Assembly (NCBI RefSeq): GCF_004369205.1
Contig: NZ_QFGA01000004.1
Span: forward strand, 248,001-312,000
Direction of reading: 5' to 3'
Source of the DNA: Pelotomaculum schinkii
Lineage (GTDB): Bacteria > Bacillota > Desulfotomaculia > Desulfotomaculales > Pelotomaculaceae
Length of the DNA: 64,000 nucleotides
Under the pieces are notes generated by a model. It did not search any database and was not told the origin of the DNA. It worked only from the letters and a program-made list of their open reading frames with translations. Shown here piece by piece: positions 1-64,000 of this stretch (the stretch's first letter is position 1; every line of letters begins with the position of its first letter). Both the position numbers and the translations under genes were made by a program.

Positions 1-73
1 TGCATGCATGTCCCCGAGCAATCCACTTGTTGGCTATTTCTATTCTGTCGGATAGCCCGGGCGAGTCTTTTTT
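1..73 (-). CDS. IS3-family transposase OrfB, 5' end only (partial)
   Basis: On the minus strand the stretch after the A AAA AAG heptamer at 73-67, read in the -1 frame relative to OrfA, is open to the window edge and gives KKDSPGLSDRIEIANKWIAR. This resembles the start of an IS3-family OrfB (integrase, DDE domain), which would lie to the left of position 1. In IS3 elements OrfA and OrfB are joined by programmed -1 frameshifting to make the OrfAB transposase. Only about 24 codons are visible, so whether the element is intact cannot be judged. Confidence 0.6.
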
Positions 74-366
74 ACCAGGTCCCTAAGTATGGAAATCTCT
101 AAATCTTTTTCACCAAGCAACTTCTTAAGAGTGTTATTTTCCTTTTCTATTTGCTTGAATTCCTGGGGTGATGGAATGTATGCCGCTACCTTTTTAGCAT
201 TTCCATCCGTTTCCTTCCAAGCTTTGTATTTAGATTCTTGAATCCAGCGGTATAATGATTTTTCACTAATTCCGTGCCGCTTGGCAACTGAAAGAGCATT
301 ACCGACTTCCTGGGCTTCTTTAACAAGCTGCTCTTTGAAATCCTGAGGATATCTTTTACGTTTCAT
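40..366 (-). CDS. IS3-family transposase OrfA (HTH_Tnp_1)
   Basis: This 108-residue protein has the usual length and layout of IS3-family OrfA. An N-terminal helix-turn-helix (about residues 5-50, with KRHGISEKSLYRW as recognition region) should bind the element's inverted repeats. A leucine-zipper-like coiled coil (about 70-98, KENNTLKKLLGEKDLEISIL) serves for multimerisation in this family. The start is supported by a GGAGGGG Shine-Dalgarno just upstream. Near the 3' end the codons GTA AAA AAG contain the slippery heptamer used to enter orfB. The element lies directly upstream of a shortened yedE gene and probably truncated it. Confidence 0.85.
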   Translation of the reverse strand: MKRKRYPQDFKEQLVKEAQEVGNALSVAKRHGISEKSLYRWIQESKYKAWKETDGNAKKVAAYIPSPQEFKQIEKENNTLKKLLGEKDLEISILRDLVKKTRPGYPTE

Positions 367-412
367 CCATACCCCTCCGTTAATATTAGTTTATATTAAT
401 AAGGGGGTATGG
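367..412. repeat. inverted repeat at IS3/yedE junction
   Basis: CCATACCCC (367-375) is the exact reverse complement of GGGGTATGG (404-412). The AT-rich centre also contains TTAATAT and ATATTAA. One arm overlaps the Shine-Dalgarno of orfA and the other the ATG of the next gene, so it lies in the divergent control region of the element and its neighbour. It may be part of the insertion-sequence end or a bidirectional operator; the sequence alone does not decide. Confidence 0.4.
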
Positions 413-798
413 CTCAAACTCAATTAAGGGGCTTAATAGATACCATGGATTATACTCTTATTCCGGGAGCTATAAATCCTGTAGGCCTTCATACAATGAT
501 TGGAGCCTTTATCTTTGGTATTGGGATGACTATTGCAGGAGGATGCGCATCAGGTGTGCTCATGAGAATAGGGGAAGGACATGTTTTGCCGTGGGTTGCC
601 CTGTTGGGATTTTTTATTGGAACTACACTTGGAGCTAAAAATTATTCTTTTTGGTATGACAACATTATTAGTAAAGCAAGGGTAGTTTATTTTCCGGAGC
701 ATATAAGTTTAGAAGTTGTTGTTATAGTGCAGATAATTGTTTTGGTAGGATTGTACAAGCTTGCAGCCTGGTATGAAAAAAAGAGTGTTCAAGGATAA
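409..798 (+). CDS. YeeE/YedE family sulfur transport protein, probably 5'-truncated by IS3
   Basis: The 129-residue product matches the second half of a YeeE/YedE (DUF395) membrane protein, a family that carries thiosulfate or other sulfur species across the membrane. The family hallmark FGIGMTIAGGCASGVLMRIGEG (split here as FGIGMTIAGG and CASGVLMRIGEG) is near residues 36-57, with its conserved Cys. Further hydrophobic segments lie at about 60-78 and 100-122. A usual half-size member has about 170-180 residues, and upstream of this ATG the frame meets a TAA at 400-402, so the N-terminal helices are missing and the ATG sits in the element junction. It is followed after 18 bases by tusA and then by a second YedE, a recurring sulfur-import arrangement. 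It may be non-functional. Confidence 0.75.
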   Translation: MAQTQLRGLIDTMDYTLIPGAINPVGLHTMIGAFIFGIGMTIAGGCASGVLMRIGEGHVLPWVALLGFFIGTTLGAKNYSFWYDNIISKARVVYFPEHISLEVVVIVQIIVLVGLYKLAAWYEKKSVQG

Positions 799-816
799 AT
801 TATGGGAGGGCATTTC

Positions 817-1041
817 ATGGCGGTAAGGGATCTTGATTGTTTGTATGAGGCGTGTCCTATTCCTTTGATTAAGACCATGAAGGAATTAAGAACAATGAAT
901 TCCGGGGACATTTTGGTGGTACATTCGGATCAAAGTTGTGTTGGAGTTATTATGGTGGAGTGGGCAGAGCAGAACAACTATCAAGTAAAACTAGTTGAAA
1001 CAGAGAATGGAGAATGGGAAGTATATATTCAAAAACCATAA
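817..1041 (+). CDS. tusA: TusA-family sulfur carrier protein
   Basis: This 74-residue protein has the TusA/SirA fold signature: LDCLYEACPIPLIKTMKEL near the N-terminus, with the persulfide-carrying Cys in the CPIP motif (residue 13). It then has the family pattern of a 'GDIL' strand and a C-terminal strand. In established systems TusA shuttles sulfane sulfur between a source and biosynthetic or oxidative enzymes, and with YeeE it acts in thiosulfate uptake. I choose ATG 817 rather than the in-frame ATG 802 because GGGAGGG at 804-810 is well placed for 817. It lies between two YedE genes and probably receives the sulfur they import. Confidence 0.88.
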   Translation: MAVRDLDCLYEACPIPLIKTMKELRTMNSGDILVVHSDQSCVGVIMVEWAEQNNYQVKLVETENGEWEVYIQKP

Positions 1042-1069
1042 CACTCACAGAAAGGATTGGGTAAAGTCT

Positions 1070-1588
1070 ATGATGGAATGCCTAAAAAAACCCTGGACCT
1101 ATTGGGTGGGTGGAGTCTTGCTTGGAGTGCTTAATGTAGTTTTACTGGCTCTTAGCGGCACTGTGTGGCAAGTTACTGGTGGTTTTTTGCTCTGGGGCGC
1201 CGGAGCTTTAGAATTGGCCGGATTTGAACCATTCAAATGGGAATTTTTTAAACTTCATCATGCTAAATATGGAGAAATAATTTTAAACCATAATATATTT
1301 ATTAACAAATACACTATCTTAAATGTCGGTGTCATTGTAGGTTCCTTGCTTGCAACCTTGTTAGCTTCCCAATTTAAAATAGGAAAAGCAAAGAATATAA
1401 AACAGGTTGTGTTTGCTCTTATAGGGGGAATTATGATGGGTTATGGTGCAAGACTAGCTGCCGGCTGTAATATTGGAAGTTTTTTTAGCGGGATTCCGTC
1501 ATTTTCCCTGCATGCGTGGGTCTTTTGGATTTTTGTTGTTTTAGGTGCATGGTTAGGAACTAAGATTTTAATAAAATATTTATTATAA
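1070..1588 (+). CDS. YeeE/YedE family membrane protein
   Basis: This 172-residue protein has four or so hydrophobic segments (about 13-36, 42-52, 80-100, 110-130, 150-170) and the YeeE/YedE signature GGIMMGYGARLAAGCNIG with its conserved Cys near residue 138. The family forms a channel for thiosulfate or related sulfur compounds. The open frame extends to 995 inside tusA, but ATG 1070 (after AAAGGA) starts the hydrophobic protein and avoids a long overlap. With the upstream shortened YedE and TusA it makes a YedE-TusA-YedE unit. The substrate is inferred from family and context only. Confidence 0.82.
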   Translation: MMECLKKPWTYWVGGVLLGVLNVVLLALSGTVWQVTGGFLLWGAGALELAGFEPFKWEFFKLHHAKYGEIILNHNIFINKYTILNVGVIVGSLLATLLASQFKIGKAKNIKQVVFALIGGIMMGYGARLAAGCNIGSFFSGIPSFSLHAWVFWIFVVLGAWLGTKILIKYLL

Positions 1589-1608
1589 GTAGAATGGGAC
1601 ATGCTCTT

Positions 1609-2499
1609 TTAGCAAAACCCCCTTTTATTTGAAACAATGAAATCCACAAACAATTGCTCATACTGAGTAAAAACATAGTCTTTTCTAAAGGCTATATAAT
1701 AATCAAAAGTAATCTTAAGGTCATTTACCTGTATTTGTCCAAGGGAACCTTCTTTTTGTTCTTTTTTAATAATCAGTTTGGGTAAAAATGAAAAGCCTTT
1801 TCCTGCAGAAATAGAAGATTTAATTGCTTCAGGTGAATTTAAATCATATATAACATTTAATTGTTCTGTATTGACCCCTTCTTCTTGTAACGCTTTTTCC
1901 GCCAGGTATCTTGTGCTGGAGTTTTTTTCTCTCAAAATTAATGGCATTTCTTTTAGTTCTTCTATGGTAATCACTCTATTGGTGTTGGAAGCACTGCCTA
2001 CTAATACAAGTTCATCCGAAGCCAAATATTTGGTGACTATATTACCTTTTTGGGGATTACCCTGAATGATTCCAATATTAATAGTATGGTTAAGCAGCTT
2101 TTCTATAACTTCAGTAGAGTTCATTAATTCAATACTTATATCCACTTCATTATGAAGTTTTTTAAAGATATATATACTACAGGGGAGTGCATACTCCCCT
2201 ACACTTTTACAAGATCCGATAATTAGCTTTGGATTATTCTCTTGCAAGTTCTTCAGGTCTCTTTCTATGTTTCCTTTAATGGATAAAATAGTACTTGCAT
2301 AATTATATACTACTTTCCCCTCTTCTGTAAGCTCAACACCTTTATTGCTTCGTATTAAAAGCTTTGCTCCGATTTCCCCTTCTAAATGCTTAATTTGCAT
2401 GCTAAGCCCAGGTTGTGTAAGATGAAGGTCAGCTGCTGCCTTTGAGATACTATTGTGTATGACAGTTGAGTAAAACGACTTAAGATATTCAAAGTTCAT
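1609..2499 (-). CDS. LysR-family transcriptional regulator
   Basis: The 296-residue protein is a full-length LysR regulator. It has a winged HTH at residues 1-60 (NSISKAAADLHLTQPGLSMQIKHLEGEIGAKLL), a linker helix, and a periplasmic-binding-like effector domain (about 90-290). Similar CysB/CysL proteins sense sulfur metabolites. It is convergent with the upstream yedE-tusA-yedE genes and its own promoter faces an IstB remnant. By context it may control the sulfur genes on either side; this is inference. Start is the ATG at 2499 ahead of the HTH. Confidence 0.88.
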   Translation of the reverse strand: MNFEYLKSFYSTVIHNSISKAAADLHLTQPGLSMQIKHLEGEIGAKLLIRSNKGVELTEEGKVVYNYASTILSIKGNIERDLKNLQENNPKLIIGSCKSVGEYALPCSIYIFKKLHNEVDISIELMNSTEVIEKLLNHTINIGIIQGNPQKGNIVTKYLASDELVLVGSASNTNRVITIEELKEMPLILREKNSSTRYLAEKALQEEGVNTEQLNVIYDLNSPEAIKSSISAGKGFSFLPKLIIKKEQKEGSLGQIQVNDLKITFDYYIAFRKDYVFTQYEQLFVDFIVSNKRGFC

Positions 2500-2984
2500 G
2501 TAGTTTCACATCCCCAGAGTGGAATACCCCGCATATATGCATATTCCGTTGCGTGAGTGGGGCTTGAGTATTTGATGTTGTGCATGCGTTCCCAAGGATT
2601 GTGCATATCTTCACTTGCCGTTAAACATCTTCTCCCCATAATAAATGAGAACCTTGACCATACGATTGAACAGGCATGCCCGGGCGTAGAAATTGGGCTG
2701 GCCGCCATTCCCAGAGAACAGGAGATGAAGGTTTTGCCACTGCCTGTGGCTGCGGGAATGATGATGTTGTGGTATCCCTGGATATAGTTGCAGGCAGCAA
2801 GCCTTGTAATCTGGGCCTTGTCTAACTTTCGGTCGGGGTGGTATTTGATGTCTTTGATGCAGGCTGTGCTGATAGCAAAGCCTGCATTTTTGATGAGACG
2901 GATCGTGTCCGTTACTTTTGGGAGAAGTACAATCCGTACGTCGGCCATGCACAATTTCAGCGGTAGCTTGCTCAATCTCGGCAA
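2500..2984 (-). pseudogene. IstB-like IS21-family helper ATPase, remnant
   Basis: The reading frame gives DIKYHPDRKLDKAQITRLAA followed by a Walker A-like ATGSGKTF, which is the start of the IstB AAA+ domain of IS21-family transposition helpers. About residue 95 the match jumps to another frame (NFYARACLF) and then is lost. The N-terminal part is scrambled too, and the usual C-terminal half (Walker B and beyond) is absent. The remnant ends right before the LysR start. No partner IstA or clear IS ends are visible. It is best read as a decayed fragment of an old insertion. Confidence 0.7.
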
Positions 2985-3145
2985 TTAACATGCACACGAC
3001 GGCATATTACATTCATTATCTACTCTCTATTTTACTATCAGGTCCAATAAAAATAAACACAACTTATTTTACCATTAATAACATGAAGATTGAGATAGAA
3101 TTCACAAAAAAGTTTAATCGGTTGCTATTAGGCTTGCTCCGTTAA

Positions 3146-3349
3146 AATTGACACAGAAAACGTCGTGTTTTCTCTTATTTTCAGATAGTTTCACAGGTAA
3201 CACCTTGCTTTTTTAAAGTTTGGGTTATTCTTGGGATATCATAAATTTAACAAGACTGTGGCCTTTCTAATATCGCGTTTCCTCCATTTACCGTGTCCAT
3301 TAACTGGGGTAAAGCTATATAAGTAGTTTTAATGAATGGATAGGGGTGT
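3146..3349 (+). other. leader region before ABC importer operon
   Basis: No gene is seen. A short hairpin (AGAAAAC GTCGT GTTTTCT, about 3157-3175) lies near the start and could end transcription or be an operator; no clear sigma-A promoter or known riboswitch is recognised. The Shine-Dalgarno-like AGGGG for the permease lies at the end. Confidence 0.35.
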
Positions 3350-4138
3350 TTGAGGATTATCGCAAATAAGCAAAATACTTCTGAAAAAATACTAACCATT
3401 GGGACAGTAGTTGTTATTTTAGTTATATGGTTTGTAGCAACAACATTTATATGGGTTGATCCCAAATTAGTGCCATCACCACAATCGGTATGGACTGCTT
3501 TAGTTGATATTATACAAAACGGGTATAAGAATTATACATTACTGCAGCATATAGGAGCAAGTATACAAAGGCTTGTTATTGCTTTCCTTGTGGCTACTGT
3601 CATTGCAGCACCTTTAGGACTTACAAGTGGTTATAATGCAAAAGTACGAGCTATATTTGAACTGGTAATAGAATTTTATAGGCCACTTCCGCCACTAGCC
3701 TACTACACAATTTTGGTTTTATGGTTGGGAATTGAAAATAAATCTAAGATTGCGCTTTTATTTTTAGCTTGTTTTGCACCCATATACATTTCCTGCGTGT
3801 CCGCAGTGATAAAAATAAAAGAAGATTACATCAATAGCGCATATACAGTAGGCGCCAACAAGTGGCAAGTATTTATTCACGTAATATTCCCCGCATGTTT
3901 ACCGGATATGTTTACAGGATTAAGAACGGCTTTAGGCGTTGGTTATACCACTCTGGTATCGGCTGAAATGGTTGCAGCAAGGTCCGGTATGGGTTGGATG
4001 GTATTAGATGCAAGCCGTTTTTTAAGAAGTGACATTATCTTTTTAGGAATTATCATAATGGGTATTACTGGTATTTTATTGGATAAAAGTATACAAGTTA
4101 TTGAACACAAGGTTGTTCCCTGGAAAGGGAAAGAATAA
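3350..4138 (+). CDS. SsuC/TauC-type ABC transporter permease
   Basis: The 262-residue protein has about six membrane segments and the BPD_transp_1 domain. The EAA loop (GANKWQVFIHVIFPACLPDM, about residues 168-187) docks on the ATPase. Such permeases import alkanesulfonates, taurine, nitrate or thiamine precursors. The start is TTG 3350 after GGGG; no ATG fits. It is the first gene of a permease, binding protein, ATPase operon with 21-35 base gaps. Being inside a YedE/TusA/persulfide locus points to a sulfur-containing substrate, which is an inference. Confidence 0.88.
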   Translation: MRIIANKQNTSEKILTIGTVVVILVIWFVATTFIWVDPKLVPSPQSVWTALVDIIQNGYKNYTLLQHIGASIQRLVIAFLVATVIAAPLGLTSGYNAKVRAIFELVIEFYRPLPPLAYYTILVLWLGIENKSKIALLFLACFAPIYISCVSAVIKIKEDYINSAYTVGANKWQVFIHVIFPACLPDMFTGLRTALGVGYTTLVSAEMVAARSGMGWMVLDASRFLRSDIIFLGIIIMGITGILLDKSIQVIEHKVVPWKGKE

Positions 4139-4173
4139 CCGTAAACACTAGGGCAGAATTGGGAGCATTTATT

Positions 4174-5220
4174 ATGAAATTAAAAAGGACATTGGCAAGT
4201 GTTATCATGCTTACAGTAATAGTGATGTTAGCAGGATGTGGAGCTTCAAAAAAGACTACGGAGAATCCAGATCAAAATAATGCTTCATCAGATAAACCGA
4301 AAGTCGTAAATATAGGGACCCAACAGATGCCTAATGATGAGAAAATCGCAATTGCAAAGGGTTTTTTCGAAGAAGAGCTTGGAGTTAAGGTGAACATTAT
4401 TGAATTTCAAGCAGGTGAAATAAGAAATGCGATGGTTGCAAAGAGTATTGATTTTGCCTTGCTTGGCTCATCTTCTGCAACGCTTGGGATTGCAAACGGT
4501 ATGGATGCCGAGTTGATTTGGATACATGAGGTTTTAGGTAATGCAGAAAGATTGGTAGCTAAAAACAATTCAGATATTAATTCAATAAAGGATCTCGCAG
4601 GTAAAAAAGTAGCAACACCATTTGCTTCAACAGCACATTATAGCCTGTTAAAGGCTTTAGAGTTAAACGGCATTTCTGAAAAAGATGTAACACTGCTTGA
4701 TATGCAAATGCCTGATATTTATGCAGCATGGCAAAGAGGAGACATTGACGCAGCATATGCATGGGAGCCTACACTTTCTAACCTTTTAAAGGATGGTAAA
4801 ACGGTAATTTCGAGTAAGGATCTGGCTGCAAATGGTGTGGTTACATCTAACCTAGAAATTGTTAGAAAGGATTTCGCTAAGAAATACCCCGATATTGTAG
4901 CAAAGTATATTAAAGCTCTAAACAAAGCTGTTAATCTTTATAATCAAAACCAGGCTGAGGCTGTTAAAACCATTGCAAAGGCTTTAAACATTACGGAGGA
5001 AGAGGCGCTAAAACAGACTAAAGGCTCCATCTGGCTTACTGCTGAACAACAGTTAGACCCTGCTTATTTTGGAACAAGCTCTAAAAAGGGGAATTTAGTA
5101 GGCTCATTAAAAGATACAGCTGATTTCCTGTATAAACAAAAGAGCCTTGTATCTGAACCAAAACTATCTACTTTTGAGCAGGCTGTAAATCCATCCTATA
5201 TAGAAAACGCTTTAAAATAG
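4174..5220 (+). CDS. ABC transporter substrate-binding lipoprotein (SsuA/TauA type)
   Basis: The 348-residue protein starts with a lipoprotein signal: basic MKLKRT, a hydrophobic stretch and the lipobox LAGC at about residues 20-23, so it is anchored outside the cell membrane. The rest matches the NMT1/OpuAC-like binding fold of sulfonate and taurine receptors (IGTQQMPNDEKIAIAKGFFE, then FALLGSSSA, AYAWEPTL). I choose ATG 4174 because GGGAG at 4161-4165 is 8 bases upstream; the longer in-frame TTG 4159 would mask the signal. It lies between permease and ATPase genes and delivers the substrate to them. Confidence 0.88.
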   Translation: MKLKRTLASVIMLTVIVMLAGCGASKKTTENPDQNNASSDKPKVVNIGTQQMPNDEKIAIAKGFFEEELGVKVNIIEFQAGEIRNAMVAKSIDFALLGSSSATLGIANGMDAELIWIHEVLGNAERLVAKNNSDINSIKDLAGKKVATPFASTAHYSLLKALELNGISEKDVTLLDMQMPDIYAAWQRGDIDAAYAWEPTLSNLLKDGKTVISSKDLAANGVVTSNLEIVRKDFAKKYPDIVAKYIKALNKAVNLYNQNQAEAVKTIAKALNITEEEALKQTKGSIWLTAEQQLDPAYFGTSSKKGNLVGSLKDTADFLYKQKSLVSEPKLSTFEQAVNPSYIENALK

Positions 5221-5241
5221 AACGCGAATGGAGAATTCTGT

Positions 5242-6066
5242 ATGGATGAAAGAAAGTATAAAGCAAATTATGTTGTGACATTAAAGAATATAAATTTTAG
5301 GTATTCCGGTGAAAAAGGGGGAGTTACCGCCCTTCAAGACATAAACTTAGGCATTAAAGAAGGGGAGTTTTTATGCGTACTTGGCCCATCAGGCTGTGGC
5401 AAAAGTACCTTATTAAAGATTATTGCAGGATTTCTTCAATCATCTGCTGGTGAAGCAAGGATGGACAATGAACCTATCCATGGGCCTGACTGGCATCGAG
5501 GGGTTATTTTTCAAAGTCCTACCTTATATCCTTGGTTGAATGTTCAAGACAATATTGGTTTTGGCCTTAAAATGAGAAAGTTCCCCCAAAATGAGATTGA
5601 AGAATTGACAAACAGGTATTTTGAACTTGTCGGCTTGAAGGGTTTTGAAAGGCATAAACCCTATGAACTATCCGGAGGTATGAAGCAAAGAGCTTCTCTT
5701 GCCAGGATTTTAGTGAATAAGCCGAGGATGCTTTTAATGGACGAGCCCTTTGGATCGTTAGATTCTTTAACAAGGCAAAATATGCAGACGTTGATAAGAG
5801 AAATCTGGACCAAAACAGAAAATACAGTTTTCCTTATCACCCATGATGTTGATGAAGCTTTAGCTCTTGCCACAAGGATTATAGTAATGTCAAGCAGGCC
5901 GGGCAGGATTCTTAAGGAATTTCAAACAAGCTTCACTTATCAAATTTCCGGTGTGGGGCATGAAAAGGCAAGATATAAACCGGAATATATGGAGATCAGG
6001 GAAGAAATTTTAAATATTATTAACAGCCAAAGTGAAGCGCTGAAGTTTTCATCACCTGAACGTTAA
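5242..6066 (+). CDS. SsuB/TauB-type ABC transporter ATPase
   Basis: This 274-residue ATPase has all nucleotide-binding motifs: Walker A GPSGCGKST (about residues 49-57), Q-loop FQSPTLYPWL, signature LSGGMKQR, Walker B LLMDEPFGSLD and the H-loop in FLITHDVDEAL. It energises the importer with the permease and lipoprotein just upstream (21-base gap). Its closest family is nitrate/sulfonate/bicarbonate importers. The C-terminal tail (from about 215) is longer than the catalytic core, as in SsuB/TauB. It is intact. Confidence 0.9.
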   Translation: MDERKYKANYVVTLKNINFRYSGEKGGVTALQDINLGIKEGEFLCVLGPSGCGKSTLLKIIAGFLQSSAGEARMDNEPIHGPDWHRGVIFQSPTLYPWLNVQDNIGFGLKMRKFPQNEIEELTNRYFELVGLKGFERHKPYELSGGMKQRASLARILVNKPRMLLMDEPFGSLDSLTRQNMQTLIREIWTKTENTVFLITHDVDEALALATRIIVMSSRPGRILKEFQTSFTYQISGVGHEKARYKPEYMEIREEILNIINSQSEALKFSSPER

Positions 6067-6362
6067 TTTTGTGTCCAGGTTTGTCTAACTGTCATAGTGG
6101 TAGTCAATTAGCTAGCTATTATGACAGTGATAGGTTTGGACATTTTGAAATGATATGAATATCCTTTGAGAGGAAGTGATCCTAATTTTAAATGTTGTTC
6201 AGTGATTGTGGATAACCCAGATAACAGATCACAATTAAGGTATTAGGAGGGAAAGTCTGAAATCCTTAGCAAACGCATGTAACCAGGGAAAAGAGCATGC
6301 CAAATAAGCCGTTCACAAGACGACTAAATGGCAATTTATGTATTTTTTGTGAGTGAAAAAGA
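6067..6362. other. spacer between ABC operon and IS110 element, with nested inverted repeat
   Basis: No gene is seen. At 6073-6141 there is a nested inverted repeat: GTCCA (6073) pairs with TGGAC (ending 6141) and ACTGTCATA (6088-6096) pairs with TATGACAGT (6120-6128), with GCTAGC in the loop. It sits where a terminator of the ABC operon would be but has no T-run. The right part (to 6362) presumably holds one non-coding end of the IS110 element; its exact boundary is not visible. Confidence 0.5.
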
Positions 6363-7610
6363 TCAGGTTGCGACAGTCATTATTCGGTACCCCTGAGCTT
6401 GAGCCAATAAGATTGCTTGTTCTACCGTGATTTCACGGTTTACTGGACGAACATCAGAGGTTTTATACAAAACAGGGTCATAGGGTTCTTGGTTCTTCAA
6501 AATGTGATAGATGGCCGTTAACAGCATTCTTGCTATCGCAATAATGGCGCGTTTGTGGCCTCTGCGCCTCTTTAGTTGTAAGTAGCGGTTTCGGATTTCG
6601 GGATGTTTTTCGCTTTTGACTACAGCGGTGGCGCACTGTACCAAAAGAGGCTTGATGTAGCAGCCGGCTCTCGAAATCCTAACTGACTTTTTCTTGCCGG
6701 CACTCTCATTGTTCGTGGGTGTAAGTCCTGCCCAAGAGCACAGATGCTTGGCTGTCGGGAACACATCCATATTCACACCGATTTCCGAAACCACGGCAAT
6801 GGCGGAAAACAGGTTTTTGAAGGACGGAACAGTCAAGATCAAGTTGATCTCTTTGGAGTAGGACTCGGCAAGAGAAAGGATAATGGTTTCCAGATCTGCT
6901 TTGCGGGATTCGAGGTCTTCGTAGTGTTGTTTAATGACTTTGATTTTACCGGCCTGTTCGGACGTAATAAGCCCGTCAATCGCGAGTTCCAATTCTGGGA
7001 TCTTCCCTTTTAAGGAGCCGTGAATGAGCGCTTCGATGTCAAAAGACGTATCGGTCGGATTGTCCAGCAACTTGTCGATAATATTCATGGAGCTTTTGCC
7101 GAACGTATCGGAAACGACATTTCCAAGCTGAATGTTAGAGACCGTCAAGCTGTTCTGGAACCGGTTTTTCTCACTTGACGAAAAGTTTGTTAGTTTAAAG
7201 CGGTAGCGCATCAGGTCGCGCAGTTGCCGGATGGGCAAGGGAGGCATAAAGCTTGCCGCAACAAGGTCATGCTTGAACAAATCGGCAATCCACCTAGCAT
7301 CTTTCTTGTCTGTCTTTTTGCCACGAATGGCCTTGACGTACTTCGGGTGAGCCAGCGTGATGTTGCAGGAAGGCTCCAGAATATTGAACACGGGGATCCA
7401 GTATTTCCCGGTGGATTCCATACACACATCCCTGCAGTCATGCTCACAAAGCCACTGTGACAGCTCATTCAATCCTTTGGTAAAGGTTGAAAAGCGATGG
7501 CGTTTGTAGGTCGTGACGCCTTGGCTGTTGGTGGAAGCGATACAGGCCACAACGAAGGTTTTATGAACGTCGATGCCACAACAGATCGGGTAGACAATTT
7601 TTAAAGCCAT
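6363..7610 (-). CDS. IS110-family transposase (DEDD)
   Basis: This 415-residue protein has the IS110 layout. An N-terminal RuvC-like DEDD domain has Asp14 in CGIDVHK, the Glu of CMESTGKYW, and the Asp pair of KKTDKKDARWIADL. A coiled-coil middle follows, and a C-terminal Transposase_20 domain with a helix-hairpin-helix-like part (ILTVPSFKNLFSAIAVVSEI) and the conserved NESAGKKKSVRISRAG. I choose ATG 7610, preceded by AAAGGAG, rather than the ATG at 7667 which adds 19 unrelated residues. IS110 elements excise as circles and integrate with a guide (bridge) RNA. The gene seems full-length, and the element sits between the importer operon and the second YedE gene. Confidence 0.93.
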   Translation of the reverse strand: MALKIVYPICCGIDVHKTFVVACIASTNSQGVTTYKRHRFSTFTKGLNELSQWLCEHDCRDVCMESTGKYWIPVFNILEPSCNITLAHPKYVKAIRGKKTDKKDARWIADLFKHDLVAASFMPPLPIRQLRDLMRYRFKLTNFSSSEKNRFQNSLTVSNIQLGNVVSDTFGKSSMNIIDKLLDNPTDTSFDIEALIHGSLKGKIPELELAIDGLITSEQAGKIKVIKQHYEDLESRKADLETIILSLAESYSKEINLILTVPSFKNLFSAIAVVSEIGVNMDVFPTAKHLCSWAGLTPTNNESAGKKKSVRISRAGCYIKPLLVQCATAVVKSEKHPEIRNRYLQLKRRRGHKRAIIAIARMLLTAIYHILKNQEPYDPVLYKTSDVRPVNREITVEQAILLAQAQGYRIMTVAT

Positions 7611-7803
7611 AGGGAAACTCCTTTCAAGATATACAGGGATAGTCAGCAGGGACTGATGGCCCAGCAATAAACGAGTTGTTTATACAAAGATAAGTCTGCG
7701 TGCTCGAAGTCACACTTATTTGTGCTTGGAAAGGCCATCTACACATATAAACATGCGGTCACCTCATAATTGGGGCGGCCCACTCACCTCCGCGTGATTT
7801 GTA
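7611..7803 (-). ncRNA. non-coding end of IS110 element, candidate bridge RNA
   Basis: In IS110-group elements the non-coding stretch upstream of the transposase encodes a structured bridge RNA of roughly 150-200 bases that base-pairs with donor and target DNA. Here about 190 bases upstream of the transposase ATG have no gene and precede an unrelated operon, so they fit in place and length. I did not verify the two internal loops or the element ends. The call rests on family knowledge and position only. Confidence 0.35.
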
Positions 7804-7842
7804 GTGTGCTTGTATCCCTGTAACTTAAGAATACAAAAAAAT

Positions 7843-7885
7843 CGCTCAAGGCTAACGGATTTCATTCCGTTTTGTGCCTTGAGCG
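7843..7885 (-). terminator. strong hairpin, terminator on minus strand
   Basis: CGCTCAAGGC (7843-7852) pairs with GCCTTGAGCG (7876-7885), with an inner AACGGA/TCCGTT stem. Read on the minus strand the stem is followed by ATTTTTTTG, the form of an intrinsic terminator that would stop transcription running toward the IS110 transposase. On the plus strand it lies in the leader of yedE and has no T-run. Confidence 0.65.
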
Positions 7886-7908
7886 AAGCGAAAGGAATGG
7901 GTATAAAC

Positions 7909-9171
7909 ATGAAAAAGGCTGAACAGATTTTAGGATTTATAGTGATCATTTTAGCATTATTAATAGGCACGACATTCTTAAAACCGGACATGCTATTTAG
8001 GCTTGTAATAGGTATAGGGCTTGGTTACTCATTGATGAGGGCTTACACAGGATTTGCAGGCAGTGTCAACCGTGCCTTCAACACCGGATCAACAAAATTA
8101 ATGAGAACAATGATGTTTATGTTTTTTATCTCGTGCATATTAACAACTGCTTTTTTGTTTAAGGCAGACCCAACTACCTATAGCCTCTGGATAAATCCAA
8201 TTAATTTTGGTTTGCTTCTTGGTGGACTGCTGTTTGGATTTGGTATGGCACTTTCATCCTGCTGCGCCTCCGGAGTGCTTACCGACCTTGTAACCGGCCT
8301 GCCCAGAGCTTTTGTTACATTGGTGTTCTTCGGTTTAGGAGTCTATTTAGGATTTCCTGTACAGAACACTGCATCCTGGGTCAAGCAATCCTGGTTTACA
8401 TCACCGGTAGGCCAAAAATTAGCAAAAGGTGTATTCCTTCCGGACCTGTTCAAATGGGATGGTCTTAACGGTTATCTTGGCGCATTAGTATTAACAGCAA
8501 TATTTTGTGGAATTGCTGTCTATATATCATATTGTTATGAAAGAAGACGTAAGGAGAATAACACATACACTGGCCACAACACGGAAATAGCTCAGGATTT
8601 GGATGAAAAGTTCGATAGCAAACAATTTAAGTTATTTAGTGAAGCAACCTATAATCGTTATTTTGTGAAACCCTGGACTTTGAAGCAGGGGGCTATAGCA
8701 CTCAGTATATTATTCGCCATATTAATGGGTGTTACTAAAGCAGGATGGGGAGCATCCACACCTTATGGAATTTGGTTTGGTAAAGTCCTAATGGTTTTTG
8801 GAGTTTCTGCAGATTCAGTTGCTGCCTTTGCCAAAATGAAACCGGATGCCTTTATTCAGCCGTTCTTTCAAAATGCCGTTTCAGTACAGAACTTTGGAAT
8901 AATACTCGGAACAGCCATATATTTGTTAACTGCCGGTGTATTCAAAAAGATATTCATGTCAGAGATGCATATTACACTAAGAGAAGTATTGCTGTTCGCG
9001 TTAGGCGGCCTCTCTATGGGGTTTGGTACAAGGCTATCAAACGGATGCAATGTGGGTGCATTGTATACACCCATTGCAAACTTTTCACTTTCAGGTTGGA
9101 TTTTTTTAATATTCCTGGTCTTAGGTGCAATCACAGGAAATATACTTGCCAAGAAGGCATTTGCACGATAG
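7909..9171 (+). CDS. YedE/YeeE family sulfur/selenium transport membrane protein (full-length, two-domain)
   Basis: This 420-residue protein has two YeeE/YedE halves. The first carries GFGMALSSCCASGVLTDLVTG (conserved Cys pair; about residue 115-135, here split as GFGMALSSCC and ASGVLTDLVTG). The second carries GGLSMGFGTRLSNGCNVGAL. About ten hydrophobic helices are visible. Family members import thiosulfate; long two-domain forms are also linked to selenium. I prefer ATG 7909 because the 35 codons before it are the hairpin region. A persulfide reductase follows 124 bases downstream, so imported sulfane sulfur is the likely cargo. The promoter side has been displaced by the IS110 insertion. 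Confidence 0.88.
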   Translation: MKKAEQILGFIVIILALLIGTTFLKPDMLFRLVIGIGLGYSLMRAYTGFAGSVNRAFNTGSTKLMRTMMFMFFISCILTTAFLFKADPTTYSLWINPINFGLLLGGLLFGFGMALSSCCASGVLTDLVTGLPRAFVTLVFFGLGVYLGFPVQNTASWVKQSWFTSPVGQKLAKGVFLPDLFKWDGLNGYLGALVLTAIFCGIAVYISYCYERRRKENNTYTGHNTEIAQDLDEKFDSKQFKLFSEATYNRYFVKPWTLKQGAIALSILFAILMGVTKAGWGASTPYGIWFGKVLMVFGVSADSVAAFAKMKPDAFIQPFFQNAVSVQNFGIILGTAIYLLTAGVFKKIFMSEMHITLREVLLFALGGLSMGFGTRLSNGCNVGALYTPIANFSLSGWIFLIFLVLGAITGNILAKKAFAR

Positions 9172-9295
9172 TAGAATAATTAACGGGATTATAAACTATT
9201 CGCGGTTGCATGGCTGTAAATTTCTGTTGCATGTCCAAGCTTTGATTTTTGAGATAGATAAAAATAATAGTTCTAATAAAAGAGAGGTCATTATT

Positions 9296-10993
9296 ATGAG
9301 CAAGAGAATACTCGTTGTCGGGGGAGTAGCCGGAGGAGCTTCAGTTGCAGCAAGGGCACGCAGAATCGATGAGGCGGCTGAGGTAATCATGTTTGATAGG
9401 GGCCCTCATGTATCTTTTTCTAACTGCTCGTTACCGTTTCATTTAAGTGGTATTGTACAAAACAGTGATGATTTAGTTATGATGAGTCCGGAGAAGTTTA
9501 AAAAACAATACAACATTGAAGCAAGAGTTAACAGTGAAGTTACGAAGATAAAGAGAGAAGAAAAGAAGATAGTAGTAAAAAATCTGATTACTGGAGAAGA
9601 ATATGAAGAGCCCTATGATAAACTGGTTTTATCTCCAGGTGCTAGCGCAATTCTCCCAAAAAGCATTGAAGAGATAACCAGACCCAATGTATTCACAGTA
9701 AGGAATGTAGTAGATATAAAGAAACTCCATGACTATATTGTTGTGTACAATATTGAGGATGTGGCAGTTGTTGGTGGTGGATTCATAGGTGTGGAAGCAG
9801 CAGAGAACTTGCGTTTGGCCGGTAAGAATGTCAGCCTCATAGAAGCATTTGACCAGATAATGGCGCCTTTTGATTATGACATGGCTCAGATACTTCAAAA
9901 GGAAATGATAGATAAGGGAGTAAACCTAATAATAGGTGATGGATTGAAGAAAATAAATGAAGACTCCCTAGAATTACAGTCAGGTAAGAAGGTAGCTGCA
10001 AAAGTAGTTGTGATGGCAATTGGTGTTAGTCCTGAAACCCGTCTTGCCAGGGAAGCAGGACTTGAAATCGGGGTAACAGGCGGCATCAAGGTTGACCATA
10101 ACTATTTGACTAATGATAAAGATATTTATGCTGTAGGCGATGCTATAGAGGTTTATAATCGATTGACCCATAAACCTTCAAGGTTAGCCCTTGCAGGCCC
10201 GGCACAAAGACAAGCCAGAGCAGCAGCTGACAATATGTATAACATTCCCCACAATAACAAGGGTGTAATAGGTTCATCTGTAGTTCATGTATTTGATTTA
10301 GGAGCCGCATCCACAGGGTTGAATGAAAAAACTGCAAAAGCAGCAGGAATTTCCTATGATTTCGTATATATAATCCCGGGAGACAAAGTGGGATTAATGC
10401 CGGATAGCTGTCCGATGCATTTCAAACTTATATATGAATATCCAACAGGTAGAATACTTGGAGCTCAAGCAATAGGAAAAGGGAACGTAGATAAGAGGAT
10501 AGATGTAATTGCCACAATGATTACAATGGGTGGAACGTTGGAAGACTTAAAGGAATTGGAGTTATGTTATGCACCTTTATTCAGTACCGCCAAGGATGTA
10601 GTGAATCATGCAGCTTTAGTAGGACTCAACCTCCTGTACGGAAGGTTTAAACAAGTTCCAGTGACCAAGGTTAGAGAATTGGTGGAAAATGATGAATTTA
10701 TCGTAGATGTAAGAGAGAAAGATGAATATGCAGAAGGACACCTTAAGAATGCTATCAACATTCCATTAAGTGAAATAAGGCAGAGACTGGATGAAATTCC
10801 AAAAGATGAGCCGGTATATCTACATTGTCGTTCCAGCCAGAGAAGCTACAATGCAGTTATGGCACTCCAAAATCTTGGGTATAACAATATAATCAACATA
10901 TCCGGTTCATATCTTGGAATATGCTGCTACGAATATTATCAAGACCAGGTAAGCGGAAGGGAAAAGATCGTTACGGAATATAACTTCAAATAA
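9296..10993 (+). CDS. CoA-disulfide / persulfide reductase with C-terminal rhodanese domain
   Basis: The 565-residue protein is a flavoprotein disulfide reductase fused to a rhodanese. FAD binding motif GGVAGGASVAARAR is at residues 9-22. The single redox Cys44 lies in SFSNCSLPF as in CoA-disulfide reductases. A NAD motif (VVGGGFIGVEAAE) and dimer domain follow. A rhodanese domain from about 460 has Cys511 in HCRSSQRSY. Related NADH-dependent persulfide reductases and polysulfide reductases use this design to reduce CoA persulfide to sulfide. ATG 9296 has AGAGAGG 8 bases upstream; the longer frame from 9125 overlaps yedE. It is the enzymatic end of the sulfur locus. Confidence 0.9.
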   Translation: MSKRILVVGGVAGGASVAARARRIDEAAEVIMFDRGPHVSFSNCSLPFHLSGIVQNSDDLVMMSPEKFKKQYNIEARVNSEVTKIKREEKKIVVKNLITGEEYEEPYDKLVLSPGASAILPKSIEEITRPNVFTVRNVVDIKKLHDYIVVYNIEDVAVVGGGFIGVEAAENLRLAGKNVSLIEAFDQIMAPFDYDMAQILQKEMIDKGVNLIIGDGLKKINEDSLELQSGKKVAAKVVVMAIGVSPETRLAREAGLEIGVTGGIKVDHNYLTNDKDIYAVGDAIEVYNRLTHKPSRLALAGPAQRQARAAADNMYNIPHNNKGVIGSSVVHVFDLGAASTGLNEKTAKAAGISYDFVYIIPGDKVGLMPDSCPMHFKLIYEYPTGRILGAQAIGKGNVDKRIDVIATMITMGGTLEDLKELELCYAPLFSTAKDVVNHAALVGLNLLYGRFKQVPVTKVRELVENDEFIVDVREKDEYAEGHLKNAINIPLSEIRQRLDEIPKDEPVYLHCRSSQRSYNAVMALQNLGYNNIINISGSYLGICCYEYYQDQVSGREKIVTEYNFK

Positions 10994-11110
10994 AGATTGA
11001 TTTGATGAGAAAAATTAGAACAGGATAGATGTATTTGCCTTAGCGGTATTAATGTTGAATTAAAGGTTTAAAATAAACCATTCTTCTCAGCAGATATATG
11101 GAAGCAATAA

Positions 11111-11136
11111 GCGAGTAGTTTTCTACTCGCTTTTTT
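11111..11136 (+). terminator. intrinsic terminator after persulfide reductase gene
   Basis: GCGAGTAG (11111-11118), loop TTTT, CTACTCGC (11123-11130), then TTTTTT. This is a perfect 8-bp stem with a T-run, 118 bases after the stop codon. Confidence 0.9.
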
Positions 11137-11367
11137 ATGTCTATTTGGTTATGATGTAGGTACTAAAAAGTCGCGAATCCGTGCTGCGTAAGGGAATTTA
11201 TTATTACCGGCTATCAGACCGAAAAGTTGGGTATATCTTAGTCGATGAGCTACAGGAGGTACCATGCTCTGGGTTTAATTGGGGAAGATAACTCTTTAGC
11301 TTATGTTTTTCTACTGTTGATTTGAAACGGTACGGACCGCCTCCACCATCAATTTAGGTGATTATAG

Positions 11368-11395
11368 ATGCCATGCGGTCAAAGCCGCATGGCAT
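11368..11395. repeat. 11-bp perfect hairpin
   Basis: ATGCCATGCGG (11368-11378) and CCGCATGGCAT (11385-11395) are perfect complements around a 6-base loop. The next T-run is 15 bases later (GGGGTTTTTT), so it is not a textbook terminator. Confidence 0.55.
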
Positions 11396-11539
11396 CCGCC
11401 TTTTCGGGGTTTTTTACCCTCGTTTTTTGTGCCTTTGTTTTATAGATGACATAGGCTTGTCCGATAGCGATTTGAAAAGGGTGAAAACAGCTTTGAAAGA
11501 AAAACTGGGGAGATAATAAATAAAGAAGGGGAATGTAAA

Positions 11540-11953
11540 ATGTGGAAATGCCCGAAATGCGGACGCAGCTTCAAAAACACGAATCAAGACCATTATTGCG
11601 GTTCGGTAGCAACAATTGATGACTACATCGCCGCGCAAGCCGAGGACGTTCAGCCACTCCTGCGACAAATCCGCGAAACGATACGCGCCGCCGCGCCGAA
11701 CGCCAAAGAGAAAGTCTCGTGGCAGATGCCTACGTTCTGGCAGGGCGAGAACCTTATCCACTTCGCGGCGGCGAGGAAACATATCGGCATTTATCCAGGG
11801 GGCCAGGCGGTCGGCGTGTTCTCCGAGCGGTTGAAGGATTACAAGACCTCCAAAGGCGCGATACAACTGCCGCTCGGCAAGCCGATTGACTATGAGTTAA
11901 TCGCCGACATCACACGCTGGCGGGTACAACAGTTGGAGGAGGATCAGAAATGA
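11540..11953 (+). CDS. DUF1801-domain protein with N-terminal zinc ribbon
   Basis: The 137-residue protein begins with a small metal-binding knuckle (Cys4, Cys7, His18, Cys20) and continues with a DUF1801 (YdhG/frataxin-like fold) domain: AQAEDVQPLLRQIRETI, then EKVSWQMPTFW, then HIGIYP and LPLGKPIDYELI. The family's role is unsettled; some members are called iron chaperones. Its base composition is markedly more GC-rich than neighbours, which suggests transfer. A GAAGGGGA site precedes the ATG. It seems to stand alone between the sulfur locus and a toxin-antitoxin pair. Confidence 0.8.
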   Translation: MWKCPKCGRSFKNTNQDHYCGSVATIDDYIAAQAEDVQPLLRQIRETIRAAAPNAKEKVSWQMPTFWQGENLIHFAAARKHIGIYPGGQAVGVFSERLKDYKTSKGAIQLPLGKPIDYELIADITRWRVQQLEEDQK

Positions 11954-12065
11954 AAAACGACCTCCTTGGACTACCGTAAGTCCCTCGGGAAACCTTGTAT
12001 ACCTTAAGAATTTGTTTGAGCAATTTTTGATTCTGGGTTTTATTACATAAGCATATATATTTATT

Positions 12066-12094
12066 TTGACAACATATCAATATTTTGATAAAAT
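12066..12094 (+). promoter_or_regulatory. sigma-A promoter of toxin-antitoxin pair
   Basis: TTGACA (12066-12071), 17-base spacer, TAAAAT (12089-12094). It lies 30 bases upstream of the antitoxin start, with AGGAGGTG between. Confidence 0.8.
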
Positions 12095-12124
12095 ATGAGT
12101 ACAAAGCGGATAGGAGGTGTTGTT

Positions 12125-12397
12125 ATGGCCACTATCAGGCCAAGTTCAGACTTACGCAATAAATACAATGAAATCTCAGAGTTTTGTAACAAATATAACG
12201 AGCCGGTGTTTATCACCAAGAATGGTACAGGCGATTTGGTTATCTTGTCAAATGCCGAGTATGAGCGTTTGAGCGGAAAATACGAACTGTCCCGCCTGCT
12301 TGACGAAGCTCTGGCATCCATGAAAAAAGGAACAGGCCGTCCGGCAGAGGAAGTATTTGCTGAGATTGAGAGGGAATTCGGCTTTGACAGAATATAA
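12125..12397 (+). CDS. Phd/YefM-family antitoxin
   Basis: The 90-residue protein has the YefM/Phd beta-alpha fold: MATIRPSSDLRNKYNEISEF, then EPVFITKNGTGDLVILSNAEYERL. This part binds operator DNA, and a C-terminal acidic helix (about 65-90) would mask the toxin. ATG 12125 is preceded at optimal distance by AGGAGGTG. The 3' end overlaps the toxin gene by 14 bases, typical of translationally coupled toxin-antitoxin operons. Antitoxin and complex usually repress the promoter just upstream. Confidence 0.88.
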   Translation: MATIRPSSDLRNKYNEISEFCNKYNEPVFITKNGTGDLVILSNAEYERLSGKYELSRLLDEALASMKKGTGRPAEEVFAEIEREFGFDRI

Positions 12398-12698
12398 GGT
12401 TGTCATCGAATTCCCCGCTCAGAGGGATTTGCAAGGTATTCTCCGTTATATAACTGCCACGCTAAAAGAACCTGTGATTGCCAGGCGAATTTACATATCA
12501 ATCAAGGAGCAGATTCTGACACTGAGTCAAATGCCGTTGCGGCACAGCGTTGTTCAGGATCAACAGTATGCCGCAATTGGAGTCCGCAAGCTGTTGGTTG
12601 AAAACTATATCGCATTCTATATTGTTAACGAAGCAAAGTGCGAAGTCCATGTACTGCGTATCCTCTATAACCGCAGAGAGTGGCAAAATATTTTATAG
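12384..12698 (+). CDS. RelE/ParE-family toxin
   Basis: The 104-residue protein matches ParE/RelE-type toxins: EYKVVIEFPAQRDLQGILRY at the start, IARRIYISIKEQI in the middle and RKLLVENYIAFYIVNE, then VHVLRILYNRREW at the end (RILYNRR is the family's C-terminal signature). ParE poisons gyrase and RelE cleaves mRNA at the ribosome; the subtype cannot be settled here. I choose TTG 12384, after AGAGGGA inside the antitoxin gene; the frame from 12357 has no better site. It is followed by a perfect terminator. Confidence 0.87.
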   Translation: MTEYKVVIEFPAQRDLQGILRYITATLKEPVIARRIYISIKEQILTLSQMPLRHSVVQDQQYAAIGVRKLLVENYIAFYIVNEAKCEVHVLRILYNRREWQNIL

Positions 12699-12763
12699 AA
12701 CTATTGGTTATATACATATTGATGAAGAGGCATCTTTTGTTACCTAACTTTCCATGTTAAAAG

Positions 12764-12799
12764 CTACATTTTCTTGTTAAAATGCACAAGAAAATGTAG
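12764..12799 (+). terminator. 13-bp hairpin after toxin
   Basis: CTACATTTTCTTG (12764-12776) pairs perfectly with CAAGAAAATGTAG (12787-12799), followed by TTTATTTATAT. It closes the toxin-antitoxin operon. Confidence 0.75.
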
Positions 12800-12813
12800 T
12801 TTATTTATATATT

Positions 12814-13107
12814 ATGATGGCGGAACTGGACAGTATCGACGCGATCGTGATTGGATCGCCAGTATATTATGCAGGACCGACCGGCCAACTTACCGCGTTT
12901 TTGGACCGGTTGTTCTTTAGTGTTGCTTTATGGCGCGGCCGTGTCTGGCCGTGCTCGGTCATCCTTGTGGGTCTGGTAAAGCGGGGCCTTGCAGTACATT
13001 CAGGAGCGGCTGCTCCTGTTCCCAGTAGGGTTATTGCTGCTGTACCTACTACCATATTCCCGGTGCGGTTGCCCCATTTCCAATGCCGGGCCGCTGTCCG
13101 GCATTGA
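12814..13107 (+). pseudogene. NADPH-dependent FMN reductase / flavodoxin-fold remnant
   Basis: The first 30 codons (LDSIDAIVIGSPVYYAGPTG, then QLTAFLDRLFFS) match the middle of flavodoxin-fold NAD(P)H:FMN reductases, the loop that holds the flavin. The N-terminal third with the phosphate-binding loop is missing. After about 12925 the frame gives low-complexity sequence without family similarity. The piece begins right after the toxin-antitoxin terminator, consistent with a deletion or insertion joint there. Confidence 0.65.
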
Positions 13108-13202
13108 AAGTTGTTAGAGAATATAGATCACAGTAAAACTGGATTTACCAGTAGTGAGCTTATAAGGGTAATTTCCTCTTTAAAAGGCTTATATGAAACA
13201 AA

Positions 13203-13226
13203 AAAGCCGGAGCTTAAACCGGCTTT
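13203..13226 (-). terminator. terminator (mainly minus strand)
   Basis: AAAGCCGG (13203-13210) and CCGGCTTT (13219-13226) form an 8-bp stem. On the minus strand it is followed by TTTTTGTTTC, a good intrinsic terminator just after the YgiT-type gene. Confidence 0.8.
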
Positions 13227-13228
13227 CT

Positions 13229-13477
13229 TTAATAAGGATGTCCTGTTTTTGGAAAGTTGTAAACAGGAATTTGAATTAATTTTTTATTGGCAGGTGGAGT
13301 CTTGCGTAAACGATCCAGTTCTTCACACACTTCGGGCTCAAAATACTGCTCACCACAATTATCGCAAACCCAAGAGGGAACGTTCTCTATCAATGTCAAA
13401 TCATTACCCCACCAGTTTTCAGCTGTAATCAATTTTTTGGTCGTTTTACCGCCGCACAAGAAACACTTTTTAATCAT
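13229..13477 (-). CDS. YgiT-type zinc-finger protein (MqsA N-domain-like antitoxin)
   Basis: The 82-residue protein has the YgiT pattern: MIKKCFLCGGKTTKKLITA with Cys5/Cys8, and VPSWVCDNCGEQY with Cys38/Cys41, which together bind one zinc. The family covers the N-terminal half of MqsA antitoxins. The C-terminal HTH domain of MqsA is absent, as in many short YgiT proteins. It follows a DUF4258 gene with a 4-base gap, and this pairing recurs as a toxin-antitoxin-like module. The tail IQIPVYNF is typical of the short form. Confidence 0.85.
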   Translation of the reverse strand: MIKKCFLCGGKTTKKLITAENWWGNDLTLIENVPSWVCDNCGEQYFEPEVCEELDRLRKTPPANKKLIQIPVYNFPKTGHPY

Positions 13478-13481
13478 TTTG

Positions 13482-13835
13482 TCAATTCACCCCACGTGTT
13501 TTAGGATCCTTCCACTTGGGAGGCTCGGGAAAATATGCGGTTATTATAACAAAGGTGCCTGAAGGGTCAAAAGCACAAACGGAGTGTACCGGCTGACCAT
13601 CTTTAGTATGACCCAGCACAAGACAACTGTGGCCACGCTGGTCTTCAGGGTAATCTTCAATAATCTCTCCATTCGCTATGGCGATGACTAGGTCAAAATC
13701 TCTTATGCATCGCTGTCCTGCCCTTATTCTGGCGTGACGGCTTAAAACCCATTCACCTTTAAGTATTTTATCACGGATTTTCAAGATATCCAATGTATCG
13801 TCCCACATATAAAGCAAAGGGATTTGAACACTCAC
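13482..13835 (-). CDS. DUF4258 protein, probable toxin partner of YgiT
   Basis: The 117-residue protein contains a DUF4258 domain: LSRHARIRAGQRCIRDFDL, then IIEDYPEDQRGHSCLVLGHT and PVHSVCAF. DUF4258 proteins are small RelE/BrnT-like candidates for mRNA-targeting toxins paired with YgiT or HTH antitoxins. GTG 13835 has AAAGGGA upstream; a later in-frame ATG (13808) is possible. The Shine-Dalgarno and codons 4-9 are the two arms of a perfect 14-bp inverted repeat, so translation from GTG 13835 could be shut by an mRNA hairpin. The toxin activity is inference from the family and the pairing. Confidence 0.75.
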   Translation of the reverse strand: MSVQIPLLYMWDDTLDILKIRDKILKGEWVLSRHARIRAGQRCIRDFDLVIAIANGEIIEDYPEDQRGHSCLVLGHTKDGQPVHSVCAFDPSGTFVIITAYFPEPPKWKDPKTRGVN

Positions 13836-13857
13836 GGTTTAAGTCCCTTTGCTTTAT
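13809..13857. promoter_or_regulatory. 14-bp perfect inverted repeat over the DUF4258 start
   Basis: ATAAAGCAAAGGGA (13809-13822) and TCCCTTTGCTTTAT (13844-13857) are exact complements separated by 21 bases holding the GTG start. In RNA the AAAGGGA Shine-Dalgarno would be paired. It may act as an operator for autoregulation or as a translational switch. The 280 bases to its right hold no recognisable gene. Confidence 0.7.
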
Positions 13858-14137
13858 GATTATGCCGATATTTTGGAGTAGCCGATGGTTTATTGTGTTC
13901 AAGCTGTTCCTGCCGGAAGCGCACCCGCCGCCTGCAACGCTGTCCGCCTCGCCAGAGGAAGATGGTTGCAAGCTTTATCGAGATTGCGCATCACCTTGGT
14001 CATTTGTTTCATGTGTTATGTGTGCGAAATAAATTGGACGCTGGATGAGTAGATTAAGGATACATTAGCTTGTCATTGATAAAAATTTAGAAAAAATAGT
14101 ATAATATCTCTAAAATATCAAGGAAGGAAGTTTATCG

Positions 14138-14572
14138 ATGATAGGTGTAGAAATCGATATGATCGTATCCGACAGCCTAAAAGCGTTAAGTTTATATGAA
14201 AAAATTTTTAATGTGGAGCGCATTGAGGTCACAGCTTACAGCAAAGGGAAAAATGAGGCTGTTTTTAATATGTATGGCACGCGGTTTCACATGCTTGATG
14301 AAAACCCTGACTTTATGCTTGTAGCGCCGAAACTCAGTGATCCCAAGCCTATGTGGTGCAACATCATCGTATCCGATATAAGAGAAACTTTCTCAAAGGC
14401 GCTTAATGCAGGATGCATTGAAGTACAGCCAATCACCGAGCTTGACGATTTCGGTGTGATAAACGCGATATTTACTGACCCGTTCGGCTATATGTGGATG
14501 CTCCATCAAATCGTGCGCGAGGTTAGCTTTGAGGAGCGCTGCGGCATCATGGAGGAGAAATTAGGGAAATAG
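14138..14572 (+). CDS. VOC-family (glyoxalase/PhnB-like) protein
   Basis: The 144-residue protein shows two beta-alpha-beta-beta-beta repeats of the vicinal-oxygen-chelate fold: EIDMIVSDSLKALSLYEKIF, then FNMYGTRFHMLDENPD, and NIIVSDIRETFSKALNAG with FTDPFGYMWMLHQ. The PhnB-like subgroup is widespread and mostly uncharacterised. Its start has AAGGAAGGAAG upstream. It appears monocistronic and complete. A substrate cannot be named from the sequence. Confidence 0.82.
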   Translation: MIGVEIDMIVSDSLKALSLYEKIFNVERIEVTAYSKGKNEAVFNMYGTRFHMLDENPDFMLVAPKLSDPKPMWCNIIVSDIRETFSKALNAGCIEVQPITELDDFGVINAIFTDPFGYMWMLHQIVREVSFEERCGIMEEKLGK

Positions 14573-14613
14573 TGGGTGCTTTCATGAAATAACTTATGGA
14601 GAAAATACATCTA

Positions 14614-14641
14614 TTGACAACTTGATTTTTTAGGCTATAGT
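14614..14641 (+). promoter_or_regulatory. sigma-A promoter of GPP34-MerR operon
   Basis: TTGACA (14614-14619), 16-base spacer, TATAGT (14636-14641), 55 bases upstream of the GPP34 start, which has AAGGAG. Confidence 0.7.
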
Positions 14642-14695
14642 TAAATCATAAGTAGTAAGTGATAAGTAATAACTAATCTATAAGGAGATAATACC

Positions 14696-15361
14696 ATGAA
14701 AGATCTGTCAATTTCTCAGGAATATGTATTATGTTCTTTAAACAAAAAAGGGAAATTCCCTGCACTTAGTACAGAAATTCCCGTTTGTGTTTTGGCAGGC
14801 GGGTTAACCGAACTGCTAGCAAGCAATTGTATTCAAATAGACGAAAAGAATAAGGTTTGCGTGATAGGCAATTTAAGCGAGAAACAATTCCATTTGAAAT
14901 CTCTTTTTGACTGGCTCAATACATCCAAACCAATGAAAATCGAAAAAATTACTCAGGAATATAGCCTGACCTTTACCGATAAGAGACTGAATGCATTGGT
15001 AACGGATATTGGAAATTCTTTGGCTGACAGAGGTTGTGTGACCTCTCGAAAAGGCGGCATCTTCGGCAATAAATTTTATTTTATCCCCAATCCGGACGAA
15101 GTTGATAAAGTGATACAAAAGATAAGAGCGGAGTTGCTTGAAAACGGAACCATATCCGATGAAACAGTGGCACTGGTTAGTCTGCTGGAAAAAAGCCATC
15201 AGATAAAAAAATATTTTTCTAAATATGAGTCTGAACAATTAAAGGCCCGTTTAAAAGAAATCAAAGAAGCTCCTTCCAATCAGTTGGTAAAGCAAATGGT
15301 GGATTATGTTGATATGATTATCGCTGTTACTGCCGTTGCCGCGATATCGACAGCGCATTAA
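14696..15361 (+). CDS. GPP34-family protein (bacterial GOLPH3 homologue)
   Basis: The 221-residue protein has the GPP34 arrangement: SQEYVLCSLNKKGKFP, CVLAGGLTELLASNCIQIDE, then a helical core (MKIEKITQEYSLTFTDKRLN) and the hydrophobic hairpin KGGIFGNKFYFIPN, which in GOLPH3 inserts into membranes. Eukaryotic relatives bind PI4P in the Golgi; bacterial members are common in Actinobacteria and Firmicutes with unknown roles. It is co-transcribed with a small MerR-type protein 14 bases downstream, under a clear promoter, so the two probably act together. The C-terminus is hydrophobic (IIAVTAVAAIS). Confidence 0.85.
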   Translation: MKDLSISQEYVLCSLNKKGKFPALSTEIPVCVLAGGLTELLASNCIQIDEKNKVCVIGNLSEKQFHLKSLFDWLNTSKPMKIEKITQEYSLTFTDKRLNALVTDIGNSLADRGCVTSRKGGIFGNKFYFIPNPDEVDKVIQKIRAELLENGTISDETVALVSLLEKSHQIKKYFSKYESEQLKARLKEIKEAPSNQLVKQMVDYVDMIIAVTAVAAISTAH

Positions 15362-15375
15362 GGGAGTTTTGTATC

Positions 15376-15639
15376 GTGTCAAGGCAGAGAAGCATAGAAG
15401 TGATAGAGAGCTCTCCATACGTTACGATTGGAGAACTGGTAAGATTAACAGGCGTGAGATACAGCACACTCAAATTTTATACCGAAGAAGGCATGTTAGT
15501 TTTTGAACAAGCGGAAGAAAATTTAACGAGAAGATATAAACGTGTCGATACGATCCAGCGTATTTCCTACATTAAAAGTTTGAGAGCGGAAGGCAAAACC
15601 ATTCCGCAAATTAAAGATATTCTCAACCAAACAAAATAA
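15376..15639 (+). CDS. MerR-type HTH protein, DNA-binding domain only
   Basis: The 87-residue protein is a single MerR winged HTH: YVTIGELVRLTGVRYSTLKF, then YTEEGMLVFEQAEENLTRRYKR, and IKSLRAEGKTIPQIKDIL. There is no effector domain and almost no dimerisation helix. The start is GTG 15376 after AAGGGAG. It is the second gene of the GPP34 operon. It may repress that operon. A hairpin terminator of the repeat family described at 15664 follows. Confidence 0.82.
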   Translation: MSRQRSIEVIESSPYVTIGELVRLTGVRYSTLKFYTEEGMLVFEQAEENLTRRYKRVDTIQRISYIKSLRAEGKTIPQIKDILNQTK

Positions 15640-15663
15640 AGTATAATACGTCAAAACAGGTCT

Positions 15664-15710
15664 ACGGGCTTTTTGAAAGCAATTTCAGAAAGCCCGTTTT
15701 CCATAGATGC
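15664..15710 (+). repeat. covarying hairpin repeat, copy 1
   Basis: A 15-bp hairpin (15664-15697) with a GCAA tetraloop (15679-15682), followed by TTTTCCATAGATGC. The second copy is at 20520-20566. Differences between copies keep the pairing (see finding). Here it also works as the terminator of the GPP34-MerR operon. Confidence 0.75.
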
Positions 15711-15755
15711 ATCTAAATCGGAGTTCTTATAAAGTTCAGGATGTAACAAATTTCT

Positions 15756-15777
15756 TTACAGAACATATGTTCTGTAA
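15756..15777 (+). promoter_or_regulatory. LexA (SOS) box
   Basis: A perfect 22-bp palindrome (arms TTACAGAACAT and ATGTTCTGTAA) whose core GAACATATGTTC matches the Gram-positive LexA consensus GAACNNNNGTTC. It lies 31 bases before the radical SAM start and overlaps the likely -10 region. Confidence 0.85.
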
Positions 15778-15807
15778 TATGATAAAGACTGTAAGGAGTT
15801 GAGCGGG

Positions 15808-17130
15808 TTGGATGTTTTTCATAAGCTGAAAATATTGACCGGTGCGGCAAAATATGATGTGGCCTGTACTTCCAGCGGAGTGGATAGAAAGGCGGCTGCC
15901 GGGGGTATTGGCAGCGCAGTGGCCTGCGGCGTATGTCACAGCTTTGCGGCGGATGGACGATGTGTTTCGCTGTTAAAGGTGCTTATGACCAATGTTTGCG
16001 TCTATGATTGCCAATACTGCGTCAACCGCCGTTCTAACGACTCGCCGCGGACAACCTTTACACCTCGTGAGTTGGCGGAAGTGACCTTCAATTTTTACCG
16101 TCGCAATTACATTGAAGGTCTTTTTCTGAGTTCAGGTGTGCTTAAGAATCCCGACTATACCTGTGAGCAAATGCTGGAGGCTCTGCGCATACTGCGGGAG
16201 GAGTACCGTTTTGCCGGGTATATTCACGCCAAAATTATTCCGGGTGCCGACAGCCGACTGATTGACCGAATCGGCGCGCTGGCGGATCGGATAAGCGTGA
16301 ATATTGAGCTTCCCTCTCAAAACGGTTTGCGGCTGCTGGCCCCGGACAAATCAAAGCACGCTATTTTGGGGCCGATGGGATACATTCATAACCACATAAA
16401 AGAGAGTTCCTCAGACAGGAAAAGATATCGGCACGGACCAAAGTTCGCCCCTGCTGGACAGAGCACCCAGATGATTATAGGAGCCACGCCGGACACGGAT
16501 TTTCAGATTTTAAATTTAACCGAAAGCCTATATGAAACATACAAGCTAAACCGGGTTTTCTTTTCTGCTTATATGCCGGTAGCTGAAAACGCCATTTTGC
16601 CGGCCATAGGCACAAAACCGCAGCTTCTGCGGGAGCACCGCCTTTACCAGGCGGACTGGCTGCTGCGGTTTTACGGTTTTACCGCCCGGGAACTTTTGGA
16701 CGAGCGGCACCAAAGCTTTAATCCCTATTTGGATCCCAAATGCAACTGGGCCCTTAACCATATGGAGTTTTTCCCAATGGACGTAAACCGTGCGTCCTAT
16801 AACGACCTGCTCCGGGTGCCGGGCATCGGTGTAACAAGTGTTAAGCGGATTATAACTGCCCGCCGCACCGCTGCTCTCAATTTCGACGCGCTCAGAAAGC
16901 TGGGGGTCGTACTTAAACGCGCCCAGTATTTCATCACCTGCGGTGGTAAAATCGCGGACGGCCTGAAAATCACTTGGGATGCGGTGCTGAGGGCTTTGAT
17001 GTCTGAAAAAGCCTGGGGCATGTATAACGAGAATTCCCCCCCGCATCCGGCAGCGGAGCAGCTTTCTCTTTTTGATGAGTCGTTATCCTGTCAGGAGGAT
17101 GTTCAGAAATGCTTGACCGGTCAAATATGA
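15808..17130 (+). CDS. putative DNA modification/repair radical SAM protein (TIGR03916 type)
   Basis: The 440-residue protein has the radical SAM motif Cys64-Cys68-Cys71 (TNVCVYDCQYCVNRR) for the 4Fe-4S cluster. A helix-hairpin-helix DNA-binding motif (NDLLRVPGIGVTSVKRIITA) is near residue 340. This is the TIGR03916 family, always found beside a TIGR03915 (DUF4130) protein, as here with a 22-base overlap. It is predicted to act on DNA, but the lesion is unknown. I choose TTG 15808, 9 bases after AAGGAG; the TTG at 15799 abuts that site. A LexA box in the promoter supports a damage-response role. Confidence 0.9.
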   Translation: MDVFHKLKILTGAAKYDVACTSSGVDRKAAAGGIGSAVACGVCHSFAADGRCVSLLKVLMTNVCVYDCQYCVNRRSNDSPRTTFTPRELAEVTFNFYRRNYIEGLFLSSGVLKNPDYTCEQMLEALRILREEYRFAGYIHAKIIPGADSRLIDRIGALADRISVNIELPSQNGLRLLAPDKSKHAILGPMGYIHNHIKESSSDRKRYRHGPKFAPAGQSTQMIIGATPDTDFQILNLTESLYETYKLNRVFFSAYMPVAENAILPAIGTKPQLLREHRLYQADWLLRFYGFTARELLDERHQSFNPYLDPKCNWALNHMEFFPMDVNRASYNDLLRVPGIGVTSVKRIITARRTAALNFDALRKLGVVLKRAQYFITCGGKIADGLKITWDAVLRALMSEKAWGMYNENSPPHPAAEQLSLFDESLSCQEDVQKCLTGQI

Positions 17131-17951
17131 TTTATCTTTACGACGGCAGCTTCAATGGGTTGCTGTGCTGTGTCTTTGAGAGTTATGACAAGAGAGAAAT
17201 GCCGGCGGAGATTTTAACACCGGACATACCGCAAGCCATACTCTTTCCGGTTAAAGAAATTATGACCGATCCGCAGAAAGCAAACCGGGTGCTGGCCTCT
17301 ATTCCGAAAAAAATGGGGCATGCGGCCCTGGATTTCCTGCGGCATGCCTTTTTAACCTGTCTTCCTCAAAAGGAACTGCATATCCTGCGGTTTATGCGCA
17401 TGGGCTACTGTCACGGCCCCTCCGTGATGGCTATCCTGGCCAATGACGCAATGCATATACTCTTTAAAGCCGTAAAGCATTTGAAAAACGAAAGCCACCT
17501 GCTGAAAGGGTTCCTGCGCTTTTCTGTTTTTCACAACGTCCTCGTAGGCGAAATAGAGCCTAAAAACTATGTACTTCCTTTGCTGAGGCAGCATTTCTGC
17601 CAACGCTATCCGGAGGAAAGCTTTTTTATTTTTGACAAAACCCATGGTATGGCGCTGGCGTACCACCCTTACCAGTCCGCAATCATTGCTGTTGAAGATC
17701 TGGTACTGCCCGAACCTGATAAAAAGGAACAATCTTTCCGCGAGCTGTGGCGGCTCTTCTACGAGACGATTGAGGTGAAGGGGCGGCACAACCCCCAGTG
17801 CCGTATGAGTCATATGCCAAAGCGCTACTGGAAATACATGACTGAATTTAACCGCCCGCAGGAATCCCTGCCAATGTCGGCATATCCCGGCGGTAAAAAA
17901 CTTCTTGACGGCGGCTCCGACTTTATTAAAATGCACCCCCCACTATATTGA
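17109..17951 (+). CDS. TIGR03915-family putative DNA repair protein (DUF4130)
   Basis: The 280-residue protein matches the DUF4130 family: IYLYDGSFNGLLCCVFESY at the N-terminus, then the conserved KPKNYVLPLLRQHFCQRYPE-like region (here EPKNYVLPLLRQHFCQRYP) and the C-terminal RHNPQCRMSHMPKRYWKYMTEF (split as RHNPQCRMSHMP and KRYWKYMTEF). The family is annotated as a uracil-DNA-glycosylase-like repair partner of the adjacent radical SAM protein. AGGAGG lies 9 bases before the ATG. The overlap implies translational coupling and equimolar production. Confidence 0.88.
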   Translation: MLDRSNMIYLYDGSFNGLLCCVFESYDKREMPAEILTPDIPQAILFPVKEIMTDPQKANRVLASIPKKMGHAALDFLRHAFLTCLPQKELHILRFMRMGYCHGPSVMAILANDAMHILFKAVKHLKNESHLLKGFLRFSVFHNVLVGEIEPKNYVLPLLRQHFCQRYPEESFFIFDKTHGMALAYHPYQSAIIAVEDLVLPEPDKKEQSFRELWRLFYETIEVKGRHNPQCRMSHMPKRYWKYMTEFNRPQESLPMSAYPGGKKLLDGGSDFIKMHPPLY

Positions 17952-18000
17952 CATTTAAGCTCCAGGTATAGCATCAAAAGATAGTAACCCTTTTGCTAAT

Positions 18001-18358
18001 GTGCTGGAAAGAGCGGAGCAGACTGCAACCGAAGGTGATTATAAAAGATCGCTGGAACTTTACCTGTGTGTTCTTCACCAAATGCTCGCCCTGCTGGAGT
18101 CCGCCGATGATTCCGGTGGAGATATCGGGGGAGTTATTGAAAGCTCCTCAATGAAGCTGCAAGAAAAATCTACGACGGATGGTCCGATTGGCGGTTGAGC
18201 CTGCTGGAAACCTGTGCTAACCTTGTTATTGACGGTCATCAAAGGAGAATATTTGAAAGACAATTGAACTCGACCGTTGAAGAATTGAATAATTCAATAA
18301 AAGAATGGGCAAAGTCGGCTAAGTCTCTCCTTTTACATCTGGTACTATCTGCATCTTA
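18001..18358 (+). pseudogene. frameshifted remnant of a helical protein
   Basis: Two frames join to one plausible helical sequence: GDYKRSLELYLCVLHQMLAL with LLESADDSGGDIGGVIESS, then after a shift near 18140-18155, YDGWSDWRLSLLETCANLVI and FERQLNSTVEELNNSIKEWA. The acidic 'DDS-G-IG-VI' pattern recalls the helical part of SWIM zinc-finger proteins, but this is tentative. There is no convincing start codon context, so it is a remnant carrying at least one frameshift. Confidence 0.5.
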
Positions 18359-18399
18359 AGGAATAAAGGGTACCCTGGGCCTCTTCCTTTGCGTGGAGA

Positions 18400-18454
18400 C
18401 CGACCACTGCCGGCACACTGGAAGATTATCAAGGTATAGCATTTCAGTGGTCGG
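18400..18454. repeat. 10-bp inverted repeat upstream of conserved helical protein
   Basis: CCGACCACTG (18400-18409) and CAGTGGTCGG (18445-18454) are perfect complements 35 bases apart, 80 bases before the next gene. It may be an operator or an RNA stem. The rest of 18360-18530 shows nothing else. Confidence 0.45.
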
Positions 18455-18534
18455 ATAAACCTCTAACCAACGGAACTATCCTGTCAGTCTATTCATATTA
18501 TATGCTAGAAATGACTGATTTTAAGAGGTGATGA

Positions 18535-19113
18535 ATGGTGTATTACAATCAGGACTTTTATCATACACCCATCGTGTTTACTAAAGCACAAGTGGATGTA
18601 AGGAATTATATGCGTATGCTATGGGAACAGCATGATGTTTGGACATGGTCAACCATAACAAGCCTGGTATTTGGTTTGCCGAATGTAGACTCCGTTGTCG
18701 CTAGATTACTTCGTAATCCCGTAGATTTTGAGCATGCGCTGCAGCCTTACTACGGAGAAAGAATTGCTGCGAAATTTCGGGATTTGTTCAAGGAGCATCT
18801 TGTTATAGCTGCAGATCTTGTCAAAGCAGCAAAAGCCGGAGATAATAAGGCAGCAGCAGAAGCAGAAAGGAAATGGTATGCTAATGCTGATGCAATCGCT
18901 GTTTTCTTAGGAAATATCAATCCTTATTGGTCTCAGGAGCATTGGAGAAGGATGATGTACCGCCACCTAGCATTAGTTAAAGCAGAAGCAGTTAACATGC
19001 TTACCGGACAGTATGAGGCAAGCATCGCAGCGTATGATGAAAATGAGATACACACTTTAGGAATGGCTGACGTAATGGCTGAGGGAATAATTAAGCAGTT
19101 CCATATATATTAA
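18535..19113 (+). CDS. conserved helical protein of unknown function
   Basis: The 192-residue protein is almost wholly alpha-helical by eye, with no membrane segment and many aromatic and His residues: NPYWSQEHWRRMMYRHLALV, FGLPNVDSVVARLLRNPVDF and ADLVKAAKAGDNKAAAEAER. The start has AAGAGGTG a few bases upstream. I recognise it as a type seen in Clostridia but with no assigned role. Conserved His/Glu/Trp clusters (EQHDVWTW, QEHWRRM) could bind a ligand or metal. It is intact among remnants, which suggests selection. Confidence 0.6.
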   Translation: MVYYNQDFYHTPIVFTKAQVDVRNYMRMLWEQHDVWTWSTITSLVFGLPNVDSVVARLLRNPVDFEHALQPYYGERIAAKFRDLFKEHLVIAADLVKAAKAGDNKAAAEAERKWYANADAIAVFLGNINPYWSQEHWRRMMYRHLALVKAEAVNMLTGQYEASIAAYDENEIHTLGMADVMAEGIIKQFHIY

Positions 19114-19149
19114 GGGATTAGTTCCAAAAAATAATCGCTTATTTTTGAA

Positions 19150-19634
19150 CATTGCACTTTATACCCCACTGACAAGGAGCCTGAAATTATTGGGCAGCCA
19201 TATTACAACTTTGACTGCCTTGAATTATTCCACATGGAATAATATCGTTAAAAAGAGGCTTTTAGCCCCCCCATATTCAAATCAGCTTATCCATAGCTAC
19301 AAACCCTATTACGGCTGCTCCCGGAACGTGACGCACCCCGTCCTCCGGGAAACCTTCGCCCCAATTATGGAACTAGCTTTGCGCAGGAGCGCGCGGGCTG
19401 CCATCACTGAGCTGTTTGTCTAATTCACGTCTGGCGGATTTGGGCCTGGTTGACCAGGACCGCCTCCTGGCCGGGTATCAAGATTACTGCGAACATGGCC
19501 AGCCTAACAGGGGCGAGCCCATTTACGCGGCGGTGACGTTGGAACTTATGGGTATATATGCCAACACTTTTGGCCTAAAGAATGATTATGACAATATCCA
19601 GCGACTAAAGAGCCAGGCCCAGAAGATATGCTAA
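19150..19634 (+). pseudogene. mixed remnant, including asparagine-synthase-like C-terminus
   Basis: Several short frames carry protein-like sequence without a complete gene. At about 19145-19240 one frame reads LYPTDKEPEIIGQPYYNF. At 19320-19634 two frames join as LRETFAPIMELALRRSARAA and SRLADLGLVDQDRLLAGYQD with PIYAAVTLELM, which resembles the C-terminal helices of asparagine synthase-like lasso-peptide cyclases. Start, catalytic core and frame continuity are missing. Confidence 0.45.
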
Positions 19635-19781
19635 AAACCGGGTGTTTTCTTTTGTGATGCTGCTGTTTTTTCTGTTCATCTATCTGATCATCATCGTCCA
19701 AGTCGCTGGGCCAAATGTTTCAATGAAATAGGTTGTATTTATCCTATCTTGCGTATAATATAAAAGTAGGAGGTGCTTTGA

Positions 19782-20024
19782 ATGAATATTAACACAAATA
19801 GCCTGGTATCCATTACCGAGGCCAACCAGAATTTCTCCAAGGTGGCCCGCCTGGTTGATGAGAATGGTGTCGCAATCATTTTGAAAAACAATGTACCGCG
19901 GTACATTATTACCGAATTCAGCCAATATCAGGCGGAACAGGTGACGGATAACGAAGATGTGAAAAGCGTTGCTAGTCGCCTGATTGCCAAGCACCGTGCC
20001 GCATTCGAGAAACTTGCCAAATGA
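19782..20024 (+). CDS. Phd/YefM-family antitoxin
   Basis: The 80-residue antitoxin has the Phd fold SLVSITEANQNFSKVARLVD and VAIILKNNVPRYIITEFSQY (DNA-binding half), then a C-terminal helix SVASRLIAKHRAAFEKLAK that would thread through the Doc toxin groove. TAGGAGG lies before the ATG. Its stop overlaps the toxin start by ATGA. A second Phd-type antitoxin lies at 12125; the two are distinct in sequence. Confidence 0.88.
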   Translation: MNINTNSLVSITEANQNFSKVARLVDENGVAIILKNNVPRYIITEFSQYQAEQVTDNEDVKSVASRLIAKHRAAFEKLAK

Positions 20025-20395
20025 AACGGCTGAGTGTCCCGCAGATTGTGCTGATGCACAGCACATTGATTAAAGAAACCGGAGGCATGGACGGGATTCG
20101 TGATGAGAGCCTGCTGGATTCGGCGGTCAACGCCCCCTTTCAGACCTATGGCGGAGAATATCTGTATAAATCGCTGGAGGCGAAAGCGGCGCGGTTGGGT
20201 TATTTCCTCATTAAAAACCATCCCTTTGTTGACGGTAATAAAAGAATCGGGATGCTGGCTATGATGGTTTTTCTTGAACTGAACGGTACCGGCCTTGCCT
20301 GTACGGATCAAGATATCGTTGAAACAGGCTTAAGGATTGCCGCCGGTGAGATGGATGATAAAGAGCTTTTGGAGTGGATTCTAAGACATAATTAA
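20021..20395 (+). CDS. doc: Doc-type Fic-domain toxin
   Basis: The 124-residue protein has the Doc motif HPFVDGNKRIG (about residues 66-76), which in Doc phosphorylates EF-Tu and stalls translation. The N-terminal part (IVLMHSTLIKETGGMDGIRD, LLDSAVNAPFQTYGG) is also typical. Length equals Doc (about 125). It is coupled to the antitoxin upstream by a 4-base overlap. A weak hairpin (CTTGTTTT/AAAACAAG, 20419-20439) follows. Confidence 0.92.
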   Translation: MKRLSVPQIVLMHSTLIKETGGMDGIRDESLLDSAVNAPFQTYGGEYLYKSLEAKAARLGYFLIKNHPFVDGNKRIGMLAMMVFLELNGTGLACTDQDIVETGLRIAAGEMDDKELLEWILRHN

Positions 20396-20519
20396 CCGTT
20401 TTTTTGCAAAAAAAACCTTGTTTTAAGCCAAAACAAGCTGCATCTAAATTGATCACACATTACAGAATTTTAGGTTGAAATAGATGCAAGTCCATTTCGG
20501 CCAGTAAATAGAAGGTTTT

Positions 20520-20566
20520 GCGGGCTTTCTGAGAGCAATTTCGGAAAGCCCGCTTTCCATAGATGC
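20520..20566 (+). repeat. covarying hairpin repeat, copy 2
   Basis: A 15-bp hairpin (20520-20553) with a GCAA tetraloop (20535-20538) and the same tail TTTCCATAGATGCA as copy 1 at 15664. It follows the Doc gene, at the equivalent downstream position. From here to 20878 no gene is convincing. Confidence 0.75.
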
Positions 20567-20878
20567 AACGCTTGTAGTGGCCCATAAGTTCCGCCCTAAG
20601 AAGGCTTATCCTTCCATTTTCGATTTGGGCCGGCAGGTAAGATATATACTAAGTACGAACCATCAGCATGTCATGATCATGACATTCCGGTGGTTTTATG
20701 ATTGCACGATTGATTTGTACTTCGTGGGGAGTATGAAAAGAAAATATTGGGGGATAAAAATTGTGGTAGTTATAGTGTGCAACCAAAGGTTGCGCCTGAA
20801 GCAACGATAAATCTCTTTACGGAATTCAAATCCGTCACTATTATTAAACTACGAAAAAAATAAGAAGGGGGGATATTT

Positions 20879-21442
20879 ATGGAATTATCAGCCCGGATAA
20901 AAGAGGAAAGAAATAAATTAAATCTATCCCAGGATGCGCTGGCTCACAAGCTTCATGTCAGTCGTCAAGCCATATCAAAATGGGAGAGAGGACAGAGCTA
21001 TCCTGATTTGGAGAAACTGATTGAGTTTAGTGATATTTTCGGAATTACACTGGATGAACTGGTAAAAGGGGATAAAAAGCTGGAAAGGAAACTGGTCAAT
21101 GATGGAGGAAATCTGATGAGAGGAAGATCTATTTTTGGATATGTACTAATTGCGGTCGGAATCCTGACAGGTTTCTGGGGCGGGAGTATGTATCCCGTCG
21201 GTCTCATGAATGAGGATTTTATGTCGTTTCTAATCGGTGCTTCTCTTCTGATTACGCTGGGAATCCCGCTCGTAAAGGATATCCCAAAGTGGATCGTCCT
21301 CGGGTCTCTTTATCTGACGCTTCTACTGTCCGTTGTATATATGATAAGCCTGAAGATGGGTTTATGGGTAACGCTCATTGGAATTGTAATGCTACTCGGC
21401 TTAGGGTGGTGGCTTACTACGAAAATAACAGATAAATGTTAA
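20879..21442 (+). CDS. XRE-family HTH protein with membrane domain
   Basis: The 187-residue protein joins an N-terminal Cro/CI HTH (residues 5-60, LNLSQDALAHKLHVSRQAIS, then KWERGQSYPDLEKL) to four or so hydrophobic helices from about 82 (IFGYVLIAVGILTGFWGG, FLIGASLLITLGIPLV, WIVLGSLYLTLLLSVVYMI, GLWVTLIGIVMLLGL). It is a membrane-bound regulator, a design common in Firmicutes. GAAGGGGGG lies before the ATG. A heme-binding cytochrome b5-like protein follows; a functional tie is not shown. Confidence 0.85.
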   Translation: MELSARIKEERNKLNLSQDALAHKLHVSRQAISKWERGQSYPDLEKLIEFSDIFGITLDELVKGDKKLERKLVNDGGNLMRGRSIFGYVLIAVGILTGFWGGSMYPVGLMNEDFMSFLIGASLLITLGIPLVKDIPKWIVLGSLYLTLLLSVVYMISLKMGLWVTLIGIVMLLGLGWWLTTKITDKC

Positions 21443-21531
21443 ATTGAAATAGCAACCGAAGAAAATAAATCAATATAATGAAATGAAGACTTGGTGAAAT
21501 GAACACCTTGATGAAAGAAGGAAGTTGAACG

Positions 21532-21888
21532 ATGAAAAATCAAATCGTAATAATTGTAATTAGTTTCATTTGTCTAAGTATTCTAGCCGTATGCTTGTTT
21601 TATAAGAATGGTCCGTCACCGACTACGCAACAAAGTCAAGCAGACAGGACATCTCAGGTGAATGCCCAGGTCTTTACGCTTCAGGAATTAAGCAAATTTG
21701 ACGGACAAAACGGGAATCCTGCCTATATCGCAGTTAATGGAATTGTGTATGATGTTACAAAAGTGCGACAGTGGAAAAACGGAAATCATCAAGGCTGTAG
21801 CGCCGGTAAAGATCTGACTGCAGACTTTCCTCATAAAGCCTCAATACTGGCCAAAGTTCCAATTGTGGGGAAACTTTCAGGAAATTAA
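21532..21888 (+). CDS. membrane-anchored cytochrome b5-like heme/steroid-binding protein
   Basis: The 118-residue protein has an N-terminal anchor (IVIIVISFICLSILAVCLF, residues 4-22) and an extracytoplasmic cytochrome b5-like domain from about 45: FTLQELSKFDGQNGNPAYIA, NGIVYDVTKVRQWKNGNHQG, then DFPHKASILAKVPIVG. The family often binds heme with His or other ligands (His in NHQG and HKA here). GAAGGAAG precedes the ATG. It may be a small redox carrier of the cell surface. Partners are not evident nearby. Confidence 0.85.
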   Translation: MKNQIVIIVISFICLSILAVCLFYKNGPSPTTQQSQADRTSQVNAQVFTLQELSKFDGQNGNPAYIAVNGIVYDVTKVRQWKNGNHQGCSAGKDLTADFPHKASILAKVPIVGKLSGN

Positions 21889-21949
21889 GATTATTGTTCA
21901 TCAAAGACAAAGAATTTTGTCGAAAGCCATCGTATAATCTTTTGATTGT

Positions 21950-22562
21950 ACGCCGAGGCCCTTGCGGGGATCATTGAAAAGCTAGGCGGGGTTGACAAAG
22001 CCTTTATGTCCCTGATGCTGTATGTTTTTGCTATTTTGATTTCTGTTTACTGCCTGATGTCCGCCGGTATTCTGCGTGGAGAGGAATCGGCCAGAGAGAA
22101 ACCTTTTTATCCCTGCCGGTGAAAAGGTCCGGATTTTGCCTGAGTCATCTTTTGTTTGTATTCCTTGGCACGGCGGTGATCGCTCTTGTCTCAGGTATTG
22201 GTGTTGGGCTGGGCGCGGCGCTCTCTACCGGGACGCCAGGTGAATTTACACGGCTGCTTCTGGAAATGGTCAGGAAAATCCCAGCTATTTGGGTCATGGG
22301 AGGCCTTGCCGTGTTTTTCTTTGGCCTGCTGCCCGGATGGATGAACGGGGCGAGTTTTGCTTTGCTGGTTTTATTTGTGATGTTGGAGGTGCTCTGGGAA
22401 CAGCAGAGCATCAGCGCGGCGGTATATGGCCTGTCACCGTTCTCCTATGTGTATCCCGCAAACGATGTTGCTGTTTTCACGTTGGCGGGCCTGTGCCTTG
22501 TATCCGCTGCACTGGCCATACTGGGCCTTTATCTGTTCAAGCGTCGTGACCTGCAGACCTAA
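21950..22562 (+). pseudogene. ABC-2 type antibiotic-export permease, truncated and frameshifted
   Basis: From about 21950 one frame reads EALAGIIEKLGGVDKAFMSL and LYVFAILISVYCLMSAGILR with GEESARE, and near 22115 the match passes to another frame, SHLLFVFLGTAVIALVSGIG, then the long hydrophobic C-terminus to 22562. Together they match the C-terminal half of polyether-antibiotic (tetronasin-type) exporter permeases. The N-terminal half is missing, the ATPase gene is absent, and one frameshift is present. Confidence 0.7.
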
Positions 22563-22609
22563 CGCAATGTCAAAAGCGCGCCAAAGAGGCTAACAGGGCA
22601 TTCTCCATG

Positions 22610-25300
22610 TCAGGGGTATGATTTTCGTTTTTTCATAAAAAGTATTACCAGCAGAACGAGAATGGCACATATAAGCAGTGGCGGCTCATCAAGCGTTACG
22701 GTGGGGATTTGTTCATTGTTGTTTAGAATTCTCTCCTGCAAATCCAGCAGTTCCTGTTCCTGCTCCGGTGTCTCAACCACAATGAATGCTGTCTGGGGTG
22801 TCAAGATTCTTGCCCTGAAGCCGGCTCGAATCAGTTCCAAAGGGTTCGGTTTCCCGTTCAACAAATATCTTTGCTGCGCCGCATCAAGAAGAATAGCGTC
22901 CTTATACCGGTTGCCTGTTAAAGTAATGCTGTCCGATTCCATATCGCCCAGCACTAATTCGCATGCATCATTGTCCGATACATAGATTCCATTGAAGTCA
23001 AGGACTGGCTCTACAATAGGGTTCTTTAATCTGCTTCCCGCCTTGTTGTCTTCATAAGAATATGGTGTTAAAGTCAGGTCGTGATTCAAAGCATAATAGA
23101 AAGGACTTTCAGGGAATCTGTCGGACAAAGGATAAATATTTTCAGGGAAAACAGCTCCGGGCATATTATCGGATACGGCAATTATAACTGGGAAACTTTT
23201 GCTGCTTTCTTTACTTAAAATCATTCTTACCGCCCTATAAAAATTGAACCCGCATTCGGTTTTAAATTTTGCCTTCTTCATATCCGCAAGAGAATGGGAT
23301 TCAACTCTATGGGAAGCAAAAATCACTTCAGCCCGGGTGATTTTATTGGCCTTTGCATATTCTTCAATTTGCTCAATATGCCATGCTATGTCGCTGTTTT
23401 TTGAGCAGTCAATAACAAAGTGGTATTCGGGTGTTCTTTCAACACGCTTCAAACCGGCTTTTTGCAAAGGCGAAAGCAGGACCGCTCCTTCAACAGCTGT
23501 TTCTTTTTGCGCCACGTCTCCGCCCAGTGAAATAATATTGTTGTCCAAATTAATATTTAATGGATGATTGTGAAGAATTTCAAAGCCTGTCTGTCTTACC
23601 TCGTGTTCGTTGAATGGAAAGACACTGAGTTCCAAAGTATTCCTGCCTGTATAGTACAGCAGGCCCGGATCGCGGCGTGTGTTTACAATTTTCCGGTAAA
23701 TGAACATGGCGGCCCGGCGGTCGGCAAGAATACCCTCTTTTCTTTCTCCGAGTACATCAAGGTAATAGTCGCTGATATATGCGCCTTCCGGCAGTTTGAA
23801 GGTAGTAACATACTCTCCATTTCCCTCTCCTGTAGGATTTTCCAGTGTCAAATCAACCCATGACCTGTACACTCCTGTTTCCTCAGAAAACTCTGTTTTG
23901 CTTTTCACAGCTGCAAGCCGTACCCGGTTATTTACCATATCCGAATTGGAAAGACCGGCGTCAATTAGACTGTGCCCCGAGTCAAAAAACAGATTTTCAA
24001 GTGCCAGGATATTGTGCTGTGATATGACCTTCCCATCCAGAACAAAATTTGTGTAAAAGGCTGATATTATGGGTGTGTTTCCAGGGGCATAACCAGTTAT
24101 ACCCCTTGTTAAATCATAGCTGCCCTTCACGTTTTTTAATGTTCTATGAAGGCGTGCCAAATCAATCGTTTTGGCAACCTCAACACTGTTATGATCCAAA
24201 TACTGCACGGCAGCTTCAAAATTATCCTTATCGCTCCAGAATGTAGATATCATGCAGACGGGCAGGGTGATGATCCCGGCACAAAAGACAGCTATTATGC
24301 GAGGCGTTCCCCATGCCTTTGGCAGACCGGCCCATTCCTTGATTATATGCCAACCCTGCCAGATTGCAGCGAAGGCGGGCGCCAAAATGAAAATTCCCAA
24401 TCCGTAAAAAACGAGCCCTACTGCTCCCATGGGGAGAATCGGCAGGAAGACGATGAAAAAATACAGTATATATGTATAACAAACCGCCTTCAGATAAAAC
24501 ACCAAGAGCCTGAGCTTTTGGTCCTTTACTGCAGGAAGCAGCATTAGGAATCCGTTTAACGCTGCAATAATATAGAAGGCAGGGCTTGAAAAATCGCCGA
24601 ACATGCCGACGGAATCAGCACTGGACCAAAGGCCCGCTTTGCCCTGATTAATTGCCAGACCTCCCAATGGCAAGAGCAGCGATACAAAAGTTGTAATCAT
24701 ATAATACCTTTTGGTGGAAGGGCTGTTGCATGCACAGTCAGGATTTTCTCGCTTCCAAACAAGCAGCATTTTCACTGACAGCAGTGTTATTGTATAAACG
24801 CCTGCTATGATAGAGATCATAAGTATGGCGTTTAAATTGATGCCGTTTATAATATTCATCATTATAAACCAGATAAATGGAACTGCAATTAATCCAGCAT
24901 AACCGGCTGTATCATTACTCTTTTCAGCTGATGTTGTGTTAAACGCTGTGCCGTATATGCCATACAAGACAGGGATCATGCATAATACGATAAACACCAG
25001 CCGCGGGCTGACAAAACCTGTTCTGTTAAATAAATCTTCATTGAACAGCAGCATACATGCTGTAAACAACGCATAAACAGTTGAAATTGCTGTGAATACC
25101 CTTGTGTCCGTGGAGGATTCCCTGCGTTTTATGAGGGCGTAAATTGAAAATATTCCCATTAACAGCAGAGTTACGGTGCCCGAGAGCGCTATTGATTCAA
25201 TATTTAACTCTCCGGGCCTAAAGGTAAGGTAACCTAACAGCATCAGCTGAGGCAGTGTCACAAACAATAATATGTAAACGGGTTTAGTAACTGCTTTCAT
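22610..25300 (-). CDS. MSEP-CTERM-like sorting-domain protein, partner of exosortase K
   Basis: The 896-residue protein starts with about ten membrane helices (residues 1-370). A large extracytoplasmic part follows with a VIT (inter-alpha-trypsin)-like domain (about 465-590: SWVDLTLENPTGEGNGEYVT, LPEGAYISDYYL, RRDPGLLYYTGRN). A C-terminal tail has a short LDEPP motif, one hydrophobic helix (LLICAILVLLVILFM) and basic KKRKSYP. That tripartite tail is the exosortase signal; in the named family the motif is MSEP, here read LDEP. The gene overlaps xrtK and is its only visible substrate. ATG 25300 follows GGAAGTGA; TTG 25315 is also possible. Confidence 0.8.
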   Translation of the reverse strand: MKAVTKPVYILLFVTLPQLMLLGYLTFRPGELNIESIALSGTVTLLLMGIFSIYALIKRRESSTDTRVFTAISTVYALFTACMLLFNEDLFNRTGFVSPRLVFIVLCMIPVLYGIYGTAFNTTSAEKSNDTAGYAGLIAVPFIWFIMMNIINGINLNAILMISIIAGVYTITLLSVKMLLVWKRENPDCACNSPSTKRYYMITTFVSLLLPLGGLAINQGKAGLWSSADSVGMFGDFSSPAFYIIAALNGFLMLLPAVKDQKLRLLVFYLKAVCYTYILYFFIVFLPILPMGAVGLVFYGLGIFILAPAFAAIWQGWHIIKEWAGLPKAWGTPRIIAVFCAGIITLPVCMISTFWSDKDNFEAAVQYLDHNSVEVAKTIDLARLHRTLKNVKGSYDLTRGITGYAPGNTPIISAFYTNFVLDGKVISQHNILALENLFFDSGHSLIDAGLSNSDMVNNRVRLAAVKSKTEFSEETGVYRSWVDLTLENPTGEGNGEYVTTFKLPEGAYISDYYLDVLGERKEGILADRRAAMFIYRKIVNTRRDPGLLYYTGRNTLELSVFPFNEHEVRQTGFEILHNHPLNINLDNNIISLGGDVAQKETAVEGAVLLSPLQKAGLKRVERTPEYHFVIDCSKNSDIAWHIEQIEEYAKANKITRAEVIFASHRVESHSLADMKKAKFKTECGFNFYRAVRMILSKESSKSFPVIIAVSDNMPGAVFPENIYPLSDRFPESPFYYALNHDLTLTPYSYEDNKAGSRLKNPIVEPVLDFNGIYVSDNDACELVLGDMESDSITLTGNRYKDAILLDAAQQRYLLNGKPNPLELIRAGFRARILTPQTAFIVVETPEQEQELLDLQERILNNNEQIPTVTLDEPPLLICAILVLLVILFMKKRKSYP

Positions 25301-25805
25301 TATCATCACTTCCAATTAATTGATTGACTGCTATATAGCTTGCCGCCAGAGCTGCAAAATAAAGAGAAATGCCTATACCTGAATGCAGGAGTGCAAATTT
25401 CTCGTGGGTTACAAACGGTATCGAACCAACAATTCTGATACAGCTGATTAAGACCCCGGCTGCAGCAGCTCCGACAAGACATGTTATAAACCATAGCGCC
25501 TTGTGAAAGCCGTTAAAATGCTTTGCGAACATACAGGCATTCATTAAAAACATCAAAACAATAAAGTGATAACCCATACATTCCCGACCAATGTTGAATG
25601 TACAATCAATAGATGAATATCCAATCCCGTTTGTGTACACCAGCGGAATGTTGTAAAAAATCTCTGCCGCTTTTGCGTGAGGATAAAGTAATATCTTTAA
25701 GACAGCATCCTGTGTGGTTTTAAACCCATATATCAAATACAGACCAACCAGGACAGTAAGAAAATAAAAAAGAATATTCTGTACTTTATCTGTCATTGCC
25801 GTCAT
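25284..25805 (-). CDS. xrtK: exosortase K
   Basis: The 173-residue membrane protein carries the exosortase triad: Cys76 in GRECMGYHF, Arg124 in SCIRIVGSIPF and His141 in LLHSGIGISLYF. It has about five helices, as expected for the short XrtK type. Exosortases cleave C-terminal PEP-like sorting tails at the membrane and hand the protein on to a surface anchor; XrtK is dedicated to MSEP-CTERM proteins. The downstream gene overlaps by 16-32 bases and encodes such a protein. The ATG at 25796 may be the true start (CGGAG 10 bases before). It lies in an operon with a DUF2975 protein and XRE regulator. Confidence 0.88.
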   Translation of the reverse strand: MTAMTDKVQNILFYFLTVLVGLYLIYGFKTTQDAVLKILLYPHAKAAEIFYNIPLVYTNGIGYSSIDCTFNIGRECMGYHFIVLMFLMNACMFAKHFNGFHKALWFITCLVGAAAAGVLISCIRIVGSIPFVTHEKFALLHSGIGISLYFAALAASYIAVNQLIGSDDNESSY

Positions 25806-26013
25806 GCTCCGTATCCATGTATTCCAGAATATCGCCCGGTTGACACTTTAATGCCTTGCAGATTTCTTCCAGTGTGGAAAATCGAATTGCCCTTGCTTTG
25901 TTGTTTTTTAGAATTGATAAATTTGCAGGAGTGATGTTTACCAGTTCCGCAAGCTCTATCAGCCCAATTTTTCTTTTTGCCATCATTACGTCCAGATTAA
26001 CGATAATCGGCAC
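25786..26013 (-). CDS. XRE-family (YozG-like) transcriptional regulator
   Basis: The 75-residue protein is a lone Cro/CI HTH: VNLDVMMAKRKIGLIELAEL, VNITPANLSILKNNKARAIR, then LEEICKALKCQPGDILEYMD. This short type is often paired with a DUF2975 membrane protein, as here (13-base gap). GTG 26013 has AAGGAG 9 bases upstream. It overlaps xrtK by about 20 bases. It is the best candidate to bind the three phased repeats upstream of the operon. Confidence 0.88.
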   Translation of the reverse strand: MPIIVNLDVMMAKRKIGLIELAELVNITPANLSILKNNKARAIRFSTLEEICKALKCQPGDILEYMDTEHDGNDR

Positions 26014-26026
26014 TGTTCATCACTCC

Positions 26027-26479
26027 TTACACCGTTAAGTCATTTTCTTCTTTATACTGTACCGCCTGTTTGAACACATCTGCCAGAACCAGCGAGAACA
26101 AGCCCGCGATAGCAAAGATAATAACAATGATGGCTGTTGCCAGTGTAAACCAGAACAAGCATTTTGTTATGTATAAAGCTGAAATGACAAAAGAGGCAGC
26201 TGCCATTTTCCGCAGAGCGTCGACATTTTTCATGGTAAACGGGTCGGTATGCAAAAGCGTTTGAAAAATACATCTCAGCGTCCATAAAATATAGAGCGCT
26301 GCGATGCCTGACAACATTAGTACAGCTGTTAATTGCAGGCGGATGCCTTCAGCTATAAGGGCATGTGGAATCAGCTTGTAAATAATTACCGGAACAGATG
26401 CGCAAACCAGAATACCGCTGTAAAACATAAAATCCATTAGTATCTTGGTAAGGTGGTGTAGAGTTTTTTTATTTTGCAT
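26027..26479 (-). CDS. DUF2975 membrane protein
   Basis: The 150-residue protein has four hydrophobic segments (about 13-33, 47-66, 92-112, 115-135), with the DUF2975 pattern TDPFTMKNVDALRKMAAASF between helices 2 and 3. DUF2975 proteins are co-encoded with small XRE regulators and are thought to work with them as a membrane sensor pair. The start has GGGAGGT. It is the first gene of the exosortase K operon. Confidence 0.87.
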   Translation of the reverse strand: MQNKKTLHHLTKILMDFMFYSGILVCASVPVIIYKLIPHALIAEGIRLQLTAVLMLSGIAALYILWTLRCIFQTLLHTDPFTMKNVDALRKMAAASFVISALYITKCLFWFTLATAIIVIIFAIAGLFSLVLADVFKQAVQYKEENDLTV

Positions 26480-26512
26480 GAAAAAGACCTCCCGAGAACT
26501 TTATCAAGCAGC

Positions 26513-26541
26513 ATTATAGCACGATGGATTTTGAAATACAA
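26513..26541 (-). promoter_or_regulatory. promoter of the exosortase K operon
   Basis: On the minus strand a TATAAT -10 (26518-26513) lies 17 bases after TTGTAT (26541-26536), about 35 bases before the DUF2975 start. The -35 lies inside the first operator-like repeat. Confidence 0.7.
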
Positions 26542-26584
26542 TATATTTTTATTGATAAACAATAAATTTACATTGAAATTCAAT
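26530..26584. promoter_or_regulatory. three operator-like 13-bp repeats, 21-bp period
   Basis: TTTGAAATACAAT (26530-26542), ATTGATAAACAAT (26551-26563) and ATTGAAATTCAAT (26572-26584) each fit ATTG-N5-CAAT and start exactly 21 bases apart. They cover the -35 region and upstream sequence of the exosortase K operon. Two helical turns between starts place all three on one DNA face, as for cooperative repressor binding. Confidence 0.72.
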
Positions 26585-26767
26585 ATATAATGCGGGTCGA
26601 GTCTAGCGGTATAATTAGCTGCTTAATGCAGTTACGTCCTACCCGCGTAGTGATTGCTTATCCTGTGATAAAATAAAAGAGAATGGAAAAAGGAGGGCAT
26701 GCATTATGGAGCAACAAACAAAACCCCTGGGAGAATAGCCGGCTTGTTGATAGCCTGGGTAGATGAA
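26585..26767 (+). other. spacer with aborted reading frame
   Basis: AAAAAGGAGGG at about 26690 is a fine ribosome-binding site followed by ATG 26706, but the frame closes after 10 codons (MEQQTKPLGE). It may be the start of a lost gene or a leader peptide. Nothing else is seen. Confidence 0.35.
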
Positions 26768-27052
26768 TCAACCATTTATGGAATATATGGCTAAGGATGC
26801 TAATAGATTAGGAATCCCAAATAGAAACAAATTTGTAGACCAACGCATACGCTGTCTAAAATCTTGCTCATCGGAATAATTTGCTCTAACCCTATCTCCG
26901 CTGACTAATGCTCCAGAAAAAATAGCAGCTAATACCATTGGCACAACCCCAACCATTAGCAATCCGTTAACGACCATATTGGGGTTATCAAGAAATAAAG
27001 AGACAACCAGGCCTGAAATTGCAATAACTAAACCAATAATAAATGAACGCAT
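26768..27052 (-). CDS. DUF5316-like small membrane protein
   Basis: The 94-residue protein has helices at about 3-22, 28-50 and 75-92, with the conserved polar stretch SGALVSGDRVRANYSDEQD between helices 2 and 3, as in DUF5316 proteins of Bacilli and Clostridia. Function is unknown. I choose ATG 27052 because AAAGGAG and AGGTG precede it; ATG 27097 has no ribosome-binding site. Confidence 0.75.
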   Translation of the reverse strand: MRSFIIGLVIAISGLVVSLFLDNPNMVVNGLLMVGVVPMVLAAIFSGALVSGDRVRANYSDEQDFRQRMRWSTNLFLFGIPNLLASLAIYSING

Positions 27053-27401
27053 AAAATACACCTGCTCCTTTGAATTTTTTATTTCCAATATATTCATGTT
27101 GATTGATCTGTAAGTATGATTTCATCTAGTAATAATTTCCATATAAAATCGTGTCCTCCTTTTTTTATTTCAGGAATAAAAAATATGCGCACAAATTGCT
27201 ACAACTATAGATAACCAACTGAAAACTAGACCTTCAATTTAACAATGTCCGGCGATACTTATAATAATAATCTCAAATAATTCGTCTAATGCGATTTTAC
27301 GGCGTCAGGTTGACACTGTCAAATGCGTGGGCTTCGTTGACGATCCAGGCATGGAAGATATATAATACGGGACGATAGGAATTTTGAAAAGGAGAATAGC
27401 T
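27053..27401. other. intergenic region
   Basis: No gene is seen. A 13-bp palindrome TTGACACTGTCAA lies at 27310-27322, about 80 bases before the next start, and could be an operator. AAAAGGAGA at the right end is the Shine-Dalgarno of the next gene. Confidence 0.4.
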
Positions 27402-27752
27402 ATGATTACTCTAACCAATGAAGAATTGCAATACCTGGAAATTGATAGTTTCCTGCCCAAGATGTTTAACAGTTTTCACTTTAGCGGCAAAAGCCTCATG
27501 GGTTATGAAATGATTCTCAATGTAAAATCCCCCTTATCGGAAAGGCTAACTGAAGAGTATCACAATAATTCAGGTGAACCTCCTGTAATGATGAAAATGC
27601 TAAATACCCAATTTATAATCAAAAGCCTGGAAACAACACCAACCCGGAAGCTTATAGTGGAAACCACCGGCAAGGCGGATAGTTTACACGATCTGGTAGC
27701 AGCCGGTTTAAAAATTAATACTTCGGCGGAATCGAGAGATCCTTCTTTTTAG
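27402..27752 (+). CDS. hypothetical protein
   Basis: The 116-residue protein is not recognised. It is soluble, mixed alpha/beta by eye, with no Cys and no membrane segment: ITLTNEELQYLEIDSFLPKM, then FHFSGKSLMGYEMILN and a C-terminal SLHDLVAAGLKINTSA. ATG 27402 has GGAG 7 bases upstream; the in-frame TTG 27384 would include that site. It stands alone between a membrane-protein gene and the convergent glycosyltransferase operon. The 264 bases after it hold nothing recognisable. Confidence 0.6.
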   Translation: MITLTNEELQYLEIDSFLPKMFNSFHFSGKSLMGYEMILNVKSPLSERLTEEYHNNSGEPPVMMKMLNTQFIIKSLETTPTRKLIVETTGKADSLHDLVAAGLKINTSAESRDPSF

Positions 27753-28016
27753 GAGATCGTAGTGTCCTGCATTAACCGGTATTATTTATACGGTTACCCT
27801 CATATTGGCCCCCTAAAAGTATCCTACGAATTAACGCTGACACCGTTTGGTCTTTAACGGAAAAGAACCTGATATTTGGACTGGTTGGAAAGGCCCGATT
27901 TTTACCACCAGCCCTTTTTCTTTGATGATTCAATCATCCTGTCCATTGAAGCGACTTCAAAGCCCAAAAAAATATCATTGATATTGTCAGGCGCCTGTTG
28001 CCGGTATGTACTTTAG

Positions 28017-29630
28017 CTATGGCTCAGCAGCAAGGCGATATATAGTGAATCCCCCCAAATCACGATCCCGTTCCATGTGCCCTTGAATATATCTCGCCAA
28101 AAGCACTGGATGCAGTGAAGGATAATTCAACTGAGGGCCCAGGAAAACAGTGTCAATTTCCCGCCGGGAAATGGCTGCGATAACTTCTGATTCTCCGCTG
28201 CGGCCGAAAGCCGTGGCCAGCGGATAATCAAAAGAGGTGGGGTTTTTCAAGCCGGACACGAGGTAGTAGAACCCGGCATAAGGACTGAGGATAAATGCCC
28301 GTTCATTTAAAGCAACTTCTTCAGTAAAGCTTTGGGCAAAGCTGTGGATCTCTTTCAGCTTATCGCTATTAATTAAGACGCCGCGAAAATGAGGAAGGTT
28401 CGATATCTGATAGTCAGCGGTTGAAACCTTCACCAAGGGATTAATAAGCATAAAAGCCAGGCCGGTACCGAACCATAATACCGGTCCTGCTTGAATCAGA
28501 CGTATCCATCGCGTGGTCAGGTACGGTTTGGCCAGGAGCCAGGCATAAGTCAACCCGATCAGGAGTTCGGGAATCACAAAAGTCAAGTGTGTTCTGCTGG
28601 CGCGTGGGAATATCCCTAAGAAGGCGGCGCCGACAAAAAGAAACACTGTTGTTGTTAAATTCCGCTTATCATTACCGGGATGAAGCCAGGCTGCCAGAAG
28701 GGCGCCAAACGTTAGAAGTGGTAAAAGGAACGGCGCCAGCAGGTAAATCTTTTTCAAATTATCTAAGGACCCTATATTTCTAAGGAGATCCGCTAACTGG
28801 TTGAGCCCGTCGAGATAAGAGATTCTTCCCAGGCGGATATATGTCCCTTTGTTGAAAAATCCGTAATCAAGGAGTTTTTCGGTTCCGCCGCTGAACCAGA
28901 CCGGCAGGAAAACCAGCGCTGAGACTAAAAAAAATGCGGACAAAACGATAATAATATCAGCCGGCTTGCTCTGCCTCTTCGATCGTATGGAGCTGGAATT
29001 GAAGGTTAGCGTTAGTAAAAGCGCACCCAGAGCATAAATTCCAATATTTTGTTTCGATGCAAAACACAGCCCCGCGGCCAATTCGGCCGCAGCCAAAGCG
29101 CCTGTGGATTTGCCCTTGACGGCACGGTTTACCGCCTTTCCGCTTTTTGTCCACACTAGAGTGGCATAAAAGCATATGAGAAAGAAAAGATTTGCCAGGG
29201 GTTGGTAAACAGCAACCTCGGGCGGCGCATAGACTATCAGCGCCAGGACCAACAGGTATGGAAATCCCTGATTGAAGCCAAGCGCCTGGACGATTCGGCA
29301 AGATAAAAGAACAGTCAACACCAGACAGAGCGCCGTGATTCCTTTAACGACCAGGATCTCCGTACCGAATAAAGCGGTAAAGATAGCGGTCAGGTAGATC
29401 GAGAGGGGGGTGGCGCCAAAAAACACGTCGCGATAAAGGACCTCCCCCGATGTAACGCGGTGCGCCACCTGTAAAAACCAGCTTGCATCCGCCATATTGA
29501 AACCCTCGGTGATACTAAGACAAAAGCATAAGGCAAACAAGCTCAACCCGCTGAAAATCCAGAAACTTAACCTCACCTGAACCGGGTTGGTTTTTACCTG
29601 TAAGGGGCATTCTTCCTTGATACCGCTCAC
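28017..29630 (-). CDS. polytopic membrane glycosyltransferase (PMT/ArnT-like, GT-C)
   Basis: The 537-residue protein has about eleven membrane helices and a C-terminal soluble part (from about 410). The first extracytoplasmic loop carries an acidic site (NMADASWFLQVAHRV, near residue 45) where GT-C enzymes bind polyprenyl-phosphate sugar, and YRDVFFGATPLSIYL. Such enzymes move sugars from lipid carriers to outer acceptors. It is the last gene of a five-gene minus-strand operon and overlaps the methyltransferase by 4 bases. With a GT2 polyprenyl-phosphate-sugar-synthase-like gene in the operon, donor and acceptor steps are both present. Confidence 0.78.
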   Translation of the reverse strand: MSGIKEECPLQVKTNPVQVRLSFWIFSGLSLFALCFCLSITEGFNMADASWFLQVAHRVTSGEVLYRDVFFGATPLSIYLTAIFTALFGTEILVVKGITALCLVLTVLLSCRIVQALGFNQGFPYLLVLALIVYAPPEVAVYQPLANLFFLICFYATLVWTKSGKAVNRAVKGKSTGALAAAELAAGLCFASKQNIGIYALGALLLTLTFNSSSIRSKRQSKPADIIIVLSAFFLVSALVFLPVWFSGGTEKLLDYGFFNKGTYIRLGRISYLDGLNQLADLLRNIGSLDNLKKIYLLAPFLLPLLTFGALLAAWLHPGNDKRNLTTTVFLFVGAAFLGIFPRASRTHLTFVIPELLIGLTYAWLLAKPYLTTRWIRLIQAGPVLWFGTGLAFMLINPLVKVSTADYQISNLPHFRGVLINSDKLKEIHSFAQSFTEEVALNERAFILSPYAGFYYLVSGLKNPTSFDYPLATAFGRSGESEVIAAISRREIDTVFLGPQLNYPSLHPVLLARYIQGHMERDRDLGGFTIYRLAAEP

Positions 29631-30361
29631 GGCAGCTCGCCTCTGAAGAGCTGGAATGGTAAGAATGGACGCCAGATAACCACCCGTTCCAATGTACTTT
29701 CAAGCCTGGCCCCCCACGGCCTGTTCACCAAAAAAGGTGGAAAGAACCCAAAGCGAGTCATTTTAAGCCGGCGGAAACCGGCTTCCTTCATCGCATGGAA
29801 GACTGAAGACGGACGCATGCGCATAATGCCTTTGTCGCCCTGCCATGTCATCTCGGGTGTGACCAGGAGCTGGACGTAGTAAAGGAAGTTGTATGGATTT
29901 GGCTCGAGGAAAGATACGCGCCCCCCGTGTTTTAACAGGCGGGTTATAGCTTTGAAACACAGCGGCAGGCTATGAAGATGGTGAAGGACAAAAAAGCCTA
30001 CAACCGCGTCAAACTGCCCATCCAACGCAGGGGGATGATCGGCTATATCCGTGCAGTGCAAAGAAATATTATAGCGCCCGCCGTCAAATAAGCGCAGTTG
30101 TTCCAAGAGAAACGGTGAGAGATCGAGGCCTTCCACCTGCAAACCCCGCTGAGCCAAAAGGAGAGTGTACCGGCCCTTACCGCAACCGACCTCCAACAGC
30201 CGCTCGCCCGGCACAATGCCGGCAAAGCGCAGCAGTTCATCGACGTGGCGCCGCAGGTAAAGGGTTTCCTGCGGTACCATGTGAGGTTTTTTTGAATGCT
30301 CATAATAGCGCGTCTGCATCAGATTGTGCCTGTGTAATTCTTGCCGGTAATCTTGGTTCAA
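29627..30361 (-). CDS. class I SAM-dependent methyltransferase
   Basis: The 244-residue enzyme has the Rossmann methyltransferase motifs: LLEVGCGKGRYTLLLAQRG (motif I), VEGLDLSPFLLEQLR, and FDAVVGFFVLHHLHSLPLCF with GGRVSFLEPNPYN. The C-terminal part (RPSSVFHAMKEAGFRRL) fits small-molecule methyltransferases. I choose TTG 30361, after GGGAGGGG at good spacing; the open frame to 30487 lacks a site, and ATG 30319 is an alternative. It overlaps both neighbours, so the operon is tightly coupled. It probably methylates a sugar or lipid of the pathway. Confidence 0.8.
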   Translation of the reverse strand: MNQDYRQELHRHNLMQTRYYEHSKKPHMVPQETLYLRRHVDELLRFAGIVPGERLLEVGCGKGRYTLLLAQRGLQVEGLDLSPFLLEQLRLFDGGRYNISLHCTDIADHPPALDGQFDAVVGFFVLHHLHSLPLCFKAITRLLKHGGRVSFLEPNPYNFLYYVQLLVTPEMTWQGDKGIMRMRPSSVFHAMKEAGFRRLKMTRFGFFPPFLVNRPWGARLESTLERVVIWRPFLPFQLFRGELP

Positions 30362-31217
30362 GACTCTTTTCCCCTCCCAATGGATTTTCAACGGCGTGGA
30401 GAAAACGGACTCCGGTGTATGTTTTAACTGGAACCGGACTGACGAAATGCCCCGGAAAGGGTTTGCCGCTGTTCCATTTCCAGGCAAGAACCCGGGCAGC
30501 TGTGAGACAGCCGGTTCTCAGGCGCTTCCAGGAGCTATAGGCGGAGCCGCCGTCAGGACGGCGGGCCCGTACCACCGGAACAGAAGCCACGGACAGCCCG
30601 GTGCAGCCAATCATGGCCACTGCGAAAGGATGGGGCTCATTGATGGCCAGAAGGCGTTCACCCATTTGCCGGCTTATCACAAAAAACATGCCGGCGTCAG
30701 CGGGAACGCCGCACAAAAGGTGAAGTAGTCCCTTGAAAAGGCGGGAGGTGACCAGCCTCAACCTTGATTCATAGCGACCGCGCCTGCCGGCAAAAACGGC
30801 GTCGAACCCCTCCTTCATCTTGGACAGAAGGACAGGAATTGCCTCCGGCGGATCCTGCAGATCCGCATCCATCACTACCATAGCTTTACCCCTGGCAAAT
30901 CTCAGCCCGGTCAACGCTGCCCGGTGTTGACCGGTATTTTGTTCCAGGGCCAGCGCGGCTACCCGGGAATCATCCCGGGCCAGTTCCTCCAGGACGGCAA
31001 AGGAGCCTTCGGGGCAGGAGTCGTCCACGAAAATAATTTCATAACTGCTCCGTCCTGTTTCAAAAACTTTACGCAGGCGGCTATGAAGTTCGCGAAGTGT
31101 TTCCCGGTTCCGGTATACAGGAATAACAACGGTGACCTCCGGGTCTTGAAGAGCAGCTGCTGCAGGCGCTTCATCATTTGTCCTTCCCCGGAACGGTAAC
31201 TGAGTTTCATATGGCAT
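30300..31217 (-). CDS. GT2-family glycosyltransferase (dolichol-phosphate-mannose-synthase type)
   Basis: The 305-residue protein has the GT-A fold of polyprenyl-phosphate sugar synthases: VTVVIPVYRNRETLRELHSR (about 27-46), IIFVDDSCPEGSF, the metal-binding VVMDADLQDPPEAIPVL and later GRRGRYESR. No C-terminal membrane helices are seen, unlike many relatives. ATG 31217 has GGAGGT upstream and follows the epimerase stop by one base; the open frame to 31442 is an overlap artefact. It could make polyprenyl-phosphate-sugar for the GT-C enzyme in the same operon. Confidence 0.82.
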   Translation of the reverse strand: MPYETQLPFRGRTNDEAPAAAALQDPEVTVVIPVYRNRETLRELHSRLRKVFETGRSSYEIIFVDDSCPEGSFAVLEELARDDSRVAALALEQNTGQHRAALTGLRFARGKAMVVMDADLQDPPEAIPVLLSKMKEGFDAVFAGRRGRYESRLRLVTSRLFKGLLHLLCGVPADAGMFFVISRQMGERLLAINEPHPFAVAMIGCTGLSVASVPVVRARRPDGGSAYSSWKRLRTGCLTAARVLAWKWNSGKPFPGHFVSPVPVKTYTGVRFLHAVENPLGGEKSLEPRLPARITQAQSDADALL

Positions 31218-31218
31218 T

Positions 31219-32256
31219 TCAAACCTCCGTTTGCAATGGCGCAAAACTGCCGGGACCGGAAACAGCGTCCCTTGCTCCCGGACCTGGTAATTCCTGCGAA
31301 AGGCCATCGTAGTCATCCTGATGAAGAAGAAACCAGGCGATGGTTTTCTCCAGCCCGGCCCGGAGCGGATGCCGGGGCTCCCACCCCAGCAAGCTCCCGG
31401 CCTTCCCAATATCGGCCACCCAGTGGGCTTTATCGGAGGCACGAGCGGGGTAAGCCCCCACCCGTACCTTGATCCGCCGTCCGGTCACGGCTTGAATCAG
31501 GTCAACGACTTCCTCGTTGCTCCATTGCTTTCCGGTCCCTATATTAATGATTTCACCGGTACAGATCCTTACCGCTCTCAGGGCAAGCAGGCAAGCTTCC
31601 ACCAGGTCTTCGACAAAAATAAAATCCCGCCGGAAGCCGGCGGCAGTCAAAGCCAGCTCATGGTCACCCAGTGCTGCCCTGATAGCTGTAGGAATAAGGC
31701 GTGACGGTGATTCCCAGGGGCCGTAGACTGAAAATGCCCTCAGCGCCACAACCGGCCGGCCGTTCGCTCTGGCATGCTGCTGGCAAAGCAGTGTCGCCGC
31801 AGCCTTGGCCGTACCATAGAAAGTTAGAGGCTCCGGGCAGTCCAATTCCCGCATGGGCCCGTGCTTCGCGCCGTATTCCGAAGAGCCCCCCAAATGAACA
31901 AAGAGCTGATAGTCCAAAGGCGCAGTTGCCTCTAAAAGGTTAAATGTACCAAGAATATTGGTTCTTAAAATCTCGTAGCGCTCCTGAAAAGCAGGAGATA
32001 CGCCCTGTGCCGCGAGATGATAAATAATTTCCGGGCTTGTTTCCAGCACTATTTTTTTCAGCCCTTCACGGTCAGTTATGTCTACTGCATGAAGGTATAA
32101 ATCAGGAAGTAGTTTTTCAATTCTCCACAAGTTTGAGTTCGGTCGGATAATTGCATGGACTTCAGCGCCGTACCGGAGCAGCGCCTGAACCAGATTGGCG
32201 CCAATAAACCCTGCCGCTCCGGTAACCAGTACGTGCCTGCCCTGTAGTTCATGCAT
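31219..32256 (-). CDS. NAD-dependent sugar epimerase/dehydratase (extended SDR)
   Basis: The 345-residue enzyme has the extended short-chain dehydrogenase signature: VTGAAGFIGANLVQALL (residues 11-27), YHLAAQGVSPAF, HLGGSSEYG and the catalytic FYGTAKAAA (Tyr-x3-Lys). These enzymes act on NDP-sugars as 4-epimerases or 4,6-dehydratases. It overlaps the upstream aldolase-like gene by 8 bases and lies 1 base before the GT2 gene. It likely supplies the sugar nucleotide of this pathway. Confidence 0.85.
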   Translation of the reverse strand: MHELQGRHVLVTGAAGFIGANLVQALLRYGAEVHAIIRPNSNLWRIEKLLPDLYLHAVDITDREGLKKIVLETSPEIIYHLAAQGVSPAFQERYEILRTNILGTFNLLEATAPLDYQLFVHLGGSSEYGAKHGPMRELDCPEPLTFYGTAKAAATLLCQQHARANGRPVVALRAFSVYGPWESPSRLIPTAIRAALGDHELALTAAGFRRDFIFVEDLVEACLLALRAVRICTGEIINIGTGKQWSNEEVVDLIQAVTGRRIKVRVGAYPARASDKAHWVADIGKAGSLLGWEPRHPLRAGLEKTIAWFLLHQDDYDGLSQELPGPGARDAVSGPGSFAPLQTEV

Positions 32257-33079
32257 AACAGAGGGGCTCCTTTCTGTCCCTGGACCGCGACATCACGCCG
32301 CGCCAGGCCCGGACCGCGTTTTCGAGAGCGTGCCGGTCCCGGGCCACGTCCTCAGGCGACCTCTGTTGTGCTTCTTTCAGCGCTCCAAGAAGGCGGTGAA
32401 TCTCGGCGGCCATATCACGCCCCCGGATATCCCTGTGAAAAGAGCGCCGTAAAAAACTGTAACGGCAGCCCAGCCTGGCCATTTCAGCAATGAGCAGGCG
32501 GCAGGGGATGGGGTGGCCGCGTTCCGGCAAGGTAAGCCCGCCAAAGCCGAATGGAACTGTGAAAAAAGGCCGGGTATTCTCAACCGTTCCATCAACCAGG
32601 GCAGTAAAGATATTTGGTGTTTTTCGCTCAATGGCCAGATCGTTTAAGCCGGCGTAGACCCGGGATAACGGCAGGCGGGCTAATTGTCCGGCAAGCTTAA
32701 GCGCGGCAACGGTCTCAACTAAAATACCCACTCCACAACGGCCTCCGGCCCAGTCCAGAACCATTTCAACTTCTTCCAACGTCCGGACCATGGGGAGCAG
32801 AATTTCATCTGCTCCAGCTTTAACAGCCTGCGCCACTTCTTCTGCTGTTGTCGTGCCGTAACCGTTTATCCGGCAAATGACCTTCGCTTCGGTGCAGGCC
32901 CGAACCCGTCGCAAGTCTTCAAGGGTATCATAATTAATTTGGGTATCGGCCAGAGCTTGTCGCTGTTCCTTGTTCAGGGATTCCCAGTCAACCATGATGC
33001 TGTCAATCCCTGCGGCAACCGCTTGCCGGATGAATACAGGATCGGTCGAAAAAAGCACCAGTTCAAACTTATCAGTCAT
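32249..33079 (-). CDS. HpcH/HpaI-family aldolase (citrate lyase beta-like)
   Basis: The 276-residue protein is a TIM barrel of the HpcH/HpaI group: DSIMVDWESLNKEQR, KVICRINGYGTTTAEEV, DEILLPMVRTLEEVE, VGILVETVAALKLAG with the metal-binding Glu, and RVYAGLNDLAIERK with the Asp. The family cleaves or forms C-C bonds with pyruvate or acyl-CoA. It is the first gene of a sugar operon, so a role in making an unusual (ulosonic or branched) sugar is possible. No clear promoter was identified, but the start has GGAGG upstream. Confidence 0.78.
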   Translation of the reverse strand: MTDKFELVLFSTDPVFIRQAVAAGIDSIMVDWESLNKEQRQALADTQINYDTLEDLRRVRACTEAKVICRINGYGTTTAEEVAQAVKAGADEILLPMVRTLEEVEMVLDWAGGRCGVGILVETVAALKLAGQLARLPLSRVYAGLNDLAIERKTPNIFTALVDGTVENTRPFFTVPFGFGGLTLPERGHPIPCRLLIAEMARLGCRYSFLRRSFHRDIRGRDMAAEIHRLLGALKEAQQRSPEDVARDRHALENAVRAWRGVMSRSRDRKEPLCYA

Positions 33080-33311
33080 ACTTACCTCCTCCCGTAGACA
33101 ACAACCAGCGACGAATCCCAGGGCCCACGGGTGAGCTTTCCAAGTTTTATTTCTAATACGTTACCTGCCTTCAGAAGACAGTGCCTTCCATAAAAAATGA
33201 AAAATCTTCATCCCGGTTTACAATATATGAATTTGTTCTGGCTTATGACAGATAGGTTTTGATGTATCTTTTTGCCAAATCATGCTTGGCCGCGAGTCCG
33301 CCGATATAAGA

Positions 33312-33340
33312 TTGACCTGGAAAATTTATTGTGATATACT
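33312..33340 (+). promoter_or_regulatory. sigma-A promoter of riboswitch transcript
   Basis: TTGACC (33312-33317), 17-base spacer, TATACT (33335-33340). It starts a leader of about 360 bases that contains the riboswitch and ends at the DapB-like gene. From 33080 to 33311 nothing else is recognised. Confidence 0.65.
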
Positions 33341-33404
33341 CACAACAGACAACCTTAGTATATTACATAAGTTGTCAGTATGTATTAAACTTAATATTAC
33401 TCCA

Positions 33405-33560
33405 TATTCGCTTAATTCTTCTTTAGGAGAAGCGGGGGAACCAATTTCCGGGGGTGAATCGATAGTCGGCCGGACTTCAACCGGTTGCCGGCATCGTAGG
33501 GCTACTCTTTCGGCCCGAATCCGTCAGCTAACTTCGTAGGCGTTGAAAGGGAGGAAACAG
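33405..33560 (+). ncRNA. cyclic-di-AMP riboswitch (ydaO/yuaA type)
   Basis: The leader contains the strongly conserved blocks of the ydaO element in order: GGGGGAACC (33434-33442), GGGGTGAATC, AGGGCTACTCTTTCGGCCCG and AATCCGTCAGCTAACTTCGT, then AGGCGTTGAAAGGGAG. c-di-AMP binding normally shuts expression by favouring a terminator. A hairpin follows at 33601 and then the DapB-like gene, so this is an OFF switch for it by family precedent. Outer helix ends are approximate. Confidence 0.9.
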
Positions 33561-33600
33561 GCGGTCTATAACCAGGCTTGGGCCTGCTTGACCTCTTTTA

Positions 33601-33633
33601 CCCCCGGAAGATATATGCCGGGGGCTTTGTGTT
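33601..33633 (+). terminator. expression-platform terminator of the riboswitch
   Basis: CCCCCGG (33601-33607) and CCGGGGG (33618-33624) form a GC-rich stem followed by CTTTGTGTT, a weak T-rich tract. It is located between aptamer and gene as expected for termination control. Confidence 0.7.
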
Positions 33634-33707
33634 CCTGGAATGGGGTGGCTAAATAATGGCTGCATGAAGCTGCGAGCAATCAGAATAAAAGTCAGGAGGT
33701 ATGCCGC

Positions 33708-34487
33708 TTGAAAATTACGATTGGGATGTTCGGCTTTGGCAGGACGGGGTCAGTGGTGGCCAAAGAGATCATAAAAGATGAAATCTGCGAGTTAAGCTGG
33801 GTATTGAGAAAATCAACAGCCATGGAAGGCAAATATGCAAGCCGCTTGTTAGGCTTTGATCATAATGAAGGAATGATCTATTCTATAGAAGATATAGATT
33901 CCGAAGCTTTTTATCAAGATAATCATGTGGATGTAATCATTGACTTTTCATCTGCCAGTGCGATTGAGAATTATGAACAAGCGGCCCAGTATGGAACTCG
34001 CATCGTGTCGGCTATCTCAAAATATGATAGATTTCATCTGGAGCAGTTAAAGGCGCTGGGCAAGCAAACGGCGGTGTTGTATTCTCCTAACATCACTCTG
34101 GGCATTAATTTCTTGATCGAGGCTTCTAAAGTACTGCAAAGGATCGCTCCCCACGCTGATATCGAAATTATCGAAGAGCATTTCCGTGATAAAAGGGATG
34201 TTTCTGGAACAGCTTTGAGGATTGCGGAAGACCTGGGTCTTGATAAAAGGCAACATGTGAATTCCATCCGCGTTGGGGGGATAGTCGGTAAACATGAAGT
34301 GATTTTTGGCCTTCCCAATCAGACCATACGGATAGTACATGAATCATTAAATAGGGCGGCTTTTGGACAAGGAGCTATTTATGCTGCCAAATGGTTGATG
34401 GGTAAAGACAAAGGTATCTACACTATGGAGGAAGCTGTGGCCTTGAACTTTGTCAATAATACCCATGTTTTTGAAGTTGATGAGTAA
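33708..34487 (+). CDS. DapB-like dihydrodipicolinate reductase family protein
   Basis: The 259-residue protein has a Rossmann NAD(P) motif (GMFGFGRTGSVVAKEI, residues 5-20) and the DapB substrate domain: IDFSSASAIENYEQA, SPNITLGINFLIEASKVL, and IIEEHFRDKRDVSGTALRIA. The last keeps the catalytic His and Lys of the DapB HHxxKxDAPSGTA motif but lacks the Pro and is one residue shorter. DapB makes tetrahydrodipicolinate for lysine and diaminopimelate. TTG 33708 has AGGAGGT upstream. Being under a c-di-AMP riboswitch ties it to cell-wall supply. It may be the main DapB or a paralogue with changed substrate. Confidence 0.8.
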   Translation: MKITIGMFGFGRTGSVVAKEIIKDEICELSWVLRKSTAMEGKYASRLLGFDHNEGMIYSIEDIDSEAFYQDNHVDVIIDFSSASAIENYEQAAQYGTRIVSAISKYDRFHLEQLKALGKQTAVLYSPNITLGINFLIEASKVLQRIAPHADIEIIEEHFRDKRDVSGTALRIAEDLGLDKRQHVNSIRVGGIVGKHEVIFGLPNQTIRIVHESLNRAAFGQGAIYAAKWLMGKDKGIYTMEEAVALNFVNNTHVFEVDE

Positions 34488-34672
34488 CTTGTTGGATTAT
34501 AACAGAGTTCATTCCAACGGGGCGCGCATGCACTCCAATAGGATCGGTGCCGATACAGTTTTGACTTAAACTTATTTTCATTGCATAACATACAAAAACA
34601 TTTTAAAATATTATTTAGAAAGAATGATAAGTCTCCAGTTGTTCATATTACTTTGAAGGAGAGGCATGAATT

Positions 34673-35110
34673 ATGTTTAAAAAAATACTCGTACCGGTTG
34701 ACGGCTCAAAATTTTCGGATCTGGCTATTGAAAAAGCAAAAGAAATAGCAGGCGCATTCGGCAGTGAAATTATGATATTAAATGTATTGGAAGTCTCTAA
34801 AATTGATTATCCGTCTAATCCTTATAAATTTTCACCGGAACTTATCGAAAATTATCAAAAAGAAAGCAGGATAATATCCAGCAAAATTTTAAACGAAGCC
34901 CAAAACATGCTTGAGGATATGTCGAATAAGGTCAGCATCCATTCGGTTGAGGGGAATCCTTCTGAAGAGATTGTCAATTATGTAAATTCTCATGATATTG
35001 ATCTTGTGATCATGGGATCCAGCGGAATGAGCGGCGTGCTTAATTTATTAGGCAGTGTAACCCGCAAAGTTACGCTTGGTATTGAAAAACCAATTTTGAT
35101 CGTAAGGTAA
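34673..35110 (+). CDS. universal stress protein (UspA family)
   Basis: The 145-residue protein has a complete UspA fold: FKKILVPVDGSKFSDLAIEK at the N-terminus and the ATP-binding GSSGMSGVLNLLGSVTRKV (G-2x-G-9x-G-S/T pattern) at the C-terminus, ending in PILIVR. Members bind ATP and protect under stress. GAAGGAGAGG precedes the ATG. It is monocistronic, closed by a strong terminator. Confidence 0.92.
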   Translation: MFKKILVPVDGSKFSDLAIEKAKEIAGAFGSEIMILNVLEVSKIDYPSNPYKFSPELIENYQKESRIISSKILNEAQNMLEDMSNKVSIHSVEGNPSEEIVNYVNSHDIDLVIMGSSGMSGVLNLLGSVTRKVTLGIEKPILIVR

Positions 35111-35132
35111 AATTAATTTGCAAATACTGTGT

Positions 35133-35179
35133 AAAAGGGGCATTTCGATTCAAATTATTTAAATCGAAATGCCCCTTTT
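35133..35179 (+). terminator. 18-bp perfect hairpin, bidirectional terminator
   Basis: AAAAGGGGCATTTCGATT (35133-35150) pairs with AATCGAAATGCCCCTTTT (35162-35179). A- and T-runs flank the stem on both sides, so it can terminate from either direction. Confidence 0.88.
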
Positions 35180-35359
35180 CAATGTGTATTCTTAAAGTTT
35201 GCTATCATATTATGCGGAAAGCGGATCATTGTCTAGAGAGCAGGGGGGTTGCCGCCCGAGCTGCATTAATGTCTGAGTTTATTATGAAATTCGACCCAAC
35301 CGGCAGGCCATGCGGTTTGCCTGGGCTCTGCCGGTTGCCTGGTTGATCTGTTCGGGCAA

Positions 35360-35872
35360 CTACCTGTTTAATCCGTGTCCGAAGCCCATACCCTCGCCGT
35401 TTTTCATTGAACCATTTCCGTTACCCTTGCCATTCGCATTGCCCATACCACTTCCATCGCAAACACCGGTTCCGTTACCAATACCTTTGCCCTGTCCAAA
35501 GCCTGCGCCGTAATTCTTGCCCATTCCGGCATTGCCGTTTCCGTTACAGGCAGCCTGGCGGTTCTGTAGATTGTTATAAATGTTGTCTGCCTGTTCCTGT
35601 GTAAGCCTGCCGTCCTCTACTCGCTGGTCAAGCATGATTTTCTTTTGCTCAAGCATTTGTGTTTTAAACTCATCCAGTTTGCCTGCTTCATTTGCTATTG
35701 TGCCGTAGGTCTTTCCTGCGGCACGCTCATTGTAAAGCTCCGAAACTGTTTTACCTGTCAATTCGGCTGTTATTTCTGCCGGTGTTTTTGCTGTTGCCGC
35801 ATAGGCGGCGCCTGCCGCGCCCAGAACCCCTGCGACTGTTGCCACCACAAGCAGTTTCCTGAAGTTGATCAT
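35360..35872 (-). CDS. secreted DUF2680 protein with Gly/Asn-rich tail
   Basis: The 170-residue protein has a signal peptide (FRKLLVVATVAGVLGAAGAA, cleavage after AYA near residue 25) and then a DUF2680-like helical region: AEITAELTGKTVSELYNERA, GTIANEAGKLDEFK, RLTQEQADNIYNNLQNRQ. A low-complexity tail follows from residue 110 rich in Gly, Asn, Met and Lys. DUF2680 proteins are small exported proteins of unknown role, often beside two-component systems, as here. The tail is encoded by a degenerate GGNGN-type tandem repeat. Confidence 0.82.
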   Translation of the reverse strand: MINFRKLLVVATVAGVLGAAGAAYAATAKTPAEITAELTGKTVSELYNERAAGKTYGTIANEAGKLDEFKTQMLEQKKIMLDQRVEDGRLTQEQADNIYNNLQNRQAACNGNGNAGMGKNYGAGFGQGKGIGNGTGVCDGSGMGNANGKGNGNGSMKNGEGMGFGHGLNR

Positions 35873-35984
35873 GAAATCACGCTCCTTATCTTTTTTTTGC
35901 AGCTTGTATTTTTATTATAAGGAACAATTGTGATAGAAGTATGTTAGAAGACTGAAAGAACGGTGATAGTCTTGAAAAAGAATA

Positions 35985-37376
35985 TCATTTTTGAAGCTCA
36001 AACCAGAAGGTTGTGCCGGCCCCCTTTTTGCTTTCCACTCCATAAGGCGCCTGGTGCGCTTCCAGTACGCTCTTGACGATGGCGAGTCCCAGTCCTGTGC
36101 CAAGGACGTTTTTACCGGCAGTCTTTTTAGCTTTATAGTACCTGTCCCAAATATGGGGAAGATCCTCTTCCGCTATACCGCTACCCGTGTCCGTAACCTC
36201 GACACGGACAACTTGCAAGTGGTCAATCACCTTGACTGTAACAGTCCCGCCCGGGGGTGTATGCTTGATGCCATTATTGATCAGGTTGTAAAATACCTGC
36301 TCAATTCTTTTTTCATCCGCTTCCACAAGCGCATGTTTTGAATCTTGCAGTATGATTTGCACACCAGTTTTCTCGCTTATAACATCATATCGTTTTATAA
36401 CCGTGTCAAGCACATCCTTTATTGGGAAACGGCTTTTATTAAGACGGGCATAGCCCGCCTGGAGCTGGGAAAGGTTTAGGATGTCGTCTACAATTTCACT
36501 GAGGCGTTCTGTCTCTTCAATGATCATGCCAAGCTGTTTTTCGCGTTTTTCCGGAGCATTTCCGCTGACGTCCCGGATGGTTTCAGCATACCCTCTGATA
36601 ATGCTTAAAGGCGTGCGGAGTTCGTGGGAGATGTTGGAAATTAAATCTTTTCTAAGTTGTTCAATTTTGGCTAACTGTTGTCCCAGGTAATTGATGGTTT
36701 CTGCCAGTTTGCCGATTTCATCCTGTTTGTTCGATTTTATTCTTGCTGAAAAATCGCCTGAAGCCATTGTTTCAGACACTTTTTTGATTTCCAGTATGGG
36801 CCGGGTAAAGCTTCGGGAGAGGAAGAAGGAGAGCAGCAGGGCAGCAGTCAAAAGGACCAGGGTGATATAAAACAGCTGCCATTTTAAGATCAAGGCAGTG
36901 TCTTCAACAGGAGCCAGTGGCATATTGATCAACATCACGGCGGACAATGCCCCGGATTGTTTGACCGGCAGGCCCAAGAGCATAAATTCATAGCCGAAAC
37001 GTGGGTGAGTCAGTGGAATGGTGACCTCCTTGCCGCTCAAAACGGCCTGAAAAGCTTCCGCCCTGGCAATGTTTCTTTGCATGGGTATGTGCATGCTTGT
37101 TGAATCCGTGGTATAGATGGAGTTTCTGTCCAGATCCAGCAACTCGATATTCAGGTTGTTATTAAAAGCAAAAGCATCCAGCTTATCCTTGAATTCGGCC
37201 CTGCTCCCGTCATAAAGCAATTTGGCAATGGAAGCGCCTTGATTTTTGACATCCGATATGCGCATGCGGGTATAAAAGCTTTCCAGAAATACAATTTGGA
37301 AAAGCCATAAAAGTATCAATACCATCATTACAAGCGCCATCATCCCGGCCCAAAGCTTAAAGCCGATGCTTTTCAT
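35985..37376 (-). CDS. sensor histidine kinase (PhoR/ResE type)
   Basis: The 463-residue kinase has a membrane helix at about 12-32, an external sensing domain of about 130 residues, a second helix (about 165-188), HAMP, then HisKA with phospho-acceptor His in ISHELRTPLSIIRGYAE. The ATPase domain has N box VFYNLINNGIKHTPPGG, G1 VTDTGSGIAEEDLPHIWDRY and G2 GTGLGLAIVKSVLEAH. It overlaps the response-regulator gene by 4 bases, so the two form a pair. The signal is unknown; the neighbouring exported DUF2680 protein may be part of its regulon. Confidence 0.92.
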   Translation of the reverse strand: MKSIGFKLWAGMMALVMMVLILLWLFQIVFLESFYTRMRISDVKNQGASIAKLLYDGSRAEFKDKLDAFAFNNNLNIELLDLDRNSIYTTDSTSMHIPMQRNIARAEAFQAVLSGKEVTIPLTHPRFGYEFMLLGLPVKQSGALSAVMLINMPLAPVEDTALILKWQLFYITLVLLTAALLLSFFLSRSFTRPILEIKKVSETMASGDFSARIKSNKQDEIGKLAETINYLGQQLAKIEQLRKDLISNISHELRTPLSIIRGYAETIRDVSGNAPEKREKQLGMIIEETERLSEIVDDILNLSQLQAGYARLNKSRFPIKDVLDTVIKRYDVISEKTGVQIILQDSKHALVEADEKRIEQVFYNLINNGIKHTPPGGTVTVKVIDHLQVVRVEVTDTGSGIAEEDLPHIWDRYYKAKKTAGKNVLGTGLGLAIVKSVLEAHQAPYGVESKKGAGTTFWFELQK

Positions 37377-38065
37377 TTTTTGACTCCCGCTTCAAATTTG
37401 TAACCGGTCCCCCAGACGGTAACGATGAATTTCCTGTAGTCTTTTAGGCTTTCCCTCAGCATTTTAACATGGGTATCCACGGTCCTGTCATTGCCCGCAA
37501 AATCATAGCCCCATACCTTTTCAAGAAGCTGTTCCCTGGAAAATACCCTGTTGGGGTTCCTGATAAAAAAATTGAGCAGCTCATACTCTTTTGGCGTAAG
37601 GTCAATAATATTACCATCCACATAGACATTGCGCGCAGCAAACTCTACCACCAGGCCTTCAAAGATAGCTTTATTCTCCGGCGCCGCCTCCGGTAATGGT
37701 GAAACGCTTCTTCTGATAATGGCTTTCATGCGGGCCAGCAGTTCTTTTGGGCTGAATGGCTTTACAATGTAATCGTCCACTCCCAGTTCGAAGCCAAAAA
37801 GCTTATCGTATTCCTCACCCCTTGCTGTCAGCATGATCACAGGCACATTGGAGGTTTTTCTGATTTCCGTGCACACGCTCCAGCCATCCATTCTGGGCAT
37901 CATAATATCAAGCACAATAAGGGAATACTTGTTTTGTTTGAACAGCGCCAAAGCCTCAACTCCGTCTGATGCCTCGTCAACCGAATATCCCTCAAGGCTG
38001 ATATACTCCTTGATCATATCCCGGATGCGTTCTTCATCGTCAACAATCAGTATCCTTGCCTTATG
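37373..38065 (-). CDS. OmpR/PhoB-family response regulator
   Basis: The 230-residue protein has a receiver domain (ILIVDDEERIRDMI acidic pocket, phospho-Asp in LIVLDIMMPRMDGWS, Lys in VKPFSPKEL) and a winged-helix DNA-binding domain (IDLTPKEYELLNFFIRNPNR, then FSREQLLEKVWGYDFAGNDR and TVWGTGYKFE). I choose GTG 38065, which has AGAGGTG 7 bases upstream; the frame to 38107 adds residues with no family match. It is the first gene of the two-component operon. Confidence 0.92.
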   Translation of the reverse strand, partial: HKARILIVDDEERIRDMIKEYISLEGYSVDEASDGVEALALFKQNKYSLIVLDIMMPRMDGWSVCTEIRKTSNVPVIMLTARGEEYDKLFGFELGVDDYIVKPFSPKELLARMKAIIRRSVSPLPEAAPENKAIFEGLVVEFAARNVYVDGNIIDLTPKEYELLNFFIRNPNRVFSREQLLEKVWGYDFAGNDRTVDTHVKMLRESLKDYRKFIVTVWGTGYKFEAGVKK

Positions 38066-38269
38066 CACAAAAAAACACCTCTTAACAAAAGATACAACCC
38101 TTAACATATATTAATTCTGCTTCAAATATTCAAAAACAAGAAAATCTCTAACCGGGGTAATGTAAAAAAAAGTTGCTTTTCTAATGTTATTTAAAGGTTT
38201 AACAGCTATAATAATGGAAGCTCCAAAATCTTATGTTTTATACCTGCTACAAACATTGGAGGATCCGGC

Positions 38270-39400
38270 ATGAAGACGAAGCGGGAACGCAAGATTCTTA
38301 TTTTATACGCCAGTTATGGCGACGGGCATGTACAGGTTTCCAAAGCATTGCAGCAGCGTTTTTTGGAGAGAGGGCTCCACAATGTGCTGATGTTAGATTT
38401 GTACGCTAACGCGCATCCCCTGATGGATGCGGTTACGCGTTTTGCTTATCTGATGAGTTGTTCTTTTTGCCCCAAGCTTTATGGTTGGAGTTACTATCTT
38501 ACGCAAAACATGCAGCATAAATGGACACCGGTAAACTTTTTAAACACCTTTGGTATCGGCGCCTTAAGAGAGATCATCCGAGTAGAAAGGCCTGACGCTG
38601 TTATCAATACATTTCCCATGGCGGTCATGGCGGAGCTACGCAAGCAAACTGGACTCCAAATTCCCATTTTTACGGTATTAACTGATTTTGTCCTCCATGA
38701 CCGGTGGATTCATCAGGAGATCGATCATTATTTTGTGGCAAACGAAGAATTAAAAACAGCCATTATTAACAAAGGAATACCGGCCGAACGCGTCAAAGTC
38801 AGTGGAATTCCCTTAAGAAAGGCGTTCTGTCAAACGTACAACAAAAATCAATTATTCCTGCGCTACGGGCTGGAGCCTTCAAAAAAGATCGTTTTAATTA
38901 TGGCCGGCGCATACGGCGTAATGCGGAACTTGAAAAAAATATGCCGGGCACTGTTGGATTTGGAAGATATTCAGATTTTATTGGTTTGCGGGAAAAATCA
39001 AGCATTGAAAGAAAGAATTGAAGCCAGCTTTGCTCAGAAGCCTAATATCTATATTTTTGGCTTTGTTGAACATATTCAAGAACTGATGTCTATATCTTCT
39101 TGTATGATCACAAAAGCAGGGGGTATTACACTCTCAGAGGCGCTGTCATTGCAGCTGCCGGTAATTGTTTTTCGTCCCTTGCCGGGACAGGAGAAGGAAA
39201 ACGCTTATTTTCTGGCAAATAAAGGGGCTGCAAAGATTGCCTGTAAAATAGAAGAACTGGTCCAGCATCTTGAGCAGATTTTGTATGAAAGACAGCAGGT
39301 GAGCCAAATGAAAAAGGCTATTTATGCGCTTCAGAGAAAGGACGCCTCTGAAGCGATTGTGCTTGATATTTTAAACGAGCTTGATGGCGCGGGCGTTTAG
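38270..39400 (+). CDS. UgtP/MGDG-synthase-type glycosyltransferase (GT28)
   Basis: The 376-residue enzyme has the MGDG synthase N-terminal domain (ILILYASYGDGHVQVSKALQ, acceptor-side glycine-His motif) and the GT28 C-terminal donor site (TKAGGITLSEALSLQLPVIV, then PLPGQEKENAYFL). UgtP-like proteins add glucose or galactose to diacylglycerol, making membrane glycolipids and lipoteichoic-acid anchors; some sporulating Clostridia carry several. GGAGGAT precedes the ATG. It appears monocistronic, convergent with nrdJ. Confidence 0.85.
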   Translation: MKTKRERKILILYASYGDGHVQVSKALQQRFLERGLHNVLMLDLYANAHPLMDAVTRFAYLMSCSFCPKLYGWSYYLTQNMQHKWTPVNFLNTFGIGALREIIRVERPDAVINTFPMAVMAELRKQTGLQIPIFTVLTDFVLHDRWIHQEIDHYFVANEELKTAIINKGIPAERVKVSGIPLRKAFCQTYNKNQLFLRYGLEPSKKIVLIMAGAYGVMRNLKKICRALLDLEDIQILLVCGKNQALKERIEASFAQKPNIYIFGFVEHIQELMSISSCMITKAGGITLSEALSLQLPVIVFRPLPGQEKENAYFLANKGAAKIACKIEELVQHLEQILYERQQVSQMKKAIYALQRKDASEAIVLDILNELDGAGV

Positions 39401-39426
39401 GCGCCCGCGCCATGCGTCCGGCAATG

Positions 39427-41625
39427 CTAGCATTTTGAGAGACCACAGCTTCTGCAAATCAAACATCCTTCGGCTCTTTCAAGTTTTTCTCCACATTCGC
39501 ATAACAGAGTATCGTCGACAAGGATTTCTCCGGCTCCGTTGTAATCGCTGAACTGTTTTTTCAACTCCGCTTTGATCTCGGCGATCTTATATGCGATGGC
39601 CGAGGCGCAGGACTTACCTTGTGAAAGGTTTTTGCCTTTGCCTTTGGCCAGCATGTAAGAAGGGCAGGAGTGCGTACCCTGCAGCTGCTCAACGATTTCT
39701 TCAAGGGAGATACCGCCGCGGATCGCCAGGCTGATCAGCCTGGAGGTGGCTTCCGTGTAAACCAGGCACCCGCCGTCTGAGCCGGTCGTAATGAAGGTCT
39801 CCAAAATTTCACCGCTGTCCGGTTGATAGTTGACGGTGAGATACAGCTTGCCGCAGCCTGTATCCAGACGGTGAGTCATGCCGTGGGCGCTGACCGGCCT
39901 GGGCAGTATTTCACCGCGACGGAGGACAAATTTCTCCGGCGCGTCTTCCTGCCGGCCCACGGTAACCGTACCTTCTTTACAACCGTCCCGGAAAACGGTG
40001 ATGCCTTTGAGTCCCAGACTATATGCCATTCTATAACATGTTTCAATATCTTCCGTGGTTGCGGCGCCGGGCAGATTGATGGTCTTGCTGACAGCATTAT
40101 CCACATGTTTTTGAATTTCGGCCTGCATCAAGATGTGATCCGCAGGGGCTATATCCTGCGCGCCTTTAAAAATTCGTGCGATTTCTACAGGGATCTCCTT
40201 GATCCCCTGGCAAGTGCCGCGCCGGGCGACCTCCTCCAGGATGCTGTTAGAAACGCCGTATAGTTGGCACGCTTCCAGGAATAACGGGCTGAATACTTCG
40301 AAATCCCCTGCTACATTGGTCGATTTTTTGTAAGCGACTGCAAATATCGGTTCGATGCCGTATCCCTCGCAGCCGGCCATCGTCGTCACCGAACCGGTGG
40401 GCGCAATGGTCACACAGGTACCGTTTCTAATTTTCTCTGCGGGGTGAAATTTACTGTTTTCCCATTCCGGAAAACATCCCTTTTCCTCTGCCAGTGCCCG
40501 GGAGGTATCGTTGGCTGATTGCTGCATCAGTTCGATGATTTCACCCGCGTACTTCCTGCCCTCCGCCGAATCATAGGGAAGTCCCGCTTTGATCAGTGCG
40601 TCGGCAAGACCGGTAAAGCCCAGGCCGATTTTCCGGGTAGCCCTGGTCGCTTCGGCAATCAAAGGGAACGGGTACTCGGCCACATCGATCAGGTTGTCCA
40701 AAAAACGCACGGCGATAGAGACAGTGTCTTTAAACAAAGCGCGGTTGATGCGGCCGTCTTCCGCGATCAGGCGGGCCAGGTTGACGCTCCCCAGCAAACA
40801 GGATTCGCCCGGAAACAAAGGTTGTTCACCGCAGGGATTGGTGCAGTTTAACTGTTTGTGCGGCAAGGGATTGGCTTTTTGGATGGTATCCAAAAAAATA
40901 ATCCCCGGATCGCCGCAGGCGTGCGCGGACTGGACGATTGATTGCCACAGTACGGCGGCCGGCAGCACATCATGCACTTCACCGTTAAAGATGAGCGGCC
41001 AATCTTCTCCCTGCTCGAGAGCTTGCATAAAGGCGTCCGTTACGCCAACCGATAAGTTGAAGTTGGTCAGGCCGCCATCGAGTTTGGCGTGTATAAAGTT
41101 CATAATTTCCGGGTGGTCGATGTTTAAGATGCCCATCGACGCGCCCCGGCGCACGCCGCCCTGCATGACCATATTGGAAGAGGCGTTGTAGAGCTTGATC
41201 AGTTCAACCACGCCGGAAGCTTTTCCTTTGGTCGACTGCACCAGAGAGCCCCGTGGCCTGATCGTGCTGAAGTTGTATCCCACGCCGCCGCCGGATTTGA
41301 AAACAAGGGCGGTCGACAGCAAGGTTTCATACATGGAATACAGGGTATCTTCCACTGCCAGGACAAAGCAGGCGGATGGCTGCCAGGGCCGGTCGGGTTT
41401 ACCCATGTTGGCCCAAATAGGAGTGGAAGGGACAAATAAAAGGTCCCCGATGATAGAGGCAAATTTTTCTTCCCAATGGGGTTGGGCTTCTTTTTCGGCG
41501 CTTGCCGCCACCCGGGCCAGGCGAGAAACTGCCTGCTCGAATGTTTCACAGATATGTCCTTGCTCATCTCTCAATGCGTAACGCGCGTTAAATACTTTTT
41601 GACCTGCATCCGTTAGTTGAGTCAT
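39427..41625 (-). CDS. nrdJ: adenosylcobalamin-dependent ribonucleoside-diphosphate reductase
   Basis: The 732-residue protein is a class II ribonucleotide reductase. It has a redox Cys in QPSACFVLAVEDTLYSM, the loop SGGGVGYNFSTIRPRGS, the active site NCTNPCGEQPL (thiyl Cys and Glu) followed by SVNLARLI, the phosphate site GIEPIFAVAYKKSTN and IAPTGSVTTMAGCEGYG, and a C-terminal zinc-ribbon/redox Cys cluster (CECGEKLERAEGCLICRSCG). It uses adenosylcobalamin to make deoxynucleotides without oxygen sensitivity. No B12 riboswitch is seen in the 200 bases upstream. Confidence 0.94.
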   Translation of the reverse strand: MTQLTDAGQKVFNARYALRDEQGHICETFEQAVSRLARVAASAEKEAQPHWEEKFASIIGDLLFVPSTPIWANMGKPDRPWQPSACFVLAVEDTLYSMYETLLSTALVFKSGGGVGYNFSTIRPRGSLVQSTKGKASGVVELIKLYNASSNMVMQGGVRRGASMGILNIDHPEIMNFIHAKLDGGLTNFNLSVGVTDAFMQALEQGEDWPLIFNGEVHDVLPAAVLWQSIVQSAHACGDPGIIFLDTIQKANPLPHKQLNCTNPCGEQPLFPGESCLLGSVNLARLIAEDGRINRALFKDTVSIAVRFLDNLIDVAEYPFPLIAEATRATRKIGLGFTGLADALIKAGLPYDSAEGRKYAGEIIELMQQSANDTSRALAEEKGCFPEWENSKFHPAEKIRNGTCVTIAPTGSVTTMAGCEGYGIEPIFAVAYKKSTNVAGDFEVFSPLFLEACQLYGVSNSILEEVARRGTCQGIKEIPVEIARIFKGAQDIAPADHILMQAEIQKHVDNAVSKTINLPGAATTEDIETCYRMAYSLGLKGITVFRDGCKEGTVTVGRQEDAPEKFVLRRGEILPRPVSAHGMTHRLDTGCGKLYLTVNYQPDSGEILETFITTGSDGGCLVYTEATSRLISLAIRGGISLEEIVEQLQGTHSCPSYMLAKGKGKNLSQGKSCASAIAYKIAEIKAELKKQFSDYNGAGEILVDDTLLCECGEKLERAEGCLICRSCGLSKC

Positions 41626-41829
41626 AGCCAGCCACCTTTAATCTGAATTTCCGGTAAGAATGAAGTTGGGTTTTCGATAATCCTTGCAATAAGCAGTAAA
41701 AAATTACATAATGAGTGATAATGGTTATATTATATTAATCTAAATTATAGTATGAATTGGCGCGGGGATAAAACCTTTTTTGTTTTGATTTCGGTTAATG
41801 GTCGAAAACCTGTAAAAGAGGGATAGCGG

Positions 41830-42645
41830 ATGTTGAAGATAAGGCCTTTTTTGAAATGGGCCGGCAATAAGTACCATATACTGGAACAAATCAAGGCTGT
41901 TTTGCCCAAGGGGAACCGTCTTATTGAGCCTTTTGTAGGTTCAGGGGCTGTTTTTTTAAACCTGGTTTATCAGGAATACCTGCTGTCTGATAATAACGGG
42001 GATCTGATCAATCTTTACCTGACTTTGCAGGCTGAAGGCGAGCCATTTATTAATTATTGCAAGTCTTTTTTTACTGAAGAAAATAACCGGAAAAACCGTT
42101 ATTATGGACTGCGGGAGCTCTTTAACACAACTAATGAAAACACTTTAAAAGCGGCTTTGTTTATCTATCTAAACCGGCATGGCTACAACGGGCTATGCCG
42201 CTACAATTCCAAAGGGGGATTTAATACTCCTTTTGGGCAGTATATCAAACCGAAATTTCCTGAAAAAGCCATGCAGCATTTTCTTGCTAAAGCAAAAAAT
42301 GCTGTATTTAAGGTGGCTGATTTCAGGGATATCATGAAAACAGCAAAAAAAGGCGATGTTGTTTACTGTGACCCTCCTTATGCGCCTTTGTCCGCTACTG
42401 CGAATTTTACAGCTTACAGCTCCGGTGGTTTCGGGAGCAAGGAGCAGGTTGAACTGGCGGAGTCTGCCCGGGATTTGGCCGGCAGGGGTATTCCGGTGCT
42501 GGTATCGAACCATGCTACGGAATTCATCTTAAACGCTTATAAAACTGCCAGAATAGAACGGCTTTATGTGCAGAGATTTATTAGCTGTGACGGGGCTAAC
42601 CGGGGCAAAGCCGAAGAAGTGCTGGCTTTGTTTGAAGGAGCATGA
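41830..42645 (+). CDS. Dam-type DNA adenine methyltransferase
   Basis: The 271-residue enzyme has the alpha-type N6-adenine methylase order of Dam/DpnM: PFLKWAGNKYHIL, AdoMet motif IEPFVGSGAVFLN, catalytic VVYCDPPYAPLS (DPPY) and the C-terminal NRGKAEEVLALF. Dam-type enzymes modify GATC; the true site here is an inference. No restriction gene is adjacent, so it is an orphan. ATG? The start is the TTG/ATG region at 41830 after AGAGGG. It appears complete. Confidence 0.9.
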   Translation: MLKIRPFLKWAGNKYHILEQIKAVLPKGNRLIEPFVGSGAVFLNLVYQEYLLSDNNGDLINLYLTLQAEGEPFINYCKSFFTEENNRKNRYYGLRELFNTTNENTLKAALFIYLNRHGYNGLCRYNSKGGFNTPFGQYIKPKFPEKAMQHFLAKAKNAVFKVADFRDIMKTAKKGDVVYCDPPYAPLSATANFTAYSSGGFGSKEQVELAESARDLAGRGIPVLVSNHATEFILNAYKTARIERLYVQRFISCDGANRGKAEEVLALFEGA

Positions 42646-42778
42646 ACAACATATTGACAAATGCAATATAAACACCCACATTACGTTCCCTGGGGCTGAA
42701 CCTTAATTTTCAATCGCACAAAAAATTCGAATGAATTCTCACCAGCATAGGGATGTCTTAAATTGTTGTGTGGCGTGC

Positions 42779-43795
42779 TTACTTCTCTTTATGTTCCCCG
42801 ATTTTTTTCAGCAGCAGCGGAAGCAATTCTTTTGCGTCGACAACCGCTCCGTAGTCCGATACCTGGAAAATAGGCGCTTCAGGGTCTTTGTTGATGTTGA
42901 TGATTACTTTGCTGTCTTTCATGCCGGCAATATGGTGGGTGGAGCCGGAGACGCCAAACCCGATGTAGACCTGCGGCCGTACCGTTTTCCCGCTGGTCCC
43001 GATCATGGCGTGCTCACCTTCGGCCCAACCTTCGTCAAGCGCCGGCCGGGTGCAGCCTACCGCGCCGGAGAGTGCCCCGGCGAGCTGGTTGAGATAGGGC
43101 CACGTGTCCTGTCCCACTCCCCAGCCGCCCGCCACTACCGTTGCGGCTTTTTCGAGAGGGAGCCCTGCCGGCTGCTTCTGGACAACCCGGACGGCCTTGA
43201 GCGGTGATTCATAACCGTCCAGTATCGACGCAGTCTCTTTTATGACCTCACCGGTACGGGTAGTGTCTCGATCCGGTTTTGAAAACATGCCGGGTTTGAC
43301 GCTGGCCATCTGAGGCCGCTCTATGGGGCAAAAAATATCGCCGAGGACCATGCCGCCGAAAGCGGGTACCACCTGTACCAATTCACCCCGGTCATTGATG
43401 TTCAGGTCCACGCAGTGCGCCGCAAGGCCCGTTTCCAGCTTGGCCGCCACGGTTGCAGAAAGTTCGCTGCCGCAGTAAGAGGCGCTGAAAAGGACTATTT
43501 CTGGCCGGTGTTTTTTAACCAGCTCGGTCAGCACAAGCCCGTAGGTATCATTTTGGTAAAGCTCCAGCCTCGGATCGTCAATGAAAATGACCTTGTCCGC
43601 GCCGTGGACGATAAGTTCTCCGGCCAAAATACCGGTATTGTTCCCCAGGAGTACGGCCGAGACATGTGAACCCCCTCCAAGCGCTGCAAGCTCCCGTGCT
43701 TTCCCCAAAAGTTCAAGGGTAACTTCAGCAAGCATGCTCCCGTTTTGTTCAACGATTATCCAAACCGCGCCGGGTTGTTCAGGCAAGTTTTTCAC
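42779..43795 (-). CDS. etfA: electron transfer flavoprotein alpha subunit
   Basis: The 338-residue protein has the EtfA N-terminal domain and the C-terminal FAD domain: VVAGGWGVGQDTWPYLNQLA, AVGCTRPALDEGWAE, the FAD-binding GTSGKTVRPQVYIGFGVSGS with THHIAGMKDS and IININKDPEAPIF. EtfAB accepts electrons from acyl-CoA dehydrogenases. Its partner gene etfB is 220 bases upstream, an unusually wide gap for this pair, with an acyl-CoA dehydrogenase in front. Length fits the family. Confidence 0.94.
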   Translation of the reverse strand: MKNLPEQPGAVWIIVEQNGSMLAEVTLELLGKARELAALGGGSHVSAVLLGNNTGILAGELIVHGADKVIFIDDPRLELYQNDTYGLVLTELVKKHRPEIVLFSASYCGSELSATVAAKLETGLAAHCVDLNINDRGELVQVVPAFGGMVLGDIFCPIERPQMASVKPGMFSKPDRDTTRTGEVIKETASILDGYESPLKAVRVVQKQPAGLPLEKAATVVAGGWGVGQDTWPYLNQLAGALSGAVGCTRPALDEGWAEGEHAMIGTSGKTVRPQVYIGFGVSGSTHHIAGMKDSKVIININKDPEAPIFQVSDYGAVVDAKELLPLLLKKIGEHKEK

Positions 43796-44015
43796 TTCCT
43801 TCTAGTAGAGCGTTTCCTAAAACAATATTATTGGATACTGGTTAGGGTCAGGCTACCCTCAAAATGCAGGAGCGAATTCATTCGCACAAATGTTACATTA
43901 GCTACAACAAGTTCGGCGTTGGCGCGCCGTGTGCGATTGAAATGGCGCCTACGTCACTTCAATATCTCATGGCGCCGTTCCTGCGGCATTTGAGTCTAAT
44001 CAGGAAATCGACATA
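43796..44015. repeat. palindrome-rich spacer inside etfB-etfA
   Basis: The 220-base gap contains GCGAATTCATTCGC (6-bp arms), GGCGCGCC, and two GGCGCC palindromes about 22 bases apart. EtfB and EtfA genes usually touch. It may be a short repeat insertion of REP type; no gene is seen. Confidence 0.45.
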
Positions 44016-44810
44016 CTAGGCAAGCACACCTGCATTACGCAGGATTGCCACGATTTTTCCGGCCATGTCTTCAGGGGCGCCCTCGAGCAGCTCAGCTCTT
44101 CGCCCGTGCTGCGGCATATGCAAATCTCCGGGTTGCGTTGGGGATCCGGCCAAACCGGTATTGGCCGGGGCAAGTCCCAGGTCGCCCGGCCCCCAGGTTG
44201 TAAACGGCTTATTCTGGGCCATGACAACTCCCATCAGGGTAGTGTAGCGCGGGGTGTTGATCTCTCTGGCAACACCCAGCGCCAGCGGAAGGCGGCCCTG
44301 GTATTCAACATAACCGTTCTCGATTTTAGTTTTAATTTTAATAGTGGAGGCTTCCATGCTCAGTTCGGTAACATGGTTGAGGTGGGCAAACCCCATCAAC
44401 TCACCCACCTGGGAGGGTATATGGTTTGTCCCGCCGTCGGCGCTTTCAGAACCGGTCAGGATTAAGTCAAGCTCCCCGATTTTTTTTAAGCCGGCGGCGA
44501 GGACTCTTGCTGTGGCCAGTGTATCGGCTCCGGCAAAAGCGCGGTCACTCAAAAGGTAGGCCTCATCGGCTCCCATGGCCAGACCCTCTTTTAGGGTTTC
44601 CCTGGCGTCCGGGGGGGCCATGGAAACCAGTACAACTTTGCCGCCAAGCTGCTCTTTTAATTGCAGGGCGGCCTCGACGGCGTTTTTGTCGACCGGGTTG
44701 ATGATCGTCGGGATCCCTTTGCGTTCCAGCAGTTTTGTCGCGGGGTCGATGGTTATTCTGTGGTAGTGCCCGGGGTCGGGGACCGGTTTAATACAGACTG
44801 CTATGTTCAT
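44016..44810 (-). CDS. etfB: electron transfer flavoprotein beta subunit
   Basis: The 264-residue protein matches EtfB: MNIAVCIKPVPDPGHYHRIT, then NPVDKNAVEAALQLKEQLG, LAMGADEAYLLSDRAFAG, DLILTGSESADGGTNHIPSQ and LPLALGVAREINTPRY. It binds AMP or a second FAD and carries electrons from the dehydrogenase encoded 9 bases upstream. The C-terminal tail from about 200 is longer than the catalytic core. Whether it bifurcates electrons cannot be decided by eye. Confidence 0.94.
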   Translation of the reverse strand: MNIAVCIKPVPDPGHYHRITIDPATKLLERKGIPTIINPVDKNAVEAALQLKEQLGGKVVLVSMAPPDARETLKEGLAMGADEAYLLSDRAFAGADTLATARVLAAGLKKIGELDLILTGSESADGGTNHIPSQVGELMGFAHLNHVTELSMEASTIKIKTKIENGYVEYQGRLPLALGVAREINTPRYTTLMGVVMAQNKPFTTWGPGDLGLAPANTGLAGSPTQPGDLHMPQHGRRAELLEGAPEDMAGKIVAILRNAGVLA

Positions 44811-44819
44811 TTTCCGCCA

Positions 44820-45959
44820 TCACTTTCTTAATTCTTCGCCGGCAATAATAACCTGCATGATATGTGACGTGCCGCAGCAGGGAATGGTCCCCATGGCGTC
44901 CAGCAGGTAGCGGCTGACCGGGTAATCGGCTACCAGCCCGTAACCGCCCATGAGGTCCATCGTCCTTTTAGCCGCGTTGACGGCAGCTTCCGCGGCAAAG
45001 AACTTGGCCATCGAAATTTCAGCAGTATTAGGCAGATCAGCGTCTTTCATGCCCATGGCGTTATAGGTCAGGAGCCGGGCCGCCTCGTAGTCGGTCCGGT
45101 TTTGGGCGATGAGGAACTGGATGTTGGCCAGCTTCGACAGGGGCTTGCCGTAAATTATACGCTCCTTGGCGAATTTCACCGACTCTTCCAGGCACGCCCG
45201 CAAAATTCCCACGGCAACTGCGGCTGTCCCGCCCCTGCCCATAACACCTAAAGTGCCGAGGCTGATTTTGGCGCCGTCGCCAAGTTGGCCGAGCAAATTG
45301 CTTTGCGGCAGCCGGACGTTGTTCAAAATGACTTCCCCGGTATAAGATCCGCGCAAGCCGGCCTTTTTTTCCTTGCGGCCAGGCGTGTGGCCCGGAGCGC
45401 TGCCTTCAATGATAAAAACGGAAATTTGCGGGCGGCCTTTGGCGTCTTTCCCGGTGTTAACGTTCATCACATTGACTCCCATGCAGTGAGAGTTGGTGAT
45501 GAAACACTTGCGGCCGTTTAAAACCCAGTCTCCGTCAACCAGTTGCCCGGTTGCTTTTTGTCCCGCGAAGTCCGATCCTCCCCCCGGCTCAGTGATGGAA
45601 AAACCTCCGAAAGCTCCCGAGCAGAGCATGGGCAGGTACTTCAGTTTTTGCTCCTCGCTGCCCCAGTTCATGATGGCGTAAACACCCATGTAGTGGGCTA
45701 CCAGGGTCGCGGCGAAACCGGCGGAGCGCCGTCCAACCTCTTCAAGGATAATGGCCTGTTCGATGTGCCCCAGACCTGTCCCGCCGTACCTCGTGGGTAC
45801 GAAGACCCCGTTGAAGCCAAGCTGGGCCATTTTTTTGAACAGCTCAACAGGGCAGGTGTCCTCATCGTGGATTTTCTGCGCGATGGGGGCGATTTCATTC
45901 TCAACGAAATCCCTTACTGCTTTTCTCAGTAGCTCCTGCTGTTCAGAAAGCTTTAACAT
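44820..45959 (-). CDS. acyl-CoA dehydrogenase with Glu-to-Cys at the catalytic position
   Basis: The 379-residue protein has the full acyl-CoA dehydrogenase fold: FGGFSITEPGGGSDFAGQKA (FAD/substrate site), CFITNSHCMGVNV, GLRGSYTGEVILNNVRLPQS, and the C-terminal GGYGLVADYPVSRYLLDAMG. In most members the next motif is IYEGTSEIQ with the catalytic Glu. Here it is IPCCGTSHIMQ, so the base position is Cys362 (codon 44876-44874). The base may have moved, or the enzyme may act differently. GAAAGG precedes the ATG. It heads the operon with etfB and etfA. Confidence 0.9.
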   Translation of the reverse strand: MLKLSEQQELLRKAVRDFVENEIAPIAQKIHDEDTCPVELFKKMAQLGFNGVFVPTRYGGTGLGHIEQAIILEEVGRRSAGFAATLVAHYMGVYAIMNWGSEEQKLKYLPMLCSGAFGGFSITEPGGGSDFAGQKATGQLVDGDWVLNGRKCFITNSHCMGVNVMNVNTGKDAKGRPQISVFIIEGSAPGHTPGRKEKKAGLRGSYTGEVILNNVRLPQSNLLGQLGDGAKISLGTLGVMGRGGTAAVAVGILRACLEESVKFAKERIIYGKPLSKLANIQFLIAQNRTDYEAARLLTYNAMGMKDADLPNTAEISMAKFFAAEAAVNAAKRTMDLMGGYGLVADYPVSRYLLDAMGTIPCCGTSHIMQVIIAGEELRK

Positions 45960-46224
45960 CCTTTCGCCTTCCTTTCCTATCGATTTCCTGGTTAATACGA
46001 ATAACTGCGCAAAATGTTGATCATAAGTTGAAGTAAAATTTGGTCTAATCTATTATACCATCTACAGGTAAGACGGAAACTGATTAATGTGGTGTAAGTG
46101 GGGGTTTCCGCTTTTTATATGTTATACTATTTTAGTATACAGTATAAAAGTATATTTGTTCTTGACGGGCTTATATGACTGAAAGTTATTGTATAAATGA
46201 TATTTTAAAAGTGGAGGGAAATGG
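45960..46224. promoter_or_regulatory. divergent control region of acd-etfBA and the CoA-transferase genes
   Basis: TATACT (46123-46128) and AGTATA (46134-46139) form an inverted repeat, and AGTATA recurs at 46141-46146 and 46149-46154. The cluster lies 70-100 bases before the CoA-transferase start and may be an operator serving both operons. A GGAGGG Shine-Dalgarno follows. Confidence 0.5.
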
Positions 46225-47217
46225 ATGCCTAATAAATTGATATCCATGCAGGAAGCGGTTGCCCAATACACCTGGGACGGGATGCAGTATGCCCACGGGG
46301 CTTCCCTTTCCGTCGGAGCGGATTCGCTTGCATTCGGCCGGGAAATGGTCCGGCAGGGCAGGAAAAACCTGCATGTGCTTTCCCACTGCTGCGCCCAGCA
46401 GCTGAACCTTCTGTGCGCGGCAGGGGCTGTCGACAGGATTGAAACCGCATTTTCCGGCCTTGAGGTTTACGGCTTTCCCTACGGCTTGAGAAGAGCGGTG
46501 GAAAGCGGCCGGACCGTTGTGGAGGACTATTCCAATTTAAACTTTTCATTAAGGTTATTGGCCGGCGCTATGAACTGGCCGTTTTGCCCGACCGTTTCCG
46601 GTTATGGCTCCGACCAGGAGTGGCGAAGCGCTTTTTCCCCGGAGGAATACCCCTGCGAGCGGAAAATACCGGAGGTGGTGGACCCCTTTACCGGAAAAAC
46701 GTGTCACGTCCTTTCCCCGTTAAAACCGGATGTGGCTGTGATCCATGTAACGATGGCCGACCCGGACGGCAACGCCATCATGCTCGGTACAGAATGGAAC
46801 CGCTATGAACTGTCCCGGGCGGCTAAAAAAGTCGTGCTGCAGGCCGACCTGATTGTCGACACCGGTTGTATGCGCCAATACCCCAACCTGGTGCGGATTC
46901 CCGATGTTGTGGTGGACGCGGTGGTTTATTGGCCGATGGGTGTTTGGCCGCAGTGCTCCACCGGTCTCTACGACAGCGATGAGGAGCACATGTATTATAT
47001 GAACAGCGCCATGAAGACCCCGGAAGGCTTCGCAGAGTATAAACAAAAATATATCGACAGCTACAATACCTTTGAGGAGTACCTGGAAGTAATCGGGCAG
47101 GAAAGAATCAATAAACTTCAGGACACGACCACGTGGTATCTTATGGACCCGTACCGGAAATGGATCATGAGCGATGAGGAAATCGCTAAATTAACAGATG
47201 GGAGACAGCGCGGATGA
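46225..47217 (+). CDS. CoA-transferase subunit alpha (glutaconate/3-oxoacid type)
   Basis: The 330-residue protein matches the A subunit of family I CoA-transferases of the glutaconate type: ISMQEAVAQYTWDGMQYAHG, RQGRKNLHVLSHCCAQQLNL, LAGAMNWPFCPTVSGYGSD, DPFTGKTCHVLSPLKPDVAV and HVTMADPDGNAIMLGTEWN. It moves CoA from a donor to a carboxylic acid together with the beta subunit. GGAGGG precedes the ATG. Its stop overlaps the beta-subunit start by ATGA. With the divergent acyl-CoA dehydrogenase it makes an acid-activation and oxidation module. Confidence 0.88.
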   Translation: MPNKLISMQEAVAQYTWDGMQYAHGASLSVGADSLAFGREMVRQGRKNLHVLSHCCAQQLNLLCAAGAVDRIETAFSGLEVYGFPYGLRRAVESGRTVVEDYSNLNFSLRLLAGAMNWPFCPTVSGYGSDQEWRSAFSPEEYPCERKIPEVVDPFTGKTCHVLSPLKPDVAVIHVTMADPDGNAIMLGTEWNRYELSRAAKKVVLQADLIVDTGCMRQYPNLVRIPDVVVDAVVYWPMGVWPQCSTGLYDSDEEHMYYMNSAMKTPEGFAEYKQKYIDSYNTFEEYLEVIGQERINKLQDTTTWYLMDPYRKWIMSDEEIAKLTDGRQRG

Positions 47218-47999
47218 ATTACACCAGGCAAGAAATGATGGCGATAGCTGCCGGCAGGGAAATACGCGCGGGTGAGATGGCTATCTTCGGGGTAGGCTTA
47301 AGCATGCTGGCCGGCCACTTTGCCAAGCGTAACCATGCCTTTCATATCAAAGATTTAACCGAAAGCGGCATTTACGGGGCCACTCCGGTAGGGGGGCTTC
47401 CCTGGGGTGTGGAGGATAACCGCATCTCCTCCAATGCTACCTCTTTTACCAATTGCATGGACGCGCTTGGTGTGATGGTCGCGTCCGGCAGGTGCGATGT
47501 GGGTATCATCGGCGCCGCTCAGATTGATAAGTACGGCAACGTCAATACCACGGGCTTGTGGGCAGATCCCGCCAACCCGGTGTACCTGCCGCCGAAAACC
47601 AGGCTGAGCGGCAGCGGCGGCGCGCCCGAAATTGCTTCCGGCTGCAAGCGTTACATTATTATGGCGGCGCATGAAAGGAAGAGGTTTGTTGACAAGGTGG
47701 ATTATATATCCTCACCCGGTTACCTGACCGGCGCCGCGGCCAGGGACCGGTATCATTTCCGCGGCGGCGGGCCGGCGCTGATCGTTACCACGCTGGGCAT
47801 CATGCGGCCCGATCCGGTGACCAGAGAGTTCATTCTGACAGAGTATTACCGTTCTTCCAGCATTGAAGAGATTAAGGAAAACACCGGCTGGGATTTAAAA
47901 GTCGCGCCTGACGTGAAACTGGTACCCGAGCCGACTCCCCGGGAATTGGAGAATTTAAGGGCGGTTGATAAAACGGGAATGCTCAGAAGAAAAGATTAG
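47214..47999 (+). CDS. CoA-transferase subunit beta
   Basis: The 261-residue protein matches GctB-like beta subunits: MMAIAAGREIRAGEMAIFGV, GLSMLAGHFAKRNHAF, IIGAAQIDKYGNVNTTGLWA and the conserved GSGGAPEIASGCKRYIIMAA, whose Glu lies at the active-site loop by family precedent. It completes the heterodimer with the overlapping alpha subunit. The acid substrate cannot be read from the sequence. Confidence 0.88.
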   Translation: MNYTRQEMMAIAAGREIRAGEMAIFGVGLSMLAGHFAKRNHAFHIKDLTESGIYGATPVGGLPWGVEDNRISSNATSFTNCMDALGVMVASGRCDVGIIGAAQIDKYGNVNTTGLWADPANPVYLPPKTRLSGSGGAPEIASGCKRYIIMAAHERKRFVDKVDYISSPGYLTGAAARDRYHFRGGGPALIVTTLGIMRPDPVTREFILTEYYRSSSIEEIKENTGWDLKVAPDVKLVPEPTPRELENLRAVDKTGMLRRKD

Positions 48000-48035
48000 C
48001 AAATAGCAAGAATATTCCGGATTTGACGGTGAACA

Positions 48036-48104
48036 TTGACAAACGCTAAGATTGTTTTATAATAGGTATTAGTTAGGTGTTAATTAATACACTAATATTA
48101 ATTA
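48036..48104 (+). promoter_or_regulatory. promoter and operator of the HTH/zinc-finger gene
   Basis: TTGACA (48036-48041), 16-base spacer, TATAAT (48058-48063). Downstream, TAATTAATA (48081-48089) and TATTAATTA (48096-48104) form a 9-bp inverted repeat just before the Shine-Dalgarno, in the place of a repressor site. Confidence 0.7.
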
Positions 48105-48117
48105 GAGGTACCCTAAC

Positions 48118-48468
48118 GTGAAGCAAGACGACGTTCGAAAAATTGTCCTTTCAATACTAGAGGAATATGGCTTAATTGACCCGGATAGCCAGGCCAAGGA
48201 GAGCGATTACTATTTCCCTGATGAATTAAAGTTAACCGACCGTCAAAGAGAAGCGTTGAGTCATTTGATTAGAGGACTGGGTTTACAAGCTACCGCAAAC
48301 GAAATGGGTATTTCTGTGAGTAAAGTTATCCACCATAGAAATGTTTTAATAGCTAACGGGTTTGGCTATTTGTTTAGAGGCGATAACGATATCCAGTGCC
48401 CTTTCTGCGGGCTGTTTTGCCGTTCAAAAGACGCTTTTTTTAAACATATTTACAAGCATAATAAATAG
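48118..48468 (+). CDS. HTH protein with C-terminal C2H2-like zinc finger
   Basis: The 116-residue protein joins a LuxR/sigma-4-like HTH (KLTDRQREALSHLIRGLGLQ, then ATANEMGISVSKVIHHRNVL, residues about 40-78) to a terminal finger CPFCGLFCRSKDAFFKHIYKH (Cys-x2-Cys...His-x3/4-His). The latter is an unusual C2H2 arrangement for a bacterial regulator. GTG 48118 follows AGAGGT. Its own promoter carries an inverted repeat, suggesting autoregulation. It may control the CoA-transferase genes upstream; that is inference. Confidence 0.72.
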   Translation: MKQDDVRKIVLSILEEYGLIDPDSQAKESDYYFPDELKLTDRQREALSHLIRGLGLQATANEMGISVSKVIHHRNVLIANGFGYLFRGDNDIQCPFCGLFCRSKDAFFKHIYKHNK

Positions 48469-48532
48469 TTAATTTTTGAATATTCATTTTGTTACTCACA
48501 CCTCCAAACCATTGTACCTTTTTAACCCCCTT

Positions 48533-48576
48533 AAAGGACTTGCTAAGCGCCATACTTAGCCAAGTCCCTTTTTTTT
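48533..48576 (+). terminator. intrinsic terminator
   Basis: AAAGGACTTGCTAAG pairs with CTTAGCCAAGTCC (one bulge), followed by CTTTTTTTT. It ends the HTH/zinc-finger gene and separates it from the convergent VWA-MoxR genes. Confidence 0.88.
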
Positions 48577-48609
48577 GCTGCATTGCCGATTTTTCATTAA
48601 AATTAAGAT

Positions 48610-49809
48610 TTATTTGGTTTTTGTCTTCAGTTTTTTCAACGCTTGCTCCAGACCTTCCGGCGTAAGTTCATACATGGGAAAGACCCTCTGGATCAAGGCA
48701 ATGCTATAATAACCCTCTGCCGTAGCCCAGCGATCGGAGGGGATGGGGTTAAGCCAGACCGAGAAAGGCAAATGCCTGGCCAGGCGCTCCAACCAAAAAA
48801 GTCCCGGTTGTTCGTTATACATATCCCAATCGATGGCGCCGCCGCGCATTGTGAGTTCACTCGGCGCCATGCTGGCGTCGCCTGCGATGATCAGGCGGTA
48901 GTCAGCATTCAGAGAGCTCAATACATCATCCGTCTTGACTGCGTTGCGCGGGATCAGGGCGGGACTGGTGTAAATGCGGTCATAAATGCAGTTGTGAAAG
49001 TAGTAAAACCGCATATCCTTGAAATGGGTGGCGCGGTGGGCTGCTGTAAAAAGGCGGCTGCAAATCTGCATGTATTTATTCATTGAGCCACCCGAGTCCA
49101 TGAGCAGGATTACCTTCATCGTATTACGGCGGGGACGCTCCCAGATCAACTTTAACTTGCCGGCATTTTTGCAGGTAGCGTCTATGGTGCCGTCCAAATC
49201 GAGTTCGTCCTTGGGTCCTTCCGTCCTGCTGCTGAACTGCCGCAGCTTGCGCAGCGCTACCTCAAAATTACGTACGCCGGTGATCTGGTCGTCCCGGAAC
49301 TCCTGGTAGTGCCGTTCCGCAGCCACCTTGACAGCTGAGCGGTTAACAGATGTGCCCCCGATACGCACGCCGGCCTTGTGGTAGCCGGAATGGCCAAAAG
49401 GCGACCTGCCGCCTGTACCTATCCATTGCGAGCCGCCGTGGTGCTCGCCGTCCTGGTTTTTTAACCTGTCCTCCAGTTGGCGTCGCAGTTCATCCAGATC
49501 CCAGGGGGTAAACGGAGAACGCTCCCCAGGAGGGACATGCAGGGGCGGCAGGGAGTCGGCAAGCCAGTCCAGCGCTTGTTTAATAATATCATCTGTGGTT
49601 TCCAAGCCCTGAAAATGTTTGGCAAAGGCCAGGTCATAGCGATCGTAGTGCGCCTCGCTCTTAATAAGCACCGCCCGCGCCAGGTAGTAAAAGCCGGTCA
49701 GACTGGAGAAAGAAAGCCCCTTGGCCAGCGCTTCCATCAAGGTCATCCATTCATTTAAGGAGACCGGAACGCCCTCGCTTTTTAGCTGATGGAAAAAATT
49801 GATAAACAA
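48610..49809 (-). CDS. VWA-domain protein (CoxE-like)
   Basis: The 399-residue protein has an N-terminal helical region (residues 1-100: FFHQLKSEGVPVSLNEWMTL), a Gly-rich linker (GEHHGGSQWIGTGGRSPFGH) and a C-terminal von Willebrand A domain with a MIDAS-like site VILLMDSGGSMNKYMQ; the canonical DxSxS reads DSGGS here, a variant seen in CoxE relatives. It is followed on the same transcript order by a MoxR ATPase gene upstream (23-base gap). MoxR-VWA pairs act as chaperones that load cofactors or activate enzymes, as CoxDE do for CO dehydrogenase. Confidence 0.87.
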   Translation of the reverse strand: MFINFFHQLKSEGVPVSLNEWMTLMEALAKGLSFSSLTGFYYLARAVLIKSEAHYDRYDLAFAKHFQGLETTDDIIKQALDWLADSLPPLHVPPGERSPFTPWDLDELRRQLEDRLKNQDGEHHGGSQWIGTGGRSPFGHSGYHKAGVRIGGTSVNRSAVKVAAERHYQEFRDDQITGVRNFEVALRKLRQFSSRTEGPKDELDLDGTIDATCKNAGKLKLIWERPRRNTMKVILLMDSGGSMNKYMQICSRLFTAAHRATHFKDMRFYYFHNCIYDRIYTSPALIPRNAVKTDDVLSSLNADYRLIIAGDASMAPSELTMRGGAIDWDMYNEQPGLFWLERLARHLPFSVWLNPIPSDRWATAEGYYSIALIQRVFPMYELTPEGLEQALKKLKTKTK

Positions 49810-49832
49810 AAGCCAGCACCTTCCTTACCCCT

Positions 49833-50708
49833 CTAACCTCGTTGACTGTAGGGAAAGGGCCTTTGCCTGCCTTCCCGTTCATGCTGGTGGCGTGGTATTC
49901 TATCTAAATCCTGGTTTTTTTTGAGCAACACCCCGAGGAAGGGCAACTCCCGGCTGATTCGCTCCGGTTCGATGCCGCCGAGGGCAAGAGCCTGGACCCA
50001 GTCCAGAAGTTCGCTGGTGCTTGGTTTTTTGAGGAGTCCGCTGACATTGCGCAAACTGTAAAACGCCTCCATCGCCTGCTGCAGCAGATTTTCCTCCAGT
50101 CCGGGATGGTGCACTTTAATAATGCTCTTCATCATTTCCTTATCCGGAAAGTCGATATAGTGGAAGATGCAGCGGCGCAGGAAAGCGTCCGGCAACTCTT
50201 TTTCAGCGTTGCTGGTGATGATCACGATGGGCCTGTTTTTAGCGGTGATGGTTTCCCCGGTCTCTGGAATATAGAAACTCATAATGTCGAGCTCCCACAG
50301 GAGGTCGTTGGGAAATTCCAGGTCGGCCTTGTCTATTTCGTCAATTAAAAGCACTACCGGAACATCGGAGGTAAAGGCCTCCCCAAGCTTGCCGAGCCTG
50401 ATATATTGCTTGATATCGGACACGTCCCGGTCCCCGAACTGGCTGTCGTAAAGCCGTTGCACCGTGTCATAGACATACAGCCCCTCCTGGGCTTTGGTCG
50501 TCGACTTGATATTCCATATGATGAACTTCAAGCCAAGGCTTTCGGCAGCGCTTTTTGCCAGCATGGTCTTGCCCGTGCCGGGCTCGCCTTTGACCAATAG
50601 CGGCCGTCCCAGGGCGATAGCGACGTTCACGCTGTTTTGCAACTCGTCCGACGCTATATAGTCCTTTGTGCCATAAAATCGAGAAAGTTTTTCCGACATA
50701 GATAACAT
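49833..50708 (-). CDS. MoxR-family AAA+ ATPase
   Basis: The 291-residue ATPase has Walker A GEPGTGKTMLAKSAAESLG (about 40-58), Walker B VVLLIDEIDKADLEFPNDLL, sensor-1 ITSNAEKELPDAFLRRCIF and a lid domain ending LLKKPSTSELLDWVQALALG. The last 20 residues (RIPRHQHEREGRQRPFPYSQ) are basic and unlike the family, maybe from a 3' frame change. It pairs with the VWA protein. The start is the ATG at 50708 before MSEKLSRFYG, with AGGAGA upstream. A target metalloenzyme is not adjacent; the XDH-type oxidoreductase at 56.6 kb is a candidate. Confidence 0.88.
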   Translation of the reverse strand: MLSMSEKLSRFYGTKDYIASDELQNSVNVAIALGRPLLVKGEPGTGKTMLAKSAAESLGLKFIIWNIKSTTKAQEGLYVYDTVQRLYDSQFGDRDVSDIKQYIRLGKLGEAFTSDVPVVLLIDEIDKADLEFPNDLLWELDIMSFYIPETGETITAKNRPIVIITSNAEKELPDAFLRRCIFHYIDFPDKEMMKSIIKVHHPGLEENLLQQAMEAFYSLRNVSGLLKKPSTSELLDWVQALALGGIEPERISRELPFLGVLLKKNQDLDRIPRHQHEREGRQRPFPYSQRG

Positions 50709-50823
50709 TCTCCTCTATGAATTTTTTTGTATTTTATACAATATGATATAGCAGTACATTTCATACTAAGTTAATCATAATCCTAAGAACAAGCGGTGGC
50801 AAGTAATCTTTTAAATACTCATA

Positions 50824-50882
50824 TTGACACGCGACGTCGTATGTCTTATAATAAGTTAGACATACGACATGCTATGTCGTAT
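50824..50882 (+). promoter_or_regulatory. MerR-gene promoter with three interlocked operator half-sites
   Basis: TTGACA (50824-50829), 17-base spacer, TATAAT (50847-50852). GTCGTATGTC (50836-50845) and GACATACGAC (50859-50868) are perfect complements framing the -10 box; ATACGACAT (50862-50870) pairs again with ATGTCGTAT (50874-50882). Repression by the gene product is the simplest reading. Confidence 0.75.
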
Positions 50883-50907
50883 TGGTACAGAGAGGTGCTC
50901 ACAGCTT

Positions 50908-51693
50908 ATGAAGATGAGAGACTTGCTGCATATGCTCGAGGAAAAAAATGTAACCGTAACTGAGAGAATGGTCAGGCATTACCTTGACCTGGGGTTGTTG
51001 CCGGAACCGGAAAGGCCCAGTAAAAACCAGGCTATATATAACGAAGAACATTTTAAACGGCTGCTGGCAATTGACATGTTTAAAAGCAATGGACTGTCCT
51101 TGGATGAGATTAAAACTAAAATGGATGAATTATCATACTACTTTCATCATTTTAGGGGAGAAGAAGTTATAGATGACCCCAATATGCTGGCCCGTGAAGA
51201 ATTAGATGAAATATCCTTGGATAGATCTTTAATCGAGGCTGAATACCCTCATTTAACACAATCGCATCAATTGTACGCAAGGAAACAGGTCTTAAAAGAG
51301 CTGGATTGTTCCGAAGAAAACCTCAAAGCTGCAACTCAATTCCTGGGCATGCACAGTGAAGAGTATTTCGACAGCATTGACATGTTTGCTATTAAAACCT
51401 ATATTTTTTATCAAAAAGCAAGAGAGCTGTACTTCCGTTTTGATAACACGATACCTGAAGTTTTTGACCAGGATGTTCCTTATGAACTGGATATCGAAAA
51501 AGAATTTCGTGATACTCTCGAGGCGGCTAAAATTATTGTCAGAACAGCAAACATGAATCCCTTCCTGAATATTTTATTGAAAGCAATGATAGCTTATACT
51601 GCAAAAGAATCTCTATTAAATAGAGAAATATCCGATATTACCTGGGAAGGCCTGAATCTGGGCTGGTTATATAAAACAAGATGTACCGACTAG
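50908..51693 (+). CDS. MerR-family regulator with large C-terminal domain
   Basis: The 261-residue protein has a MerR winged HTH at its start (KMRDLLHMLEEKNVTVTERM, VRHYLDLGLLPEPERPSKNQ, LAIDMFKSNGLSLDEIKTKM). A roughly 180-residue helical domain follows without recognised ligand motifs and with few Cys. ATG 50908 lies after AGAGGTG; the frame to 50869 reads through the operator. The C-terminal domain is likely the sensor. An 87-residue basic protein follows in the same direction. Confidence 0.8.
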   Translation: MKMRDLLHMLEEKNVTVTERMVRHYLDLGLLPEPERPSKNQAIYNEEHFKRLLAIDMFKSNGLSLDEIKTKMDELSYYFHHFRGEEVIDDPNMLAREELDEISLDRSLIEAEYPHLTQSHQLYARKQVLKELDCSEENLKAATQFLGMHSEEYFDSIDMFAIKTYIFYQKARELYFRFDNTIPEVFDQDVPYELDIEKEFRDTLEAAKIIVRTANMNPFLNILLKAMIAYTAKESLLNREISDITWEGLNLGWLYKTRCTD

Positions 51694-51729
51694 GGAGATA
51701 AGAAGGATATTAAAGAAAGGGGGATTATC

Positions 51730-51993
51730 TTGAAAAAACGCTACTTTAAAATCCTGCTTGACTATGGACACCTGGGTAATAGGAATTCACTTGAAGTAGC
51801 CCGTTATGTAACCGCAAAGAATTGTGTGGACGCGTTATTTTTTGGAAACAGAATGCCGAGGGTTAAAAGGAAGCGGGAAAAAACAGGCGTCATAAAAGTA
51901 ATAGAGATTTCCTACAGCGAGTATCTCAGAGGTCAAAAAAACGAAGCAGATCACTCGTACTTGCTTACATATAAGTCACGGAAGTGTAGTTAG
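51730..51993 (+). CDS. small basic protein of unknown function
   Basis: The 87-residue protein is not assigned to a known family. It is rich in Lys/Arg: KRYFKILLDYGHLGNRNSLE, NRMPRVKRKREKTGVIKVIE and ISYSEYLRGQKNEADHSY. TTG 51730 has AAAGGGGG 7 bases upstream. It lies 36 bases after the MerR-type gene and is probably co-transcribed. The composition fits nucleic-acid or ribosome contact, an inference only. Confidence 0.6.
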   Translation: MKKRYFKILLDYGHLGNRNSLEVARYVTAKNCVDALFFGNRMPRVKRKREKTGVIKVIEISYSEYLRGQKNEADHSYLLTYKSRKCS

Positions 51994-52003
51994 TTTGACT
52001 GGT

Positions 52004-52726
52004 TCACAGGACGGCCAGCGCTTCCAGATAATTGTTGATGTCATGGTTTCCCTTAATGCTGTTCATCTGAAATGATATTTTATAGTCGCGTTTAACATGC
52101 TGGTAATACAAGATCTTGTAGGGGCGCGGCGTTAAAATTATTACAGGCGGTAATTTAGGGACAAGATCATGCTCGTTGACGATACGGACACTGTTTGTTA
52201 CCAGGCGGTTGTATTGAAAAGCAAAGATAGGGTTGCCAACTCTAGGTCCGGCAAAATTGTACATTACAGGCTTGAAAAAGGTGTTTGCGGCCACGTCCAG
52301 GGCGTTGATTACGGCCAACGCGGCTCCGAGACTATGGCCGGTTATATAAATGTTTGAGTTTGCAGGGAAGCTTAGTAATGTATTGATAATCTGTTTCCTG
52401 CACGATTCATAGATGTCCATGAAGCCATGATGAACTTTCCCTCTGCCGGGGGCAAAGGCGTAACCGGTCTGGTAGGCATTTGCGTTAGCCAGCCAATCCG
52501 TTTCAGACTGAGTCCCCCTGAACGCTACAACGATATTATCCCCGGATTTAATAATGAAACCAAACCATTCAGTTCTGTTTATAGCAGTCGCTTTAAACCC
52601 TTCCACAAGACTGTATCCATCCGGAATATCGAAATCTCCGTCGTTTGCATATTGGTTATAAGTTTGCATGCATACTTTAGCGAGAAAAACGGCCAGTGTC
52701 TTGTCGATTTCATTAGTTGTTTCCAT
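52004..52726 (-). CDS. class 3 lipase (alpha/beta hydrolase)
   Basis: The 240-residue protein has the Lipase_3 order: VAFRGTQSETDWLANANAY, VHHGFMDIYESC, the nucleophile elbow ITGHSLGAALAVINAL (Ser in GHSLG), YNFAGPRVGNP, and VNEHDLVPKLPP (acidic/His region). It hydrolyses triacylglycerol-like esters. No signal peptide is visible, so it may be cytoplasmic or leaves by another route. I choose ATG 52726, six bases after GGAG; the ATG at 52738 is upstream of that site. It is convergent with the small basic protein. Confidence 0.9.
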   Translation of the reverse strand: METTNEIDKTLAVFLAKVCMQTYNQYANDGDFDIPDGYSLVEGFKATAINRTEWFGFIIKSGDNIVVAFRGTQSETDWLANANAYQTGYAFAPGRGKVHHGFMDIYESCRKQIINTLLSFPANSNIYITGHSLGAALAVINALDVAANTFFKPVMYNFAGPRVGNPIFAFQYNRLVTNSVRIVNEHDLVPKLPPVIILTPRPYKILYYQHVKRDYKISFQMNSIKGNHDINNYLEALAVL

Positions 52727-53377
52727 GTGAAGCTCCATCTAAAAAAATAGGGATAATAAAACTTATTCAATTTTGGAGCCGGCGGTTACAGCAACTCGCC
52801 GGCTGAGTTATTTATAATGTTCCTCATGTCAAAAACACAGATATGAAAATTTTAAGTTTTCTCCTTTCCATATTGATATGTATCAAGCTGCTTCATTGAG
52901 CTTGCTTTTGAGGTAGTAGGTTACTGGGCTGGAACCGCAAAATGGCTACCATGGTCACTATTGATAATTCAGGCTTTTGACGGGTTAGGGCACGATTCGG
53001 ACATCTCAGGACAAGGATTTGTACAATGTGCCTGAATGCTCATTATCTACAATATAGCGGCTTGTACCAATCGATGATGACAAATTGCCGGGTTGATCTG
53101 GAGTGAGAAAAGTCTCCATTCGTAATTTTAATAGGGTTTTAGTTTGGCTGGCATATATTTTGCTTAAAGGAATCCTTGGTTGTATAAATTCTCTTATAAA
53201 ATTGGTCAGTTTTCAGAATATTTCAGAAAGGCCTTCATCGAATACGCTGCTTTTTAGCTAAACGCACCCGCAAAGTAGGATCTGGTTTCGGCTGGAAACG
53301 ATGGAATAGCTAATACTAAGAGCAACATAAATGCAGTGGCAACTGTAAACTAGAATAATTACAAGGTGGGAAAAGTT
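52727..53377. other. long intergenic region, no gene recognised
   Basis: No convincing frame is found in about 650 bases. An 8-bp hairpin AGCCGGCG/CGCCGGCT lies at 52777-52804, without a T-run. The rest looks like decayed sequence. AAGGTGGG at the right end is the Shine-Dalgarno of the next, broken gene. Confidence 0.5.
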
Positions 53378-53796
53378 GTGGATGCTGATGTTCGGCTGAA
53401 TGAATTAAGTCTAAAAGGTTATTGCTGCAGCCAAGTGATACTACAGCTGGGTTTGGAGGTCCAAAACAAAGAGAACCCCGATTTGATCCAAGCTGTCTCC
53501 TCTTATGTAGGGGCCTGAATGGGGTGCTTTTGTGTGGAACGTTGACAGCAGGCTCCTGCCTGCTTTCTCTATGCGATCCTCAAAATGCCGCACAGTTTCT
53601 TATTAACGATTTGGTTGCGTAATTCAAAGAAGAATACGGTGAATTATATGGCGGAATCGACTGTAAGGATATTCTTGCCGGAGACCCGAGTAATCGTTAT
53701 ATGAGATGCCCGGAAATTGTCGCATCGACCTATGCAAAAGTGATGGAGTTACTAATTGAATGTGGCTATGAATTTCCAGAGGAAGTGATGTTTTAA
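53378..53796 (+). pseudogene. C-GCAxxG-C-C family protein (DVU_1555 type), frameshifted
   Basis: From GTG 53378 (AAGGTGGG upstream) the sequence reads DADVRLNELSLKGYCCSQVI and LQLGLEVQNKENPDLIQAVS. Near 53510 the match moves to another frame, GLNGVLLCGTLTAGSCLLSL, then meets TAA at 53620 where family members have a Trp or similar, and continues FKEEYGELYGGIDCKDILAG and RYMRCPEIV to the TAA at 53794. This is the Cys-rich redox family whose Desulfovibrio member is DVU_1555. One frameshift and one stop make it non-functional. Confidence 0.8.
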
Positions 53797-53907
53797 GTTG
53801 GGATGCATAGAAGTACTTGAGAAGTGTAAGGTTCAATCAGATCTTTGTCGCGATCTTGGAGCTGTAAAAAAAAATAAGTAACAGATATTTGTTTATAGGA
53901 GTAAAAA

Positions 53908-54303
53908 ATGAAAATTGCTGTAATGGCAGATGGTTGTGATGGCAATAGCAAGGTTGCAGAGAAATTTGCTGATGCCAGGTGGCTATTAATCGCGGATATG
54001 GATGGACAATGCATCAGTGAAGTTATTGAAAAGAGCAAGGAAGATATAGAGAACACTGAGCTTGCAAAAATAATTGTGGACAGGGATTGCGAGTTGGTTA
54101 TTTGCGGTGAAATTGAGAAAATACCATTTGAGATTCTGGCAGACAGGCAGGTAACCCGAGCGCTGGGGAAAGGGTTAACCGTTACAGATGCCCTAAACTA
54201 TGAGAGCATGCTGGAGCCCATAACAGATTGCATCGGTGGTACAGGCTGCCCTGGTGAGGCGAATTCCAAAGATATAGAAAGCTGTTGTGGTGAACATGTA
54301 TAG
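53908..54303 (+). CDS. NifX/NifB-type dinitrogenase iron-molybdenum cofactor family protein
   Basis: The 131-residue protein has the NifX-like RNaseH-fold domain: MKIAVMADGCDGNSKVAEKF, ARWLLIADMDGQ, ELVICGEIEKIPFEILAD and VTDALNYESM. A Cys-rich tail (CIGGTGCPGEANS, CCGEH) could bind an Fe-S cluster. Outside nitrogen fixation, such proteins bind Mo- or Fe-S clusters for other enzymes; the XDH-type molybdo-subunit nearby fits. TAGGAG lies before the ATG. It is one of the intact genes in this decayed cluster. Confidence 0.85.
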   Translation: MKIAVMADGCDGNSKVAEKFADARWLLIADMDGQCISEVIEKSKEDIENTELAKIIVDRDCELVICGEIEKIPFEILADRQVTRALGKGLTVTDALNYESMLEPITDCIGGTGCPGEANSKDIESCCGEHV

Positions 54304-54578
54304 TGTTAAGATAGAAGAGTTATCCATAGTTCAGCCTGCAATCCTTCTATTGAACGGTTTTTAATGACTTAATGGCATAACAATATTCATCTCTCTTAGT
54401 CTGTTGTTAATGTCCGCAGCCTATACTTGGGTGTTTGCCTTGCCTTTTAGATTATGGATTCCGGGAAAGAAACTCGCGGAAGAGCCTGGAGAATCTATTT
54501 GATTGCAAGGAATGGCGCCATGCCAGGCTTGCCAAACCGGGCTATTTTTTATCTGTTTCTACAAAGGGTGTTTAGAAA

Positions 54579-55331
54579 GTGGTGAAAGATGTAACAATGC
54601 AAAAGGAGATTATTTGTAGCTGTAATACTGATCATGCATCCGGTTGTTTGGTATGCGGGGGAGAATTATTTTATAATGCTGATTCTGCGATAGATGTTAA
54701 ATGCGTGATTTGCGGTAAAGAAGAACAGTCCAATACTATATGTGTAAATGGTCATTATATTTGTGATGCGTGTCATAGGGAAAAAGTTCTTGATGTTGTG
54801 GAGCGGGTATGTGTTGCTACAGATTTAACAGATCCTGTAGAAATTACCTTACAGATTTTTAAACTGCCTGGTTTGCACATGCATGGCCCGGAATATCACA
54901 GTATCGTTGCTGCAGTGTTGGTGACTGCATACGGCAATTCAGTAAAAGACAAACAAGCGCAGGCAATAAAAGAAGCCATAAAGCGGGGTAAAGACATTAA
55001 AGGTCGGGGTATGCGGGACTCATGGCGCCTGTGGGGCCGGGGTCGGCGTGGGAGTCGCTTATTCTATCATCCATCAGGTAACTCCTCGTATAATTAATTT
55101 AGAGCCACGAAACAGCGATAATACCAACCGCCTGACAGCTTTGGCGCTATTAGAAATCAGTCGATTTGGTGGACCAAGGTGTTGTAAACGGGATGCGATG
55201 ATTTCAATTGAAACGGCCAAACGAAACATCAAAGAGTTTGATAATAATGGCCGCAGCCGGTACATCTGCAGCCAGTTTATGAATAATCAAAAGTGCATCC
55301 AGTCTCAATGCCCGTACTTTCCCGAAAAGAT
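54579..55331 (+). pseudogene. DUF5714 protein, frameshifted near residue 142
   Basis: The first frame gives a Cys-rich start (CSCNTDHASGCLVCGGELFY, CVICGKEEQSNTICVNGHYI) and then IFKLPGLHMHGPEYHSIVAA. At about 55003-55010 the match passes to another frame, VCGTHGACGAGVGVGVAYSI, and ends RYICSQFMNNQKCIQSQCPY. Joined, this is a complete DUF5714 domain with many conserved Cys, probably metal- or Fe-S-binding. As read it yields a 172-residue protein without its second half. Confidence 0.8.
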
Positions 55332-56651
55332 CGTGTTGGGGGCAACAGAAACCTTTGCCCGGTTTGCCTTTCGCGTATTCCGGCGCAAAAGGTCAAATAT
55401 GGCGCTAAAGTTTATTTGGAAAAAACCTGCCCGCAACATGGTGATTATAACACTATCATCTGGAACGGTCCTCCTGACTATGAATCATGGGAGCTTATCA
55501 GACAGCCTTCTCCCTCTGTCAGCTGCATCACAAAAGTGGACAAGGGCTGCCCTTATGATTGCGGCATTTGTCCCGGCCATCGTCAGAATACCTGTTGCGT
55601 ATTGCTTGAGGTTACCAACAGATGCAATCTTTTGTGCCCGGTCTGTTTTGCTTCCTCGCAGGAAAACGCCGCCCCGGACCCGTCATTGGAGGAGATTGGC
55701 GCGTGGTATGATACCTTGATGCGCTGCGGCGGACCTTTTAACATACAATTATCCGGCGGCGAGCCTTCATTGCGTGATGACATCGCGGACATCATCCGTT
55801 TGGGCAAGAAAAAAGGGTTTTCTTTCTTTCAGCTCAATACCAATGGACTGCGCCTTGCCGAAGAGCCTGCCTATGTAGAAACGCTGCAAAAGGCGGGACT
55901 TAATTGTGTGTTTTTGCAATTTGACGCCATGCGTGATGAGCCTTATTTCGCTTTACGAGGCCGCAAGTTGCTCGAAACCAAGCTTCAGGCCATCGAAAAC
56001 TGCATTGACGCGGGCCTGGGGTTGGTTTTGGTCCCCACCCTCGTGCCCGGCTTGAACGAAAATGAAATCGGTCCGATCATCCGCTTTGCTATAGAAAACC
56101 TGCCACATATACGGGGAGTTCATTTCCAGCCGGTCAGTTATTTTGGCAGGTATGGAGAAAAGAAAAACGAGCGCATAACGATACCAGATGTGTTGCGCGC
56201 GATCGAAGAACAGACCGGTGGACAGATGAAGGTGGAAGACTTTAGACCGGGTACGGCTGAAAACTCCTATTGTTCCTTCAATGCCAGCTTCCTTTTGCAA
56301 CCCGACGGCGCGCTCAAGGTATTGCCAAAGACACAAAACTGCTGCTGCAGTAGTTCCACGGAGCAAAGGCCGGCCGGGGATTCGAAAAAAGCCAGAGAGT
56401 ATGTGGCCCGTCAATGGAGCAGCGCGCCGGAACCAAAGTGGGTGATTTCCAGGTATGCGGCGCCCGGATCTTTTGATGAGTTTTTGGAACGCAGAGCCCT
56501 GTATACCCTGGCTGTATCCGGTATGGCATTTCAGGATGCCTGGAATCTTGATTTGACCAGGTTGCAGGAGTGCTATATACATGTGGTGAGTCCGGATAGG
56601 CGCATCATCCCGTTTTGCGCTTATAACTTGACAAGTATGGAGCATCCCTGA
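55308..56651 (+). CDS. trsS: TrsS-type radical SAM protein
   Basis: The 447-residue protein has an N-terminal Cys knuckle (NLCPVCLSRIPA, KTCPQHGDY), a second Cys set (KGCPYDCGICPGHRQNTCCV) and the radical SAM CxxxCxxC in EVTNRCNLLCPVCFASSQ, then GGPFNIQLSGGEPSLRDDIA and the C-terminal CCCSSS. This matches TrsS, in which a Cys can be selenocysteine; all are Cys here. It ends CAYNLTSMEHP, a few residues short of usual, and abuts an N-terminally truncated XDH gene. The start codon is uncertain because the DUF5714 frame overlaps. Confidence 0.75.
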   Translation: MPVLSRKDRVGGNRNLCPVCLSRIPAQKVKYGAKVYLEKTCPQHGDYNTIIWNGPPDYESWELIRQPSPSVSCITKVDKGCPYDCGICPGHRQNTCCVLLEVTNRCNLLCPVCFASSQENAAPDPSLEEIGAWYDTLMRCGGPFNIQLSGGEPSLRDDIADIIRLGKKKGFSFFQLNTNGLRLAEEPAYVETLQKAGLNCVFLQFDAMRDEPYFALRGRKLLETKLQAIENCIDAGLGLVLVPTLVPGLNENEIGPIIRFAIENLPHIRGVHFQPVSYFGRYGEKKNERITIPDVLRAIEEQTGGQMKVEDFRPGTAENSYCSFNASFLLQPDGALKVLPKTQNCCCSSSTEQRPAGDSKKAREYVARQWSSAPEPKWVISRYAAPGSFDEFLERRALYTLAVSGMAFQDAWNLDLTRLQECYIHVVSPDRRIIPFCAYNLTSMEHP

Positions 56652-56652
56652 A

Positions 56653-58301
56653 ATGTCTGCGCAAGCCCTGGGCGTTGAACCTTCGAAGATTAGAGCAATA
56701 GAAAATCCGGTAGGAGCTAGTTTTGGTGCCAAAATGAGTACTCATACCGAAGCATTGCTGCTGGCCGCTCTAATGGCAACTGACAGGCCGGTTTGCTTGC
56801 GTTTTGATTTTGCGGAACAAATGTACTTCAGTGGTAAGCGTGCTGCCTGCTATTTCAATGTAAAAATGGCAGCTGATAAGAATGGAAAATTGCTGGCAAT
56901 GGAAGAGGATTTTCTGTACGGCCATGGCGCTTACCACAAAGCAACTTCTGACCCGCTTATGGAAAAAAGCTTGCGTTTTGCCGGTGCAGGCTATCACATC
57001 CCCAGTATTCGCGGCATCGGAAGAATGACTGCTACGAACCAGGCATATGGCACTGCTTTCCGGGCATTCGGCGCCCCGCAGGTTATGTTTGCCACAGAAT
57101 CCTGTATGGATATGCTGGCTGAAAAAGTTGGCATGGATCCATTGGAATTCCGTTATATTAACGCTTACCGTCCAGGTTCCACAATGCCTTCCGGTTGTGA
57201 GCTGGATGTCCATCCCTTGCCAAAATTGATTGAAATGATGCGCCCGAAATACAAAGCAGCTATGGAGCGCGCCAAGAAAGAGTCTACGCCTGAAAAAAGA
57301 AGGGGCGTAGAAGTATCACTGGGGGTATATGACAGTTCGTTTGGCTACAATGATGTTGCTCATATCGATTTTGAGCTTAATCCTGATGGAACAGTAACGC
57401 ATTACAGCGGATGGCCCGATCAGGGGCAAGGCGCTGACGCTGGGGCGCTGGTTTTGGCGCATGAAGCTTTAAAACCGCTTGGATTAAAACCGGAACAAAT
57501 CCGTCTATTCATGAATGACACTGCTGTCACGCCGTATACCGGTCCGGCGGCGGGAAGTCATTCCCATTTTATGGCAGGAAAGGCAACTATTGACGGGGCT
57601 AACAAACTGATGAATGCCATGTGTAAACCTGACGGGACTTTCCGTACGTATGAAGAGATGGTAAAAGAGAACATTCCAACAAAATACAGAGGCTTTGCTT
57701 CCACTGCAGATTGTTCAACGCCGATAGATTTGAATACAATGCAGGGGGGCCAAACCCGACTTATACTTATGGCGTCTTCATGGCTGAAGTGGAAGTCGAT
57801 ACAAAGACAGGAAAAACAAAAGTACTGAAAATGACTTTACATGGTGACTTTGGCACTATCGGAAGCCGGTTGGCCGTAGACGGGCAAATGTATGGCGGGC
57901 TTGCACAGGGTGTCGGCTTGGCCCTTAGTGAGGGCTTTTATGATCCCGCGAAACATCAAGACTTGATTTCACAAGGATTCCCGTATATTCAGGATATTAC
58001 TGATGAGCTGGAAGTGGAATACACCGAGACTTACAGGCCTTCCGGACCGTTCGGCTCTTGCGGATGCGCCGAATTGCCTTTGACTTCGCCGCACGTGTCA
58101 ATAATAAATGCTATTTACAATGCAACAGGAGTACGTATTTTTGATCTGCCGGCTTTACCGGAAAAGGTACTTGCTGGTTTGAAGAAATTAGAAAGAAAAG
58201 AGAAGATAGAATCGCCGAAATATTTCTTTGGCAGTGATATGAAGGCAGAGATTGAGGAGTTCCAGAAGAACCCCATTGTTATGCCTGACACAATCGCGTA
58301 A
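56653..58301 (+). pseudogene. xanthine-dehydrogenase-family molybdo-subunit, truncated and frameshifted
   Basis: The sequence begins inside the molybdopterin domain (ENPVGASFGAKMSTHTEALL, FRAFGAPQVMFATESCMDML), lacking about 300 N-terminal residues including the first Moco domain and any 2Fe-2S domains. It runs to about 57745, where a GGGGGG run (57744-57749) marks a frameshift; the rest continues in another frame as TYTYGVFMAEVEVDTKTG, MYGGLAQGVGLALSEG and GSCGCAELPLTSPHVSIINA (the conserved Glu/Cys active-site end). Enzymes of this family oxidise aldehydes or purines. In Desulfovibrio the neighbour DVU_1559 is such an oxidoreductase. Confidence 0.85.
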
Positions 58302-58392
58302 ATAAACAAATAATCAGACCGTTCTGGCTACTGCTTTTAAAGGGTAGCCAGAATGCTTCCTGTGAAAAATATAAAATAATGGAGATAAAACA

Positions 58393-58689
58393 ATGAATGT
58401 AAAGGATATTCTAAATCTAGAAAACTTATGCATTCAGGAGGAGCCGGTATATTGTTCCGCTGTTTGTCCGGTACATGTTGACGTGCGCTCCATGTTAAAG
58501 CAAATTCAAAAGGGTAGCTTTTCGGACGCAGAGAGACTATATAGAAAAAAAGTGATTTTCCCTAGTATTGTCAGCCGTATATGCGATGAGCCTTGTAAAA
58601 ACGCTTGTTTGCGCAATAATTTGGATGATCCTTTGTCTATTCGCTTACTGGAAAAGGCATGTGTGGATTATAGCGGGAAAAACAAATGA
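58393..58689 (+). CDS. N-terminal dicluster (Fer4_20-like) part of flavin/dicluster protein
   Basis: The 98-residue product has the Fe-S domain that precedes the FAD part in glutamate-synthase-small-subunit-like proteins: PVYCSAVCPVHVDVRSMLKQ, IVSRICDEPCKNACLRNN. Eight Cys are placed for two 4Fe-4S clusters. Its stop overlaps the next start by ATGA. In relatives this domain and the FAD domain form one protein, so this is either a genuine split gene or a one-base indel near 58685. Confidence 0.75.
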   Translation: MNVKDILNLENLCIQEEPVYCSAVCPVHVDVRSMLKQIQKGSFSDAERLYRKKVIFPSIVSRICDEPCKNACLRNNLDDPLSIRLLEKACVDYSGKNK

Positions 58690-60089
58690 TAGGCGGGTAT
58701 TCGCTTGCCAGGAAGAAGCAGCAAATTGCGGTTATAGGCGGGGGATTGAGCGGATTAAGCTGCGCAATGGAACTTGCCGGAAAAGGATTTAACGTGACAG
58801 TGTTTGAAAAGTCCGGTAAATTAGGCGGCAGGTTGTGGGATATGGACCGTGATTTATTGCCTGAACAGGTAATTAAAGAAGATATAAGACAAATCGAGGA
58901 GAACGGCGTCAATATAAGATTAAATAGCTGCATTGCGGACCTTCCCGACTTAAATTTTGATGCTTTGTATGTTGCGACCGGTATATGCGGTAATACCTTT
59001 GGACTCGACATGGAGAACGGAATAATTCAATATGATCCTGTTTCTCTGGCAAGCTCGCATAGCGGTGTTTTTGTTGGCGGAAGTCTTTTAAGCAAAAAGT
59101 TGTGCTCGCCTATACACTCCATTGCACAGGGTGCTCGCGCTGCAAGGTCTATAGAGCGCTTTGTGCAAAATGTTTCGTTAACAAACGGCAGGGAAAATGA
59201 GGAAACACAGCATACTCGTCTTTATACCAATATAAAGCATGAGGATCGTAAACCTAAAGTTTTACCGAAAGAAATAAGCAGCCAATATACAGAAAAAGAA
59301 GCAATTGACGAAGCAGGCAGGTGTATGCAATGCGAGTGCAAGGAATGTGTTAAAGCTTGCGATTCCCTTGCCCATTTTGGCCACTATCCCAAGCGGCATC
59401 TGCGCGATATCTGTAAGACTTTGACTTCCTTGCAGGGAATAAGAAGTAAAATGATTGCCACCCGCGTTATCAACTCATGCAGTTTGTGTGGCTTATGTAA
59501 GGAACTTTGTCCCAATGACCTGGATATGGGAGCAATATGCCTGGAATCCAGACGCATCCTGGTCAATAACGATACTATGCCGCCTGCGTTTTATGAATTC
59601 TGGCTTCGGGATATGTTAAATGCAAATGACGAGAAAATTTGCATTTTTAAAAATCAGCCTGGGACCCCGACAAGCAAGTACCTCTTTTTCCCGGGATGCC
59701 AGATGGGTTCGTCATTTCCCGGGTACGTAGAAAAAACATATAAATACCTGATAGAATGTCTTGACGGAGGAATTGGGCTGGCCGTAGCATGCTGCGGGGC
59801 CCCGGCGGAATGGTCCGGACGTAAGGAATTGCATCAAGAGCACCTGAAGTCGTTTGTGAATAAATGGGAAGAGATGGGAAGGCCTCAGGTGATTCTTGCC
59901 TGCACCACCTGCCAGAAAATGTTTAGCAAATATCTACCTGAGGTTCCGGTAAAATCACTCTGGGTTATTATGGAAGAAAACAAACTTCCACTTAATGTAA
60001 AAAAAGGGGGGAGCGCTCCGTTGCACTTTATGACCCTTGCTCAAGCAGGTATTTCCCGGACATTCAAGAAAGTGAACGCAGATTATTGA
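58686..60089 (+). CDS. pyridine nucleotide-disulfide oxidoreductase/dicluster-binding protein (middle part)
   Basis: The 467-residue product starts with an FAD motif (IAVIGGGLSGLSCAMELAGK, about 14-33). It has Fe-S ligands (RCMQCECKECVKACDSLAHF; SCSLCGLCKELCPNDLDM) and a first CCG-type heterodisulfide-reductase domain (FFPGCQMGSSFPGYVEKTYK, AVACCGAPAEWSG). Near 60027 the frame departs from the family: the alternative frame reads YDPCSSRYFPDIQESERRLL, the expected second CCG motif, so the C-terminal 18 residues here are an artefact of a one-base loss. It probably accepts electrons from the aldehyde oxidoreductase. Confidence 0.8.
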   Translation: MIGGYSLARKKQQIAVIGGGLSGLSCAMELAGKGFNVTVFEKSGKLGGRLWDMDRDLLPEQVIKEDIRQIEENGVNIRLNSCIADLPDLNFDALYVATGICGNTFGLDMENGIIQYDPVSLASSHSGVFVGGSLLSKKLCSPIHSIAQGARAARSIERFVQNVSLTNGRENEETQHTRLYTNIKHEDRKPKVLPKEISSQYTEKEAIDEAGRCMQCECKECVKACDSLAHFGHYPKRHLRDICKTLTSLQGIRSKMIATRVINSCSLCGLCKELCPNDLDMGAICLESRRILVNNDTMPPAFYEFWLRDMLNANDEKICIFKNQPGTPTSKYLFFPGCQMGSSFPGYVEKTYKYLIECLDGGIGLAVACCGAPAEWSGRKELHQEHLKSFVNKWEEMGRPQVILACTTCQKMFSKYLPEVPVKSLWVIMEENKLPLNVKKGGSAPLHFMTLAQAGISRTFKKVNADY

Positions 60090-60724
60090 AAAAATTGGAT
60101 TATCGAATAGAAGAACTGGCATTTAACGGAAAATATGCACAATGCTGCAGCTTTGGTGGTTTGATATCAACGGTCAACCCGAAACTGGCGCAAAAAATTA
60201 TTGAACATAGAATCAATGCCAGCCCTTATGATTATGTAACTTATTGCACCAATTGCCGTGATGATTTTGCACGTAATGGAAAGCCTGCCTGGCACATGCT
60301 TGATTTAATCTTTGAACAACCGTTTAACAAACGGGCTTTACGTCGCCCGCCTTCATATTCTGAAAGAAGAGCAAACCGCATTCACTTGAAAGAAGAGCTT
60401 TTGAATGATTTGTGGGGTGAAAAAGTGGAAGTCCCTAGAAATGAGTATGAAAAAATTAATTTGTTATTATCTGAAGAGCTGGCTGCCAAATTAGTCAAAG
60501 ACTACATTCTTATGGATGAAGTCAGGCAGGTAATACATTACGCCGGAAGTACCGGGTATAAGCTGATTGATAATGATAGCAAGCACTTTATAGCACATCT
60601 GCAGCTTGGTATAATCACCTATTGGGTAGAGTACCTGCCTGTTAGCAGCGGTTATAAGATATATAATGCCTACAGTCACAGGATGCAGATTATGGAGGAA
60701 AAGAATTGCAATGAAAGAGCTTGA
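60086..60724 (+). CDS. C-terminal part of the dicluster/CCG oxidoreductase (after frameshift)
   Basis: The 212-residue frame holds the continuation of the previous protein: AQCCSFGGLISTVNPKLAQK, then YVTYCTNCRDDFARNGKPAW and a C-terminal alpha/beta domain (VRQVIHYAGSTGYKLIDN). Upstream in the same frame lies YDPCSSRYFPDI. It is counted as the C-terminal part of one broken gene; TTG 60086 overlaps the stop by TTGA, so translation as a separate chain remains possible. Confidence 0.65.
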   Translation: MKKLDYRIEELAFNGKYAQCCSFGGLISTVNPKLAQKIIEHRINASPYDYVTYCTNCRDDFARNGKPAWHMLDLIFEQPFNKRALRRPPSYSERRANRIHLKEELLNDLWGEKVEVPRNEYEKINLLLSEELAAKLVKDYILMDEVRQVIHYAGSTGYKLIDNDSKHFIAHLQLGIITYWVEYLPVSSGYKIYNAYSHRMQIMEEKNCNERA

Positions 60725-60911
60725 AAAAAGCAACATGATGTGCGGTAAATGCAATATGTTCTTGGAAGATGGCAAAATAGACTTAACTTATCAAAAGCAG
60801 TTTATACCCGTTAAATTACTAAGGTGTCCAAAATGCGGCCAGGTTTATATTTCGGAAGAACTGGTTAAAGGAAAAATGTTTGAAGTTGAAAAGGCTTTGG
60901 AGGATAAATGA
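60711..60911 (+). CDS. DVU_1557-family redox protein
   Basis: The 66-residue protein has two CxxC knuckles (NMMCGKCNMFLEDGKIDLTY and LLRCPKCGQVYISEEL) and ends GKMFEVEKALEDK, the pattern of small redox proteins encoded beside TrsS in Desulfovibrio (DVU_1557). ATG 60711 overlaps the end of the preceding gene. It is intact. It may carry electrons to TrsS or the dicluster protein. Confidence 0.8.
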   Translation: MKELEKSNMMCGKCNMFLEDGKIDLTYQKQFIPVKLLRCPKCGQVYISEELVKGKMFEVEKALEDK

Positions 60912-61376
60912 CGGTATAATCTGTACTCCCAATTAAGCTTTATTGACTCGAAGCCAAAAATTTACGAGGGCAGATTAAGAACCGGCGGCTTATTATTTTA
61001 TAGCAAAACAAAGAAGAAATATTCACTTGATGGCATTAATGGTTTTAAACCTTACAAAATAAAAAGACCTCCTGAAACTTAATACCACCGTTGGGCATTT
61101 ATGCTTTGCTTTTAATTGTCCGATTCCCTGGATTTATTTTATTGTAAAGGTAAATTTATGCTGGGCTTACTAGTAAGTAGGCCTTTTTTATTTTGGCCTG
61201 ATATTTGCAATGTTGTAATTGAGTTGATAATAATTAGTAATGTAAGAAAAGTCGTGTTTTTCTATCAAAGAGGAGGATGATAAACGTGTATTTAGAGAAG
61301 GCGAGGGGGTCCCGCTAATAGTAGGTTCATAAACACTGGTGAATAGGACTAAATATTCAAAAAAGGAGATGCTCCA
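60912..61376. other. intergenic region before amino-acid dehydrogenase
   Basis: No gene is seen. CTTACTAGTAAG (61166-61177) is a palindrome followed by TAGGCCTTTTTT, a possible terminator of the Trs cluster. AAAGGAG (about 61361) is the Shine-Dalgarno of the next gene. Confidence 0.45.
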
Positions 61377-62627
61377 ATGTCACAAAATGCTTCAGCGTGG
61401 GCGATGACGCTTGAACGGTTGGAGAAAGCTGCAAAAATAGCTGAGTTGGATCCAGAAGTTACGGCTTTACTTAGAGAACCCCAGCGTATTTTTGTAGTAA
61501 GCTTCCCAGTTCGTATGGATGATGGCACGACAAGATTATTCAAAGGTTATCGAGTGCACCATAACCATGCTTTAGGGCCAATCATGGGAGGCACCAGGTT
61601 TCATGGTGAAGAAACGCTTGATGATGTAAAGGCCCTGGGTTTGCTAATGACCTTAAAAAATTCTCTTAATGGTTTGTCGGCGGGTGGCGGAAAAGGCGGC
61701 GTTGTGGTTGATCCTGATTCATTATCAAAAACAGAGTTGGAAAGGCTTTGCCGTGCTTATATCAGGGCTATTGCACCCATGGTTGGCACTTGGCTGGATT
61801 TTCCTGGAGCAGACCTGGGTACTGACTCCCAGACCCAGAGCTGGTTTCTTGACGAGTTGGAGCAAATGAATGCGATGACCCATAACCCCGCAGCCATAAG
61901 CGGTAAGGATATAATATTAGGCGGATCTCAGGGACGTGCTGCCGCTACAGGTTTGGGCGTTATGTTTTCCGTACGGGAAGCCTGTAGGATTTTGGGAATC
62001 CAATTAAAAGGCCTGCGTATTGCCATACAGGGAGTAGGTAAGGTTGGTGGTTGGGCGGCAAGTCTTCTTTATGAAAAGGGAGCTAAGATCGTTGCAGTAA
62101 GTGATGTTTTTGGCGGTGTTTGTGCCCCTGGCGGTATTAATGTTCCAGAACTGCTTAAATTTGTAGAGAAAACCGGAAAAGTTGAGGGTTTCTTTGGAGC
62201 AAAAGCAATAAACAAAAATGAGCTTCTTACCGTTGATTGTGACGTAATTATCCCTGCTGCAGTTCAGAACGTAATTAATACAAAAGTTGCTTCAAACATA
62301 AAAGCAAAAGTGGTAGCAGAAGGAGCCAATGGACCAACTACCCCCGATGGTGAAGAAGTTCTACTGTCCAGAGGTATTTTTGTGGTCCCCGATATACTTG
62401 CTAATGGTGGGGGAACAACTGTTGCGTACCTTGAAAAGGTGCAGAACTTATATGAATGCTACTGGAGCGAAAAAGAAGTTCATGCGAAGTATGAAGAGAT
62501 GTTTGTCCAGTGTTTTAATGAAATCTATAAAATCTGCAAGGAAAAAGGTATAAGCATGAGGATGGCTTCTTACGTAAAAGCACTTAAACGTATAGAACTT
62601 GCAATTAAAGTCCGGGGATGGGTTTAA
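61377..62627 (+). CDS. Glu/Leu/Phe/Val dehydrogenase, pocket unlike glutamate dehydrogenase
   Basis: The 416-residue enzyme has the full ELFV fold: MTLKNSLNGLSAGGGKGGVV with Lys94 and Lys106, Asp141 in WLDFPGADLGTD, and the NAD domain GLRIAIQGVGKVGGWAASLL. However, the KGG motif that gives glutamate specificity reads GPIMGGTRFH: Met70 replaces the Lys that holds the gamma-carboxylate, and TVAYLE has Ala350 where glutamate dehydrogenases have Ser. Both changes resemble leucine dehydrogenase, so a hydrophobic amino acid is more likely. GGAG precedes the ATG. Confidence 0.88.
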   Translation: MSQNASAWAMTLERLEKAAKIAELDPEVTALLREPQRIFVVSFPVRMDDGTTRLFKGYRVHHNHALGPIMGGTRFHGEETLDDVKALGLLMTLKNSLNGLSAGGGKGGVVVDPDSLSKTELERLCRAYIRAIAPMVGTWLDFPGADLGTDSQTQSWFLDELEQMNAMTHNPAAISGKDIILGGSQGRAAATGLGVMFSVREACRILGIQLKGLRIAIQGVGKVGGWAASLLYEKGAKIVAVSDVFGGVCAPGGINVPELLKFVEKTGKVEGFFGAKAINKNELLTVDCDVIIPAAVQNVINTKVASNIKAKVVAEGANGPTTPDGEEVLLSRGIFVVPDILANGGGTTVAYLEKVQNLYECYWSEKEVHAKYEEMFVQCFNEIYKICKEKGISMRMASYVKALKRIELAIKVRGWV

Positions 62628-63125
62628 AGCTTATTAGCTAGCAATTATCCTTATTTCCAGATACTAATTTAGCTTATAGACAGATTAGGAGAAGCCCTTT
62701 GTGTGGTTGTCTGCTTATCGGTTTAGCAACTTAAATTACCTGGAAGAAAGTTTGACCCAAAAAACAACTCGCCAGTATATGGGGGAAACGATCTGGTTAT
62801 CAACCTGAGAAATGATTTAAAACATTGATTTAATGATCAATAGCTGAAAAATTAAGCAATATAGGGTAAACCCCTTAGAAGGTGGTTGGTAATATAACAG
62901 CAACCCTCTATTTATAACTTGATTTTTAAAGTATGCATTCATCGGTTGTAAGATATAGGAATTGTCCAAGGCGCATTAACAGAAAAGAGCTTATAGCAGT
63001 CAAGCGGGAGAACTGTCACAGGTTAGCTTTGTTTCCGGTAAAAAGCCTTATTAATTTTATGATGCTTTTAAATAAAAGATTATTGTCCTTAAGAATAAAA
63101 AATAACAAGTTAGTATGAAATTAAG
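62628..63125. other. intergenic region
   Basis: No convincing gene in about 500 bases; short frames have no ribosome-binding site. GCTTATTAGCTAGC lies just after the dehydrogenase stop. Nothing else is recognised. Confidence 0.5.
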
Positions 63126-63168
63126 AATATGCCTCCTACCGTTAACGAAAAGGTAGGAGGCATATTTT
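63126..63168. terminator. 15-bp perfect hairpin, bidirectional terminator
   Basis: AATATGCCTCCTACC (63126-63140) pairs with GGTAGGAGGCATATT (63152-63166), with TT after the stem on the plus strand. It separates two convergent genes. Confidence 0.8.
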
Positions 63169-63188
63169 AGCTTTCAGTAAATGAATCC

Positions 63189-63236
63189 ACACTTCCAACC
63201 TATACTTGGTTGGCGCCCGGTATATGTTGGAAGTGT
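63189..63236 (-). repeat. 11-bp inverted repeat after CoA-transferase gene
   Basis: ACACTTCCAAC (63189-63199) and GTTGGAAGTGT (63226-63236) form a stem with a 26-base loop, directly after the stop of the CaiB/BaiF gene. No T-run follows on the minus strand; it may protect the mRNA end. Confidence 0.5.
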
Positions 63237-63243
63237 TAGAGCA

Positions 63244-64000
63244 TTAAATAACGCCTTTAGCCCTTAAATTTTCAATATCATTTTTGCTGTAGCCAAGCGT
63301 CCCCAAAACCTCTTCTGTGTGTTGGCCAAGTAAAGGCGGGGCAGAATTATAACTCACAGGGGTAAGTGAGAAGTTAATTGGGCAGCCCGGAACTCTGACT
63401 TTACCAATCTTGGGGTGAGGCAGTTCCACAATCATCTGACGGTCGACTACCTGTGGGTGGTTGACAACTTCGCCAATTGAATTAATCATACCACAGGGGA
63501 CTCTTTCTCCCTGCAGTTTCTCAAGCCATTCGGAAGCATTTTTTTCCTTAAACATATCTTTTAAGAATTGGTTCAATTCTTCTCTATGTTTGACCCGCAT
63601 TTCATTTGTGGCATACCTGGGATCGTCAACAATGTTCAGATCGAGTGCTTTGCAGAAACGTTTCCAGATGTTATCGTTTCCGACGGCAAGAATGAAGTAT
63701 TTATCCTTTGCTTTGAAAGCCTGATAAGGAACAATGGACGGGTGCGCGGAGCCCATACGAATGGGGTCCTTCCCTGAGGCCAGGTAATTGGCAGCCATGT
63801 AAGTTAACCAGGCTACTTCGGTTCCTAATAATGAAACATCGATATACTGTCCTTTTCCCGTTTCCTTTTTTGTCATTAAAGCTGATATGATTCCCATGGC
63901 CGCGTACATGCCTGCGCCTATGTCAATTAAGGCCACACCTATGCGAACCGGGTCGCCGTCCTTTTCACCTGTAATAGACATCAAACCGCCCAAGCCCTGC
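63244..64000 (-). CDS. CaiB/BaiF-family CoA-transferase, C-terminal part (partial)
   Basis: About 250 residues of a family III CoA-transferase are seen; family proteins have about 400, so the N-terminal third lies beyond the right edge. Features include GVALIDIGAGMYAAMGIISA, TKKETGKGQYIDVSLLGTEV, HPSIVPYQAFKAKDKYFILA and the C-terminal LLGQHTEEVLGTLGYS. These enzymes move CoA between an acyl-CoA and a free acid in degradation pathways. Its catalytic Asp (N-terminal side) is not visible in the window. Confidence 0.9.
   Translation of the reverse strand, partial: QGLGGLMSITGEKDGDPVRIGVALIDIGAGMYAAMGIISALMTKKETGKGQYIDVSLLGTEVAWLTYMAANYLASGKDPIRMGSAHPSIVPYQAFKAKDKYFILAVGNDNIWKRFCKALDLNIVDDPRYATNEMRVKHREELNQFLKDMFKEKNASEWLEKLQGERVPCGMINSIGEVVNHPQVVDRQMIVELPHPKIGKVRVPGCPINFSLTPVSYNSAPPLLGQHTEEVLGTLGYSKNDIENLRAKGVI

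Follow-up and report, generated by a model that had tools for sequence, protein, structure and literature searches.

The question raised by this locus is whether the phased repeats that lie over the promoter of an exosortase operon in Pelotomaculum schinkii constitute an operator and, if so, which protein would fill it and with what effect. The window, i.e. the whole stretch of 64,000 nucleotides that was analysed, contains the operon on its minus strand, and we have mainly compared its promoter with those of relatives carrying the same gene pair.

Operon, promoter and repeats in the window

The operator units, promoter elements and genes are listed below, with the bit scores of the units taken from the family matrix described in the next section.

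26568..26588, minus strand: distal operator unit; core 26572-26584, ATTGAAATTCAAT; 12-14 bits
26547..26567, minus strand: central operator unit, the strong one; minus-strand palindrome ATTTATTGTTTATCAATAAAA; core 26551-26563; 24.8-26.3 bits
26526..26546, minus strand: proximal weak operator unit, over the -35; core 26530-26542, TTTGAAATACAAT; 6.5 bits
26536..26541, minus strand: -35 hexamer TTGTAT; starts 16 bp downstream from position 26557, the centre of the strong unit
26513..26521, minus strand: extended -10, TGC-TATAAT; spacer to the -35 of 17 bp
26027..26479, minus strand: DUF2975 membrane protein, 150 aa; PF11188, 52.8 bits; four predicted helices; C-terminus KEENDLTV
25786..26013, minus strand: XRE regulator, the presumed binder, 75 aa; HTH_26, PF13443, 79.8 bits; supported by alignment and model
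25284..25805, minus strand: exosortase K (XrtK); TIGR04287, 162.1 bits (cut-off 55); overlaps the XRE gene
22610..25315, minus strand: MSEP-CTERM sorting-domain VIT protein, the presumed XrtK substrate; TIGR04286, 1039.2 bits (cut-off 150); overlaps xrtK

Since the DUF2975 gene is followed by an adjacent HTH_26 XRE gene on the same strand, the two form a DUF2975-XRE (YoaS/YozG-type) pair; YoaS is the DUF2975 protein of Bacillus subtilis, a species which has a PF11188 match. The XrtK/MSEP-CTERM sorting system is also present, because both of its proteins score above the curated cut-offs. The overlaps between xre and xrtK (25786-25805, 20 bp) and between xrtK and the MSEP-CTERM gene (25284-25315, 32 bp) suggest translational coupling. 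Upstream of the operon, a gene for a small DUF5316 protein is found on the same strand (26768-27097), and a 10-codon ORF with a good ribosome-binding site, perhaps a gene remnant, on the plus strand (26706-26738). The -35 hexamer TTGTAT is poor, with three of six consensus bases, and this weakness is why a generic promoter scan of the window missed the operon promoter.

In an earlier note on this DNA, three 13-bp ATTG-N5-CAAT sites 21 bp apart were described. The positions and the spacing stand, since the cores start at 26530, 26551 and 26572 with a step of exactly 21 bp, but the three are not all exact copies: the sites at 26551 (ATTGATAAACAAT) and 26572 (ATTGAAATTCAAT) match exactly, while that at 26530 (TTTGAAATACAAT) has TTTG instead of ATTG and is one base off. 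The same note placed the first site over the -35, which is correct, because 26530-26542 spans TTGTAT (26541-26536 on the minus strand). A transcribed RNA hairpin was rejected because the units lie upstream of the -10.

In 64 kb the exact 13-bp motif has 2 matches versus 2.48 expected, and in its loose form 14 versus 11.8, both at chance level. The loose double site WTTGN5CAAW-N8-WTTGN5CAAW occurs only in the window array (as two overlapping pairs) in the whole 4.44-Mb genome, where its reversed control has 0 matches. The 21-bp phasing, unlike the 13-bp motif by itself, is thus confirmed to be beyond chance. A second genome of the same genus has almost the same array and promoter, and the sequence past the distal (third) unit is unrelated; two of the three differences in the cores fall at a position where the family motif takes A or G, and the third, a G-to-A change in the core of the distal unit, weakens that unit.

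Putative operator units in DUF2975-XRE relatives

Relatives of the XRE (HTH_26)-DUF2975 pair were drawn from Bacillota, Bacteroidota and Legionella, combining XRE relatives from genome contigs with DUF2975 relatives from the order, and a matrix was learned on their upstream regions. It converged on a 21-bp palindrome, ATTTATYGWWWWWCRATAAAT, found upstream of XRE in 61 of 72 loci, and several loci without a match in the scanned stretch have a strong palindrome farther upstream. The relatives therefore give a 21-bp palindrome, in place of the 13 bp claimed before, as the true unit. The ranking of the units could also be refined: the middle unit at 26551 is the strong one, and the unit over the -35 is weak.

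The earlier note had proposed a search for the same phasing upstream of other DUF2975-XRE operons, and it is present there, overwhelmingly with the same 21-bp step. The 72-locus set has 26 secondary sites, of which 22 are spaced by 21 bp and two by 42 bp. A dereplicated set of 69 loci, each with a strong unit, has secondary units scoring more than 5 bits at -21 in 33 loci and at +21 in 21, while other non-zero offsets have few (-42 in 3 loci, elsewhere at most 2); the count expected at -21 from shuffled upstream flanks is 0.14, with a maximum of 2. Because the matrix that selected the 69 loci had been trained on most of these same loci, the strength seen for the central unit is to some extent built in, whereas the offsets of the flanking units are independent of the matrix, from whose building secondary sites were left out. 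At a threshold of 2 bits, both flanks carry a unit in 19 loci and at least one does in 52. The array is not obligatory, since in 8 of these 69 loci every flanking unit scores 0 bits or less. At -42 the base composition is that of the background, so that in most loci the array extends no farther than three units. The window locus has all these features, namely the 21-bp palindrome, unit steps of 21 bp and the -35 at +16.

These data bear on two readings that require no binding protein. The first is that the array arose by chance or is an A/T-rich tandem repeat inherited in the lineage, as the chance-level count of the 13-bp motif in the window would allow. Since the phasing is unique in the genome and recurs in dissimilar promoters of several phyla, we regard this as hardly credible. 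The second is that the repeats are a promoter UP element or phased A-tracts rather than protein operators; the units do have a high A/T content and are located immediately upstream of the -35, but the mirror positions of the distal unit are conserved (59% G and 59% C in the 69 dereplicated loci), which is expected of neither, and this reading is very improbable.

The register with the promoter is also fixed. Counting downstream from the centre of the strong unit, the -35 starts at +16 in 45 of 61 loci (50 of 69 in the dereplicated set), and in six of the 61 it is one 21-bp step nearer, inside the strong unit; among these six, L114 is from Bacteroidota and has a promoter of another type. The half-site ATTG and the -35 hexamer share the same TTG. 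In loci with TTG at the -35, the C of the second half-site is kept in 34 of 51, versus 0-4 at neighbouring spacer positions; since this C is kept although it lies in the promoter spacer, the -35 unit is apparently selected as an operator too. Between -35 quality and operator quality in the proximal unit there is a weak, non-significant trade-off (rho -0.23, p 0.10). The promoters come close to consensus, with 11 or 12 of the 12 hexamer bases in 33 of 65 and a TGn in 48. Comparison of the loci thus establishes the array, its promoter register and its link to the XRE family at the sequence level.

In five Bacteroidota loci (L074, L092, L093, L109 and L114), the distance from the strong unit to the start of the downstream -7 element TAnnTTTG is constant. 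By the Bacteroidota promoter consensus, the -33 TTG would fall inside the strong unit, and these loci appear to have the same operator-promoter overlap with a different promoter type. Six Bacteroidales loci (L068, L070, L077, L085, L111 and L115) have a different array layout, in which two palindromes 64-66 bp apart flank a TAnnTTTG match and are located well upstream of XRE.

DUF2975, XRE, XrtK and MSEP-CTERM genes occur together in the window and in L004, L005/L029 (a cassette split over contigs), L031, L035, L125 and L126, belonging to several families, while tblastn found XrtK or MSEP in the fetched flank of 0 of 80 other XRE loci. All six cassette promoters with enough sequence have three abutting units in the same register and the -10 at the same distance, with units of varying quality (the proximal unit of L031 scores below 0). 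Another locus (L127, G299) has an exosortase K of 92.9 bits and a distant MSEP-CTERM protein, but neither XRE nor DUF2975 was found there.

The strict palindrome is present in one copy in the genomes of four of five relatives and in two copies in the fifth, and in all five, one strict copy is by its coordinates the operator of the own operon. In the window genome, the sole zero-mismatch match with an A/T core is the central unit, 26547..26567. The second strict site, in a Flavobacterium genome (L135), has no XRE or DUF2975 nearby, scores 16 bits and runs over an ORF end, and is probably a chance match; a search for a regulon in the own genome with a two-mismatch pattern gave 652 matches versus 774 for the reversed control, i.e. 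noise. A single-copy site points to a dedicated autoregulator. That the array is instead bound by another regulator, e.g. a global one, with XRE uninvolved, is conceivable in that A/T-rich palindromes are common targets and XRE binding is itself deduced. We consider this improbable, because the site was found by tracking the XRE gene across phyla and because a global regulator would have many sites, whereas there is one site per genome, at the own operon, in four of the five relatives and (with the A/T core) in the window genome. The earlier proposal of a cooperative operator with XRE as its binder is accordingly well supported by comparison, through the phased homologous promoters and the tie of the array to the XRE gene.

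Proposed autoregulation and the part of DUF2975

We propose, with a probability of roughly 0.7, that the array is a three-unit XRE operator, the cooperative filling of which represses its own operon, and that DUF2975 probably relieves this repression through its tail. For binding, cooperativity, repression and the part of DUF2975, we infer the following course. An XRE dimer would first take the strong central palindrome (centre about -51) and assist the binding of more dimers to the adjoining distal unit and to the weak proximal unit, the latter (centre about -30) covering the -35 hexamer. Because 21 bp is two helical turns, all units lie on one face of the DNA. The filled array would exclude RNA polymerase, so that XRE would repress its own DUF2975-XRE-xrtK-MSEP-CTERM operon. 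The signal for DUF2975 is probably a condition of the membrane or envelope, and the protein may capture or release XRE through its conserved C-terminal tail, which would set the amount of exosortase K and its substrate.

The proteins are consistent with these roles. The aligned XRE relatives share 68-97% identity, in keeping with a single conserved operator. The XRE model (mean pLDDT 80.6) has a helical core with a terminal strand on either side, and its top match in two structural comparisons is CylR2 (2xiu; Foldseek rank 1; VIA Z 8.7 over 64 residues, rmsd 2.3); since other XRE folds are within about 1 Z unit, this match identifies the general XRE fold. The DUF2975 model has four long helices, and its fold search gave only low-scoring helical membrane proteins and bundles. 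The C-terminus of DUF2975 is its most conserved stretch, EENDLTV/I being nearly invariant across phyla while the rest falls to about 20% identity. When the tail (26027-26053, minus strand) was compared with the upstream genes of L036-L115, 74 of 80 products ended in T-V or T-I, mostly as D-L-T-V/I, and KEENDLTV in the window fits this. The positively charged N-terminus and the four helices predict a cytosolic tail, which makes it a candidate contact for XRE and likely a docking peptide.

The main rival to autorepression is a switch that activates and then represses, as in the C-proteins of restriction-modification systems: the strong upstream unit would recruit RNA polymerase, and XRE at high level would fill the weak -35 unit and repress. 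The strong unit does lie beside, not on, the -35 in most loci, with the weak unit on the -35 and dimers adjacent, the same site order as OL/OR of C.Esp1396I (PMC4041747). C-proteins rank among the nearest structural matches of the XRE model, and the -35 of the window is weak (3/6), so some help to polymerase is possible there. Most family promoters, however, have a near-consensus -35 and -10 plus TGn, for which activation should be needless, and in about six loci the strong unit is itself on the -35. In the geometry of CRP-type activators, moreover, a unit centred at -51 lies on the wrong side of the helix. On balance, this switch is unlikely, though clearly less so than the other alternatives. 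Near-consensus promoters are as would be expected where a repressor, not an activator, is needed, and the simplest reading is that XRE, filling the array cooperatively, represses its own operon, as the -35 would be blocked and the promoters are near consensus.

A broader idea, which we offer tentatively and would give somewhat less than even odds, is that the pair is a membrane-to-DNA module found across phyla and unlike classical two-component systems, in which the tail EEND-L-T-V/I docks onto the XRE dimer and pulls it off the three-unit operator overlapping the promoter, and that this module took over an exosortase sorting operon in some Bacillota. Having a defined operator with a fixed promoter register and usually one copy per genome makes the DUF2975-XRE pair a directly testable autoregulated module and lets its regulon be predicted in any genome. 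It is also a first handle on the control of the exosortase sorting system in Bacillota.

Comparison with known systems

Essentially no literature on DUF2975-XRE pairs, which occur in several phyla, was found in the library searched, and no description of the operator was found in the literature covered, which largely excludes subscription journals. Nothing was found there either on VanU as an autorepressor, on exosortases together with MSEP-CTERM, or on tandem operators. An Xre/YoaS-like pair, with an XRE protein beside a "membrane protein, likely permease", was listed by Makarova et al. in 2009 (PMC2701414). The gene neighbourhood is the same as here, and the passage on the pair gives no operator, promoter layout or mechanism. 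As far as searched, the three-unit operator array is therefore unreported, while the pairing was already known.

A small XRE regulator is shared also with VanU of vanG operons: there is a weak NF000090 match (E 0.0041), and 3tyr is in the fold list. The match is nevertheless 17 bits against a cut-off of 150, and no van genes were found beside XRE.

In C.Esp1396I, OL recruits sigma and OR then represses, the distal site having high affinity and the proximal low (PMC4041747). As in C-proteins, the present system has a small, putatively autoregulatory XRE-fold protein and adjacent operators, strong distal (24.8 bits) and weak proximal (6.5 bits) on the -35, a likeness that refers to sequence scores. 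It differs from C-proteins in having no restriction-modification genes, the operon partners being DUF2975, XrtK and MSEP-CTERM, and from C.Esp1396I in its recognition sequence, its 21-bp abutting units, often three, and its near-consensus promoters.

A close parallel is CylR1/CylR2 of Enterococcus faecalis, in which a small membrane protein is paired with a very small repressor of XRE fold (PMC3709268). Here, too, a tiny XRE-fold protein is paired with a small membrane protein, and CylR2 is the top match of the XRE model, although the sequence match is not significant (E 0.23). By analogy with what has been proposed for CylR1/CylR2, DUF2975 would probably relieve XRE repression. CylR1 is described as having three predicted helices whereas DUF2975 is modelled with four, and cylR1/R2 run divergently to their target operon, whereas in the present case the regulator and its presumed targets, xrtK included, lie in one operon.
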